From Bolinopsis microptera (Eukaryota > Ctenophora > Tentaculata > Lobata > Bolinopsidae), in assembly GCF_026151205.1 (NCBI RefSeq), contig NC_087073.1, positions 11,230,411-11,294,410 on the forward strand: a DNA stretch of 64,000 bases, read 5' to 3'. Both the position numbers and the translations under genes were made by a program. Of this stretch, positions 1 to 64,000 are shown one piece after another (the first letter of the stretch is position 1; each line of letters opens with the position of its first letter). The notes under the pieces were generated by a model. The model made no database searches, was not told where the DNA came from, and worked only from the letters and a program-made list of their open reading frames with translations.

Positions 1-669
1 GCTCAGCCCCTCCTACGGATCAGATACCTCCTCGTTGGTATCTTCCTCTTTATTCTCATCCTCGCTCTGCCCTTCATGGTGCAGCCAGAATACTTCCTAT
101 CAGGACGAGTGACCAACCCTTTGTGGGCCACTTATCACAGTCTGATGGCTCTGCTGGTGGTGATTGTGGCTCTGGTTTGCAGCGGCATGATAGCTGGGAC
201 TCTGAAGTTTGGTACTAACCATGAAGTGGAACCTGCAGAGAAGATGACAACTGTAACGGTGCTGATACTCGCGTTTACCAAAGTCCTGTTCGTAGCTCCC
301 TACTCTTTACTGTTCCTCGTCTCCTCTATAGTTGACTATCACCGGTCTAACCTCAGATTAGCCGGACAGGACAACTACAACGTGCCCGGCACTGACAATG
401 CGCTCGTTAAATTCCTCGACATTTGGGTGAACTATGCCATGCCTATCAACTCGGTGATAAATGTGATAGTGTGTTTTGTGCGGATTAGAGAGCTGAGAAT
501 GTATGCGGTTAGGGTGATAAAGTTTCTGTATAAGCTGACCCACTGTGACTGTGAAATACAGAAGAAGGAGGTGGAGTCACTTGAGGCCACCCGGGCAACT
601 GCTATCATAACACCACCTCCGTCTCCAAGTGCTCCTCAAGCTGTTACTCACGATACCACTACAGTCTGA
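1..669 (+). CDS. Seven-transmembrane receptor (GPCR-like), 3' part only
   Basis: The frame is open from base 1 and stops at TGA 667-669, giving 222 visible residues of a protein that begins upstream of the window. There are four hydrophobic segments, at about residues 8-27, 42-69, 82-111 and 139-160 of the visible part, matching helices 4-7 of a seven-helix receptor. They are followed by a polar tail with a CDCEIQKKEVES stretch and a Pro/Ser/Thr-rich end. The last helix has the Asn-rich run PINSVINVIVCF where class A receptors usually carry NPxxY, so it is atypical. No intron is seen. The ligand is unknown. Assignment to the GPCR superfamily is inference from the helix pattern, and another polytopic protein is possible. 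Confidence 0.6.
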   Translation, partial: AQPLLRIRYLLVGIFLFILILALPFMVQPEYFLSGRVTNPLWATYHSLMALLVVIVALVCSGMIAGTLKFGTNHEVEPAEKMTTVTVLILAFTKVLFVAPYSLLFLVSSIVDYHRSNLRLAGQDNYNVPGTDNALVKFLDIWVNYAMPINSVINVIVCFVRIRELRMYAVRVIKFLYKLTHCDCEIQKKEVESLEATRATAIITPPPSPSAPQAVTHDTTTV

Positions 670-1479
<810 letters not shown>

Positions 1480-4400
1480 GACGTATACAAGCTAAAAGAG
1501 GAGTTATCAGTGCTCGAAGAGAGAGATAACAAACACGCTGATGTGCTCAAGGAAGCTGTTCTCAGGGCCGGTAAACTACTCCGCAAGGCACATGCTAGGG
1601 ACAATCAACCCGTACATCTTAAAAGGTTCGTACTTTGTCTATTCTTCATTAGAATGATTTTGAACAATTTGAATGCTGTAATTCTTAATTCAATACTGTT
1701 TATTTTTAATATTCAATCTGTTTGAGGAGTTCTCAAACCATCTGTCAATAGTCGATCAGTGCCCTGATGTAAGCTCTAGAAAGTGGCCTATTGTTTCGAT
1801 CTTGCACATCAAAACATAGAACCTTTGTGGATGTTTTGGGTCAAAAAGGAAATATTCAATCATGAGAAACGAGGATAGCCTATGTGAATGTCCATTTAGC
1901 CTATTCATAATCCAGAACTGTTTAAACCTCAGAACTCTCAAAATGGCATGCATCAGGTGGCTTTGTTTACTTCAAATCTCAGCGAATGTTTTCAAATATG
2001 ACAGGGTTTCTGGAATATGATCAATGCCATAGCAATCATTAAATGGTTATATTGCGTTTAAATGCTCCAATGTTGCATTATTTAAGAATTACTTTGTTGT
2101 TACGTCTAACCTGCATCTTGCCATGCCGATTACTATTAATGTCCATCTCAGCTCTCAGTCCAATTCTACTGAAGTGCGGTTAGTTTAAGTTAGTCTGTCA
2201 ATCGTTTGTTTAATCCAAAACTTTTAAAGTGCATCATTTTTGTAGACCGGCCTCTGAAGTCTGAAGCCTTATATTACCGTAAAAGGTGTCTAGGTTAATG
2301 GTAATTGTACCTGGTACCTCTTATTCTTAACTCCTGCCACACTACTACTATACTGTTCAGGGTTACCAGCTTACCAGGATTACCAGGATTACCAGGGTTA
2401 CCACAGTTACCACAGTTACCACAGTTACCACAGTTACCACAGTTACCACAGTTACCACAGTTACCACACTCATCACACTTACCACACTTACCACAGTTAC
2501 CACACTCACCACACTCACCACACTTACCATACTACTGCTCAGGGTTACCAGCTGTCCTGACCTAGACGTTCCCTTCCCTTCTGGTCCTAAGATAGAGCCC
2601 ACCCAGAAGAGGAAGGTGAAGCAATGTTGGGGTAATAACCCTCCCTCCTGCCCCTCCTCTCCCACCAAACCAACCCCTCCTCCAACTAACGTGTGTCAGG
2701 TGTACACGGACTACGGGGACATAACTCTCTGTACCAGGGTGAGTTGGTGGCAATCTGCCAAGTTAGATATTTGATTACCTGTCTAAGTATCTGCCGATAA
2801 CTATTGCCGATAACTATTGGTAGGCGATTAGGCAGGTCGAGTTCCATGCTGCCGACTATCGCTTTCAAGCCACTTAGCTAACTCAGGTCACTTAAAAGTT
2901 GACAACCGATAGCGCCTGTCTCCAAACCAAACCGTAAATTACGGCGTTGATTACCGTTGCATTACTATTACAGCTTTAACGCATTGGCACTTGAACCAGG
3001 CCAGTAGTTTTAACATTAGGTGACAAGCCTGACAAACCCGAAATGTATTAAATTTTGTTAAATCATACGGTTGAAGGTTGAACTCCGGTAGGTAAATTCT
3101 GCTGAAATACAACCATGCTTGTTGTAGAACTGGACAATAACATAACAAGCCCTAAACCCGGACCCACAAAATGGTAACCTAAACCACATTGCAGGAGCGA
3201 GAGAAGGTCCTGATAATGAAGGACCACGAGAAGGTGGCAGTAAAGTCTCTACGGGCCCCTCGTGATGAGAGCTACCTCCACCACACGCGCCCCTTCAGCC
3301 CCACTTGCACGTGCGAGCCTTGTCGACGTCTTACCGGAGGGACGGACACCAGCCGGCCTCAATCTGCCCGCAGTCTTACCCTCAGCTCTGATAAAAACAC
3401 GGTATGTTTACCAAGGTACATACCACAGTACATAACACGGTATGTTTACCAAGGTACATACCACAGTACATAACACGGTATGTTTACCAAGGTACATACC
3501 AAGATACCGCAGTACATAACACGGTATGTTTACCAAGGTACATACCACAGTACATAACACGGTATGTTTACCAAGGTACATACCACACTACATAACACAG
3601 TATGTTTACCAAGGCGTGGAAATTAGCGAGGATTTTCTGGAATTTGCCTCTTTTCCGCCTAAAGGAAGATTGGAAATTAAAATGCAGGATAGGGTATCGG
3701 GATAGCAGACTTTAAAGTCGGTATGTGCCGATATCAAATTGAGGTGTTGAGGGCCGATAGTCAGAAAGTTCGATCCTTGTCAATATTACACGTGTTGGAA
3801 TTTCTCTAATTACGATATTACAAACTTACAAATAGTTTTGAAGCCAAATATGATAATATTCAGAGTCCATATAAACGTGGAAAGGATTTCCAAATATCTC
3901 TATCTCCCTGCCTAACAACTTAACAAGGTCATAGTGAACATTACATAATGTATAAGATGACGTCTTTACAGGATTTTAGCTTCACGCTGAGCTGATTAAC
4001 TCTAGTTGGGATGAGTTTAAACTAGTTAGACTAACAGTGTTATATATATTAACAGGACACTAAGATGACGTATTCACAGGACGGTAACACGACTCTTGTC
4101 CGACAGCGACTCTTGTCCGACAGAACTATTTCATTGTGTTTGAAGTGATATCTCAAATGTATTTACTTACAGGACACAGAAGACAGCTCCTTGCAGATCA
4201 AGGTAGGAGACAGGGTCCGATGTAGATCAGCTCGTCCGGGATACAATGAGTCCCGAGTGGTGGAGGGTATTGTTGAGTTTATTGGAAAGAGACGGGGTTA
4301 TGGAAAGGGCCTCTTCGTCGGGGTCAACCTGGGAGTACCTCGTGAGTGTGACCTTATGTACTGTTATAAACTTTGTATTTATAGAAATCTTTTAAAGAGA

Positions 4401-6522
4401 GTGGATAAACTTTACTTTTAGAAAGTCTATGTAATGAATTGTGATTAACATTTCATATACAATGAAACCTCTATACCGGGCATCTTGGGGGAAACGAAAA
4501 CTAAAAGTGTGCGGTTTGACTTTACCAAACTATACTGATTGGAGCACATATAACATTAACAATTGGTAACCAATAGTAACCACTAGTAACCACTAGTAAC
4601 CACTAGTAACCACTAGTGACCCCTAGTAACCACTAGTAACCACTAGTAACCACTAGTAACCACTAGTAACCACTAGTAACCCTAGTTTTATTTTCAGTGG
4701 GTGACAACAATGGATGTATAGACGGTGAGAGGTTGTTCAGATGTGCACCTAAACACGGAGTTATTGTTCCTGTACACAATGTCCTCGCTTATTTCTCTCT
4801 CAAGGTAAAACCACAAATGTGACATGTCTGCAGTTCTACAGACGTCTTTTGCAGTTTTTTTGATGATTTAACAGTGTTTAGGGTAAGAATCAGACTTTCA
4901 ACTTAGCCAAATGCCTGCTTAAATACTGGTTTAAAACATTTCAAATTTGATAACCCTTTAAAGTCTTCCTGACGGCGGAGTCTGGACCGTCATATATGGG
5001 TTGTCTGAAGCCGCAAACAGTCGTAAGACCTTTCAAAACCTTCTCGTGACTCACACCACTCATAATTTCTCAGGATTGGGCGACTCTTGTCCGAATCCAA
5101 AATTAGGTTTTTCGGACAAAAGTTGCTGTCGGATCTTACTATATACAGTATACGAATTTTTTGAAACTTTCTAGAAACTATAAGACAAATAATCTGTGCA
5201 CGTTTGAACAAATGTCTGTGTGCCAAATTTGAGATATCACTTTAAACACAAGAAAATATGTCCAAATGGGTGGTTTGCAGTGGTACCAAGGCATATATCT
5301 CACACATCCACAACTCCTCAGAGTCAGTCGTTTGTGCCGCTGATCCTATCCGGGGTACAGGGAAGTAAGAAGAGAGGAACAGTGCGGTCCAAAAGACGCC
5401 CAAAATCAGCAAACAACACTCTAACCGCACACAACAACAACAAGAACCTGACTTTTAGCACTATTAGTGTGGATGAGCGCTTTGTCAGATCTCCTTATCT
5501 CCAGGTACCAGTAACAGATTAAAGTAACAGGTACCAGCCACCAGGTTACCATAGTAACAGGTTACCTAGTAACAGATCTTACTTTAGCTAGTTTATAGTT
5601 ATTTTAGATATGCATATTGTTAAGTTTTTATATATTATCTTTATTTATTTTTAACTTTTTTTAATTTGTGGTGAGATATTATTGGAATACGGATTTTGGA
5701 GGCAAAGTTCGGGGTAGTATTTCTCTCTGTGGACGTTGATTAAATTTTAGTAAAATTTAAAGTAAAACTGTTTTTCTGCGATAAGGTAGAGTGAGTGAGA
5801 GAGAAAATGTCTGGGCGGAATTGCTAACAGTTTACGTTGAATTGTCAACAATTTAGGTTAAAATTGTCCTCTGTGGATATCAGTATTATAGGCTACAATT
5901 ATCGACAATTTTGGCTTTGATTACCAAAAGTTTTAGTTAAATTTGTCAATAATTTGAGCAAATTCAAAAATAAGGAGTCACTGTGGCTAAGGGGTTGAGA
6001 AATGAGAAGGAGTCACTATGGCCAAGGGGTTGAGAAGTTTATACCTAAACCCACTTAGAAAACTAATTAACTTTGAATTTGGCCGAATATTCAGTAATAT
6101 GAAGGTGGTATATGTAACTCATGAACAGCTTAAGTTTAACTTTTGTACGCATGCCAGATCTATGTGACTGATTTGGTCCATGTAGAGCCATGTAACAAAA
6201 ACATCTAATAAGTAATATGTACTCAGTACTTCATAGGAATTAGGCGTCAACTCACCTACAAGTTTGTCGTCGTCACTTTAATTTCCAATCACGTGCCCTA
6301 GCGGCCTGACAGGTACGTTAATTAGTTTCATAGGTGGTTGGGCTCTTTAAAAACCTTTGCTGGTATTATAACAGTCAGTTATTAAAGTTAATATATTTTC
6401 AGAGCCTGATCGCAGTTGACCCCTACTCGCCAGACTTCAAAGCAGGCTACATCTCCAAACCACGGATATCCCGTCCCATCCCCCGCCAGAAGGCCAAGAC
6501 TGTCAAGGTCTACTACAACTAG
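1480..6522 (+). CDS. CAP-Gly domain protein, seven exons visible (5' incomplete)
   Basis: The exons are 1480-1625, 2552-2738, 3195-3401, 4173-4341, 4698-4804, 5322-5504 and 6403-6522 (stop TAG). All have GT-AG borders and join in phase to give 372 residues. Exon 1 encodes a charged, probably helical segment (KLKEELSVLEERDNKHADVL). Exons 2-3 are Pro/Ser/Cys-rich linker. Exons 4-5 encode the CAP-Gly domain, with VGDRVRC, GLFVGVNLGVP, GDNNG, LFRCAPKHG. Exons 6-7 are a basic Ser/Asn-rich tail. CAP-Gly domains bind the EEY/F tails of tubulin and EB proteins through a GKNDG motif. Here that motif reads GDNNG, so the Lys is lost and ligand preference may differ. No start codon was found. The acceptor of exon 6 could also be 6 bp downstream. 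Three introns carry minisatellites that touch or adjoin splice sites. Subfamily is unknown. Confidence 0.85.
2361..2551 (+). repeat. 9-bp minisatellite ending at a splice acceptor
   Basis: Tandem TTACCACAG-type units, with early TTACCAGGA variants and some TCACCACAC variants, fill the end of the CAP-Gly intron. The last unit supplies the CAG acceptor at 2549-2551. Every TTACCACAG unit ends in CAG, so the array is a ladder of potential acceptors. Confidence 0.9.
3401..3613 (+). repeat. 38-bp minisatellite starting at a splice donor
   Basis: GGTATGTTTACC recurs at 3401, 3439, 3477, 3523 and 3561, with a variant at 3599. The first occurrence is the splice donor of the CAP-Gly exon ending at 3401. 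The spacing is 38 bp except for one longer unit. Each unit therefore repeats a GTATGT donor motif and also contains a CCACAG acceptor-like motif. Confidence 0.93.
4565..4685 (+). repeat. 10-bp intronic minisatellite (TAACCACTAG)n
   Basis: About 12 near-perfect copies, ending roughly 12 bp before the acceptor at 4697 of the second CAP-Gly-domain exon. Confidence 0.92.
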
Positions 6523-7508
6523 TCCTACTGAACCATGGACTTTTCAACAGGATTATCTATTTGCTTTAAAATGGAGCTTGAGAAAAATTTAATTAGAAAG
6601 CGCTGACGTGCGAGGAAGCCTGTTTGTTTGACTCAAGGCTTTAACCTAAACTTTTAACCGATGAGCTTGGAAACCCTTCAACTGAACGGCAACGCAATTA
6701 ATAATAGCTTATCCGAACCTTTGAACGTCGGACGGTTAAAAGCGGATTCCATCTGTTTTATTTTCACATGTTTACTGAAAAAAACTAGATATTGCTCACA
6801 CGGCGGAGATATGAGAATATGGAGACTGTTGAAAGCTGTGTGCTGTTAAAACTGTGTTCACGACAGTTCGTCAAGGTATTTTCTACCTGTAGTGTCTCCA
6901 GTTCTGGCGTGTTATCCCTCGATCCACCATTCTTTTTTCTTTACAGTTAGATTTTCTGTGGAGCGGGCTAGTATGACGTCTTCTGCGTTTTCCCTGTTGT
7001 GAATATATTCATTTCCCGGAAACATACTTAGCATAACTTTAACCTGACACTTTTGACTGAGTTGTAGAGATTCTGTTAGAAACGCACGTGGCTTGTCAGC
7101 ACTCAGCGGAGCGAGCTTCCGCATCGCGCAGCTATATAATAAATAGCAGCGCGATATAGTATTAGTAGCATTACCCAACCATGTCAGATAGACTTTGTTC
7201 GACAGTTGTACGTGTGCAGTCCTGATGTTTTGTTTTTCCGACTTTGATTTGATTTGAAACTTTTCCAAGTACATGGAGATACGCAGTAGTGATACACGTT
7301 TTAAACAGAATTATTAACTTTTTGTATCAGTATATTAGACTATTAGAGGTAGACAATATGTATTTTTGTATGCTATATCGCATGTTCTCGTCGCTGTTTT
7401 GTGTTTGTGTTTATTGTAAATAAAAATCAGATATTTATTTTGAATACGTTTGAATACGCTTGTATCTATTGTATCTATTGTTGAATTCTGAGAGCCACGA
7501 AATTTACC
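6523..7508 (+). other. CAP-Gly 3' flank, probable 3' UTR
   Basis: No convincing gene. An AATAAA followed by a T-rich stretch near 7420 is a plausible poly(A) signal for the CAP-Gly transcript. The next gene's ATG lies only about 90 bp further on, so the intergenic space is very short. A 120-codon open frame on the minus strand (6912-7274) has no recognisable domain. Confidence 0.45.
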
Positions 7509-10462
7509 ATGTCTTCCGCTAGTAGTTCAGATAAATCCTCTAAAATGGTTCTCAGTTTATCGTGGTCTACGCCCCACTCAGTGTGCCCTCACCGATCAGG
7601 TTCGTGTTCACAAGTTCGATCATAACTAATAGATTTAATTAATATAAGATCACCCACAGTGAAATTAATCAGACCTCGTCTTCAGCTTGTGCCATCAAAT
7701 AGCAAACAATCTAAAACTGGATTTGGGCTATTGCTCAGTGAACTTGTACTGCTTCCATAACTCAGTTAAATTGGTAATATTAATACTTAACACAAGATGG
7801 GAAATTTGTCCATTGGCCATATTTAGATAGTTTTGGACAACTTCAGTGCTAAATGTGTGACTAAATTCATTCTGGACGATTGCGTGGAATTTTGGAATAC
7901 GCCCAAAAGCAATAAAATAATAAATCAATAAAAGGATAAATACCATTTGTACCTGGTCGCCTAATTTGTCAATTTCGGTTGAGTAGTTTTCCATTTTCTT
8001 GAGAATTTTATAACAGTACGGGACTAGCTAAAGATGGTGATTAAAATGACCAGTCCTGGGGCGAGGAAATTTATGGTGTTGTCTGCAAGATGGCAATGCA
8101 GCGAAATTGAAAGTTGGTATTTCTTGCACAACATTTGTAAAGATGTTCTTATTAAATTTGTTAATCTGTACCCAGCCATACCATATCGTCAAATAAATGT
8201 TTACAGCGTTAAATTGTCGAGCAGGACTACAAATATTGATTATAAGATTTAGCTCCTGCTGAAGTGCTGAAGTGCTGAAGTGCTTTCAATTTCTAAAAAT
8301 TGAACATTGTTCTAAAATTTTTAATACATTTAACAAGCCTCTTTAATTAGTGGCTTCTAATTTTGGCAGATCTGGAGCGCTTCCCGGCTATAAATATTCG
8401 AAAATGTTTGATCAGCTGAAGATTTTGACAAATTCAATAAACAGTTTACTGGTTTCGTTGTATTGTCATTACGCTAATCGATCCTTGACCAAAAACTAAA
8501 ACTTCAAGTTCATTTATTTTTATTCGCATGACATTTTAATATCCGACTATCCTGTCGTGTCTCAACATTTAATATAATGAGCAGTCCCCCTTAGCTTCTA
8601 TTTTTATAGGCTCTAACATTTCAGATTCAAATCAATCAAAGTCAAAAGATGGATCAAAGAAAACTGGGTTATCCGGATTTAATGCAAATAATCGGGAAAA
8701 CAGCAATGAAAGTACGTTTTTAAACGGCCCACCCTCTAATTAGTATAAAAGCATGTCATCTGCAGCATTAATAGACACAGAATAAATTTCGTCAGCATTT
8801 CTATTGATATAAAGCATAACCTTTAAATCGAACTCTTAATTTCGATCTTTCTTTCTGTAATTTACACATAAAAATCACATCATTAACTCGCTAATAAATC
8901 TGAAAGGTTGATCTTTCTGTGAATATGAGACTACAGCATCAGTTCTCACGGAATACTCGTGATCTATTCTATCGATGAAGAGTTGGGCTTACCGACAATC
9001 CTGATCACTATTTATCATTTAAGCATTTCGCTATAGCTTAACAGCCTTCCTCTGAGGTTCAGGCCCCAAACTTTACCTTCTGTTCTTTCGTCTCTTCATT
9101 GCTCGGCTAAGTTGACATTGACAATTTATACATTTAATGTCATAAGAAAGCAAATTATTCTACTCCTCTCCAGCATTCTAGCTTTATAACCGTATGAACT
9201 TGATTTTATGGAAACTAATTATTCGTATAATCGAATCTCTATGTTGAAAAATGAAATTCAGGAAAGTAAATTAAAACAACCACCTTACCTATAATATGCA
9301 ATGCCAATATGCATAAGCATTTAATAACGGCTAAATTCTTCAGGAGTGACAGTTCGATCTAGTGGTTACACGTTTGACCCCAGGGATTATGGAGAAAGAA
9401 GGTCAAATCACTTCACCATGTTCAGAGCTGCCGTGTTCGACGAATCTTCATCCCAAATTGGTAAGTAACAGTGTAATTATGTAATTATAGTGTAATTACA
9501 TGTGCATGTTTTTACCTAATAAAGGTTTTTATTTTTAGTCCCACGCTCATTTCTATTCTAAAAATGCTGTCAGAGGGAAACTAGTAAATATGTTAGATTA
9601 CGCTGAACCGTTGTTGACAATATCAACGCTCGCGGCTGGTCTTAATAACAGCTATACCAATACTTGTAGTCAGTTTTGTTGGATTCTGAGAAAAGTTCTA
9701 AAGGCCCCGCTGCAACTCAGACAGAATGACCTTATTTAGAAATTTGACATTCTGTGAATCGGCTCCGAGCTGTTAACATTTGATGATATAAAGAGTTTTC
9801 CAGGCTAGACAAATGTTTTATGGCAGACTGAACATTTTAAACTCGTTTTTTGCTTCCCCACTGAAAATAAAGACCTTGTTGTCACGTTTCGGGTTGAAAA
9901 TTATGAAATTGCTCTGGTGAAATAACTTGTGACGAAAGACAAAAAGTCAAAATGCGTCAACACTTTTATGATTTAAGAGCTTCCCACAGAGATATAATAA
10001 TTTGAGTCAAGCCACCAGACCTGGCTACCTTAAACTGTGCTTTACTTTCAGACCTTTACCTTTGACCTGAACATGAGACTAAAATAAGAACATAGCCTTG
10101 TTTTGCGGGTGATCTAACACTGTTAAACTGTTTCGCACTTCCAGTTATTATGTGACATAATATACAAACTATACATATTTCATATCCACACATTATGTGA
10201 CGTCACAATATTTGCAGGTTCCAACAGCGGGAACAAGTGGCAACCAGTCTCCGACCTGGAGTGGTGTCGGTTATTCGACAGGAATTGGCACAACAAGAGA
10301 ATCACTATGTCGCACAGTGAGTCCTACATGATCGAGAGTAACGAGGGTAAACCTAAGATACAGAGAAAGGGACAAGGAAAGAAAGGAAGGGGCAGGCCCA
10401 TGACTCGCCCTATCAAACAGGCCCCCACCAGGGATGCCGCTAGCAACGCCGACGACCGATGA
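7509..10462 (+). CDS. Four-exon gene, 179-residue protein of unknown function
   Basis: The exons are 7509-7599 (ATG at 7509), 8625-8711, 9344-9460 and 10218-10462 (TGA). All borders are GT-AG and all phases match (1, 1, 1), which strongly supports the model. The protein starts Ser/Lys-rich (MSSASSSDKSSKMVLSLSW) and has a hydrophilic Asn/Ser/Lys segment. A more ordered centre follows (SGYTFDPRDYGERRSNHFTM, then KWQPVSDLEWCRLFDRNWHN). It ends in a basic tail containing GKKGRGRPMTRP, which resembles an AT-hook (GRP core), so nuclear DNA binding is possible but unproven. There is no signal peptide or membrane segment. I do not recognise the family. The introns are 0.6-1 kb with no repeats of note. 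Confidence 0.72.
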
Positions 10463-11681
10463 ATAATCAGGACAATTCAGAACTACCTCGTACTCGTGAG
10501 GTACCAATGAAACCAAACCAGGCTCTATGAGCTGATAAACTGAAATTCAACAGACGAACTTATCACTTCATCCAGGAATTGAGCTCGGAAACTGCTCTGA
10601 ACTTTAAAGTCTAGAACTTTTTTAGTTAGACGTTTGCAATTGAGGACATTTTTTATCAGAGCGAGAAACTGCCAGGGTTCAAACATTTGGCGCATGAGGT
10701 TGCTTAGAGTTAGGTAACACACACGTGGGCTGCACGTTTTTGGGAGATTTGAGTAGAAATATAACCGGCTGTCGGTTGACAGTCGGCTATTAGCTGGTTA
10801 ATAGCTGGTTAACAGCCAGCAGGTTGGCATTGTCCCTAATATTCCTATTTTTACGTTAATAGGGATAATATTATCCTGAATGTCAGAAATCCATAAAAGA
10901 CAAAGTAACTGAGAGGGATATTAAGTGTTAAACAGTTCCGTCTCTTCTAAGAGTTCAGATGTGCACTATTCTCAATCAAAATATCTGTAGGTCTCTCTTG
11001 TGTTTCAGGTAAATTCTTTGCATATCTAAGTCTTTGGAAATTCAGAAATTATGAGTGCAGTTTTCAGAAATGAAAGAATTTGTATTGTGGTAAAATTTGA
11101 AGTTGCTTATGGTTAGTTCCAATCAAATAAAGCGAAAGAAGGATGTAGTTCTCTGTTATCTTAACCGCCAACTTCAAATTGTTCCACAATAGTTGCCGAT
11201 CATACTCAAAATATGCTCCCTAGCAGTAGAAATTTGAATTACATGGCGATTTTCGTATATCTGTATGATAAAACGATTCAAGAATTTATATATTTTAGTA
11301 TCCATTTTGTCATCGTTTATGTAAACGTTTTGAATACATGGTTAAAACTCAAAAGGCAAAAGGCCTGATTGTTAACTTATGCGAAGAAAATTGTCAGAAA
11401 AATCATTAATGCTAAATGCTAATTCTATAATTCTGTTAACATTATTGCTGATTATAATGCAGTTATGCATAGTATATTGCTAATTTGTGACAATTAACCT
11501 GTCATCGTTATTGTCGAAAACCCAGATTTGCATGGTATTTGAATCTTAATGTAAATTGTAGATAACGTTATAATTTAGAAGTTAATCACACCATCCCAAT
11601 ATTTTGTTTTCATTAGCAATTCAAATTAAAAAGTTGTGATCATGCTTCAAAGCTTCATTTTAGTATCCCTTTTTCACGCTT
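10463..11681. other. Intergenic, no gene seen
   Basis: AT-rich sequence with a short palindromic patch near 10770-10825 (repeated AGCTGGTTAA and GACAG/CTGTC motifs). No coding signal, tRNA or transposon ends recognised. Confidence 0.5.
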
Positions 11682-12824
11682 TCAAATAGCCGGCAGAATT
11701 GACAACTCCAGATTCTCCCTTATGCTTTCTCTTTCTCTTTCTCTTTCTCTTTCTCTTTCTCTTTCTCTTTCTCTTTCTCTTTCTCTTTCTCTTTCTCTTT
11801 CTCTTTCTCTTTCTCTTTCTCTTTCTCTTTCTCTTTCTCTTTCTCTTTCTCTTTCTCTTTCTCTTTCTCTTTCCTTGTCTTCTTTTCCTCTAGAATCAAT
11901 AAAAGCTGGATAACTACCAACTTTCCTTTTGGGTATAAAGGGCAACGTTCTCAGACATGATATGATAGACTTCACAAATCTTCGAAAACTTGGAATAGTC
12001 AAACTGTAAATGAAAAAGTTTGACATAATATTCAGATGGGTAAGATACTCGGAGATTCTCTCAAACTGAATAAAAATCGGGTTCTCATCCTCAAAATGTG
12101 CCACATTTATCATGATCTTGTAGACAGTGTACGGTAGAGAAGAAACACAGTAAATAGATCCTGTTAAAACCACCGTTACCATTCCCTGCCACCGGACACT
12201 GCCTCCGATCCTCCGAGCCACCGTTCTGGATCTCGTCAAATATCGCAGTGTCAGCAGTGTTGTTGCTATTACCATTAGGGGAACACAACACAAAATATAG
12301 CTGACTACTCGGACAACATAATCCCATCCAGTTGGTACAGATCGAGAGTAATCTGTATCAAACTCGTAGCTAGTGTAGTCGAATATCAACGAATTTCTGT
12401 GGAGGATCAGGGATACGGTCGATATAAAAGTGAATGACAGCCAAACAATGCCACAAGTCACATGGGGCATGGGCTTAATTTTAGACCAACAGCGGGTTTG
12501 TATTGGATACTGCAGCATCGCGAGCTTGCTTGTTGTCATCAGACATACCAGTATGTTATTGATGGGAATAACAAATACCTCCACAAACTTATGGGCGTAT
12601 GCTAGCCTATCCCCCAATATCCACCCATCTGTGATTATAGAAATAATGGTAGGTCCAACGTAGGTCACAGAAATTATCAAATCACAGGCAGCCATATGTT
12701 GGATAATTGCAACAATGACAACGTTGAGTTTAAATGCATGCTGTCTTGTTGAGGCCACTAATATGACAGTGTCCCCGAATATAGATGAAACTAGAACTAT
12801 AATATAATAAGGTATCCAACCCAA
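11682..12824 (-). CDS. Rhodopsin-like GPCR with an Arg-Glu repeat tail
   Basis: A single open frame of about 380 codons has seven hydrophobic segments in class A order. Helix 1 has FGDTVILVAS (GD where GN is usual). Helix 2 has MAACDLIISV, with the conserved Asp. The end of helix 3 reads TSKLAML instead of DRY. Helix 6 has CVSSLPYTVYK and helix 7 ends SNFFIY in the NPxxY position. The Lys that defines opsins is absent (His by my alignment). The cytoplasmic tail contains about 25 Arg-Glu dipeptides from a hexanucleotide repeat. No in-frame ATG lies between the upstream stop (12867-12869) and helix 1; the frame begins at a TTG. The N-terminus is therefore either in an unseen upstream exon or lost. 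The ligand is unknown. Lineage-specific receptor or recent pseudogene are both possible. Confidence 0.75.
   Translation of the reverse strand: MGWIPYYIIVLVSSIFGDTVILVASTRQHAFKLNVVIVAIIQHMAACDLIISVTYVGPTIISIITDGWILGDRLAYAHKFVEVFVIPINNILVCLMTTSKLAMLQYPIQTRCWSKIKPMPHVTCGIVWLSFTFISTVSLILHRNSLIFDYTSYEFDTDYSRSVPTGWDYVVRVVSYILCCVPLMVIATTLLTLRYLTRSRTVARRIGGSVRWQGMVTVVLTGSIYCVSSLPYTVYKIMINVAHFEDENPIFIQFERISEYLTHLNIMSNFFIYSLTIPSFRRFVKSIISCLRTLPFIPKRKVGSYPAFIDSRGKEDKERERERERERERERERERERERERERERERERERERERERERERERERESIRENLELSILPAI
11724..11873. repeat. (CTTTCT)25 hexanucleotide repeat inside a receptor gene
   Basis: About 150 bp of a pure 6-bp unit. On the minus strand it reads as alternating Arg and Glu codons. 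Because the unit is two codons long, gain or loss of units never shifts the frame. Confidence 0.95.
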
Positions 12825-12869
12825 AACGATTTCTCCACGCCATCTTTTATTCCATAAATTGTGACATCA

Positions 12870-13564
12870 TTTGAGCCAATAACCATTTTCAGCAGGGCTT
12901 TTGAAAAAACATTTCAAAATTCTACAAAACGGTAAAATTTCTCACTAGAATTGCTCGATAGACTTAGTAGCCCAACTAGCGACATCAAATCAGGCATTTA
13001 AATAATTGCACAGGAAATCGTAGAGCGGATATCAATCAGGATATCGTAAACCCAGTAAGAATTCTACAAAATTAAATGGTTCAAAGCTTTTGCCAGCAAC
13101 TGTATACAAGAAATGCCAGCTATAGTTCAATGACCACACGAGTAGTTAATATAGTTACCATAGTTACCATAGTTACCATGGTAACTGCATAGTTACGGAG
13201 GAGTGAATTCCTTATTAACAGGTTAAAACCATAATTACAACTGAGAGCAGTACAGACCGTGTTGTTAACAGGATGATACACCAGGTTTCAGTCAATGATG
13301 CTGCTGTTAAAGGATAGGTTAGAGTCCAGATGGCAGAGCAATTATAAAATATAAGAAAGACTTGATGACACAGGTAGGTAGGTGATGGTTATACTATATT
13401 CTCTGTCGTTGCTTGTGAACCACGGTGTCGAGTGACTTCTTTACTGTCTGAACCATCTATTTATCAATTTCATTCACAATATTTAGTTTTCATCACAATA
13501 AATAAAACTACGACGTACAATTAAAAGCTAAATGATAAGATATTGGAATGTTACATTGTCAAAA
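12870..13564. other. Intergenic, no gene seen
   Basis: Holds a short array of AGTTACCAT units that turns into its inverse (CCATGGTAAC) at 13150-13195. Otherwise AT-rich with no coding signal. Confidence 0.5.
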
Positions 13565-14143
13565 TTAGAAAAGATAGAAGAAAGTAAGGAAGATAGCAGT
13601 AAGTCCGAAGGTAGCAGCGCTGGATCTGTCTGCCTCAAGGACACATTTATCACCGTCACACTTGACATACTTTCCGCATTTTGCTTTGACGTTGGAAACA
13701 ATATCTTTTGTTTCTTCATCCTCGGCAAATGATTTGGTCAACCCTTCCTCCCATAAGTCACAGGTTGCGTCACTCATGTCAGCTTCAACATCTGTATCAG
13801 CAGGCAAGCAGACCATGGATTTTAAATCTATGGTACCGACTACTTTGATGACCGCACCTTCACCATCTTTAGTTGGCTCGCCTTTGTCATCGACCACAAC
13901 CACGTCAGATGTAGCAGTCACAGAGTAATGGAAGCATGCTTCTCCTTCAGCGCAGGTTTTGACATCGCTCTTTGAAAAGGATTGATCTGAAGCAGTGATC
14001 ATTGACATTAAGTTAGTTACCACCTCTTTTCCTTCAACAGTATTGGAGATTGAGAAGGCAGATATCTTTGAACCTCCATTGTAGCACTGTCCAGTAGCAG
14101 TTGCTGCCACAAAAAGGGCACAGAATATTGTCAGCTTCAACAT
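13565..14143 (-). CDS. Secreted, probably GPI-anchored cysteine-rich protein (Ly6-like?)
   Basis: I choose the ATG at 14143 because it places a clean signal peptide at the N-terminus (MLKLTIFCALFVAATATGQC); an in-frame ATG 48 bp upstream would add a non-signal extension. The mature part has eight cysteines, beginning QCYNGG, with CAEGEACFHYSV in the first third and KCGKYVKCDGDKC near the end. It closes with a short hydrophobic tail (AATFGLTAIFLTFFYLF) typical of GPI attachment. The CxxGxxCF spacing and late C-x-D-x-x-C cluster resemble three-finger Ly6/uPAR proteins, but the canonical CCxxDxCN box is missing. Family assignment is therefore tentative. A cell-surface role is likely. Length is 192 residues and no intron is visible. 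Confidence 0.7.
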   Translation of the reverse strand: MLKLTIFCALFVAATATGQCYNGGSKISAFSISNTVEGKEVVTNLMSMITASDQSFSKSDVKTCAEGEACFHYSVTATSDVVVVDDKGEPTKDGEGAVIKVVGTIDLKSMVCLPADTDVEADMSDATCDLWEEGLTKSFAEDEETKDIVSNVKAKCGKYVKCDGDKCVLEADRSSAATFGLTAIFLTFFYLF

Positions 14144-14191
14144 GGTTATAATAAGCCTAGCTTGGATGAATGAGATGGTTAGAGTGAACAA

Positions 14192-15380
14192 AGTTGATAG
14201 TTAATGGTGTAAGTTAATTAATTAATTGAACCAGGTCATAATGTTTCCTCGGTGGGGGCCGATTATGCATTTCCTCTTACATCATGTAAATTTTAAAGTG
14301 GCATTAGGCATTAGCAATCAATTCATTTTGCACCCAATTGCGACACAAAATTCTATTGGATATCAAATAAAACTGTGGCTAATTTGAAAATGCCAAGTAA
14401 GCATAGTGTCAACTTGCAAAACTTGAATCGTACAGATCTTTCGTGTAGAACATGTACAAAAACCAACAAGTCGACCAATGAAGTAAACCTTTGCGTACAA
14501 GATATTTAAACCCCTGCAAACAAAAAGTGATCTAGACATGCAGTGAGAGTGAAACAAATCATCATGAAAGTGAAAGTGAAACCAACTCTACTTCACAACA
14601 CTGTTTGTATAACTTTAGCTGGAAGGAAGTGCACGAGTCTCAGATTGAATAAACGCTGCACGTGACCGAGATATGTACCAACCCGCAGCCAAAAGAACTT
14701 GATGTTTGTTCAGACCTGCAAAATTTATTTCCTGGCTTATATATTATTAGTTCATAGATCTACCATCGCCCGGCACAATGGCTTAAACAACAACTCCCTG
14801 CACTTATTATGATACACGTGATAATTCATCACGTGACAACAGAGAAAGTGCAAGTTCACGCAGCTTGCTATCAAAACAATGCCCTGTTAAAACATTTCAA
14901 TTGTTATTGATTTAGATACATCAACTTCATCCTGGTTGAGATAGATTTACATTATAAAAACTAGCGAAAGGCAAACTTTCTGGGAGACGGAAGTTGTAAA
15001 GTTATTATTGCTGAATTATTGTCTTATAGTTACTGAAAGTAGTACATGAAGCTGCGTTTAACTTATGTCACATGCACATCTGCACCAGACATTGTACAAT
15101 TTTACAATACTCGACAATGAATCAAAAACTATTCGTTTTGGTGTAGCCTGGATAACCTTTGTAGTGGATACCTTCGGATTAAGAAACTGCAGCGTATACA
15201 AATTGGACTTATCGGCCGGCAGTCAGGGAACCAAACAAAAATGTAAAGTTTTACTTCTCGAAACCAAACTGACATTTTGTAGCAGACTGGCGTAGCGGGG
15301 CCGTCATGCTGCTGGAGTGCGATGGGATTCGGATTTATAAGTTAACTTGTTTTTTAATTTAAAATTTATTACGATTTCAA
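14192..15380. other. Intergenic, no gene seen
   Basis: Sequence between the cysteine-rich gene and the photoprotein cluster. There is a TTAATTAATTAA run at about 14213 and several CACGTG-type motifs near 14650-14840. A 76-codon frame at 15065-15295 lacks any recognisable feature. Confidence 0.5.
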
Positions 15381-15594
15381 CTAAATAAAATTTGACCGAT
15401 GAGATCAATGAGACATCAGAAATATGGTATCAAAAGTAAAATAATATCATAAAATCAATAAATTGGACAGCACAAATTGAAAGATGAAAAATGGGGTACT
15501 ACAAGTACGACCGGTCGTCAGATGACCATGTCGTTTGATCGGAATTGTTACATATTCTGAATGAGAAATAAAGATGCAGCTAAGTCGGGATTGT

Positions 15595-16221
15595 TCAGTA
15601 TTTGTATCCGTAAACACCATCCCACTGGGGATCGTAGGGCTCCATCCAGAACTTTCTGAAGAGATGCACCAGCTCTGATCGTTCCAGTCGTCCACTCTTG
15701 TCAGTGTCAGCCTTCTCGAAGAAGGTATAAGCAGCCTCTTGGGGCACATCAAAGGCTTTCATCATGGTCTTGAGCTCTGCAATGTCGACGGTACCATCAC
15801 CGTCATCATCCAGGACATCGTAGTAGGCGTTGGAGAGTAGGGCAATCATGGAGGGTTCGCCACGTCGTTCCCTTTCTCTCTCGGCCTCAGAGAAGACCCT
15901 GTTGGCCTCTACCCAGTCCTCTCGAGTCAGGCCCTTTACTGGATCTACTCCTTTGTTGAGGAAGAAAATGTGGACAGCCTCTCTCATCTTCTCGACCTGT
16001 TCGTCAGTAGCGTTGACCAACTGCCTCATCCTGTCGGGCCAGTAGAGGATCTCTTCCATCATCATCTTGCCGTCACTGTCGAGGTCGAAGGTGTCGAATC
16101 TCTTGTAGAGTCGTTGGAGCATCTTGGGGTGAACGTCCTCAACGTTGAACTGCCAGTCGTTTCCGACACTCCTCAGGTATTTGTAGCTCTCGTTGTTTAG
16201 CTCGTTCATGGGTCCAGGCAT
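15595..16221 (-). CDS. Ca2+-regulated photoprotein, copy 1
   Basis: A 208-residue intronless ORF starting MPGPMNELNNESYKYLRSVG. It has three canonical EF-hand loops, D46-E57 (DLDSDGKMMMEE), D138-E149 (DDDGDGTVDIAE) and D172-E183 (DTDKSGRLERSE). The second EF-hand position has lost its ligands, as in aequorin-type photoproteins. The C-terminus FWMEPYDPQWDGVYGYKY is the hallmark of ctenophore photoproteins. These proteins hold a pre-oxygenated coelenterazine and emit blue light when Ca2+ binds, in the cytosol of photocytes. The protein is identical to copy 2, which lies 385 bp upstream in transcription order. The ATG is fixed by copy-to-copy conservation. The short intergenic space leaves little room for a promoter, so co-transcription with copy 2 is possible. 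Confidence 0.95.
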   Translation of the reverse strand: MPGPMNELNNESYKYLRSVGNDWQFNVEDVHPKMLQRLYKRFDTFDLDSDGKMMMEEILYWPDRMRQLVNATDEQVEKMREAVHIFFLNKGVDPVKGLTREDWVEANRVFSEAERERERRGEPSMIALLSNAYYDVLDDDGDGTVDIAELKTMMKAFDVPQEAAYTFFEKADTDKSGRLERSELVHLFRKFWMEPYDPQWDGVYGYKY

Positions 16222-16606
16222 ATCTTAAGACGCAATTGAATCTTCAGCTAAAGTAGAGAGGGATTAAGTGAATGGAAAAAAGTGCAGGAAGTGCTTTTCA
16301 TAATAATATCTTGAATCAAATGCAGTGCATATCAGTAAATTAATTTGTCATCAAATATAAAATATCAGAAAATATTGAGCAATAGAAAAGCGGCAAAAAA
16401 TTGTGAACCGATGAGATCAATGAGACATCAGAAATATGGTATCAGAAGTAAAATAATATCATAAAATCAATAAATTGGACAGCACAAATTGAAAGATGAA
16501 AAATGGGGTACTACAAGTACGACCGGTCGTCAGATGACCATGTCGTTTGATCGGAATTGTTACATATTCTGAATGAGAAATAAAGATGCAGCTAAGTCGG
16601 GATTGT

Positions 16607-17233
16607 TCAGTATTTGTATCCGTAAACACCATCCCACTGGGGATCGTAGGGCTCCATCCAGAACTTTCTGAAGAGATGCACCAGCTCTGATCGTTCCAGT
16701 CGTCCACTCTTGTCAGTGTCAGCCTTCTCGAAGAAGGTATAAGCAGCCTCTTGGGGCACATCAAAGGCTTTCATCATGGTCTTGAGCTCTGCAATGTCGA
16801 CGGTACCATCACCGTCATCATCCAGGACATCGTAGTAGGCGTTGGAGAGTAGGGCAATCATGGAGGGTTCGCCACGTCGTTCCCTTTCTCTCTCGGCCTC
16901 AGAGAAGACCCTGTTGGCCTCTACCCAGTCCTCTCGAGTCAGGCCCTTTACTGGATCTACTCCTTTGTTGAGGAAGAAAATGTGGACAGCCTCTCTCATC
17001 TTCTCGACCTGTTCGTCAGTAGCGTTGACCAACTGCCTCATCCTGTCGGGCCAGTAGAGGATCTCTTCCATCATCATCTTGCCGTCACTGTCGAGGTCGA
17101 AGGTGTCGAATCTCTTGTAGAGTCGTTGGAGCATCTTGGGGTGAACGTCCTCAACGTTGAACTGCCAGTCGTTTCCGACACTCCTCAGGTATTTGTAGCT
17201 CTCGTTGTTTAGCTCGTTCATGGGTCCAGGCAT
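16607..17233 (-). CDS. Ca2+-regulated photoprotein, copy 2
   Basis: The 208-residue protein is identical to copy 1, with the same three EF-hand loops (residues 46-57, 138-149, 172-183) and the aromatic C-terminus that closes the coelenterazine cavity in this family. This copy has an extended upstream region: a minus-strand TATAAAA element about 210 bp before the ATG, and a pyrimidine-rich CTTTAG in the leader that could be a 5' UTR splice acceptor. It is divergently arranged with the glycosyltransferase gene that starts at 18806. The same divergent pair reappears, inverted and damaged, at 41.5-42.6 kb, which shows that the pair was duplicated as a block. Confidence 0.95.
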   Translation of the reverse strand: MPGPMNELNNESYKYLRSVGNDWQFNVEDVHPKMLQRLYKRFDTFDLDSDGKMMMEEILYWPDRMRQLVNATDEQVEKMREAVHIFFLNKGVDPVKGLTREDWVEANRVFSEAERERERRGEPSMIALLSNAYYDVLDDDGDGTVDIAELKTMMKAFDVPQEAAYTFFEKADTDKSGRLERSELVHLFRKFWMEPYDPQWDGVYGYKY

Positions 17234-17268
17234 ATCTTAAGACGGAATTGAATCTTCAGCTAAAGCAA

Positions 17269-18805
17269 AGATGGATTAAACGGCGTTATCTAAAATTACT
17301 AAAAGCGAGTTTTTGCAAGATCTCAAATTTCTTATTTATTCAAAGAATCAAACACTAACAATCTATATTTACTGAAACTGACTTGACATTCACAAAATGG
17401 AAAACTGGAAGTGATACTTTGAAGAGAAAGTATATTTGCTTTTATACCCTGGTCACTGCTTTTTGTTAATGATAATCTCGTTAGGATAACATATCCATTA
17501 ATTTCAAATTAATCATAATATCCTGGTACTCTTATTAATAACCGATTGATTATATATTATTCTTTTTATCGTAATTTGTTACGATCAATTAGTGACATTT
17601 GACTCAGGGTAATTAATTAGTATGATTAAACGTGAAACCCTGTATAGTGTAATGTAATCGATAATTAATGTGAATGTGATTATTTGAAAGGTCCAATATC
17701 TTTCAGTAAAGAAGAAATCATAGATCCTATAACTTACATCAGTGATCTAAATACGTAAAACCTACATTATTATGGTGGACTATCCTTATCACAAACTAGA
17801 ATTAGAAAGGACGGTATAAACTCAATAGAATCATTAATACCGATGTGATCATTTGAAAGGTCCAATATCTTGATCAGAAATTTTGCCAAATTATAACGGG
17901 AATCATAAGTTAAGAAGAAATACTGTAACTTACTTTTGTGATCAAATTACATAAAATTAAAATTCTTGTTATATGGGAGAGTGCAGTTAAGCTACAGCCG
18001 GACACTTTAGTTTTCGGCTCCAGTCACTTCCAAGCTTACAAGCTTACAAATATTAATAAAATGTGCATCTTCTGAATAACTTGCACTCTTCAGATGATGG
18101 TCGTCACATGCAGTTATACTGTATACTCTACATTATTCCACTCAGACATGGGCACTGTATTGTGTAAATTATTTAGTTATATTTTATATTAGCGACAGGA
18201 GAAACGCCATTGTCGGACATGAGGATAGTGAGGACTCCTCAAAATACATTTTAATAAAATATGTTCCTTCTGTAACGTCCTGAATAAATATAGTTACGAA
18301 AACAGAATTTACTACATAATTGAATCCGCTCTTAATTTCATCAGTGTTTTATTTATTTATTTTCTTCTTTAAAAAGTATATGATACGAGTTCTTTCACGA
18401 TAGGTTGCGAGCACTCAGCTAACTTCTCGTTTTTTCATATTAGCGACAAGAGAAATGCCATTGTTGGACGTGAGGAGACTCAATTAAATATATTCATTCC
18501 TTAAATATATTCCTGGATAAATACAGTTACGAAAATAATGCATCTTTATAATATTATCTCCATTGCATAGTAGCGGGGTAGTAAATACTGTGTTTCGTTT
18601 CGTTTCTTCTTCCATTGTTTCTTTATTCTTTTATTGTTTCTTAATTATTTTATTGTTTAAAGAGTTCCTAATTCTTTCTCTATGAGGTGTGCTGTTTAAT
18701 TTATCTACAGTATAGCATCATTAGTATACAGCCCTAATGTAGTATTTACTAACTTATGTACTGAATTATCTAACACTTATTAAGTTGCTCGAAAGCGTTG
18801 GAGCG
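17269..18805. other. Divergent promoter region, photoprotein copy 2 / glycosyltransferase
   Basis: No gene seen. The part up to about 17800 is shared with the region upstream of copy 4 (38890-39445). Two diverged direct repeats start at about 18188 and 18439 (TATTAGCGACA.GAGAAA, then GCCATTGT.GGAC). A motif GAAAGGTCCAATATCTT occurs at about 17685 and again at about 17857. Confidence 0.55.
17438..17448 (-). promoter_or_regulatory. TATA-box candidate for photoprotein copy 2
   Basis: Minus strand GGTATAAAAGC, about 205-215 bp upstream of the ATG. The element and its surroundings (CAGTGACCAGGGTATAAAAG) recur upstream of photoprotein copy 4. Conservation across the duplicated promoters supports function, but recent duplication explains it equally well. 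Confidence 0.5.
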
Positions 18806-20478
18806 ATGAACTGTTTGCAGAGAAATGCTTTTAAAATTGTTATGTTGTTTCTGTTGGTCAACATTATCTTTGCAGTTTTCTTGTATCCACTTTGGGATGA
18901 CCAGAACAAAATGCAGACCAGAACTTGCAAAGAAACTTAAAAGAAGTAAATGATACCAGTGGAACATTAGTGCCATCTAATAGTGCCGCCATTTTGAAAG
19001 ACGAGAAGAGCTCTCAAGTTGACCAAACTACCGGTGCGTTGAGAGAAGATTCAGATTTTTCTGATAATCAACTTCTTGTAGACGTTGCACCTGCACTATT
19101 CCGTATACAGTTTTCAAAGGAAGGCAAATGCCTTGGGGTGTCAAAAGCGAAAGACCCAGTTGTCAAATTCTGTAATCCACGAGAAAATGATGCTTTTGTG
19201 TTTATAAATGGAAAATTGATGTCGGAGGATCTCAGCTATTGTATTGGACTTGCAGTTGATCACACAAAAACGAGTGACAAATTATTGACTTTCACAGATT
19301 GTAATGTGGCGGTAAATATAGAATTAATCAATGATAAATTAGTGCAGATATCTGATATTGAATCTCAGGAAAGACTTTGTTTTTCAGCTTTAGAAACAAG
19401 TGAAGATTCTGGGTGGAAGCCAACAGATCGTCCTACTTGTGGTGTTAGGGTGGGTCTTATACGATGTCAGGGAACGGTATCATCTATCAAGCTGCTTGAA
19501 GAAACGTCTTTTATCAAAGATAGGGCAGCTCTTTTGCTTCCATTACCAGACACCTTGACTAACTCTTGTAATTTCACTGCTTGCGGAGTAAACAAGCGTG
19601 TACCTCCAGTTAGACTGTTGCAAGCTGATCAGATTGAGAGGTGTCAAAACCTCACTCGGTGTGTCACTGTGGTCACTAAAACTGCTAGGAGACCTCTGTT
19701 TGTCATAAGACTAGCCCACAGTTTGCGTAACCAGTTTAACTTGGACTTTCCAATGATAGTTATTGATGACGGACCCCACAGTTACTCTACAGAAATAATG
19801 AACGAAATTTCCAAGTTCTCAAATATGAAGTACATAATTACGGATTCGCCAGATCTTGGTATTGCTGAAGGGAGGACAATGGGTCTACAAATGGTTAAGA
19901 CAAAGTATTTCTTGTTGTTGGATGATGATATGGTTGTTACTAATCGAACTGATATTACAAAGCTAGTGGAAATATTGGATACAACAGACACCTCTCTTGT
20001 TGGCGGGGGATTTGCAGGATTTGCAGGTTTTTTATGGTTTGACGTGTTAAAAGGTGTACCAACGCTTTTTCACTCCCGTGGATCGTGCAAAACTGTTAAT
20101 CAAACTATACCAGGATTTCCTGATTGTTTACGATGTGAAATTATTACCAACACCTTCATGGCAAAAACTCAGGATGCAATTGCAGCAGGTGGATGGAGCA
20201 AAGAATTGAAGATTGTTGAACACAAAGATTTTTTCCTACGAATGAAGGCTGCAGAGAAGAAAGTTGTATACTGCCCAGCTTTCCGTGTGGTCAATGAACA
20301 CACTTCAAAGGGTGTCGAGTTTGTGGGTGGATCTAAAAAAGTGTACAACAAGTTCAAATATTATGCATTAAGAACGGTTCGAGTTAATATAATGATGAGA
20401 AGGTTATGTAACCGGTGGAATATTGTACACGTGAAGTCAACAGTCAGAAAACCTGCCTGGATAAATAAAATTAAATGA
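18806..20478 (+). CDS. GT12-like beta-1,4-GalNAc-transferase with frameshift
   Basis: An ATG at 18806 opens a 44-codon frame encoding a type II signal anchor (FKIVMLFLLVNIIFAVFLYP). The 525-codon remainder is in another frame, open from 18901. The two frames overlap only at 18901-18937, so a one-base slip lies there. The stem holds a Cys-containing, possibly beta-trefoil lectin-like region (GKCLGVSKAKD). The catalytic part matches beta-1,4-GalNAc-transferases of the GM2/GD2-synthase type: VIDDGPHSYS, LLLDDDMVV (metal-binding DxD), SLVGGGFAGF, CEIITNTFMAKT, VEHKDFFLRMKAAEKKVVYCP and a late His. Such enzymes add GalNAc to glycolipids or glycans in the Golgi. The slip may be a real mutation, programmed, or a sequencing error. 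The 3' end is duplicated at 41480-41818. Confidence 0.8.
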
Positions 20479-20534
20479 TATATTTTAAGGAAAACCGCGA
20501 TTCAAAGTTTATTGTACTTATTTGTACTTACTCG

Positions 20535-21355
20535 TACTTGAAAAGGTCTCATCCTACTCTATGATGAGAAGTTCGTACGGTACGTACTTTTAAAAATGGC
20601 TGTACCGTACGTACTAATAAAATTGGTTATAAAGTGCGATAAATGGGGTTTCGATGGAAGTCTGACTTTCGTGACAGAATATAAATAACTTGAACACTTG
20701 AAATGGCGCTACGGGCACCTAAACTTATGTCGCCGCATTCTTATTTCCATCATAAAAATAGTATTTACTCTACACCAACTGGAACATTACCGCTTGAATC
20801 ACGACACTGACGCCATGAAACTGCGAAACCCACATATTTATTGGAGGTTATATTTCTCAAACCAGAACAGTACCTGCTGAAGCAGTTAGCTGATATTGTT
20901 TTTGTTATCTTGAGCTCTTCTTTAATATGCGAAACAAATTTTAGAAACTATGAGTACATAATGGATAAAAAAAGACTCATACTCAAGCCTGAAATAGCCG
21001 AAAAACTAGTTTTTATTTATTGCAATAAAAGAATTAAAACCTGATTGTTCCTTTTTAACTTCTATTGAGTATAATTGCAGTTATTCAAATTGATTCATTG
21101 TCTTAAAAATTGTTTAATTCGACTTTAGCATTCACTGGCACCAAAATCGTGGTTTGAAATTTGCATATAATGCCTGCCAATTTTACAACAAAAATAAGGT
21201 CAAAATGGACACCCTTTTTTCAGAAAATGTTCGTAATGTAAACTGGTTGTACGGTACCTACGTACTAATAACTTTAAAAAAAAACCTTGTACCGTACATA
21301 CTTTATGCCGGGCACGGTACATACTTCTCATCTTAGATCCTACTCCTTAAGAAAC
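20535..21355. mobile_element. Inverted-end repeat element 3' of the glycosyltransferase
   Basis: The left end reads GTCTCATCCTACTCTATGAT and then GTACGGTACGTAC. The right end carries the reverse complement in degenerate form (GTACCGTACATAC ... CATCTTAGATCCTACTCC). An inverted copy lies at about 40580-41420 as part of the duplicated block. There is no coding capacity. Several 60-odd-codon frames in it have no recognisable features. Confidence 0.5.
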
Positions 21356-21453
21356 TCCTTATTCCAATGTATAAGACCAATGTACCCTGGCTAGTGTAGC
21401 TGATGCTTGTTGCTCTGCAGTTTCCATTATGATATTAACGAGTTAACGACACC

Positions 21454-21550
21454 TACCTTATCGGACCTTATTAGGACGGACATTAAATGAACGGACATTA
21501 TTATGAACGGACATTAATATGAACGCTAGAAGGCATTCAAAACCATCAAA
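21454..21550 (+). repeat. Terminal repeat of a TA-inserting element (left end)
   Basis: Starts TACCTTATCGGACCTTATT, then iterated GAACGGACATTA units and GAACGCTAGAAGGCATTC. The same end occurs at 24816 and 25386, and in inverted form ending at 26853 and 28846. Confidence 0.7.
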
Positions 21551-21872
21551 AATCCGTATTTTTTTATTTCTTTGACGTTTTTTATACCAGCTAATGATCT
21601 TTAAATACATTTTTTATGCAATAGCATATAATATAAGCGTCTTAATATACTCAATACTCAATATATTACATTGCAGCAGCCGACCGCAATACAGAACCTA
21701 GTTTTAAGTTCAACGTACAATTTTTATTTTTAAATTTTTTTGTTACGAAAACGTACTATTTATTGTTACTAAAACAATAGCATATGATATAAGAATCTTA
21801 ATACTCAACACTCAATATATTACATTACAGCAGCCGACCGTAGTATAGAACCTTTTTAAGTTCAAAAATGTA

Positions 21873-22640
21873 CAGGGTGGGCCAAAAGTCAGTACCCATA
21901 CGTTGGCCTTTATAGCTCAGTCACTGAGTGCCCAATTTAAATACTTCTTTCTGGTATGACTTAGTACCACCACTGGTTCGAGGAATTTGTCAACTCGAAA
22001 AATATTCGCGTTCATTTTTTTCAAATGGAGGTTCATTTTTACATTTATTTGATAGTTTGGATAGTCGGATCAAGCTAAATGTTATTGAATTGTGTTTGGC
22101 CATTCGAATTACGTTTGTCCTGAAAGAATTAGAACTGTAGCTTCTCAGATGACCGAGATATGAAGCATAACGAGTTTATTCATTACGTGTGATCAGGTGA
22201 TTGGTTTACCTAATCACGTGATAAGGTGCCCCCGTTAACTACCCCGTTAAACATTATGGGAATTGTTAAGGGTGCCCAATTAAGGTGTCGTGTCACGGTG
22301 TCACATAATCACCCAGTCAATTTTGTTAACGAGATACAGAAAATGCTTGATAACTTCGTTATTTCTAATCCGTTTTGCCTCATGTTTTCAGATCATATGC
22401 AACATTTGATAATCTACCGCCTCTGAAAAAAATTAGGCGTTCAGCATGTTCAGAGAAAACAATATAGGTGTTTTAATATTGAATGGGCGTGGTCTAAAAT
22501 ATTAGAATTTTCAAATTTTGACGACGGAATCCTCGAACCAGTAAGTACAGTATGCCATCTGCAAAGCAACAGCTCTCAAATATAAAACACGGCGGAGCTA
22601 TTAAGGCCAACGTTTGGGTACTGGCTTTTGGCCCACCCTG
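21873..22640. mobile_element. Mariner-like non-autonomous element, copy 1
   Basis: 768 bp with terminal inverted repeats beginning CAGGGTGGGCCAAAAG and reaching GTTGGCC, flanked by TA on both sides (21871-21872 and 22641-22642). The empty site exists at 25826-25827, where the same flanks (CCTTTTTAAG ... TTATCAAATTTAC) are joined by a single TA. No transposase frame is present. Other copies lie at 54.7 and 55.5 kb. Confidence 0.85.
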
Positions 22641-23345
22641 TATTATCAAATTTACTTACTTAGTTTTATCATTTGTTGCTACTATATACTAGCAGTAGCG
22701 GGTTCAAAGGACAATAGACGGCGCGGAACTTATTGACATTTTGATCTTAGAAAAATATTTTAATACTCTTCTATTATAAATCAAGAGGCTTGCATATAAT
22801 GAACATATTGACATGGGTGCAGAGTTGAGTCTGTACGGAACCTAGTAGTTACAAAATATTACCATAAAGTAAAGATTTATGGATGACCTCAAACAGGGTA
22901 CAGAGTGTATTTTAGGTTGGAGGGGAGCACTAGGGAGTATATTAGCATCGATAGTCAAAGAAAATATATACAAAATAACATAAAAATAAAATATACCCAA
23001 TAGAGCACATAACATATGACGAGACAGAAGACAGGACAACAAATTTTCCCCGTTACCTCTATTACTTTTACTGATGATAACATACCTAGAAAACATACCA
23101 GTTGCAACACGGTGTTGTTGAGCCGATATTCCCATGGAACTTTTAAGTACATTATTAACAGAATTGTGTCTCGCCGTTGTGTTTTGTTAGGTATTGTGCT
23201 ATAATATGAAGTAACATACATTATGCTATCACTTCGTTTGAATACATATAAATAACATCCAAATGATCAGATCCAATAGGATACTGATGCAGACAATGAA
23301 AAATTGAAATATTGAATTGGATTACCACATCAGTATCCCATTGGA

Positions 23346-23969
23346 TTAAACCACTTTGAGTGTATGATTCTGAGATAGAACTTTGCCAACACTGACATCC
23401 CAGCCTTGTATTGGGGCTGGGATGAATATCATAAAAGCCCCTAAATTGTCACACTTAGGAAATAATTTCTCGTTTCTGTTTCCATAGCGGTCTAGGAAAG
23501 CCCAAAAAACATCAAGGTAAAACAGTTTATGCCTAGAGCAGCGATCAAAGATCAAATTATTCATAGCACAAACATTACCAGGGATTTTCTCTTGTCCGTT
23601 GGGGTGGACTGGTGGAATAGCTTGTACAAAAACACGTGCATTTGGATAAAGTTTTTTTGCTGTCTTCATAAGGTCACTCACAGGGGTCTTGAGATGATTG
23701 ACACCTTGGGTACAGTACCGGATGTCGTTGGCACCGAAGCTTAAGAACAGTTTCTTTACCTGCACAAGAGGGTTCTTTGTATGATAGGCCTCAATAGATT
23801 TCTGTATAGCTGAGATCTTAAGCCAACCCTTAGCTATGTTGGTGACAGTTTCTTTACCTCTACTGAGGCGATCAGCGTCCAATCGAGCAGCAAAGGAGTC
23901 ACCAGCAAATAGCAATGAGAATGATAGACTTCTGGTGTTTTTGAGAGTCTGTGATGGGGGCTTTGGGGG
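23346..23969 (-). pseudogene. SGNH/GDSL hydrolase-like ORF, probably transposon-derived
   Basis: The open frame starts after an in-frame TAG at 23970-23972 and lacks an ATG before the domain. The first residues are a Pro-rich linker (PPKPPSQTLKN). Then come the SGNH block I, LFAGDSFAARLD (Ser nucleophile in GDS), a central block LFLSFGANDIRY (the GxND Asn) and VFVQAIPPVHPNG. The final Asp-x-x-His block of this fold is not recognisable. SGNH-like domains occur as accessory domains of invertebrate non-LTR retrotransposons, and the surroundings are transposon-rich with no flanking exons. A host gene fragment is the alternative. About 205 residues remain. Confidence 0.55.
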
Positions 23970-23999
23970 CTATCACGTACTATGGATCGATTAAAAATA

Positions 24000-24700
24000 T
24001 TTCAACCACACACCGGTCATATAAATTATTATATATCAGTGATATGTTAAAATTGGCAAAATTTCAACACCTGAACATGGTAAAAATTTGTAAATTTCGT
24101 CACAACAAAATGTTATAACTTAATTTGCTCTTTGTTGGCAAAATAACTAGTTTATCGACATAGGTATGGTGATAAAGTAACATTATATCCTAATCTAGGT
24201 ATGATTCTTCAAAATATGGGCAAGAAATGTAAATTTCGTCACATCAGCCATTGCATTAGTTAGATAGATTTCTAATTTGCTGAACAATAACCAACCAATA
24301 ATTCCTGGAAGAAAATTGAATTTTAACCGAGGTATATTTCTTCAAAATAGGGGCGAGGAATGTAATTTCGTCACATACGTCATTTTAAAATTTAGATAGA
24401 TTTTCAGTGACCTTCTAGACATCGAAATTATACTGTTGGGGCAGGAAAAGTGAATTTCGTCACATTTCAGTAACTTAGTAAAATTAAACTCAGCATTGTT
24501 AAACTTGAGTTCTACGGTAATTTGTTGAACCAATAATTCCTGGGAGAACATTAAATTCTAACCGGGGTATGGTTCCTCAAAATAGGGTCAAGAAATGTAA
24601 ATATCGTCTCATTTAGATACAATTTCTTTCGCGTGAACAGTCCTAATTATAGTCTGAAATGATTAATGCAGAGATACAGGAAATATAAAAACCCAAATAA
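24000..24700. repeat. Diverged direct repeats with a TTTCGTCACAT motif
   Basis: Units containing ATTCCTGG-AGAA, AACCG.GGTAT, TCTTCAAAATAGGG and AATGTAAATTTCGTCACAT recur near 24190, 24295 and 24530, and again at 29295-29480. The 24530 and 29295 units share about 200 bp including GTGAACAGTCCTAATTATAG. Nothing coding. Confidence 0.6.
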
Positions 24701-24815
24701 ATTAATTTAATTTAACTTTATCACAGATCATAATAACATACTGAAGTGTAGCACACTGCACAGTTTCATTACCGTACTATAAGTTAAATCCTGATGCAAG
24801 CTAGTAAGTCCAAAG

Positions 24816-24905
24816 TACCCTATCGGACCTTATTTGGACGGACATTAAATGAACGGACATAATTATGAACGGACATTAATATGAACGCTAGAAGGCATTC
24901 ATAAC
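24816..24905 (+). repeat. Terminal repeat of the TA-inserting family, second left end
   Basis: Starts TACCCTATCGGACCTTATTT and continues with GAACGGACAT units as at 21454. No matching right end is nearer than 26853. Confidence 0.65.
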
Positions 24906-25385
24906 CATCAAAATTCCGAATCTTTTTCATTTTTTTATTTTGACGTTTTTTTAATTTCAGCAAGTGATTTTAAATCCATTTTTTATACAGAAAGTAAGAA
25001 AAGCAGTCGTTAAACAGTAAAAATGTTAAAATATGTGTACATGATCAGTGTCTAATATCACATATCATCTTCATCAAATGGGTTTTCGTGCAAGAAATAG
25101 TCCTGGATGCAAAGCATCAGTGATTTCAAGCTTTATGGAAACCTTTTTTAATCAAACTACCCCAGTCCTGCATTTCAGTGTTAACTTTTACAAGCCATTT
25201 GGCGTGAAGTGGTTTTCATCTAAGACAACTTTAGGTTAACCTTAACATCACGTGGGGCTTTCCTAGCACTGTTTCATTACCTCCCCTGAGTGATATGAAC
25301 TACAACAACGTCGGACAATGTCCTTGGCAACACGATTTACCGTAATATCTAGAGGCTGGAACTAGTTTGTCATGTTGGCGGGGAC

Positions 25386-26853
25386 TACCTTATCGGACCT
25401 TATTTGGACGGACATTAAATGAACGGACATAATTATGAACGGACATTATTATGAACGCTAGAAGGCATTCAAAACCATCAAAAATCCGAATTTTTTTCAT
25501 TCTTTTGACGTTTTTTTATGCCAGCAAATGATCTTTAAATCCATTTTTATACAATAGCATATAATATAAGCATTTCAATACTCAACACTCAATATATTAC
25601 ATTGCAGTAGCCGACCGCAATACAGAACAGTTTTAAGTTCAACGTACAATTTTTATTTTTACATTTTATTGTTACGAAAACATACTAATATTTATTGTTA
25701 CTAAAACCAACTATTTATTGTTACTAAAACCTTTTACAACGGTAACTTAATCTCAATACTCAACACTCAATATATTACATTAAAGCAGCCGACCGCAGTA
25801 TAGAACCTTTTTAAGTACACAAATTTATTATCAAATTTACTTACTTAGTTTTATCATTTGTTGCTACTATATACTAGCGGGTTCAAAGGACAATAGACGG
25901 CGTGGAACTTATTGACATTTTGATCTTAGAAAAATATTTTATTACTCTTCAATAAAGTTGTACTATTAAGCATGAACAAGTTTTTCTTTTCTGCAAATAC
26001 CAGTGTACTAAATTGTGTGAGTCCTATATAATAATGTTTCTTCCCGGTACTCCTAGCGAAAATTACCCGCGTGAACCGAACGTCCGAGCGTACCCACTTT
26101 TGAAAGGTAATTAAAATAGAGTATTCACATACCTTATCTATACTAGCAGGAACCCGTATAACCCTAAAATGGTGTCAAGACTCAAGAGACTAAAATAATT
26201 ATTACCTATTTAATTCGCGTTTTTGACACCACTTGGGGGTCCAAATTTTGGGCTCTAAAATTCCTATTCATTGGCCAATTTTTCATTTTTTCATGCTGAT
26301 TTGGAGGCCGTTAAAGCATTTGACCCAGTCAAAAAAGTTTCAGTTGTATATCTTTTACGGTTTTTGCGGAAAGTCGCGTTAAAGTTGATGCCGTGGTGTC
26401 AGTAAAATGGTACGGATCGTCTCGCTTTATATATAGTAAGATAACAACATCGGACAATGTCCTTGGCAACACGATTTACCGTAATATCTAGAGGCTGGAA
26501 CAAGTTTGTCATGTTGGCGGGGACTAGCTCATGAACTATGTTGTTGAGTGCCATAATTTCGTTGAATTTTTCCGCCAAGTGACCCTTGAAAACATCATAT
26601 ACTAATAGAGTTTTCTGTGCCTCTGGCAGACCAAGGAGAACCTTTCCTTCGTTAACTTACGGCACAATAAAGTTCTCATAGTTGTCATATTCTGGACAAA
26701 AAGTTCGAAGTGGAAAAATGTTTGAAAAAAATTCAACGGACTTTAACTTGGACGGACCTTAAATGAACGGACTTTATTTGAACGGACATTAAGATGAACG
26801 TTAGGGCCTCCAGCGTTCAATTAATGTCCGTCCAAATAAGGTCCGATAAGGTA
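25386..26853. mobile_element. TA-inserting element with TACCTTATCGGACC ends
   Basis: The left end TACCTTATCGGACCTTATTT is mirrored by the right end ending GTCCGATAAGGTA. The outer flanks are GGCGGGGAC on the left and GCTCATGAACTATG on the right. A copy of those flanks joined directly by TA lies inside the element near 26517-26531, i.e. an apparent empty site. TA duplication suggests a Tc1/mariner-type mechanism. No transposase frame. A Helitron-like insertion (26143-26441) sits inside. Confidence 0.6.
26143..26441 (-). mobile_element. Helitron-like non-autonomous element (inverted copy)
   Basis: Read on the minus strand it starts TCTTACTATATATAAAGCG and ends GGGTTCCTGCTAG followed by T. Other copies are at 55948-56254 and 56436-56753. 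A host A before the TC start, a terminal CTAG and a T after it are the Helitron signature. No Rep/helicase coding. Confidence 0.7.
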
Positions 26854-27099
26854 GCTCATGAACTATGTTGTTGAGTGCCATAATTTCGGTGACTTTTCCA
26901 CCAAGTGACCCTTGAAAACATCATATACTAGTAGAGTTATTTTTTTAGAGAATATTTTAATGGTGTACAGTGTAAAGATAGTTCAAAAATGTTTCTATTG
27001 CCAAATTGCTTCCACTTCCAGGCGTTTTGCACGAGCAAAATGTTCAAAAATGTTTGCTTCGGCAAACTTTAACTGTACGGTACTACTACTAATATAGTA

Positions 27100-28735
27100 T
27101 TGAAATTTATAAAACATTTGAAATTCTGACTGTGGCGCACAGAAAATCATTCCTACACCCCTGAATTATTGGATATTTCATGTGAACATTGCGAGGTATC
27201 TAGGGGTAGGACAGGAGGAATTATTTTAGTTTTACGGGAAATTGAATAAAAATTGAATCAAGTAATCAAGCTTTCTTGGAAACGTGTAGCTCCAGTATAG
27301 ACATGGGTTTAAGTATAAGTATAACTTACAAGTCATTATCAGGGTACCAACTACCACATCACGATTGAGAAATTTAATTATATCTCCCACGAATTTTACT
27401 TGGGGACCTCGAGGCTTCTCTGTTCATAAACAGATTGAATATATATTGGAATGACAATTGATGGGGGTGGGTTTCGGTCGTTGATTACGTAATCAAAATT
27501 TTCTTTTTTACCCTCTAGAATAATAACAATTTGACAATATTTTAATATCCGGCTATAATAGTAAGTAGTTTAGAAGGTGCTTGGCCGGATATCATAACAA
27601 TGATTTCGGCTCATCATGATAGCATGATCAGGGTAGCATAAAACGTAGAGAAAAGTGTTTTCTAGGAAAAAAAGTCAAAGGGGGGGGGGGGGGGGGGGGG
27701 GGGGGGGTCAGGCCATGAGGTTGGGTCCTGATTACGGTTGATTACGGAAGGGGGGTTAAAATTGTTAAAATATTGATTACGTAATATGTGAACGACCCCT
27801 TAAACATAAATTATTTCATATTCAATTCCATTGGAAATAGTTTTCAACCAAAACCCGGTAATAAAATAAAGTGCATGGAACGTAACAAAAGTTTCCTTTT
27901 TCCAAATAAAAGAAAATGATATCAATTTGAATTACCGTTTCTGTACTAAACGCGAAATGTTGCCGAGAATGAAATCGGCCGTGAATGAATCAGAATAAGA
28001 AAAGCGAACGACCAATATAAACTGAAGTGTTTTTTCACATTATCTGGCATCCTGAGGATAGAAATAGCCGCAGAGATATATTATGTTTATCTTAGAAACA
28101 TAGTATGTCCGCAGGCTGGGTTATCGTCAAGGGAAGCATTACCTTACCGTAGGGCGTAGATGTTAACTTCACGGCTAGGAAAGATTCGTAGATTCCTCTA
28201 CTGGGTTAACTTCCGGTTACCTAATTAAGATTTTTATGAAGTCTTGACCCCCATACCATCATGTCGTGACCCCCATACCATTGTCGGTCCACTTAGTGTC
28301 GGGGTGCAAACGTGAGGTAAAGTAAGATCATTTCCAGAAATTCCAGAAATCCTCCATAAATTGCAGAATGTTTAAAGGCTGTTCCGCACCAATTATACAG
28401 TCTTAAAATATTTCGTGTTTCATTGAATCATTCAGTCGGCTAAGCTAATTTATCACTCGATCCCACTACACCGCCAGCTCATTTCCGGACTTGTATCTTA
28501 TTTTCAATTTTAAATTTTCTTCGTCCATAAAGTTTTCCTGAACGTCACTTATTCTTGACTTTTTCCGCCAAGTGACCCTTGAAAACATGATATACTAGTA
28601 GAGTTTTCTGTGCCTCCGGCAGACCAAGGAGAACCTTTCCGTCGTTAACTTATGGCACAATAAAGTTCTCATAGTTTTCATATTCTGGACAAAACGTTCG
28701 AAGTGGAAAAATGTTTGAAAAAAATTCAACGGACT
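27100..28735. other. Repeat-derived noncoding DNA, no gene seen
   Basis: Contains ATTACGTAAT motifs near 27490 and 27775, a run of 28 G (27680-27707), and a second copy of the CCAAGTGACCCTTGAAAACAT segment at about 28568 that is also found at 26577 and 26901. Confidence 0.5.
27680..27707. repeat. Poly-G tract, 28 bp
   Basis: An uninterrupted G run, able to form quadruplex DNA and prone to assembly error. Confidence 0.9.
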
Positions 28736-28736
28736 T

Positions 28737-28846
28737 TAACTTGGACGGACCTTAAATGAACGGACTTTATTTGAACAGACATTAAGATGAACGTTAGGGC
28801 CTCCAGCGCTCAATTTATGTCCGTCCAAATAAGGTCCGATAAGGTA
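28737..28846 (-). repeat. Terminal repeat of the TA-inserting family, right end
   Basis: Inverted form of the 21454/25386 ends, finishing GTCCGATAAGGTA. It includes GGCCTCCAGCG and GAACGGACTTTATTTGAAC, as at 26753-26853. Confidence 0.65.
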
Positions 28847-28849
28847 TCT

Positions 28850-30240
28850 AGATTCTTGATGCAAGCAAACTGCAGTGGAATTCTTATTTAGATCGGCATT
28901 CTTTTACTTGAACATTTACAAATTAAAATTTATCACAGATCATAGTAATAGACTGAAGTGTAGCACAGTTTAAATACATTTAAACTACAAGACTACAGAT
29001 ATATATCTTGATACAAGTAAGCAGATACGGAGGAATGTTGAGACCAAATATGATAAGCACAGCTGTCCGTATATAGTTATTGTTCTCCTTGGTCGTTTCA
29101 TGTTTAATTTCTGTTTAATTCCTGTTTATAGCTGCTCCACTTCCAGTTCACTAACATTCAGTTCTCTTTAAGTTTAAGTTCTTTGTTTAAGACTCTGGGA
29201 CGATATTTTAACGAATGTTTATCTTTTCATGACTCTCGCCCAGAATGTATCCATTTGAGGCATCCGCTCCCTTCTTTCATTATTATTGTGAACAACAACA
29301 CATTCCTGGAAGAACTTTGAATTCTAACCGAGGTACATGGTTCTTCAAAATAGCTAGGCAGGAAATGTAATTTCGTCACATAGTCATTGTACAATTTAGA
29401 TACAATTTCTTTCACGTGAACAGTCCTAATTATAGTCTGAAATGATTAATACAGAGATACAGGAAATATAAAAACTCATGCCCATTTTATAATGTACGTA
29501 ATATTTTAATCACAGACTATTTCATTTTATAATCATTGTTTCCAAATTTGACCTATTTACGATGTCGTATCATTTTGTGACGATCTTTACATCAACTGCC
29601 CTATACTTGAATCAAAGTTGTATCCAATATCCATGTATCGTCCTTATATAGTGTTTAGTGTTTAATGTTTATTCGCCTTCCAAACCAAAATCAGATATAA
29701 ATGATTTCGGAAATTCACCCAGAATTTCAAATTGCATATAATTTGACAGAATTTACATGATTTCTCAATATCCAGGTGCATGCATTTGCTAACTTTTCAA
29801 AACAACATACTTTAGGGCTATGATTGGCAGAAGAACCATCAAATAATGAGTTGAAAGGGTTTTGAGGACATCTCACAATAGAAAAGAGGTCTCGTATTCT
29901 GAGTGTGAAAAAGTTTTCGAAATATTGCCTTAAAGCCGTTCGATCGCTGCCCTTTAGGCCTACGTTGTATCATAATTGTTAGATTGACCAAATTTATATA
30001 TTTTAGACCAAAAAAATGCTAATTGGTCAGCTATGATAAACAATGTCACAAAAATGTAACATTTTTTACATAATTATAGTACCTAAAAGCAATAAATTGT
30101 ATTTCTGAGCAATGCATATGGGAGTATGGATCACGTGGCTAATGTTCAGAACTTATGAACACGCTAGATCGATTGATGCTAAAATTAAGCCACTATCGTC
30201 GAAGAACTTATTTTAGAAATCAACTTAATAACACCAGAAT
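28850..30240. other. Intergenic repeat-derived DNA, no gene seen
   Basis: The TTTCGTCACAT repeat unit lies at 29295-29480. The rest is AT-rich without coding signal. Confidence 0.5.
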
Positions 30241-30283
30241 GTGTGTGTGTCTGTGTGTCTGTGTGTGTGTGTCTGTGTGTGTA
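30238..30283 (+). repeat. GT/CT-interspersed microsatellite
   Basis: GTGTGTGT broken by CTGT, 46 bp. It is followed by AATTTCCGAACGGTTATAC and later AAATCGGCCGGTGG, an arrangement that looks like the interior of a Helitron-type element. Confidence 0.75.
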
Positions 30284-30509
30284 ATTTCCGAACGGTTATA
30301 CAAAAAAAACGGTAATAGTTACGGGACTGGTTTTTTTCGGTATAGTGCTGGCAAAACTCTGACGAAGCCCATAAGCAAATTTTATAAAAATCGGCCGGTG
30401 GTAAGTGGTTTAATTGATGATTTTGTTCCAGAAATGTGACATAAATGGATGGGAGAGAGAACGAGGAGGATAACATGTACCGTAATTAGTTTAGCCCCAC
30501 GTAATACTA

Positions 30510-30681
30510 TCTTACTATAAGCTTAGAGCTCACTCTTGCGGCCGCTTTGTTTCAACTGTAGGGAGATTTCATACTTTTATAAAACAGCGTTATGCGTGAT
30601 ATCAAATATATAATGCGGTTGTATACTTTTACATTGCAACTGTGACAGTAAAGTCCCGGCCGAAGGCACGGGTTACACTAG
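30510..30681 (+). mobile_element. Short Helitron-like element with 3' hairpin
   Basis: Starts TCTTACTATAAGC after A. Ends TTACACTAG followed by T, with a hairpin just before the end (CCCGGCC, GAA, GGC, then ACGGG). This is the textbook Helitron 3' terminus. 172 bp, non-coding. Confidence 0.7.
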
Positions 30682-30685
30682 TTTA

Positions 30686-30830
30686 CCAATATCCTCAAAC
30701 TTCAATGAACGTGTCCATAAACAAGTTGTTGATCGAAAAATATTTCAAGTACAAATTTTAGGTTGTTTGGAGGCAGCAACCCTTGCATTGGTGTATTGAT
30801 ACGTAATAGCGGCTCTGATCTTAATAGTAT
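30686..30830 (+). pseudogene. SLC35G 3'-end fragment, tail copy A
   Basis: Matches the last about 15 codons and 3' UTR of the transporter at 33301-34308 (ATAAACAAGTTGTTGATCG, then TTGGAGGCAGCAACCCT). Its UTR is interrupted at GAATCATC by the foldback element and resumes at 32329. It is a broken duplicate. Confidence 0.75.
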
Positions 30831-30838
30831 GAATCATC

Positions 30839-32328
30839 GGTTCTTTTGCGATAGTCAAAACGCGACAACTAGCGCTGGATGGCGACAACTAGCGCTATCC
30901 AGCGCTAGTTGTCGCCATTCAGCGCTAGTTGTCGCTATCCAGCGCTGGATAACGCTGGCCAGCGCAAAATATATATGTTCGATAATTGTCGCTATCCAGC
31001 GCTAGTTGTCGCCATCCAGCGCTAGTTGTCGCCATCCAGCGCTAGTTGTCGCTATCCAGCGCTAGTTGTCGCTGGCTATGCGACACTGTCGCACGCGATA
31101 GTTTGCGATGGCCAGCGCAACTGGCCATCGCAGAAAACAGTTCGATAACTAGCGCTGGATAGCGACAACTAGCGCTGGATAGCGACAACTAGCGCTGGCC
31201 AGCGGTAAGCGATAGCCAGCGCTGGCCATCGATAGCCAGCGCAAAATGTTTGCGATATTACTTGTCAGCTAGCGCTGGCCAGCGCTAACCAGCGCTGGCC
31301 AGCGCTATCCAGCGCTATCCAGCGCTATCCAGCGCTATCCAGCGCTATCCAGCGCTATCCAGCGCCAGCCAGCGCTAGCCAGCGCAATGTATCAAAATCA
31401 TATACTTGCGATATTACTCTTCAGCCAGCGCTGGCCAGCGCAATATATTTGCGATATTTTTGTCAGCTTAACAGGTGATACTCGTAAAATTGGAAATATT
31501 TTTTCAAATCCAAGTCCAACTCGGTGCGCATATATTTGTAAAGGTACGGTTATAAACCTACATTTACAATCGTCAGCTAGCGTTGGCTTACGAGCTGGGC
31601 GGAGCTCAACTTACCAGGCGGCGCTCAGCCTGTCATTCCGCCGAATCTCTATTCTAATACTAATAGTAATATTGCAAGTATATAGTAATATCGCAAGTAT
31701 TTGATTTTGATACATTGGCATTGCGCTGGCCAGCGCTGGTTAGCGCTGGATAGCGCTGGCCAGCGCTGGTTAGCGCTGGTTAGCGCTGGTTAGCGCTGGT
31801 TAGCGCTGGTTAGCGCTGGTTAGCGCTGGCCAGCGCTAGTTGTCGTTATCCAGCGCTAGTTGTCACGACAATTATCGAAAATTTATCAAAAATTTGTATT
31901 TTGCGCTGGATAGCGACAACCAGCGCTGGATAGCGACAACTAGCGCTAGTTGTCGCTGGCCAGCGCTATAAGTTGTCGCTATCCAGCGCTAGTTGTCGCT
32001 ATCAGTATCCAGCGCTAGTTATCGAACTGTTTTCTGCGATGGCCAGTTGCGCTGGCCATCGCAAACTATCGCGTGCGACAGTGTCGCATAGCCAGCGACA
32101 ACTAGCGCTGAATAGCGACAACTAGCGCTGGATGGCGACAACTAGCGCTGGATGGCGACAACTAGCGCTGGATAGCGACAATTATCGAACATATATATTT
32201 TGCGCTGGCCAGCGTTATCCAGCGCTGGATAGCGACAACTAGCGCTGAATGGCGACAACTAGCGCTGGATAGCGCTAGTTGTCGCCATCCAGCGCTAGTT
32301 GTCGCGTTTTGACTATCGCAAAAGAACC
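30839..32328. mobile_element. Foldback transposon with AGCGCT subrepeats, 1,490 bp
   Basis: The outermost ends are GGTTCTTTTGCGATAGTC and its exact inverse, flanked by the 8-bp duplication GAATCATC (30831-30838 and 32329-32336). The paralogous uninterrupted sequence survives at 34377-34384, so this is a genuine insertion. Each arm is about 600 bp of alternating units such as TAGCGCTGGATAGCGACAAC and AGCGCTATCC, many self-complementary (CCAGCGCTGG). A hairpin module GCGATGGCCAG/CTGGCCATCGC occurs in both arms. The centre (about 31470-31690) is unique and holds GGTGATACTCGTAAAAT and GCTCAGCCTGTCATTCCGCC, which recur in other small elements here. There is no transposase. The architecture resembles Drosophila FB and sea-urchin TU foldback elements. 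Confidence 0.9.
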
Positions 32329-32336
32329 GAATCATC

Positions 32337-32716
32337 TTCTGATCCTCAATATAAGCACATTTTACATTTTACAGATTACTAGATTTCTAATATTATTAGA
32401 TTTTCTGTTGTTTCTGCTGTTTTGTGCTGTTTTGGTTACTATAAACAAGTTGTTAATCGAAAAATATTTCAAGTACGAAATTTAGGTTGTTTGGAGGCAG
32501 CAACCCTTGCATTGGTGTATTGGTACTTTGAGGATATTGATAAATATTAGTGACCCTATTAAATTGCACGATGTGGTAATATTTGTCACACTACGAAACT
32601 ATATAAACCCTCAATAATTAGGATAATCGCCATTTTAGTAATATCAAGCGCTGTTATAATAGTCACTGCGAATAAGCTGTTCTTCGAGAAATGCTGTAAA
32701 TATACGAGTTTTAGGG
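32337..32716 (+). pseudogene. SLC35G 3'-end fragments, tail copies B and C
   Basis: From 32337 the tail-A 3' UTR continues and joins at about 32425 to another transporter tail (GTTTTGGTTACTATAAACAA to 32485, then the shared GGAGGCAGCAACCC). A more diverged tail follows at 32618-32716, reading IAILVISSAVIIVTANKLFF where the intact gene has IGALLVISSAVLVTINKLVI. Only C-terminal parts are present. Confidence 0.7.
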
Positions 32717-33300
32717 TTTTAATGATGTTACATTATACATAATAGTTTTTATTTTTGTCTGAAATTTTAAATTTTGATTTTTTAAAAGCAATATTGTAAC
32801 ACATTTGAATCGTATCGATTTATATTATAATAGTTTATTTCTATACATGCAATGTGTTATCCGGATCAGATGTAACATAAGTTGAGCGATGTACATGATT
32901 GATTGATTGAGGAGCACTACCCAGAGGTATCGGGGCCATGTAATTATGGGCACATTTTACTGTGCAGTACCGTGTTTGGTCTCCCGTCAGATTTTACAGA
33001 CGGGGGCAATAATTTATTCGAGTTTATTTTATACGTTATAGGTAATTGCTGTACCTACTCTGTGAAGTTTGAAAAGTATTTAATTTTAAAAAACGATTCA
33101 CTACGTATAATTCATATTATGTACATTCAACTTTGAGTCTGCGTATAGTTTTTAAATATAAACACGAAACATGTATTTTAGAAACCAAACCTCTAAACAA
33201 TATTCATTGTAATTATGCACTTATCGTGTTATGCGAACGGATTGTGGGCATCTGAATTTTTGATAATATCCTTATAATTGTAGGAAGTACATTCATTCTG
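32717..33300. other. Upstream region of the SLC35G-like gene
   Basis: AT-rich, no gene seen. A 77-codon frame at 32903-33136 has no recognisable feature. The promoter of the transporter presumably lies here, but no element stands out. Confidence 0.45.
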
Positions 33301-34308
33301 ATGACGGTCCAGACGGAGTCTCAAGAACGAGAAAGGTTGCTCATAAAATCCTCAAACCTACCATCTCAACAACTTGTGGTGGACGGTAAAACGGTCTTCA
33401 AACAGATTGAAGGAAAACTGCTCATATTTCTAGCTGGATTTATCGGTGTCAGTGTTTTTTCACTGGTTAAAAATAGTACCACTCTGGCTGTTGGCCAGTT
33501 TTCGTCCACAATTTTTTTCTTTCCGTTCTTGTTTCTACTCCCAGCCTTGTTTTTTAAAGAAAAAAACATAGGCTTTGAAGGAAAAGCCAAATATATAATT
33601 CCTCGAGCATTGTTAGGTGGACTTGCAGATATTTTGAAGTTATGGGCAGCTAAAGTGATGGATTATGGTGATAGTGTATCCCTGTTTGCATTGGTTCCTA
33701 TCTTTGCTGCTATTTTTTCTAGGGTTCTTTGGAAAGAAAAATTGAGTATATTTACGATATTGGCATTGTTTATTGGATTGTCCGGAGTTGTTTTAATAGC
33801 TAAACCTACCTTTCTATTTGGAGCTCCGAGTGAAGAAAATAGGAAAGAATATAGTTCCATTTTTGCGTTGGTCCCTCTTTCTGGGGGAATTTTTTTTGGG
33901 CTTGCCTACAGCTTGATGAGAAAAGTTGGAACTGAAGTTAGCCCAATTTTTGTGTCAGCTATTATTTCTCCCACAGCTGTTGTGTACGGAATTATCTTCC
34001 AGTTTATAAGTGGTGACAAATTTGTACTTCCTGAATGTTTTATGGATAGGTTGATTATGTTCTTGGGAGGATTTGGTATGTTTGCCAACCTTCTTCTTCT
34101 TAATCGTGGACTGACTCTCGAAAAATCTGGACCGGGAATTCTCATCCGAAACTTTGATATTGTTATTGCCTATGGAATTCAGATTGTGTTTTTTGACAGC
34201 GTCCCCAATTTTTTGAATATTATTGGAGCACTTTTGGTTATTTCAAGTGCTGTTTTGGTTACTATAAACAAGTTGGTGATCGAAAAATATTTAAAGTACG
34301 AATTTTAG
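33301..34308 (+). CDS. DMT-superfamily transporter, EamA / SLC35G-like
   Basis: An intronless 335-residue ORF starting at ATG 33301. After about 38 hydrophilic residues there are about ten hydrophobic segments in two repeated halves of EamA type. The first half has LLIFLAGFIGVSVFSLVKN, RALLGGLADILKLWAAKVM, DSVSLFALVPIFAAIFSRVL and WKEKLSIFTILALFIGLSGV. The second has LVPLSGGIFFGLAYSLMRK and closes IIGALLVISSAVLVTINKL. The WKE motif after helix 4 is typical of drug/metabolite transporters, including SLC35G proteins. The substrate cannot be predicted. Lack of introns, unlike the CAP-Gly and SLC5 genes here, is compatible with a retrogene. Three broken 3'-end copies lie just upstream. Confidence 0.85.
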   Translation: MTVQTESQERERLLIKSSNLPSQQLVVDGKTVFKQIEGKLLIFLAGFIGVSVFSLVKNSTTLAVGQFSSTIFFFPFLFLLPALFFKEKNIGFEGKAKYIIPRALLGGLADILKLWAAKVMDYGDSVSLFALVPIFAAIFSRVLWKEKLSIFTILALFIGLSGVVLIAKPTFLFGAPSEENRKEYSSIFALVPLSGGIFFGLAYSLMRKVGTEVSPIFVSAIISPTAVVYGIIFQFISGDKFVLPECFMDRLIMFLGGFGMFANLLLLNRGLTLEKSGPGILIRNFDIVIAYGIQIVFFDSVPNFLNIIGALLVISSAVLVTINKLVIEKYLKYEF

Positions 34309-34799
34309 GTTGTTTGGAGGCAGCAACCCTCGCATTGGTGTATTGATACGTAATAGCGGCTCTGTTTTAATAGTATGAATCATCTTCTGATCCTCAATAT
34401 AAGCACATTTTACATTTTACAGATTACTAGATTTCTAACATTATTAGATTTTTTGTTGTTTCTGCTGTTATGTTGTTATTTACTGAATATATTAATTTTA
34501 TCTTTTATCTTCCGACCCTCAATCCTATTCTGTACAAGTAAAAATATGTAAAATCAAATACTTCATAATAATATGTGGATTTTGTATCTGGAGAAATTGT
34601 GTTCTTTTTCATTGACACTCGTCGAATTAAAATTATTTTTGTAGTTTTCTCCGAATAGACTCGAGGGATTAGTTAGCAATAGACACTCCCTGATTCAACT
34701 TTATTCTGAGAATTCGAATGAATTTTACGTTTTCAAAGCCATCTACAAACAATACCTTTATATAAGTCGTATACTTCGATCATTAACTAATTACGGGAA

Positions 34800-35195
34800 A
34801 TTGGTAGATCACCGACCGGCTATAAGCCGGTTATAAGCCGGCTATAAACCGGCTTATAGCCGGCTACAATTTTTATAGCCGGCTATAAGCCGGCTTATAG
34901 CCGGTTAGTAGCCGCTTACATTTGTTGTTGAGCGACGGCTATTAGCCGGTTATAAGCCGGCTATTAGCCGTTTAGGTATCGGCTATAAGAAATTCAGTGA
35001 AAACGGCTATTAGCCGGTTATAAGCCGGCTATTAGCCGTTTAGGTATCGAAAGTGGTTATAAGCCGGCTATAAGCCGGTTATAAGATATTAACTCAACTT
35101 CATCGTACTGAACGATAGTCAGGAGCCGGCTATAAGAAATTCAGCGAAAACGGCTATTAGCCGGTTATAAGCCGGCTATTATAAGCCAGCTGATA
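34800..35195. repeat. Palindromic 11-bp array (GGCTATAAGCC type)
   Basis: Alternating GGCTATAAGCC and GGTTATAAGCC units in both orientations. A longer super-unit (AACGGCTATTAGCCGGTTAT ... GTTTAGGTATCG) repeats at about 34936, 34999 and 35147. Almost every unit is self-complementary, so the single strand folds extensively. No target duplication was found. Confidence 0.85.
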
Positions 35196-35199
35196 AATC

Positions 35200-35600
35200 C
35201 CACGCTTAAAAACCTTCTACCGGTGGCCAGGGATATCTGCAACCGGAACCAAACTGTGCTTCGCACACTCCACGCTTCAGGAGAAGCACTCCCTCCCAAG
35301 AGGATATACTGATTTATTTTGTAGTTACAGTAATACTTATAGTTTTTAATGGTTATGAGATGTTCCGATTGATACTTTAATAATATAATATTGCTTACCT
35401 ATTAAATTTATTAGATACATTACGAACAGATCAATCGTATTTTTCAATTGCTCGTTAATAAATAAATTTTTTTAATAATAAAATTGTGTCCCTGAAAATT
35501 ATATTGCTCATACATATAGTTTAATACTGTCACCAATATAAGTAATATTAATAATGATATCTATCATCATAGTAATAAATAATAATTCATATTGCCCGAA
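35200..35600. other. Intergenic, no gene seen
   Basis: AT-rich spacer between two minisatellites. Confidence 0.5.
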
Positions 35601-35606
35601 TGACCG

Positions 35607-35945
35607 TGCCCCAGGTGGTTTTGCCCGAGATGTGCCCGAGATGTGCCCCAGGTGTGCCTGAGATGTGCCCCAGGTGTGCCCCAGGTGGTTCTGCCCAAGG
35701 TGTGCCCGAGATGTGCCCGAGATGTGCCCGAGATGTGCCCAGGTTCTTTTCCCAAGGTTTCCCAATTACCATGCCCGAATTTTGCCCGAGATGTGCCCGA
35801 GGTGTGCCCGAGGTGTGCCCCAGGTGGTTCTGCCCAAGGTGTGCCCGAGGTGTGCTTTGTGCCCGAGGTGTGCCCGAGGTGTGCCCGAGGTGTGCCCGAG
35901 TTTGTGCCCCAGGTGTGCCCCAGGTGTGCCCCAGATGTGCATCGG
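35607..35945. repeat. 11-bp minisatellite (GTGCCCGAGAT)n
   Basis: Units GTGCCCGAGAT, GTGCCCGAGGT and GTGCCCCAGGT in a higher-order pattern broken by TGGTTCTGCCCAAG. It is open in several frames on both strands (e.g. VCPRCAPG repeats), which is a compositional effect and not evidence of a gene. Confidence 0.92.
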
Positions 35946-35959
35946 CAGATTACCGAGTT

Positions 35960-36590
35960 ACCCAAATTTATATTTATAAGTTTAAAATTATGGAACCTAT
36001 GGATGTGAAGGCTAGTCCTGTATGTTTGGTAAAAATTCTCAACTCTGTTATTCTATAACTTAAGGAAACCCACCCTCAATACTTGCATTATGTTTAATTA
36101 TAGTCTTTGTTAATTGTTTCTGTATACAAATACAATTTAATCTACCTTTATTTCTAAACTGTTTTCAAAAGAATTATTAAACAAATTAGTCACAACAGAT
36201 CCATCCAGGATTCGGACTCGTACATAAGTCAATACGTTGGGAATGTCTGTTTACAAAGATTAAAGTTTTACGTAAACAACTCCCGACCTTCCAGTGACAA
36301 TTACAGGTTAATAAAACAATTGTACTATTTCACTTCTCATCAACTTTAAGCACGTGATCAAGTTACTCATTATCACGACGTGTGAAATTCATTTATTACC
36401 AAACCATTCTCATATTGAGACAATTTTTTCCTAACCAACTGGCCCAAACCCCAGATGATTAAATTTGACGTGACACTATACGACATTTACTCGCTAATTC
36501 TGTTCTTGATATAGATGTGGATACTGGCGGGGAGGTGATAATTGTTTGTTTACGTTTTAGGTGGCGCCTCTATTCAGCAGGTAGAAGAGG
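35960..36590. other. Intergenic, no gene seen
   Basis: AT-rich with no recognisable gene. Confidence 0.5.
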
Positions 36591-36594
36591 TGAT

Positions 36595-36770
36595 AATAAT
36601 TCTTATTCCCTGGCCAATTTTTTCTTTTTTCATACTGATTTGAATGGAAGGCCATTAAATTTAAAGCATTTGAACCAGTCAAAAAAGTTTAAATTGTATA
36701 TCTTTTACGGGTTTTGCGGAAAATCGTGTTAAAGTTGTTGCCGTGGTGTCAGTAAAATGGTACTGATATA
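36595..36770 (-). mobile_element. Helitron-like element fragment
   Basis: Matches the inner part of the elements at 26143 and 55948: CTGGCCAATTTTT, ACCAGTCAAAAAAGTTT, ATATCTTTTACGG, GCCGTGGTGTCAGTAAAATG. Both termini are missing. Confidence 0.65.
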
Positions 36771-36775
36771 TACAC

Positions 36776-36925
36776 TGCTGCTAACGGCTGCTAACTGCTG
36801 CTAACGGCTGCTAACTGCTGCTAACTGCTGCTAACTGCTGCTGTTAGCAGCAATTAGCAGCAGTCAGCAGCAGTTAGTAGCAGTTTCTTTGCACTTTAGT
36901 CTCCCTGTGTACTTCGTAGCACTTG
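36776..36925. mobile_element. Foldback fragment with GCTGCTAACT arms
   Basis: A (CTGCTGCTAA)n arm meets its inverse (TTAGCAGCAG) at 36840, without a central core. It ends AGTTTCTTTGCACTTTAGTC and CTCCCTGTG. The same terminus is seen in the element at 47341-47673. Confidence 0.7.
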
Positions 36926-37242
36926 CCATCGAGAAGACAGCGGCGCGCACTACTTCGCAGAAATTTAGACGAGTAACAGCCGTCAAAAGCGGTACGAAAA
37001 TGTGACACTAAACCGATGTCGAGATCAATCATTAATGAAACATCAGAAATATGGCATCAAAAGTAAAATATAACAAAATCAATAAATATTGGGCAACCTG
37101 CAACATACGAATTACGAATTGAAAGATAAAAAACGGGGTACTACAACTACAAGTACGATCGGTCGTCAGATGACCATGTCGTTTCATCGGAATTGTTAGA
37201 TATTCTGAATGAAAAATAAAGATGCAGCTAAGTTGGGATTGT

Positions 37243-37869
37243 TCAGTATTTGTATCCGTAAACACCATCCCACTGGGGATCGTAGGGCTCCATCCAGAAC
37301 TTTCTGAAGAGATGCACCAGCTCTGATCGTTCCAGTCGTCCACTCTTGTCAGTGTCAGCCTTCTCGAAGAAGGTATAAGCAGCCTCTTGGGACACATCAA
37401 AGGCTTTCATCATGGTCTTGAGCTCTGCAATGTCGACGGTACCATCACCGTCATCATCCAGGACATCGTAGTAGGCGTTGGAGAGTAGGGCAATCATGGA
37501 GGGTTCGCCACGTCGTTCCCTTTCTCTCTCGGCCTCAGAGAAGACCCTGTTGGCCTCTACCCAGTCCTCTCGAGTCAGGCCCTTTACTGGATCTACTCCT
37601 TTGTTGAGGAAGAAAATGTGGACAGCCTCTCTCATCTTCTCGACCTGTTCGTCAGTAGCGTTGACCAACTGCCTCATCCTGTCGGGCCAGTAGAGGATCT
37701 CTTCCATCATCATCTTGCCGTCACTGTCGAGGTCGAAGGTGTCGAATCTCTTGTAGAGTCGTTGGAGCATCTTGGGGTGAACGTCCTCAACGTTGAACTG
37801 CCAGTCGTTTCCGACACTCCTCAGGTATTTGTAGCTCTCGTTGTTTAGCTCGTTCATGGGTCCAGGCAT
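37243..37869 (-). CDS. Ca2+-regulated photoprotein, copy 3
   Basis: 208 residues with the same start, three EF-hand loops and C-terminus as copies 1 and 2, and one change: Pro160 becomes Ser (AFDVSQEAAY), between the third and fourth EF-hands. It is intronless. The 3' flank differs slightly from copies 1 and 2 and extends into sequence shared with the inverted copy 5. It is paired with copy 4, 384 bp away, reproducing the copy 1/copy 2 arrangement; the whole tandem pair was therefore duplicated. The role in Ca2+-triggered light emission should be retained unless P160 matters. Confidence 0.94.
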   Translation of the reverse strand: MPGPMNELNNESYKYLRSVGNDWQFNVEDVHPKMLQRLYKRFDTFDLDSDGKMMMEEILYWPDRMRQLVNATDEQVEKMREAVHIFFLNKGVDPVKGLTREDWVEANRVFSEAERERERRGEPSMIALLSNAYYDVLDDDGDGTVDIAELKTMMKAFDVSQEAAYTFFEKADTDKSGRLERSELVHLFRKFWMEPYDPQWDGVYGYKY

Positions 37870-38253
37870 ATCTTGACGGAATCGAATCTTCAGCTAAAGT
37901 AGAGAGGGATTAAGTGGATGGAAAAAAGTGCAGGAAGTGCTTTTCATAATATTATCTTGAATCAAATGCAGTGCCTATACTCAGTAAATTAATTTGTCAT
38001 CAAATATAAAATATCAGCAATTATTGAGCAATAGAAAAGCGGCACAAAATTGTGAACCGATGAGATCAATGAGACATCCGAAATATGGCATCAAAAGTAA
38101 AATATCATAAAATCAATAAATTGGACAACACAAATTGAAAGATGAAAAATGGGGTACTACAAGTACGACCGGTCGTCAGATGACCATGTCGTTTGATCGG
38201 AATTGTTACATATTCTGAAAGCAGAGAAATAAAGATGAAGTTGGGGTAATTGT

Positions 38254-38882
38254 TCAGTATTTGTATCCGTAAACACCATCCCACTGGGGATCGTAGGGCT
38301 CCATCCAGAACTTTCTGAAGAGATGCACCAGCTCTGATCGTTCCAGTCGTCCACTCTTGTCAGTGTCAGCCTTTTCGAAGAAAGTATAAGCAGCCTCTTG
38401 GGGCACATCAAAGGCTTTCATCATGGTCTTGAGCTCTGCAATGTCGACGGTACCATCACCGTCATCATCCAGGACATCGTAGTAGGCGTTGGAGAGTAGG
38501 GCAATCATGGAGGGTTCGCCACGTCGTTCCCTTTCTCTCTCGGCCTCAGAGAAGACCCTGTTGGCCTCTACCCAGTCCTCTCGAGTCAGGCCCTTTACTG
38601 GATCTACTCCTTTGTTGAGGAAGAAAATGTGGACAGCCTCTCTCATCTTCTCGACCTGTTCGTCAGTAGCGTTGACCAACTGCCTCATCCTGTCGGGCCA
38701 GTAGAGGATCTCTTCCATCATCATCTTGCCGTCACTGTCGAGGTCGAAGGTGTCGAATCTCTTGTAGAGTCGTTGGAGCATCAATTGGGGTGAACGTCCT
38801 CAACGTTGAACTGCCAGTCGTTTCCGACACTCCTCAGGTATTTGTAGCTCTCGTTGTTCAGCTCGTTCATGGGTCCAGGCAT
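38254..38882 (-). pseudogene. Photoprotein copy 4, frameshifted near the N-terminus
   Basis: Relative to copy 3 there are two extra bases at codon 34 (ATCAATTGGGG against ATCTTGGGG on the plus strand, about 38781-38786). The first 33 codons are thus out of frame with the remaining 175. All three EF-hand loops and the C-terminus are intact downstream, and an in-frame Met pair sits just after the shift at 38784, so an N-terminally shortened protein is conceivable. A conserved upstream region with a TATA-like element at 39073-39083 (minus strand) is retained. This is a recent pseudogene, an allele, or a sequence error. Confidence 0.85.
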
Positions 38883-39072
38883 ATCTTGACAGAATCGAAT
38901 CTTCAGCTAAAGTAGAGAGGGATTAAGTGAATGGAAAAAAGTGCAGGAAGTGCTTTATATACTAATGTCTTGAATCAAATGATGCAGAACAGGTAAAATC
39001 TATATTCGATGAAAATTAAACTGAATTGACAACTTCAAAATGGAAGTGATACTTTGAAGAGAAAGTGCACTT

Positions 39073-39083
39073 GCTTTTATACC
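39073..39083 (-). promoter_or_regulatory. TATA-box candidate for photoprotein copy 4
   Basis: Minus strand GGTATAAAAGC in the same context as upstream of copy 2, about 190-200 bp before the ATG. Homology to the copy 2 promoter region continues to about 39445. Confidence 0.45.
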
Positions 39084-39905
39084 CTGGTCACTGCTTTTTG
39101 TTAATGATAATCTCGTTAGGATAACATATTAATTGATTGCAAATTAATTATAATATCATGGTACTCTTATTACTTTACTAATAACCGATTGATTTTTATC
39201 ATTATTTTTATCGTAATCTGTTACGATCAATTAGAGACATTTGAATCAGGGTAATTAATTAGTATGATTAAGAGTGAAACCCTGTATAGTGTAATGTAAT
39301 TGATAATTAATGTGAATGTGATAATTTGAAAGGTCCAATATCTTTTAGTAAAGAAGAGGTTATAGATCCTATAACTTACATTAGTGATCTAAATACGTAA
39401 AACAGACATTCTCGTGGTAGACTATCTTTATCACAAATGACGGTATAAACTCAGCAGAACCTTATTTCAGTCGATGAGTCGCGGATCAACCTTTCAGGGA
39501 CAGTTTCAAGCTGCTGCCGGATAGTTGTGCACAATTTAGATCAAGCTGTCATGGGAAGATGACGAATCAAAATCAATTAAAAAACTGCTTGATCACATAC
39601 AACAGGTACCCCAATCAATTTCCAGGACCGAAATTTTACTGTTTTGGCTGATTTTTTTCATACGCAACAAATTATAAGTCAGTTAATTAGAAATGGCATT
39701 TGACACGATTTAGGTGTAGAAGTTTGATTTTGTTCAGAGGAAGCTCACTGCAGAAAGCTTAGCAAAATGAATATTCATATTTTCCAATTTCTGTCTTATG
39801 TTAAAATATGAAACTAATTACGCTGATGCCGTGTTAGACAACTGAAAAGAGGGGCTACATGAAACCACTGACCTTCTTTGTAAAAATAGTGGCTATTCAG
39901 ATCTG

Positions 39906-40445
39906 AAGATTAATGCTGGCAAAACACAGATCATGGCTGTTAGCAAAAGTGCATCGCAGAGGCCGTATTCGAAAGACAACACCGTGGACATCAACGTGGA
40001 AGGTCTCCCAATACAACAGGTCAGCAACTTCACTTATTTTGGTGCTATCATCAGTTCGGATGAAACAATTGATAAAGGCCTCTGGGGCATTCTATCAGCT
40101 CAACAGCATCTGGTACAGTTGCAATATTAAGACACCAACTAAAATCAGGATCTATAAAGCGGCTATGCTTACTGTACTGCTTTGTGGAAGTGATGTATCA
40201 GTATGGAATACCACACAGACGCGGATGAAAAGATTTGACATGTTTGCTTGAGAAGAATCCTGAAAATAAAATGGTACTACCGTGTATCTAACGCTGGCGT
40301 ACTCAAGCGAGCCAACATCACCCCTGTTGTACGAGCAGCTAGACTCCTAGGAGCTAGATGGTTTGGTCACGTGTTGAGGATGCCATAAGAGAGAATACCC
40401 AACTATTTTCTGCACTATTTTCTGCACTGGATCCCGCAAGAACTC
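39906..40445 (+). pseudogene. Decayed LINE reverse transcriptase fragment
   Basis: Successive frames read KINAGKTQIMAVSKS, VSNFTYFGAIISSDETIDK, then PTKIRIYKAAMLTVLLCGSD with VWNTTQTRMKRFD, then RRILKIKWYYRVSN and ARWFGHVLRMP. These are the palm/thumb and C-terminal landmarks of non-LTR reverse transcriptases (Y-hG, TK-h-hY--hhh--hLyG, W-GHhlR). At least two frameshifts (near 40080 and 40245) make it non-functional. Confidence 0.75.
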
Positions 40446-41479
40446 ACCGCATCCTGTGTCCCAGAGGATGCGGCTATTTTCATAAGTGTCGTTAACTCGT
40501 TAATATCATAATGGAAGCTGCAGAGCAACAAGCATCAGCTACACTAGCCAGGGTACATTAGTCTTATACATTGGAATAAGGAGTTTCTTAAGGAGTAGGA
40601 TCTAAGATGAGAAGTATGTACCGTACCCGGCATAAAGTATGTACGGTACGAGGTTTTTTAAAAATTTATTAGTACGTACCGTACAACCAGTTTACATTAC
40701 GAACATTTTCTGAAAAAAGGGTGTCCGTTTTTGACCTTATTTTTCTATTGTTGTAAAATTGGCAGGTATATATGCAATTTTCGAACCAAAATTTTGGTGC
40801 CAGTGAATGCTAAAGTCGAATTAAACAATTTTTAAGACAATAAATCAATTTGAATAACTGCAATTATACTCAATAGGAGTTACAAAGGAACAATCAGGTT
40901 TTAATTCTTTTATTGCAATAAATGAAAACTAGTTTTTCGGCTATTTCAGGCTTGAGTATGAGTCTTCTTTTATCCATTATGTACTCATAGTCTCTAAAAT
41001 TTGTTTCGCATATTAAAGAAGAGCTCAAGATAACAAAAAATATCAACTAACTGCTTCAGCAGGTACTGTTCTGGTTTAAGAAAGACCTCCAATAAATATG
41101 TGGGTTTCGCAGTGGCGTCAGTGTCGTCTTCTAAATATAAGGTCTCACACCCTCCTTGTCGTGATTCAAGCGGTAATGTTCCAGTTGGTGTAGAGTAACT
41201 ACTATTTTCATGATGGAAATAAGAATGCGGCGACATAAGTTTAGGTGCCCGTAGCGCCATTTCAAGTGTTCCTGTTATTATTTTGTCACGAAATTCGGAC
41301 TTCCATCAATAACCCATTTATCGTACTTTATAACCAATTTTATTAGTACGTACGGTACAGCCATTTTATAAAGTACGTACCGCACGAACTTCTCATCATA
41401 GAGTTGGATGAGACCTTTTCAAGTACGAGTAAGTACAAATAAGTACAATAAACTTCGAATCGGTTTTCCTTAAAATGTA

Positions 41480-41818
41480 TCATTTAATTTTATTTATCCA
41501 GGCAGGTTTTCTGCCTGTTGACTTCACGTGTACAATATTCCACCCGTTACATAACCTTCTCATCATTATATTAACTCGAGCCGTTCTTAATTCATAATAT
41601 TTGAACTTGTTGTACACTTTTTTAGATCCACCCACAAACTCAACACCCTTTGAAGTGTGTTCATTGACCACACGGAAAGCTGGGCAGTATACAACTTTCT
41701 TCCCTGCAGCCTTCATTCGTAGGAAAAAATCTTTGTGTTCAACAATCTTCAATTCTTTGCTCCATCCACCTGCTGCAATTGTATCCTGAGTTTTTGCCAT
41801 GAAGGTGTTGGTAATTTT
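41480..41818 (-). pseudogene. GalNAc-transferase 3' fragment
   Basis: Encodes the last about 110 residues of the enzyme at 18806-20478 (from NTFMAKTQDTIAAGGWSKEL to WINKIK), with a few substitutions such as V to G in KSTGRKPAW. The 5' part, including the DxD motif and membrane anchor, is absent; the sequence runs straight into the leader of photoprotein copy 5. Confidence 0.88.
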
Positions 41819-41874
41819 AGATAACGCCGTTTAATCCATCTTTGCTTTAGCTGAAGATTCAATTCCGTCAAAAT

Positions 41875-42570
41875 ATGCCTGGACCCATGAACGAGCTAAA
41901 CAACGAGAGCTACAAATACCTGTGGAGTGTCGGAAACGACTGGCAGTTCAACGTTGAGGACGTTCACCCCAAGATGCTCCAACGACTCTACAAGAGATTC
42001 GACACCTTCGACCTTGACAGTGACGGCAAGATGATGATGGAAGAGATCCTCTACTGGCCCGACAGGATGAGGCAGTTGGTCAACGCTACTGACGAACAGG
42101 TCGAGAAGATGAGAGAGGCTGTCCACATTTTCTTCCTCAACAAAGGAGTAGATCCAGTAAAGGGCCTGATTCGAAAGAACTGGGCAGAGGCCAACAGGGT
42201 CTTCTCTGAGGCCGAGAGAGAAAGGGAAAGACGTGGCGAACCCTCCATGATTGCCCTACTCTCCAACGCCTACTACGTTACTGGGCCGCGCTCAGCCTGT
42301 CATTCCGCCTAATCTCTATTCTATATGTTTATGAACATGATACCCTGGGGTCCCCAGGTAACTACTACGATGTCCTGGATGATGACGGTGATGGTACTGT
42401 CGACATTGCAGAGCTCAAGACCATGATGAAAGCCTTTGATGTGCCCCAAGAGGCTGCTTATACCTTCTTCGAGAAGGCTGACACTGACAAGAGTGGACGA
42501 CTGGAACGATCAGAGCTGGATGGAGCCCTACGATCCCCAGTGGGATGGTGTTTACGGATACAAATACTGA
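41875..42570 (+). pseudogene. Photoprotein copy 5, disrupted by MITE and deletion
   Basis: Begins with the family start MPGPMNELNNESYKYLWSVG and reads in frame to codon 134. There an 84-bp element (42278-42361), flanked by the 8-bp duplication CTACTACG, interrupts the third EF-hand segment. The gene resumes and keeps EF-loops 3 and 4. It then has a 23-bp deletion between two CTGG tetranucleotides (junction 42516-42519) that removes VHLFRKFW and shifts the C-terminus out of frame. There are further substitutions (R17W, and T99I, E101K, D102N, V104A). It is non-functional as a photoprotein. It lies inverted relative to the other copies. Confidence 0.92.
42278..42361. mobile_element. 84-bp MITE inside photoprotein copy 5
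   Basis: Imperfect inverted ends TTACTGGG and CCCAGGTAA; 8-bp target duplication CTACTACG on both sides. All other photoprotein copies provide the empty site. The inner GCGCTCAGCCTGTCATTCCG and AATCTCTATTCTA also occur in the centre of the foldback element at 30.8-32.3 kb. Confidence 0.9.
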
Positions 42571-42760
42571 ACAATCCCTACTTAGCTGCATCTTTATTTC
42601 TTATTCAGAATCAGAATATGTAACAATTCCGATCAAACGACATGGTCATATTCTGACGACCGGTCGTACTTTTAATACCCCATTTTTCATTTTTCAATTT
42701 GTGTTGTCTAATTTATTGATTTTATTATCAATTATATTTTACTTTTGATGCCATATTTCT

Positions 42761-42887
42761 TTGTCATACGTTGTATGACCCGCCGCGCACGAAGTGCGCG
42801 GCTCCCCCTGTATCGTCGAAGACGATACTATAGTGAAGACACTATACACTATAGTGAAGCGACAGTGGGGGTCACCACGTGATACAA
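42761..42887. mobile_element. 127-bp triloop-hairpin MITE, copy 1
   Basis: Ends TTGTCATACG and CGTGATACAA. 8-bp target duplication ATATTTCT (42753-42760, 42888-42895), with empty sites 3' of photoprotein copies 1-4. It is made of consecutive perfect hairpins: 42763-42779 (7-bp arms around GTT), 42782-42802 (9-bp arms GCCGCGCAC/GTGCGCGGC around GAA) and 42810-42828 (8-bp arms GTATCGTC/GACGATAC around GAA). Repeated CACTATAGTG palindromes follow. No coding capacity. Confidence 0.92.
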
Positions 42888-42895
42888 ATATTTCT

Positions 42896-43359
42896 GATGT
42901 TTCATTGATGATTGATCTCGACATTGGTTTAGTGTCACATTTTCGTATTGCTTTTGACGGATGTTACTCGTCTAAATTTTCGCGAAGTTGCGCACGCCGC
43001 TTTCTTTTCGATGGCAAGTGCTACAAATAGGAATATACTTTGATTGACGATGTCAATCCGTCGAGATCGTTGCTCTGCGAAGCAAAGCAACGATCGACGA
43101 TGCGAAGCAAGAATGCTAGTTCGCGCGGCGCGTCGAAGCGGCGAAGTCCTCCGAAAATATACTGCACGATAAAATAAACTTGCTGGGATTTTGAAAATTT
43201 TTGTACCATTGTTTAATTTTCTAGAGACTGTGAGAATTTTCACAGTACCAAATTTGTTATACCTTTTTGGAATGATCAGTGAAACTGAGTTTCGCGCTAG
43301 GAGCCATATTTGATTGTTCGCGGCTTTTGGAGCAAAAGTAAATGTAAAAGTCCGCTCCT
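42896..43359. other. Noncoding, photoprotein 3' flank and hairpin-rich DNA
   Basis: Up to about 43025 it matches the 3' flank of photoprotein copy 3. Beyond that it has a hairpin with 10-bp arms GATCGTTGCT/AGCAACGATC closing on TGC-GAA-GCA (43064-43094), and ATTGAC-GAT-GTCAAT at about 43042. No gene. Confidence 0.6.
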
Positions 43360-43367
43360 ACTAAATC

Positions 43368-43718
43368 TTGTCATACGTTAATTGACGATGTCAATTCATG
43401 GCAGCTCGGCGCGGCACAGTAGCGCATCTCGCCGATCTAGCTGTGAGAAGCCTTATTGAGTGCGCGGCGCGGCACAGTAACGCATCGCGCTACAAGTCAT
43501 ACGTACGTTGTATGACCCGCCACGCACGAGTGCGCGGCTCCCCCTGTATCGTAGAAACTTTGCTCTAACCATGGAGCCCTCTCGCTTGCAGTAGCGCGCG
43601 ACCGCCGAAACAAGCGCGTCACGCAGTACGCTTAGACACATGGCTACGTGAAGTAGAAACTCTACAGGGGTAGAGTTCACTATAGTGAAGCGACAGTGGG
43701 GGTCACCACGTGATACAA
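43368..43718. mobile_element. 351-bp member of the triloop-hairpin MITE family
   Basis: Same ends (TTGTCATACG ... CGTGATACAA). Target duplication ACTAAATC at 43360-43367 and 43719-43726. The uninterrupted site is seen at 50581-50588 (CACTAAATCGCTCGCCC). It holds ATTGAC-GAT-GTCAAT, a slightly decayed version of the three-hairpin block, and ACTCTAC/GTAGAGT. Confidence 0.88.
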
Positions 43719-44420
43719 ACTAAATCGCTCGCCCAAATTTTAAGAAAATTCTTGTGAAAAGGCTCGATCTTTGGGTATGAAATTATTAATAAATAAAAGC
43801 CGTAAAAGTCGCGTAATTTGACGAAATTCGGTGATTTTTGTTGTATTATTCTGTCATACTCATATCTTCGGTTCGGTTCCTTGAATAAGATCATTCTGAA
43901 AATCGGCGAAGACTTCCAATAGGGCTTTCACAACTGTCCGACAAATTTTGTGGATGTTGGGATATCGCGCGGAGTTGATATATTGATGAAAATAAAGCAA
44001 AATGGGGCAAAATACACAATACACTGGTTTTAGCTGTTACATAATGTTTAATGGTTGGATATGCTTTAAATTTTTCGAACAATTTATTTGTAAGTTTATG
44101 AGTTAAACGGAATTAAACGGAATTAAACGGAATTAAACGTAAAGTTGTCGGAGATGGCACTAACACCATCGTCTCGACTATACATGAATGAATAACATAT
44201 ATAGAGTAAGTAAATTCGAATTTCAAGAATCATGAAAATTTAAAACAAAATCACTTAAAATTTAACTCCCGTACAAACAACCGAAATAGAAATAATTGCT
44301 GAAATAATAATTTAACATAAAAGGAAGTAGTAAAAGGCAACTTCAATGATCACTAAACTGCGATATCAGTATTCGAGTCCACAAAAGACACATTCATACT
44401 CAAACAGTCCTCCCACTCAC
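43719..44420. other. Noncoding; partial copy of the CTAAATCGCTCGCCC repeat
   Basis: 43720-43765 matches the left end of the element at 50585. A short (GGAATTAAAC) array is at 44107-44140. No gene recognised. Confidence 0.5.
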
Positions 44421-44507
44421 ACTCACAACGTACTGGAAACGGTAATCACTAGTGTTCCATGCTCGTACAACAGATCGTGAAATCTGCATAATGATGGTTG
44501 ATCTGTA

Positions 44508-44890
44508 TTATGTCTGTTGAGTTGGTAGTCCTGATGGGGTGACAGGCAGTATTGGCGTCTTTTTCGGGTTCCTGATGCGGTGACAGTTGCAAAGGAATTT
44601 GCCCAGTTCTTGCACATGGGCAGAATTCATGATAGCTCCGTATTCCTTGAGCAGCAAAAGACTCTTAAGGTTTTCCGACAGTGAGAGTCTCGCTGAGTGG
44701 TACATTGGACATTCAGTGAGGCAGTGTTCTTCATTTTCAATGATTGTTCCTTCGAAAAAGGGGAGATATTCTAAGCCTTGAACGTTCTCCTTGTTGCAGC
44801 AGAATCTGCAGGCTCTCGTCCACGTTCCAGTTTCTTTTGTGTATCTCCCTCTCTCAATAAGGAGGTCATGGCTACTGGAGCGGATTTTAT
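44508..44890 (-). pseudogene. LINE ORF2 C-terminal fragment
   Basis: Read on the minus strand: KIRSSSHDLLIERGRYTK, then CRFCCNKENVQGL, ENEEHCLTECPMYHSARLSL and a short basic tail. The IR-S-H-L-IE-GRY and E-E-H-L-CP-Y-R signature is the cysteine-rich end of many non-LTR retrotransposon polymerases. There is no reverse transcriptase domain upstream, so it is 5' truncated. Confidence 0.7.
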
Positions 44891-44899
44891 GAGTAAGCT

Positions 44900-45310
44900 A
44901 ACCAATTTTTGTTAAAATTGGATCAAGGGAAGGTTATTCAATACACGTTTGTTTTAACAATTTTGTGCTAGGCTGGCCGAAATTAGCGCTAAAAAACCAT
45001 CCTACAGTCGGCACGCTGTCGATGGTGCACTGTTAGGGACGTGTGTAGTATCTCAGAACTAGAAGTTAAGTTGAACCCCAGTATGCTGTTTTAGTTGGAA
45101 TTAGAATTGTTAATATGTGGATTAAAATTGTAGATAAAACCATGTAAAATTGCAAATATTTACCTTGGCATTAGGTTTCATAAAGATGAATCAAGTGATA
45201 ACTTATATAATTAAGTAAAGATCCGATTGGATAGGTTTGCAGAGCAATGCAGCCATTGGTCAGAAAGGACATTTAGTGTTATTAGAATTATTTACAAAGA
45301 AATTATTGGA
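44900..45310. other. Noncoding, no gene seen
   Basis: AT-rich spacer between the LINE fragment and a MITE. Confidence 0.45.
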
Positions 45311-45314
45311 TTAA

Positions 45315-45772
45315 GGGGGCCGGGGGGGGTCTTCATCAAAATTCTCTCGAAATTGACTTTGTAGTTGTTTCTGATGGAGGGGAGTGATATCTATCACCTG
45401 AAAAAATCGTCAAAATACGAGGTCCAAGATTTTCAAAATCGAATAAAAAATTTTCTAAGGCCTATCTCAAAATTCTGGCCCGACAATCTCTTCTAAATGG
45501 TCCTTAGAACATATCCTGAAAGTTTCAGGGTGATTGCTCAAAAAATGTAGGAGAAGATAGATTTTTAGACTCGATTTTCAGGGCGCGCGATTGAAAATCG
45601 TTCGCGCAATACAATTACACATAAGCGCTGACCTTTGACCGGCAATATTTTCGGCTAGGAACAATATTTTTCCATGGGACCAAAAACAGCTGATAGATAT
45701 CAATCCCCTCCATTAGAAACAACTACAAAGTCAATTTCGAGAGAATTTTGATGAAGACCCCCCCCGGCCCCC
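45315..45772. mobile_element. MITE with 80-bp inverted repeats at TTAA
   Basis: 458 bp; TTAA flanks at 45311-45314 and 45773-45776. The inverted ends start GGGGGCCGGGGGGG, followed by TCTTCATCAAAATTCTCTCG and reach beyond AAACAACTACAAAGTC. TTAA duplication is characteristic of piggyBac-type transposition. No ORF. Confidence 0.85.
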
Positions 45773-45779
45773 TTAATAG

Positions 45780-47330
45780 AGTTATTGAATTCATCAATTA
45801 GTGGAACGATATTTTAACCAGTTTTAAAAACCGGTATTTGTATTAATAATATGTTTGTTTGCAATAACCTGTTTGCAATAACCTGTTTGTTTGCAACTCT
45901 CCTGGATAACGCGTGGACCGCCTCTTCCACTGGAGCTCCTCTTCCACAGAACACCTAGACTACAAAAGATGAACACACAAGATTCTCACTGCCTTTAGCC
46001 TTTTCCCGAACGCCTCTCCTATGATTGGTTTTCCCTACACGGCCCGGGGTGTTAGTATGCTGCGCTCTCTCCCACGTCACTAGTTTCATAAATAGGTTTG
46101 TAGTCTTTTATTTCAAATCATTGACCTTAGTATTTTGTTCCTAAGACCGTATCAAAATCATGCATAATTAAGTTAATATTAATTCCATGAGTTCAAGCTC
46201 TGTGCATAATATGCGGGTAAAATACTTATCCGTTGTTTTCACCAGATTTTCCTAACGTCATGCCAGATCATTGCAATTGGTTCCCGTCGCTTCTGTTGAA
46301 TTCCTGATAGGCTAGGAAAGTTGTTCCTCGAGGTATAGCTTTTATAATTATTAAACTATTAATTAGATGTTGTTCATTGCAATGCTATTTCCAATTATTG
46401 ATTCGAATTGTTCGTAATACTAAAGTCATTCCCGATAGGTTAGTAATTAAATTCTAATATGTTTATACATTTCCTAGGTAATATTGTGGTGAGCCTATCC
46501 TACCTGTTTGCTTGTCCTAACCTTAGCAGCACCTACATTATTACCTCGTAAGTCATTTGAGCATTTATTGATAAGTTCTTACATATTTCGTATTCTACAG
46601 TTCACTCTAATTTAACTTTATCTTGTTTAATTTTATCCTAATTAGTATATTATTGTCATTAATTAATCCGTCATTTGCTAATAATTTGTCCCTTTCTAGG
46701 ACATTCCCCTCCCACGGATTCTGCCCTCGTTGGCAGCATTGAAGGAACGTAGCCATGATATAGCAGCTACCCGTCCACTGTACTAGAGAGAGAGAGAGCC
46801 AGCCATCCCTTTATAATACACACCAGTTCCCATTGATCACCCAGCTACCCAACTGATTTAGGGTAACGGACTTTACCATGAGATTGAACACTTATTTTAT
46901 GTACTATTGGATTGGTCTTGCATTATTTTACAATCCTTATTCACTTGTTTTAATTGGTTATCTTCCAGATATAAATTCATCTAAAAGTTCGAAGTTAAAA
47001 CTCTAGATATAAATTAACCTAAAAGTTCGAAGTCCATAATTATAACATAAATTCCTGTCATAAATCTACCATTGTACACTGAGAGTTTGGGTTTGAACTC
47101 TGCCCTGAGTGAGTCTCAAACCGGGAGGTATTCCATAATATCGGAACCTGCATATCCATACTCTAGTTAAAAGGAGCCCATTATACGTAGTTAAATTAAT
47201 ACCATCACAATTTAATGAAATATAATGAATAAATAATCTCTAGAAGTCATGGAAAATTGGAGCAGTAAATAGGCCGTTAAGTAAGTTGTCGTGCTAAAAT
47301 CCGAGTACGCCTCTTAACATGCACTACCTA
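45780..47330. other. Noncoding, no gene seen
   Basis: Contains a short (AG)n near 46785 and a repeated ATATAAATT-(C/A)-TCTAAAAGTTCGAAGT motif near 46969 and 47006. No coding or transposon termini recognised. Confidence 0.45.
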
Positions 47331-47340
47331 CTACGAAGTA

Positions 47341-47673
47341 CACAGGGAGATTAAAGTGTAAAGAAACTGCTGCTAACTGCTGCTGACTGCTGCTAATTGC
47401 TGCTAACTGTTAACGGGTGATACTCGTAAAATATTTGTTCCATGTCCAGGACCGCGTACCGACGAGTCCAACTCTGAACTCGGCGCGCGTCCTGGTAGGT
47501 TGTAAACCTACAATGCTAACTTCTGCTAATGGCGCGCGCGCATGCGACAGTAGCAGTTAGCAGCAGTTAGCAGCAATTAGCAGCAGTCAGCAGCAGTCAG
47601 CAACAGTCAGCAGCAGTCACCAGCAATGAGCAGCAGTTGGTAGCAGTTTCTTTGCACTTTAGTCTCCTTATGT
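47341..47673. mobile_element. Foldback element with GCTGCTAACT arms and shared core
   Basis: The left end CACAGGGAGATTAAAGTG plus (CTGCTGCTAA)n is mirrored by a right arm (AGCAGCAGTT)n ending GCACTTTAGTCTCC. The core (47414-47520) has GGTGATACTCGTAAAAT, AGTCCAACTC and TGTAAACCTACA, in the same order as the core of the AGCGCT foldback at 31.47-31.56 kb. No target duplication recognised. Confidence 0.8.
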
Positions 47674-47689
47674 TTCACCAACTGCATGT

Positions 47690-48510
47690 ATTGTAATTTT
47701 AACCAACTGTATTTGCAGCACACAGGGGTGCCATAGTGCAAATAAACTGGTGCTAACTGCTACTAACTGCTACTTTGTATCACGTTGTGACACCCACGGT
47801 CGTTTCACCGTTTCCACGGTCGTTTCACTAGGTTCACTTTATCGTCCTGACGATACAGGGGGAGCCGCGCACTTCGTGCGCGGCGGGTCATACAACGTAT
47901 GACAACTGCTACTAACTGCTGCTAACTGCTGCTAACTGCTACTAACTGCTATTAACTGCTACTAACTGCTACTAACTGCTACTAACTGCTACTAACTGCT
48001 ACTAACTGCTACTAACTGCTACTAACTGCTACTAACTGCTACTTACTGCTACTAACTGCTACTAACTGCTACTAACTGCTACTAACTGATACTAACTGCT
48101 ACTAACTGCTACTAACTGCTACTAACTGCTCAAAGGAGGGGCTAAGTGCAAAGAACCTGCTGCTCACTGCTGCTCACTGCTGCTCACTGCTGCTCACTGC
48201 TGCTCACTGCTGCTCACTGCTGCTCACTAAACTGCTGCTCAATGCTGCTCACTACTGCTCATGACTGCTACTAACTGCTGCTAACTGTTGCTAACTGTTG
48301 CTCACTGCTGCTCACTGCTGCTCACTGCTGCTCAGTTTGTAGCAGTTTGTAGCAGTTGAGCGCGTGTCTTTACTGCGCAATGCACGCCGCGCGCAACTGC
48401 TACAAACTGCTACAAACTGGCACTAACTGCTACAAACTGGCACTAACTGCTACTAACTGCTACTAACTGCTACTAACTGCTGCAAACGGCGCGCGAATGC
48501 GTGGGCGCGA
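47690..48510. repeat. 10-bp satellite arrays (ACTAACTGCT, GCTCACTGCT, inverse)
   Basis: ACTAACTGCT repeats fill 47906-48130, GCTGCTCACT units 48160-48320. The polarity then inverts (GTAGCAGTTTGTAGCAG) around a GC-rich core near 48360-48395, after which CTACAAACTG and CTACTAACTG units return. The layout suggests further foldback elements of the 47341 type. Confidence 0.85.
47775..47905. mobile_element. 131-bp triloop-hairpin MITE, inverted copy
   Basis: Ends TTGTATCACG and CGTATGACAA. 8-bp duplication CTGCTACT at 47767-47774 and 47906-47913 (inside a repeat array, so weaker evidence). The three-hairpin block is conserved: TATCGTC/GACGATA, GCCGCGCAC/GTGCGCGGC and GTCATAC/GTATGAC. The first has lost its GAA loop but kept both arms. 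Confidence 0.85.
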
Positions 48511-48522
48511 TTGCAGCAGGTG

Positions 48523-48605
48523 ATCAACCTCATTTTACCTCATTCGGGCAGCCAAAAAAGGCAAAATTGGGATGAGGTAAAATGAGGTAAAATGAGGAAA
48601 ATTAA
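48523..48605. mobile_element. Palindromic MITE, ACCTCATTTTACCTCATT ends
   Basis: Inverted ACCTCATTTT / AAAATGAGGT arms around GGCAGCCAAAAAAGGC. Another copy at 52253-52337 has the same orientation and core. About 80 bp. Confidence 0.75.
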
Positions 48606-48609
48606 TCTA

Positions 48610-49490
48610 GTTTTCTGAGCCTTTTTTTGAGACAAAAAAGGTTTATTCTAAGTCATCATACTATAATTCGAGGCTGTGCATGGTCTCCCATGATATTTAA
48701 TTGTTTAATATTAGGGGTGATGTGGTCCCTGGGAAGGGGCATTCCCAGTTTAACCTACTTACTCTCCAAACTTGGGGTAAATAAAACTTCGCATTATAAT
48801 TATTATATATGAAACGAAAATTGAACATTTCAATTTCCATGATCCATTAGGAAATTGTTAATAGCACTTGCTAAGTTTTGTAAAGGAATTAATAATAACT
48901 TTAGTGTCAGTTTAGCAGTTGCCAATTTATGGGGATATTTCCGTATTGCATGACATGGACCATTTAAATAATATCTTAATTTGATATTGCGATTATCGAG
49001 TCACTCTGAAACAAATTGTGTCTAACTAGACCAAATGTAAACAAAAGTTGTGCATGGAACTGGATTGGATATCTACATGAATTTAATCGAAATTGCATAG
49101 TGAAAGGTCATTTCATAATAAATTACTCATATATAAACTCATACGTCATACAATTCTAAGTTCTTATGTACATGTTCAATGTTCATGATTCGCTGTAGAT
49201 GACTTGAACTGAATCTTCTGGTTTTGAGCTCTTTTCTGCTATAAGGCGATGTATAAATCTTTATTTTTTATTATCATTATTATTATGTAGATTGCGATAT
49301 GTACCGATATATGCATAATATTATTCATGTTTTTACTGTGTAATAATACAGTTGGTTCAAACATCTCTATCAAGATTACTTCACTGAAACTATAACTTTC
49401 AATAAAGTATGAAACGCATTGTTTTCAATTGTTGTAAGAAATGTGTCATATTCAAGTGTATGATAATTTACAGTTCTTTTCATTGAAGGC
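48610..49490. other. Noncoding upstream of the zinc-finger ORF
   Basis: AT-rich, no gene or transposon terminus recognised. Confidence 0.45.
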
Positions 49491-49504
49491 ATGATGATGA
49501 AATA

Positions 49505-50569
49505 ATGGGGAGGTCAGCTAACTTGACGGAGCAGCTCTGCACCCTTTTAAGGACCAACAAAGATGTCCTTTTTGACGATTCTTTTATTACCTGCAGTAAA
49601 TGTAACTTCAAAATAGAACGTGCCAAACCATCCTTCAGAAAATTTATAAATAGACATTTCAGCAGCGAAAGCCATCGAGCCAAATCTTTATGGCGGTTAA
49701 AAAGACTTGCAAATGCGAAATATGTTATATCCAAACAGCCATCAATACTTGCATTCCAAGCTCGCTCTGTCCACGTAGACTTGGAGCTTAATTCAGAAGC
49801 AACGGTAGAAACGGATGCATCTGCAGATACAGAACATGAAGAGGTAGGGTTAAATCATGCAGAGTTAAGTGAGGAGAAGGAGCCTAATTCAGAAGCAACG
49901 AAGAAACTTGCAGAGGCCCAAATCTCAAAGAAGAGAATGGGTCCCAAAAGTGTCGTGACAGATGAAGAGAAGCATGAAGCTACTGACACTTTTCACGGTA
50001 ATATCATAAGTGCCAATAACCTCATCTCAAAGCCCACTTGGAAGAACATCAGCACCATCCTCATAGAGTTTGGAGAGGATGAGGAGAACTGTGGGAGGAA
50101 CACTATCAATGATCTGTTTAAGCGGACATGTACAAACAGAAAAAAGGCAAGTAATGCGGTGTACATGATCATGCTTAATGCCAATAAGGACTATCCAGAA
50201 AACAAACAGAGGTTCTTACTTAACAAGAAGAAAGAGCCTCTTGTGAGACCTACACCACCGTCGGTGTCAGTTCCAGGACCCAGTCATCAGAATATATTAG
50301 GGTTTGGAACATTTGTAAAGAAACCAACTAAGTCAGGACTTAGCCATGCTGTATTGTACCACATTGGTATGCAGGCTATCTATAACTGCCACAATCCGTT
50401 TGATGAAGTTGTAGAGTCTGAAGTATTTAAAATGTCGATCACACCAGAGTTAGCTAGGTTTGCAAAGGTTGACAATCCCTCAGAGCTTAACATCAATCTA
50501 GTGAAGTCTGAGGTACGCAGCCTCATCAGTATGAGTGCTGTAGGTGACAGCTACTTCCAGACTCACTAA
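49505..50569 (+). CDS. CGGBP1-like zinc-finger protein, probably transposon-derived
   Basis: An intact 354-residue ORF from ATG 49505. Residues about 15-70 hold a C2H2-type finger of the CGGBP1/hAT kind: FITCSKCNFKIERAKPSF, then INRHFSSESHR and LWRLKRL. An acidic linker with a duplicated LNSEAT motif follows (PNSEAT). Then comes a globular C-terminal half (TWKNISTILIEFGEDEENC, RFLLNKKKEPLVRPTPPS, SVSVPGPSHQNILGFGTFV, GMQAIYNCHNPFDEV). CGGBP1-type fingers bind DNA and derive from hAT transposases; here no RNase H-like catalytic core follows. It is either a domesticated DNA-binding protein or part of a split mobile element. A repeat element begins 16 bp after the stop. Confidence 0.6.
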   Translation: MGRSANLTEQLCTLLRTNKDVLFDDSFITCSKCNFKIERAKPSFRKFINRHFSSESHRAKSLWRLKRLANAKYVISKQPSILAFQARSVHVDLELNSEATVETDASADTEHEEVGLNHAELSEEKEPNSEATKKLAEAQISKKRMGPKSVVTDEEKHEATDTFHGNIISANNLISKPTWKNISTILIEFGEDEENCGRNTINDLFKRTCTNRKKASNAVYMIMLNANKDYPENKQRFLLNKKKEPLVRPTPPSVSVPGPSHQNILGFGTFVKKPTKSGLSHAVLYHIGMQAIYNCHNPFDEVVESEVFKMSITPELARFAKVDNPSELNINLVKSEVRSLISMSAVGDSYFQTH

Positions 50570-50584
50570 ATTGATGCGCTCCCA

Positions 50585-50994
50585 CTAAATCGCTCGCCCA
50601 AATTTTAAGAAAACTCTTGTGAAAAGGCCCTGAGGGTATGATAGCAATCTGATTCGGTGTATTTTGGACGCTGAATCATCCCCCATGACTTAAGGTAAAA
50701 CTACTTCCCTGGAGAGTTATGGGCAAAAAACTGTTTTGTTCACGTGACAGGCTAGTTCAACACGAATTCGATTGTTTAGGGCTCGGGTTAGGGTTGTGGT
50801 TAGGGTTATGAATAGCTTCGGGGTTATGGTTAGGGTTAGGGTTGTGGTTAGGGTTGTGGTTAGTGTTGTGTATAGTTTTGGGGTTATATTTAGGGTTAGG
50901 GTTGGGAATAGGGTTTATGTAAAACCGTTTTGTTTGGCTGTGAAAACGTAAAAACTCTAGAAACGTGATAATATTTGGGCGAGCGAATTAGTAG
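50585..50994. mobile_element. TIR element with telomere-like core
   Basis: Ends CTAAATCGCTCGCCCAAAT and, inverted, ATTTGGGCGAGCGAATTAG. The middle (50780-50925) is a degenerate TTAGGG/TTGTGG array (GGGTTAGGGTTGTGG). A partial left end lies at 43720. Confidence 0.7.
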
Positions 50995-50999
50995 ATCGA

Positions 51000-52250
51000 T
51001 GGATGGAACCTTTATTAAGACCACGGGGTAAATCCGACTTTCCAAATTGAATTTAAATCAGGAAATGTTTTAACATATAAACCAGAGACCCCTTCAATTT
51101 ACCTTCGGCCTTAATGATATGATTTACAACAACAACAAAAACAACAACATGGCGAACCTAGTTAGCTAAGAATTGTATATAAATTTGATCAGCTGATGCT
51201 CTGTGAGCACCGGAATTTTGTTTATATAAATTATTTTAATCATTAAATTTTATATTGTTTTTAAAAGAGAAGAAAGGTCATTCACTTTTATTGACACTTG
51301 ATAGGTAACTTGTAGCTAATTTATTTAAATTGTTTATAGAAATTGTATTGTTTATCAGAAAATTATTTCTTATTATTGACGTGTTATTTTTATTATTAAT
51401 GGATTGTTATCGAAATCTGGTATTTCCTTAGTTAATTTAATGTTAACGCAATATACTAGATAATTCGTCAAAAGGTTTCTATCATGTACCAATTTGATTT
51501 AAAACATGTGTAACTTTTGTAATCAAAGCGTAATCGAAATGTGATTTTTGGGCTAATTTATTTAAATTGTTTATATTTATAGAAATTGTATTGTTTATCA
51601 GAGAATCATTTCTTAATATTGACGTGTTATTTTTATCATTACTCCCTAAGTGGATTGTTATCGAAATTTGGTATTTTCCTTAGTTAATTTAAAGTTAACG
51701 TACTAGATAATTCAAAGGTTTCTATCATGTACCAATTTGGTTTAAAACTTAAAGGTAACTTTTGTAATCGAAATCAAATATTTGTTTTTCGCTAATTAAC
51801 TCAAATTATTTTATAGGAAATCATTAATTTTTATTATTGGTATACTAAAACGTTCTAAAGCCAACCTAATATTTCGTGTTTTACTTGAAAAAACTAAAAT
51901 AGTATTGCTTGACTAGTCCTGTTACTACTACTACTACTAGTACTACTACTACTGTGTCGGAACTAGGTCAGATCTATGCCAGATAACCCCCTCTATATCG
52001 CTGTCCTGCATCAGGGTTCGCAGTTCCTCTTTAGAGTTTGTCCCAATTTCCTTCAGTAACATAGACATTAGACAAGTAGCTTTGTCTTGGTCGGCCTTGC
52101 TGTGCTCTACCAGTACCATGAATGCGTTCCCATATTAAGACTAGATCACTGGCAAGTAGCTCAGGATGTCTGATTTGAGAAAACTAACCTGATTATCGGC
52201 AAAATTATTTAAGAACGAGAATCATGATCTATACAATTTTTGCCGAAATT
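51000..52250. other. Noncoding; diverged tandem duplication
   Basis: About 51295-51530 is repeated at about 51545-51775 (shared: TTATCGAAAT.TGGTATTT, TTTCTATCATGTACCAATTT). A CTA-rich microsatellite is at 51926-51952. No gene. Confidence 0.6.
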
Positions 52251-52252
52251 TA

Positions 52253-52337
52253 CCTCATTTTACCTCATTCTGGCAGCCAAAAAAGGCAAAATTGGGATGA
52301 GGTAAAATGAGGTAAAATGAGGTAAAATGAGGTTGAC
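52253..52337. mobile_element. Palindromic MITE, second copy
   Basis: Same family as 48523-48605; one extra GAGGTAAAAT unit on the right arm. Confidence 0.75.
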
Positions 52338-52339
52338 CC

Positions 52340-53420
52340 CCCCTACCAATCTCCATTTGAATAACTGAATTTCTAGTTCCTAATACAGTTATGAACGTTA
52401 CTGAGTAGTATTCAGTAATAAATGTTATCAGTTGAACTGCGTTACCTTACCCACTTTATCTAAACTGTAATTTTAAATTTCTGACGCATGGTATTACGTT
52501 TTCCCTTTGGTTGTGCAATTCCTTAGGACAGATAACGGTACGGCTCAAAATGGAAGCTGGCCTTATCTCTCTAAGTTTTAAATATTGAAAATGGCCTGTT
52601 CTATAGAGAAATTGGGCCTGAATGTCAACAGGGTTGGATCATGGCCATGGGCAATGATCTTGAATATAATCGGAGTATTTCCTCATTTTGCAGAGCTGCA
52701 CAATTAGGAATGCCGGAAGTTAATAAATGTTTTGATATGAAAGAAAGATAACCTTTTTTATCATACTTTGCACTGTCCATGCTTTGATTGATTAAAAAAC
52801 CTCGAGGGCCACCTTTAGAGCTTCAAAACAGGTTTATGATATATACAAATAATAGGGGGATAACCATATTAAAGTATATCACCCCCCCCCCCCCCCCCCC
52901 CCCCAGTAATATTCATAATAATCATATTTGAAATAATCATAAAACAAAATTGTAAATTTGGCTCGTATTTATAGTTATGAAATAGTTAAAACATATCTAG
53001 TGGGTATAAATACTAGCAGCTAGGTTTTAGCTCAACTCCTCTATCATGTACCTCTTTTACGAACTGCAACTCAAATAGTCCAGAGCCCCATGCTGCCTGT
53101 CTATGGGTGATTACATCGTAACCAAATGTAAAAAGCCAACATAAAACATTACAACAATCGGTTTCTATCTAATCGTTTTCAGGCCATATGATACTTAAGT
53201 TAAAACCGATTGTTGTTCTATCATTTTAGTAGCTCCAGTACACCACCCAGTTTTTTTAATCAAGACACTTATTTTACTTGTGTAATTCCAACAGCCACTT
53301 TGTTACACAAGTGCAACCAGCCAATTACAGGAAGCCGAAGGAGAATTTTAGTAGCTCCATTTTAGCAGCTCCAGTTCACCACCCAGTTGGGAGTTGGAAC
53401 TGCCGAACTGGGCAGCTACT
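52340..53420. other. Noncoding, no gene seen
   Basis: Includes a 23-bp poly-C run (52882-52904) and a duplicated AGTAGCTCCAGT..ACCACCCAGT segment near 53230 and 53360. Confidence 0.45.
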
Positions 53421-53424
53421 TAAT

Positions 53425-53545
53425 TTCATTGCATACAGGTGCTGAGGAGTTAAGTATGATAAACAGGACTACAGACAGTGGCCTGTATATTTTAACTCCT
53501 ATAATGCAGTTAAGATCCGGTCATGCTCATCTTAAATACTCTGAT
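53425..53545 (+). other. Exon-like fragment, also captured in a mariner-like element
   Basis: In one frame it reads SMINRTTDSGLYILTPIMQL and ends at TAG 53543-53545. About 67 bp of it (53468-53534) recurs inverted at about 55176-55244 inside a mariner-like element. I do not recognise the protein; it may itself be repetitive. Confidence 0.4.
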
Positions 53546-53966
53546 TAGGAATAATAAAGAAGGGGATACTTGTGTCATAAATAAAGCTGGATTAGCTAAC
53601 GTTATTAGCTTCAATATGTTTTCACTAGATTTTTATCTAGGTGAAACTAATGTTATAGACTCTTTGGTTGGAATTTTTCATGAACTACAACAAGACGTTG
53701 AGAGTATTTAACCCCCATTGGTAGACAACTAGAACAGTCCGGCCATTCCAGTCATTGTTATTATTTAGGGCACACTAGGGACAATTATTTTAACACTAGA
53801 GTCAATTGTTTTAACAATAACGGCTTAATTTTCGGCTTTTTTTTATCCTTTTTGTTTCTTATAAAATTTCCGTATTATTAAGAAACTGTTTACACCATTA
53901 AAATATTCAAACCCCCTAAAAGAAATCAAGTCATCCTAAAATGGTGATCAGTACAGATCAAGACAG

Positions 53967-54716
53967 CTAGAGTAAAAACTTGTTTCTCCGAGCAACTCTA
54001 TCATCGGCTAATATCTTAAGCTTATTAAGATCATTCAAGGAGTTAAGTTTTAAACCACTATGGGTCAAATCATTCACAATAATCGGGAACAAATTCTTAC
54101 GATGCGCACCGACGCGCCCTTTACATTTTGTTGTGACATCAAACTTCAACGCTAATGCTGCGGCGGAGTCATCAGCACTACGCAAGATATGACCTAGGAG
54201 CTTCCACCTTGCTTTAGGGACACGATCTGATAGCTTTACTGAGTTACATCTTAGGTATAAGTTTGCATTGGATATTGTTCCATGAGGCCAATTATAAATG
54301 TTCAGTAATGTTCTAAGGTGTTTTCTATGGCAAATGTCTAGTTTTTCTAGTGACTTTGCAGTAGGACACCAACTACTGCAATTATACATGATGATTGATA
54401 CAATTTGGGCTTCGTATACTGCTATCTTACTGGTAACGGAGATATTCTGCTGAGACCAGATCTTGGTTAACTCATAGAAGGCATTGTTCCCAGCAATGCA
54501 CCAAGCAGCTATATCACATTCACTACACAACAATGACCCAAGAATCTTACTCTTCCGCCAAACTTCATTTCCACGTAACATGGTACCATCACGACCAGGG
54601 ATTGTTTCCCCAACAGGAGCGAGGAAAAAATGGGTAAATTCTGTTTTCTCTGTGTTAATGAACAGGTTGAACTCCTTGAAGACTTCCTTAGCTATTGGTA
54701 GGATAGCTTCATGTCC
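53967..54716 (-). pseudogene. LINE reverse transcriptase C-terminal part, 5' truncated
   Basis: About 250 codons are open on the minus strand from about 54716 to the stop at 53967. They read FKEFNLFINTEKTEFTHFFL, SLLCSECDIAAWC, KIAVYEAQIVSIIMYNCSSW, HRKHLRTLLNIYNW, TISNANLYLRC and ARWKLLGHILRSADD. This order (thumb, C-SW, ISN-LY, GHILR) is the C-terminal region of a non-LTR reverse transcriptase. The catalytic domain is missing; a mariner-like element adjoins the broken end. Confidence 0.8.
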
Positions 54717-54736
54717 TCAAATTATTTGTTATTATA

Positions 54737-55436
54737 CAGGGGGGGGGGGGCAAAAGTCAGTACCTATACGTTGGCCTTAATAGCTCAGTCACTGAGTGCC
54801 CAATTGAAATAATTCTTTCTGGTATGACTTACTACCACCACTAGTTCGAGTCAAATCGAAAAATATTCGTGTTAATTTTTTTCAAATGAAGGTTCATTTT
54901 CGCATTTATTTGATAGTTTTGGATAGTCGGATCGTGCCAAATTTTATAGAATGGTGTTTGACCATTTAAATTACGTTTGTCCTGAAAAAATGAGAGTTCT
55001 AGGTTCTCAGATGACAGAGATATATGAAGCATAACGAGTTTGTTCATTACAAGTGATCAGGTGATTGGGGGAGGCTAGATCCGCATTATGAGAATCGTGC
55101 AGAGAGCCCATTTACGGTGTCGTAATTGGGTAATCATTGAGTACCCAATGAAGCTAACGAGATAAACAAATTGTATTCAAGATGAGCATGACAGGATCTT
55201 AACTGCATTATAGGAGTTAAAATATACAGGCCACTGTCTGTAGTCGTTCAGCATGTTCAGAGAAAACAATAATATTGAATGGGTGTGGTCTAAAATATTC
55301 GAATTTTCAAATTTTGACGACGAAATCCTCGAACCAGTAAGTACAGTATGCCATCTGCAAAGCAACAGCTCTCAAATATAAAACACAGCGGAGCTATTAA
55401 GGCAAACGTATGCCCACTGAATTTTGGCCCACCCTG
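54737..55436. mobile_element. Mariner-like non-autonomous element, copy 2
   Basis: 700 bp with TA at both flanks (54735-54736, 55437-55438). The left end has become a G run followed by CAAAAGTCAGTACC; the right end is TTTTGGCCCACCCTG. Compared with the copy at 21873, about 67 bp near 55176-55244 is foreign and matches 53468-53534 in inverse. Confidence 0.82.
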
Positions 55437-55503
55437 TATAGTGTATATAACTTACATAATTTCAACACTACTACATAATAATATAACATATAATATATAT
55501 ATA

Positions 55504-56432
55504 CAGGGTGGGTATAGCTTTACCAAGTAAAGAACTGTACCTACTTGTTCGAGGATTCCGTCAAAATTTGAAAATTCGATTTTTGGGAGCCACACCCAAT
55601 CAACATTGAATTGCTTATACTGGTTTATGTGAACATGTTAGAGACTCCGTTGTAACATAATATTGCAATTGGCCATTTAATCCGGAATATAATCTGAAAA
55701 GTAAGATTGGGTACTCAATGATTACCCAATTACGACACTGTAAATGGGCTCTCTGCACGATTCTCGTAATGCGGATCTAGCCTCCCCCCAATTAACTGAT
55801 CACACGTAATGAACAAACTCGTTTAAATGCTTCATATCTCGGTCATCTGAGAAGCTAGAACTCTCACTTTTTCAGGACAAACGTAATTTAAATGGCCAAA
55901 CACCATTCTATAAAATTTTGCTCGATCTGACTATCCAAACTATCTAATCTTACTATATATAAAGCGAGACGATATATGGATATATATATGGATCCGTGCC
56001 ATTTTACTGACACCACGGTATCAACTTTAACGCGACGTTCCGCAAAAACCGTAAAAGATATACAATTGAAACTTTTTTGACTGGGTCAAATGTTTTAATG
56101 GCCTTCAAATCAGGATTAAAACCTAAAAAATTGGCCAAGGAATAAGAATTTTAGTGCCCAAAATTTGGTGTCAAAAACGCGAATTAAATAGGCAATAATT
56201 ATTTAAGTCTCTCGAGTCTTGACACCATTTTAGGGTTATACGGGTTCCTGCTAGTAAATGCGAAAATGAACCTTCATTTGAAAAAAATTAACACGAATAT
56301 ATTTCGATTTGACAAATTCCTCGAACCAGTGGTGGTAGTAAGTCATACCAGAAAGAATTATTTCAATTGGGCACTCAGTGACTGAGCTATTAAGGCCAAC
56401 GTATGGGTACTGACTTTTGCCCCCCCCCCCCT
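55504..56432. mobile_element. Rearranged mariner-like element, copy 3
   Basis: Starts CAGGGTGGGTATAGC next to TA. Right-end sequence of the family (TTCGAGGATTCCGTC) appears near the left, followed by the inverse of copy 2. Ends GTACTGACTTTTGCC plus a C run. It is interrupted by a Helitron-like element at 55948. Confidence 0.7.
55948..56254 (+). mobile_element. Helitron-like element inserted in a mariner-like element
   Basis: TCTTACTATATATAAAGCG to GGGTTCCTGCTAG, between A and T of the host mariner-like sequence (AACTATC..AA | TAAATGCG, visible intact at about 54900 in copy 2). No target duplication, as expected for Helitrons. 307 bp. Confidence 0.8.
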
Positions 56433-56435
56433 CTA

Positions 56436-56753
56436 TCTTACTATATATAAAGCGAGACGATATATATATATATCCGTGCCATTTTACTGACACCACGGCA
56501 TCATTTTTAACGCGACTTTCCGCAAAAACTGCAAAAGATATACAACTGAAACTTTTTTGACTGGATCAAATGCTTTAATGGCCTTCAATTCAGCATGTAA
56601 AAATAAAAAATTGGCCAAGGAATAGTGATTTTAGAGCCCAAAATTTGGACCCCCAAGTGGTGTCAAAAACGCGAATTAAATCCTAGGTAATAATTATTTT
56701 AGTCTCTTGAGTCTTGATACCATTTAGGGTTATATTATACGGGTTCCTGCTAG
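56436..56753 (+). mobile_element. Helitron-like element, third copy
   Basis: Same termini as at 55948. Differs by a short TA-repeat extension near the left end and a few indels. 318 bp. Confidence 0.75.
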
Positions 56754-56759
56754 TATATA

Positions 56760-59100
56760 TAATAATATGTTTATTTGATGGTTTTGGCAATTATAAATAA
56801 TTTTTTACAACGCAATTATGAATGCAGATCTACGGTATTACTTACTTTGATAGCCCAGAAAATGAAGATCCTATTTTTAACGATTTAGATGCTTAGATAC
56901 ATGATTGATGATATTAATTTATCTACGCGAGAATCACCCACATACCTGATTCAACCTTGTCACAAGCCCATTCATGCCAAAGAGTGAATTTTAGCACAGT
57001 TTCGATGGAGCCATGCATTTAATGTCCGTTGATTGTTTTTGCATTTTATTCTGGCACCCTATGACCCTATAATTTAAGTTCAAGGACCTAAATTGTGGAA
57101 TGCAATCTCATACCATCTTAATGTCATTCAAGATCTCGAGAATTTCAAAGATAAGCTCACTAAGTTCATCTTGTCTCTCCCTGATAAGCCGCCAATTAGA
57201 TGATATACTCCTCCAAATACGAACTCTCTGCTGTGCTGGCGAGCGAGACTTTACTTCGCTGTGGGGTGGTCAGAAGATGTGATGGCCCCGTCAAGTCCTG
57301 ACAAAAAAACTCGACATATATATCACATAGGTAAGTCACTGTATATTAAATAATAATGAGTAACAATTATAAACCCTGTTTGTTTGAACCCCACGGCCCA
57401 CATGAACTGTCCAACATGATTTTTTTGCTGCAAAACTGCAAAAATTCCTCAAGGTTATTAACACTTAACCTTTACTAGCTTGAAATAATGTTAGAAGCAT
57501 GATATAACGGCCAAAATAATATCCAAACATAATCAAGGTATTTTAATTTAATAGGATTTTATACGCCGAAAATGCAAAGATCTATCGAATTGAGTAAATC
57601 ATTTCAGCAGACACGTACAACTTTTGATGTGGAACTGCAACTGCCAAAATGGTTATACAACAACACTATGATAATCACCTGTCTTGTGTTTTTGGAACCC
57701 AAATGACGCACCCAAATGACGCACCCAAGTCCCAAATGACGCACCCAAATGACGCACCTAAATGACGCACCCAAATGACGCACCAGAGTTCGTGACTTGA
57801 AGTTTCATACCGGAGAGTGGGGGGAATCTGAACTTCAAGAGTCGAGCCTTAGTGGCGCAAGGTAAATTATATTCTTCTCTCTGACGATTGATGAATATAA
57901 TACTTTGTTATATTATCGATAATGTTCTGATTTAACGTCGCATAATTTCATAATAAAATCAATTTGTTTTTGATTAATATATTTGAGAATTCCCGACTTT
58001 CCGATAAATTAAATTTTACTGCTGATTATCATTCACCATACTGGGCCCCTAACAGTTTTCATTTTCCCACCAACGCGTGAGGGCACCTGACCTTGCAACA
58101 CGGAGGTCTGAAATTGATGGAAACAATTCCTCGTTTGAGAAGCCTCTTTGTAGGTTCTTATTAAATTTCGGAACTTGGGGAGAATTAGGTTGGTCTGATG
58201 TGACCCATGAATCAGATTATGGGAGAGAACTGAAGGGATTGTTAAATTGTGGACTCTTGGTCTTCTTCACGGTAGCTGAACTGATAAGAGCTCTCAGTCT
58301 CTCTAGCTCTCCATCGCTGATACGGTAATCTAATTACTAAACTGGTTAGGCCGGCGGGTGGTGATAATTTGCTGTAATCTAGTTTATATACCGGAAGGAC
58401 ACGATGGCAGAATCATCAGTTCTAAACTTGTTGACCTTGTTTCCACAGCTCCTGGAGCCAGGACCCTCTTTCTTTATTAGACAGTCATCAATCTGAACAA
58501 ACCCATGTATGGCATTTACTGATTTACCTGGTATATACTTTCGGAAAACAGGAATAATCATAGGCATGCTGTTTATCCTGAATCTTAATTATGTGTGAGC
58601 ATCCGACCACCTACTGCAAATATTCCCTGAAGACGACCATGGCCCTTAATTTGAAGCAGAAATAAATGACGGATGTGTTATGAACCATATTATATAATAT
58701 TTTTTAACACGTGACAGCTTTTTGAGATTGGTTCATGCTGGTTAATCACTATCAGTATCTACATAATATAGCCTAGACCATTAACTTATCAGGAAATAAT
58801 GTAAAACCGAAAATCGTTTTTATTCTAGCTGGCGGTAAAATGAATTTTACTAATATTTTCTAGGAAAACTTTTGGAAAGTTGCAAGTTACTTCTTAAGAA
58901 AATTACAAGACTTCGCTTTTAAGAACAATCATTTACGATAATCTGCAATTATTTCGATCACGTGCCCCAAATTTTTCTTAAAACTACCATTATGAACGGT
59001 AATAAACAATTATTGTAAACATTAAATTATATTTTACTGAGGGACTTTTTATTTTACTTCAAATTGTAAATAGATATTATCTTCTAAGCTCTACAACAAA
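56760..59100. other. Upstream region of the choline-transporter gene
   Basis: No gene recognised. 57702-57785 has about six copies of an AAATGACGCACCC unit. Short frames at 57100, 58077 and 58379 lack recognisable features. The start codon context TCTACAACAAAATG lies at 59101. Confidence 0.5.
57702..57785 (+). repeat. 13-bp minisatellite (AAATGACGCACCC)n
   Basis: Roughly six units; the TGACGCA core resembles a CRE/AP-1 half-site, about 1.3 kb upstream of the transporter ATG. Confidence 0.75.
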
Positions 59101-62100
59101 ATGACTGAGATGAACATTCCCGGATTGGCTGGACTGATAACCTTCTACTTCCTCATCCTCTTCGCTGGACTATTCTCCAAAAAGTATGTAATATCCGGAT
59201 TGGAACGTTGTTTATTAGTCGCATTATTGTGATGTTTCTGTTTTTGCGACACGTAATTTCTGAATTTTATTTTCATGTTTCTGGCTATTGACTTTGAACA
59301 ATGAACAGTGTTAGTAAACATTAGACAAAGTTTTAAGTTGTCGTAATAAAATCTCGCTCTCAGGTTTATGCAGCTTTTGAATGGAAAGAAGAATAAAACA
59401 GGGACTGAAGTGGCGGAAGAGGGCATGTCAGATTCAGACGATCTAATGTTGGCTGGGCGAGATATTAACTACTTTGTTGGAATCTTTACCATGACAGCAA
59501 CTTGGGTCGGAGGAGGTTACATCAACGGGGCTGCAGAAGCTACTATTAGACATGGAATTGTAAGTCTTTAAATGTACTTGATAATATCTTCCAGATGAGG
59601 TACAATGTAATATTGATATTGAAATTAGTATAGTAGGAGTACAATGTACATGATATTGTAATAATGTTGAAATTAGTATATAGTAGGATGCCGATATGTA
59701 GGCCGGCAGAATTTTACTGAATTGAAATAGACGCTACTGTCTACGCGATCTGATTGTCTAACCTTCCAGCCCTGTTAAATCCCAGAGGAAATATTTCTGT
59801 TTCACTAAAACCGCTCATATAATTCAGCTGTGGTGCCAGGCTCCCTTCTGCTACGCAATAGCTCTTATCTGTGGAGGCTTATTCTTCGCTACCAAGATGA
59901 GGAACATGAAGTACGTCACCATGTTGGATCCTCTGCAGAACAAGTACGGCAAGGAGCTCGGAGCCCTCTTCTACATTCCAGCATTCTCCGGCGAGGTGAG
60001 TGATGTTATGGTTACAGTGTTGTCGTGGTTACAGTGTTGTCGTGGTTACAGTGCCTTCTCGCAAGGTCAGTTTACGCTGCTCCTATCTCGGGTTTATCTT
60101 TTACTTCTGTTACATTACGACGCTCAAGTTGGAACAGGAAGTTCAACGTAAGAAAATATGCGCATGCTGCAAAATATAATTCGTACGAGGTGGTTACAAT
60201 TAACAGCTTTGATTCACACACTTAATTTGATGAAATTATGAACTTTTAATCACTGTACCTTGACACTGTCGATCAATATTTCTTTGCTGCCCTGAGAACA
60301 GTAACTTACCTTCGTCTTTCTGACGCTCGTCACAGCTGATAAGCCAGGACTTATCAAATTTTTCCGGTCTTTGACAACGTAACTTAATAAACTTATTAAA
60401 CTTAAATATAATCATGTTAATGAACGTTTAAATGTTTTAAAAGAATCAATTGGCACTGATCATACAATCTAATTTGATTCAAATTAGCTGCCTTTTTAAC
60501 AGTAACTTACCTTTCTTACGCTCGTCATATCTGATAAGCCAGGAATTGTAAAATTTTTCAACGTTTTAATTTTTCGAAAGAATGAATGCCTGATTTAGTT
60601 CGCACTGATAGAATTACCATGAGAGGATGAGGTCATAGAATTAATACAGAATGAAATCTGGTTCCATTGTTGATGAGATAATGAGGTATTAACAACAATC
60701 CTTTTTACTTCTGAGATCAGCTGACTAATTTTTAACTTTTTTCCAGATTCTCTGGTCGGCGGCCATTCTCGCAGCTCTAGGAACATCTCTCCAAGTTATA
60801 TGCGGGATCCCAGAGGCCACCTCCATCATGGCATCTGCTGGATTCGCCATGATATATACTCTTTTTGGAGGTTCGTGGAATATTACTCTTAAATATCTGT
60901 AATTAATATTCTGAATTGTTGAACCAATGCACCAGCAACTATTGTTAATGTTATTTACTTTGTTAATTTACAAATATCCTAACAACATCGCAGGAACAAA
61001 ATATCCTCGTCGCAGTACAATATCAAATTATTATTTACCTCACGGTTCACTATTGCAGGCTTTCCATCTACATTTGTGGGTGATAAGGTTGGTTTAAAAA
61101 GAATTACTGATAGCTAACCCGAACAACTATTTCTCAGGACTGTATTCAGTTGCGTTCACGGATGTCTTTCAGCTGATCTGTATTTTCGTTGGTCTCATTC
61201 TAGCGCTACCCTTTATGACAACAAATGAAAATGTCACATCCCCCCTCCAGGTATAAGCCAGCTCCCTCCAAACTAACACCGCTACCTTGCACCTGAATTC
61301 TCAGGAGACAGCTGGCAGGGTTTCACGTGTTGGTGGTTGTTATTGTTTAGTACAATATTATTATAATTCATTACAGTATATTCACTTGCTATAATTTACA
61401 TTATTTCAGCAGCTTCGATGCTCTGAACGTCGTTAAAAATCTTCAACAATTTTACCCCTAATAATACTCTTATGTATTGTAATTGTAATCTTGAAAATAA
61501 GATTTCTTCTTTGCTTTAGAAATTTGTTTCAGTTGTCGAAATATGACTTCCAAACACTGTTATTGAACAGGGATCAGATAATCTTATGAAATGATGTCAG
61601 ACTCTTCCATTTTATGATGTTAATTTTTATCCTCTTCTCAGGGTGAAATTCCTGATTTTAACGGAGTGTCGAAAAGTGTCATTGGAACTATAAAACCTGA
61701 AGATGCTGCATACTGGGTTAGTTACTTTGAAATAATACCAACCTTGATACTAGTCCTGGAAATAACTGCCATCATATTTGTACCACTATAATTTTCGATC
61801 TATAAATGTTCAATAGTTTATGTTGAATTAGTCCTGCCTATTCACTTCCACTACTCCATAACCTAGGTTACAGCTATTCTGTTTCAGTTTCTTACTAAAG
61901 TACGAGTTTTTGCTTACCAAAGTACGTGTTTTTGCAGGTTGATCACGCAGTTATGATGATGTGTGGAGGTATCCCGTGGCAGGCCTACTTCCAGCGAGTC
62001 CTCTCCTCTAGAAGCGCCAAAATCGCTAAAGTTCTCTCCATCTTCGCTGGCTTCGGCTGCTTTTGTGCGGCCATCCCCGCCGTACTTATCGGTAGGTTAC

Positions 62101-63469
62101 TTATTTAGGTTACTTAGGTCACTGAGGTTACTTAAAGGTTACTCAAATTTAGGTTACTTAGGTTATTTAGGTTACTTAGGTTACTTAGGTTACTTAAGTT
62201 ACTTAGTGCTCCTCATTGCTGACCACCCAGGTTCCCCATTATCTAATTTTTGTTGTGCTGGATTTGCAGACGGTATGAAGGTGTTTGTTTAGCCCACAGT
62301 GTCCGGCGATAAGGTGCACAGCAGTTATCCAACTTGTGCTCATTTTAATTTCAGTGGGTTCAGAAGTTGCCGCAATGATGTCTTGTCATTAGTACAGACT
62401 AGAGACCCTCCATTGTAATCTTAATTCATAAGGAGTGCGTGGCTCATATATTTAACAAACCAGTTTGTCCAGCTTCCAGTCGACTTCATGCTTCTCCCGA
62501 AGTCTTTTGTAATTACTGTCGGTCTGATAATACTTCCGTTTCAGTTCCGTTTTCCATACAGAGACTTTTAGTCGCGTGCATAATTAGTAATTACTTTACA
62601 TGATTACCATTTACTTCTAATGAAAGAGGTGCTAAAAATGGGAGGTGCTATATAATACAATAATACCTTGGCTGTTGAGTGCTACCCGCGATAATTGCGG
62701 GGTACCGAAGCCAAGGCATTATTTGTTATAATTTTTGTGATGCGTGCGCTGATACAATTATTATATGGTGTTTAATATATAGTGCGCAACAGTTATTTGT
62801 TTTGAAACTTCCCGCCAGCCAGTCTGAGGTGAATTGCAGTCTGTTCTCATAATACTCTGGCAACCCTTGCAGGAAATTATCGGTAACCAGTGTTCACGAC
62901 TTCTCGGGGATATAATTCCCAGAAAGAATTATAAGATTATACCGGATAATGGGTAGATTCATATTCCAGTTCTCACTTCAGAACAATGGATCTTTATGGG
63001 AAATATTTGGTATAATTGGGAGATAACAATTCTTCTATATTCCTTTGGCTGCAGTCCAAAAGTGTTGGCACCAAAACAAATAGCTGATCCCTTAATACCG
63101 AGCGACAGTATTGTGCGTTTAAAATGAGAAGAGGATGTTATTTTCAGTGATCTTAGAGCCAACCTCATCCAACAAAGTTATAAAATTGATTATCATTTTA
63201 ACACTAACAGGTCTCTAATGAAAACAATAACCATCATAATAACGTTATAATCTATGATTTAAACTTTTCGTTTTCAGGAGTAAGAACATTTCGTTTTCAG
63301 GAGTAATAACATTTCGTTTTCAGGAGTAATAACATTTCGTTTTCAGGAGTAGTAACGCTTAACACCGACTGGGCCGCTACCAAGTTCGGAGTTCTAGAAC
63401 CGGGACAGTACAAGTTGGCAGTTCCTCTCTGTCTCAACTACCTCTGCCCCCCAGTCGTTACCTTCATTG
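59101..63469 (+). CDS. High-affinity choline transporter, SLC5A7-like (5' 60%)
   Basis: The visible exons are 59101-59183, 59364-59559, 59828-59995, 60747-60870, 61138-61250, 61642-61716, 61938-62091 and 63347-63469. All are in phase (345 residues) and continue beyond the window. The start [20 protein letters not shown] aligns with the N-terminus of animal CHT1. Landmarks of the family are [78 protein letters not shown] and [12 protein letters not shown]5A7 takes up choline with Na+ and Cl- for acetylcholine synthesis. Matches to CHT1 are much stronger than to other SLC5 transporters, but the C-terminal half cannot be checked. Introns 7 and 3 carry repeats starting at or near donors, and intron 7 ends in four tandem acceptors. 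Confidence 0.9.
62092..62215 (+). repeat. Donor-derived TTAGGTTAC minisatellite
   Basis: The intron starts GGTAGGTTACTT and continues as degenerate TTAGGTTACT units for about 120 bp, so the array appears to grow from the splice donor. Confidence 0.82.
63264..63356 (+). repeat. Four tandem 23-bp copies of a splice acceptor
   Basis: TTTCGTTTTCAGGAGTAA-type units place CAG at 63275-63277, 63298-63300, 63321-63323 and 63344-63346. Only the last keeps the SLC5A7 frame (GGAGTAGTAACG); using any of the others introduces stops or a frameshift. Confidence 0.93.
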
Positions 63470-63479
63470 GTAAATATTT

Positions 63480-64000
63480 GATTTTTCCTTTAAATTTAAT
63501 TTGAACTTGGTTTGTTTGTGGTCCCCAAATTTGGTCAATTGAGGTGCAATCGTTAATGGTTTTAGAAATTAAGTTACAACAGGGGAAATCTCTAAATGTT
63601 CCAGAGTTTTTGATTTCTCCTCTAATGACTTAAAGTTAATGATATTAAAGGGCTAATGATATTGGGCTGATGATGTTGAGATTTGAGAAAAGGTCTTGAA
63701 TTGTCCTTAGTCTCTGCGAAGCTGCAACTTTTAATACGGCTGTTGTGGTGCAGAATTCGAAGTATGGTTCAATATTGGTGAATGTGGCAGTTGGTAAAAG
63801 AAAATGCACCCCCATTATTTCTACGCCACCGACTCACCAGTTAAATTAATGAAAGCAGGACTAGATAATATTATATAGATCTGGAAATTAATTAAATTGT
63901 CCGAATTATACGAGCGATTTCACTAATGCACGCAGTTTTTAAAAAGTTTTTAAAAAGTTTCCCATTTTTGAAACTATTAAGTCTGGTAATCAAGACATGG
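63480..64000 (+). other. Intron 8 of the choline-transporter gene (incomplete)
   Basis: Starts with donor GGTAAAT at 63470. No further exon was recognised before the end of the window. Confidence 0.6.

Follow-up and report, generated by a model that had tools for sequence, protein, structure and literature searches.

The window analysed here, a 64,000-nucleotide stretch of the Bolinopsis microptera genome, contains a gene-less, 1,490-bp inverted-repeat element at positions 30839-32328, and we are close to certain that its family is a foldback DNA transposon that has moved recently. The foldback family appears to be new, and it is probably driven by a Merlin transposase.

Results

Structure of the window element

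The element starts with GGTTCTTTTGCG and ends with the inverse of GGTTCTTTTGCG, and the terminus GGTTCTTTTGCGATAGTC is present on both ends in inverted orientation relative to each other. An 8-bp duplication, GAATCATC, brackets it at 30831-30838 on the left and at 32329-32336 on the right, as the first-pass annotation of this DNA had proposed when it named the element a foldback transposon. The outer left arm (323 nt, 30839-31161, plus strand) opens with GGTTCTTTTGCGATAGTC and holds a near-palindrome of 74 bp at its positions 24-97; the outer right arm (32006-32328, minus strand) is its inverse with 1 mismatch in 323 nt, i.e. 99.7% complementarity. Further inside lie an inner left arm made mostly of 10-bp AGCGCT units (31162-31441, plus strand), a core without AGCGCT (31442-31719, plus strand) and an inner right arm, again mostly of AGCGCT units (31720-32005, minus strand). 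Arms of 600 bp had been described earlier; this length holds for the arms taken whole (about 30839-31441 and 31720-32328), whereas pairing in register is confined to the outer 323 nt, the inner arms pairing out of strict register only (82-90%).

An inverted-repeat search returned arms of 325 nt (30837-31161 and 32006-32330) with a rounded complementarity of 100%, of which 2 bp are flank and lie outside the element. Because the inverted repeat reaches 2 bp into the flank, a duplication of 4, 6 or 8 bp can be read in the window; the other copies of the family fix it at 8 bp and rule out the 4- and 6-bp parsings.

AGCGCT palindromes were found 50 times in the 1,490 bp against a naive expectation of 0.36, and 38 of the 49 intervals measure exactly 10 bp (20/49) or 20 bp (18/49). 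Moreover, a single arm taken as single-stranded DNA is more stably folded than 100 shuffles of it (z -15.1). Both the palindromes and the nested self-complementary units that would let each strand fold, two points of the earlier annotation, are therefore borne out, and the element has the long inverted arms of short tandem, self-folding repeats by which foldback elements are recognized.

The site without the insertion is also preserved in the window. The paralogous flank at 34264-34473 (plus strand), which covers the 3' end of an EamA-type transporter ORF (33256-34308) and the sequence beyond it, holds a lone GAATCATC at 34377-34384. When the flanks of the element were joined over one GAATCATC and aligned to this paralogue, the 211-column alignment ran unbroken across the insertion junction and contained 8 mismatches and a single 1-base gap, in agreement with the empty site noted at first in the duplicated transporter 3' region.

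A dispersed family with common ends and 8-bp duplications

Termini were counted in the 264.65-Mb genome that holds the window, with the reversed sequence as control. The exact 18-bp terminus is present in 325 copies and a 38-mer terminus with at most 3 mismatches gives 361 matches, against 0 in the control for both. Many copies with common ends had been expected from the window alone, and absence of the termini elsewhere, named as the outcome that would speak against a transposon, did not occur. The termini form 121 adjacent inverted (head-to-head) pairs of less than 15 kb, which range from 95 bp to 13 kb in length (median 1,565 bp), while 83 of the 325 termini are unpaired.

Both flanks were read for 46 pairs, that is 40 including the window element and 6 more; the first 40 are a non-random sample, as their choice favoured the longest class. 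An exact 8-bp duplication was found in 37 of these 46 pairs, and none of the 37 extends to 9-11 bp. One mismatch was seen in 4 pairs (L037, L063, L098, L102) and two mismatches in one (L097), and 4 pairs have no target duplication (L041, L058, L061, L067). The other adverse outcome foreseen, copies lacking duplications, is thus limited to these four and does not apply to the family. Among all loci read, further copies beyond the first 40 included, we counted 43 distinct exact 8-bp insertions; the first duplicated base is G or C in 32 of them and the last in 30, which points to a target preference. The copies are dispersed and flanked by target duplications, and they share their ends while arms and middle vary, as in a foldback family.

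The outer 58 bp have a mean identity of 99.3% between elements (76 ends) and the outer 190 bp a median identity of 98.9% (mean 96.4%); the biggest class of identical ends comprises 30 of 70 ends. Since the ends are nearly identical between elements, the movement must be recent. There was no sign of arm homogenisation over these 190 bp, as the two arms of an element are no more alike than the arms of different elements (96.4% within versus 96.4% between elements).

Minimal copies

Four copies of 120 bp (L037, L038, L100, L101) are located at separate sites. They consist of positions 1-97 of the window arm (1-96 in L100) at 98-99% identity, followed by the terminal 23 bp inverted, and the target duplication is exact in three of them and a 7/8 match in one. 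Given these separate sites and exact duplications, about 60 bp per end is probably enough for movement, and the long arms look dispensable for it. The target duplication is likewise exact in a copy of 102 bp (L099) and imperfect in those of 95 and 101 bp. Like MITEs, the copies of 95-257 bp carry no gene and are miniature inverted-repeat elements, most of those read having exact or near-exact duplications; they differ from MITEs in that the 120-bp form is almost one hairpin, matching one arm of a larger element.

Contents of the long copies and the core

In 6 of the 21 copies longer than 2 kb (L031-L036), inspection of the ORFs of at least 80 aa revealed no transposase. L031 has frames of low-complexity repeat, L033 and L034 contain nested or inverted repeat sequence, and L035 and L036 lack long internal ORFs. 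No Pfam family was matched by five further ORFs of L031, L033 and L034. The autonomous, transposase-bearing copy that the first-pass annotation hoped would assign the superfamily was found neither in these six nor in the 121 pairs, for Merlin, MULE and the scored hAT matches. L032 is a foldback copy that carries, at 2359-3765, a 468-aa ORF with a GIY-YIG domain (Pfam E 6.3e-7), which may come from a Penelope-like retroelement. In the 4.9-kb copy of L033 (501-5389), the same 162-aa frame lies on both strands (1917-2405 and 3745-4233), which suggests that a smaller copy was duplicated in inverted orientation. Behind an unpaired terminus, L070 has two C2H2 zinc-finger ORFs.

The core of the window element contains an abundant 17-mer, GGTGATACTCGTAAAAT, at 31474-31490, with 2,413 exact copies in the genome and 0 in the reversed control. 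It occurs within at least two distinct repeat families and recurs in a longer common stretch with motifs like GTCCAACTC and GGTTATAAACCTACA. Its other window site (47416-47432, near 47.4 kb) falls in a second, different repeat that has AACTGCTGCT units. A 184-bp stretch of the window core is matched in 7 of 40 elements (the window copy, L032, L033, L034, L050, L053 and L056). This module is far commoner in the genome than the foldback and was probably captured or nested. The second repeat (36774-36885 and 47365-48481) is itself foldback-like, with 10-bp AACTGCTGCT/AGCAGTTAGC units in both orientations.

A structured RNA in the core was considered and rejected: an Rfam scan of the window gave no family at gathering level, the lax threshold yielded RAGATH-26 alone (17.6 bits versus a gathering score of 86.3), and the folding z was -1.3 to -1.8. 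In L034, Rfam reports MIR474 above the gathering score at 6724-6833; the hit sits amid AGCGCT units close to where the copy ends on the right, and we regard it as arm hairpins matching by chance. Arms of this family can be mistaken for microRNA genes.

Comparison with Merlin elements

According to PMC8101967, Merlin elements have TIRs of 24-462 bp that begin with a conserved GG, make duplications of 8-9 bp and can contain internal tandem repeats; they are reported there from three ctenophores, Mnemiopsis having remnants only. A search of that paper returned no occurrence of 'foldback', 'palindrom' or 'non-autonomous'. The foldback family resembles Merlin in several respects. Its ends read GGTTC, the position of this terminal 5'-GG being set by the duplications in 37 of 46 copies; the same 37 duplications are exact at 8 bp; and its arm length falls within the TIR range given by PMC8101967. 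The host phylum carries Merlin, and the Merlin elements of this genome share the GG ends and arms built as unit arrays.

The Merlin transposase domain PF12762 (DDE_Tnp_IS1595) has 58 matches in the genome, and Pfam confirmed it on four ORFs. In five elements bearing PF12762 (L073, L075, L077, L087, L092), the ends are GG and the 8-bp duplications exact; the L075 frame contains a stop. At the Merlin-type insertions read, G or C occupies the first and the last duplicated base in 5 of 6 cases each, a target preference like that of the foldback family. Among the Merlin elements examined, L092 is the closest architectural match to the window foldback. It is 3,919 bp long, with 705-nt arms of 98% complementarity containing unit arrays, an exact 8-bp duplication (CTTCCACT) and an internal 240-aa ORF with the transposase domain.

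Seven arms were measured, that of the window and six Merlin arms, and all have short repeated units. The Merlin units are centred on CCATGG in the L071 family, contain CCGCGG in L077, and are built on GCCGGC in L092 and on CTTAAG in L091, both with an 11-bp period; those of the L076 and L093 families are non-palindromic 11-bp units. The period is 11 bp in four of the Merlin families examined and about 15 bp in another, versus 10/20 bp in the window foldback. A 10-mer test shows repeats but no self-complementarity in the arms of Merlin families C, D and E, although those of family C contain 6-bp palindromic units. No duplication was found at the assigned ends of L091. As the comparison was made among Merlin elements alone, arms of this construction may not be special to Merlin.

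The foldback differs from Merlin in that no transposase was seen inside it, and none of the copies sharing its termini was found to carry one. None of the 58 PF12762 matches is inside the 121 pairs and none is within 6 kb of the 325 termini, so that a DDE_Tnp_IS1595 transposase was found neither in the element nor in a partner with the same ends. The partner may be absent from the assembly or have altered ends, and we describe the element as Merlin-like. Its terminus has no clear relative at 22 Merlin loci: the outer 32 nt scored 9-13 there and 8-13 in shuffles (5 each), 5 of the 22 loci exceeded their own shuffles by 1-2 points, and the match of the highest-scoring locus (L078, 13) lies outside the element. 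Two candidate relatives were discarded, GGTTCTTCTGCG in L072 and GGTTCTTTTGTT in L081, L082 and L092, as these loci have alignment scores of 10-11 against shuffle maxima of 10-12 and none of the four matches is at an element end. With no Merlin, MULE or scored hAT match in any of the 121 pairs, we infer Merlin membership from the shared features, and we consider it likely.

Two other stretches of the window resemble Merlin elements of this genome. The first (34795-35190, right limit approximate) has the terminus GGGAAATTGGTAGATCACCGACCGGCTATAAG with CCGGCTATAAG units and shares its type with an 847-bp element in L092 (5390-6236) whose ends are GG and whose 8-bp duplication is TAAAAAAC; it is probably another gene-less Merlin-type element. 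The second (35590-35962, left limit approximate) is a TGCCCGAGGTG unit array ending in the terminus common to the Merlin transposase loci L076, L078 and L080, and is likely a gene-less Merlin relative.

Photoprotein ORFs or fragments, five in all, nearly identical and lying in both orientations, are also present in the window (15595-17236, 37243-38799 and 41851-42312). For the ORF at 15595-16224, berovin (E 1.4e-125) and mnemiopsin 1 (E 3.8e-125) come far ahead of the next photoprotein, obelin (E 5.8e-19), which supports a ctenophore origin of the DNA. TTAGGG-like interstitial repeats are present at 50776-50915.

Discussion

Foldback elements often have no assigned transposase. The family studied here shares with FB of Drosophila, TU of sea urchin, Tetris and Galileo the long repeat-built inverted arms, a variable middle, transposase-less copies and self-folding. 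The comparison with FB and TU that had been drawn at first sight stands for the architecture and goes no further; duplication lengths are 9 bp in FB, 7 bp in Galileo and 8 bp in TU. Tetris has units of about 220 bp, whereas those of the window family are self-complementary and spaced at 10/20 bp, and its duplications are 8-10 bp instead of exactly 8 bp (PMC4079207).

Duplications of 9-11 bp are typical of Mutator-like (MULE) elements, and none of the 37 exact cases reaches 9 bp or more. Nevertheless, a MULE or P-superfamily origin has precedents, as Tetris, whose arms are repeat arrays, has been assigned to Mutator (PMC4079207) and Galileo, with its foldback-like ends, to the P superfamily. 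MULE domains have 88 matches in this genome, but 0 of the 88 is inside a pair, and the one weak match near the family (28.6 bits, 4.3 kb from an unpaired C5 terminus, on its inner side) is about what chance provides (around 0.9 expected). We regard this origin as unlikely. Our data point to Merlin and not to Mutator as suggested earlier for foldbacks (PMC4079207), and the window family probably differs in placement from both Tetris and Galileo, although a transposase-bearing copy was not recovered.

The same type of element could also be mobilised by a hAT transposase. hAT is a common group with 8-bp duplications, the length found here, and it is abundant in this genome (150 of its 365 candidates were scored, and all 150 match), yet none of these 150 matches is inside any of the 121 pairs. 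hAT ends read C/T-A-R-N-G (YARNG), unlike the GGTTC of this family, and the hAT duplication pattern nTnnnnAn is not seen, T being at position 2 in 4 of 43 insertions and A at position 7 in 7 of 43. A hAT origin is thus quite improbable. Finally, the short repeats of the arms, the unpaired termini (83/325) and the pairs without duplication (4/46) might suggest that this is no transposon but a palindromic satellite multiplied through segmental duplication or by errors of assembly. Precise ends adjoining exact 8-bp duplications at 43 distinct sites exclude that reading for the family as a whole, the clean unoccupied paralogue of the window insertion also speaks against it, and we give it practically no weight.

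A non-autonomous, cut-and-paste foldback DNA transposon, with a transposase in trans that is most likely Merlin, is therefore the account we favour, and we think it rather probable. A Merlin (IS1595-like DDE) transposase supplied in trans would act at the terminal GG and on about 60 bp of outer sequence, joining the ends to the target across an 8-bp stagger, presumably by cut-and-paste. The 10/20-bp spacing of the units would put repeated protein sites on one helix face, and exchange between units might let the arms grow and shrink. Ctenophores are reported to have a GC-rich loop-anchor motif (PMC12221973), and a link to it was considered. As for the minimal copies, a template switch at the 74-bp palindrome of the arm (24-97) could copy the terminal 23 bp inverted and so make the 120-bp mini-element in one step.

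A broader proposal can be made only tentatively, and we hold it to be somewhat doubtful: in this ctenophore the Merlin superfamily may have repeatedly evolved foldback-type arms of often self-complementary short units with helix-phased protein sites, hairpin template-switching making transposition-competent mini-elements from them. If true, the element generates its own MITEs, and the system would be a Merlin-driven foldback with a direct route from foldback to MITE.

By titles and abstract starts among the matches listed, the open-licence literature yielded no description of a ctenophore family of this kind, in line with the first-pass annotation, which knew of none, and likewise none of foldback-type Merlin elements. 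The copies of 102-120 bp limit the sequence needed for movement and hint at the origin of miniature elements. Near-identical palindromic copies on many chromosomes are, moreover, likely rearrangement hot spots. With a recent family and transposase-bearing Merlin elements with similar arms in one genome, the source of the foldback architecture becomes testable.
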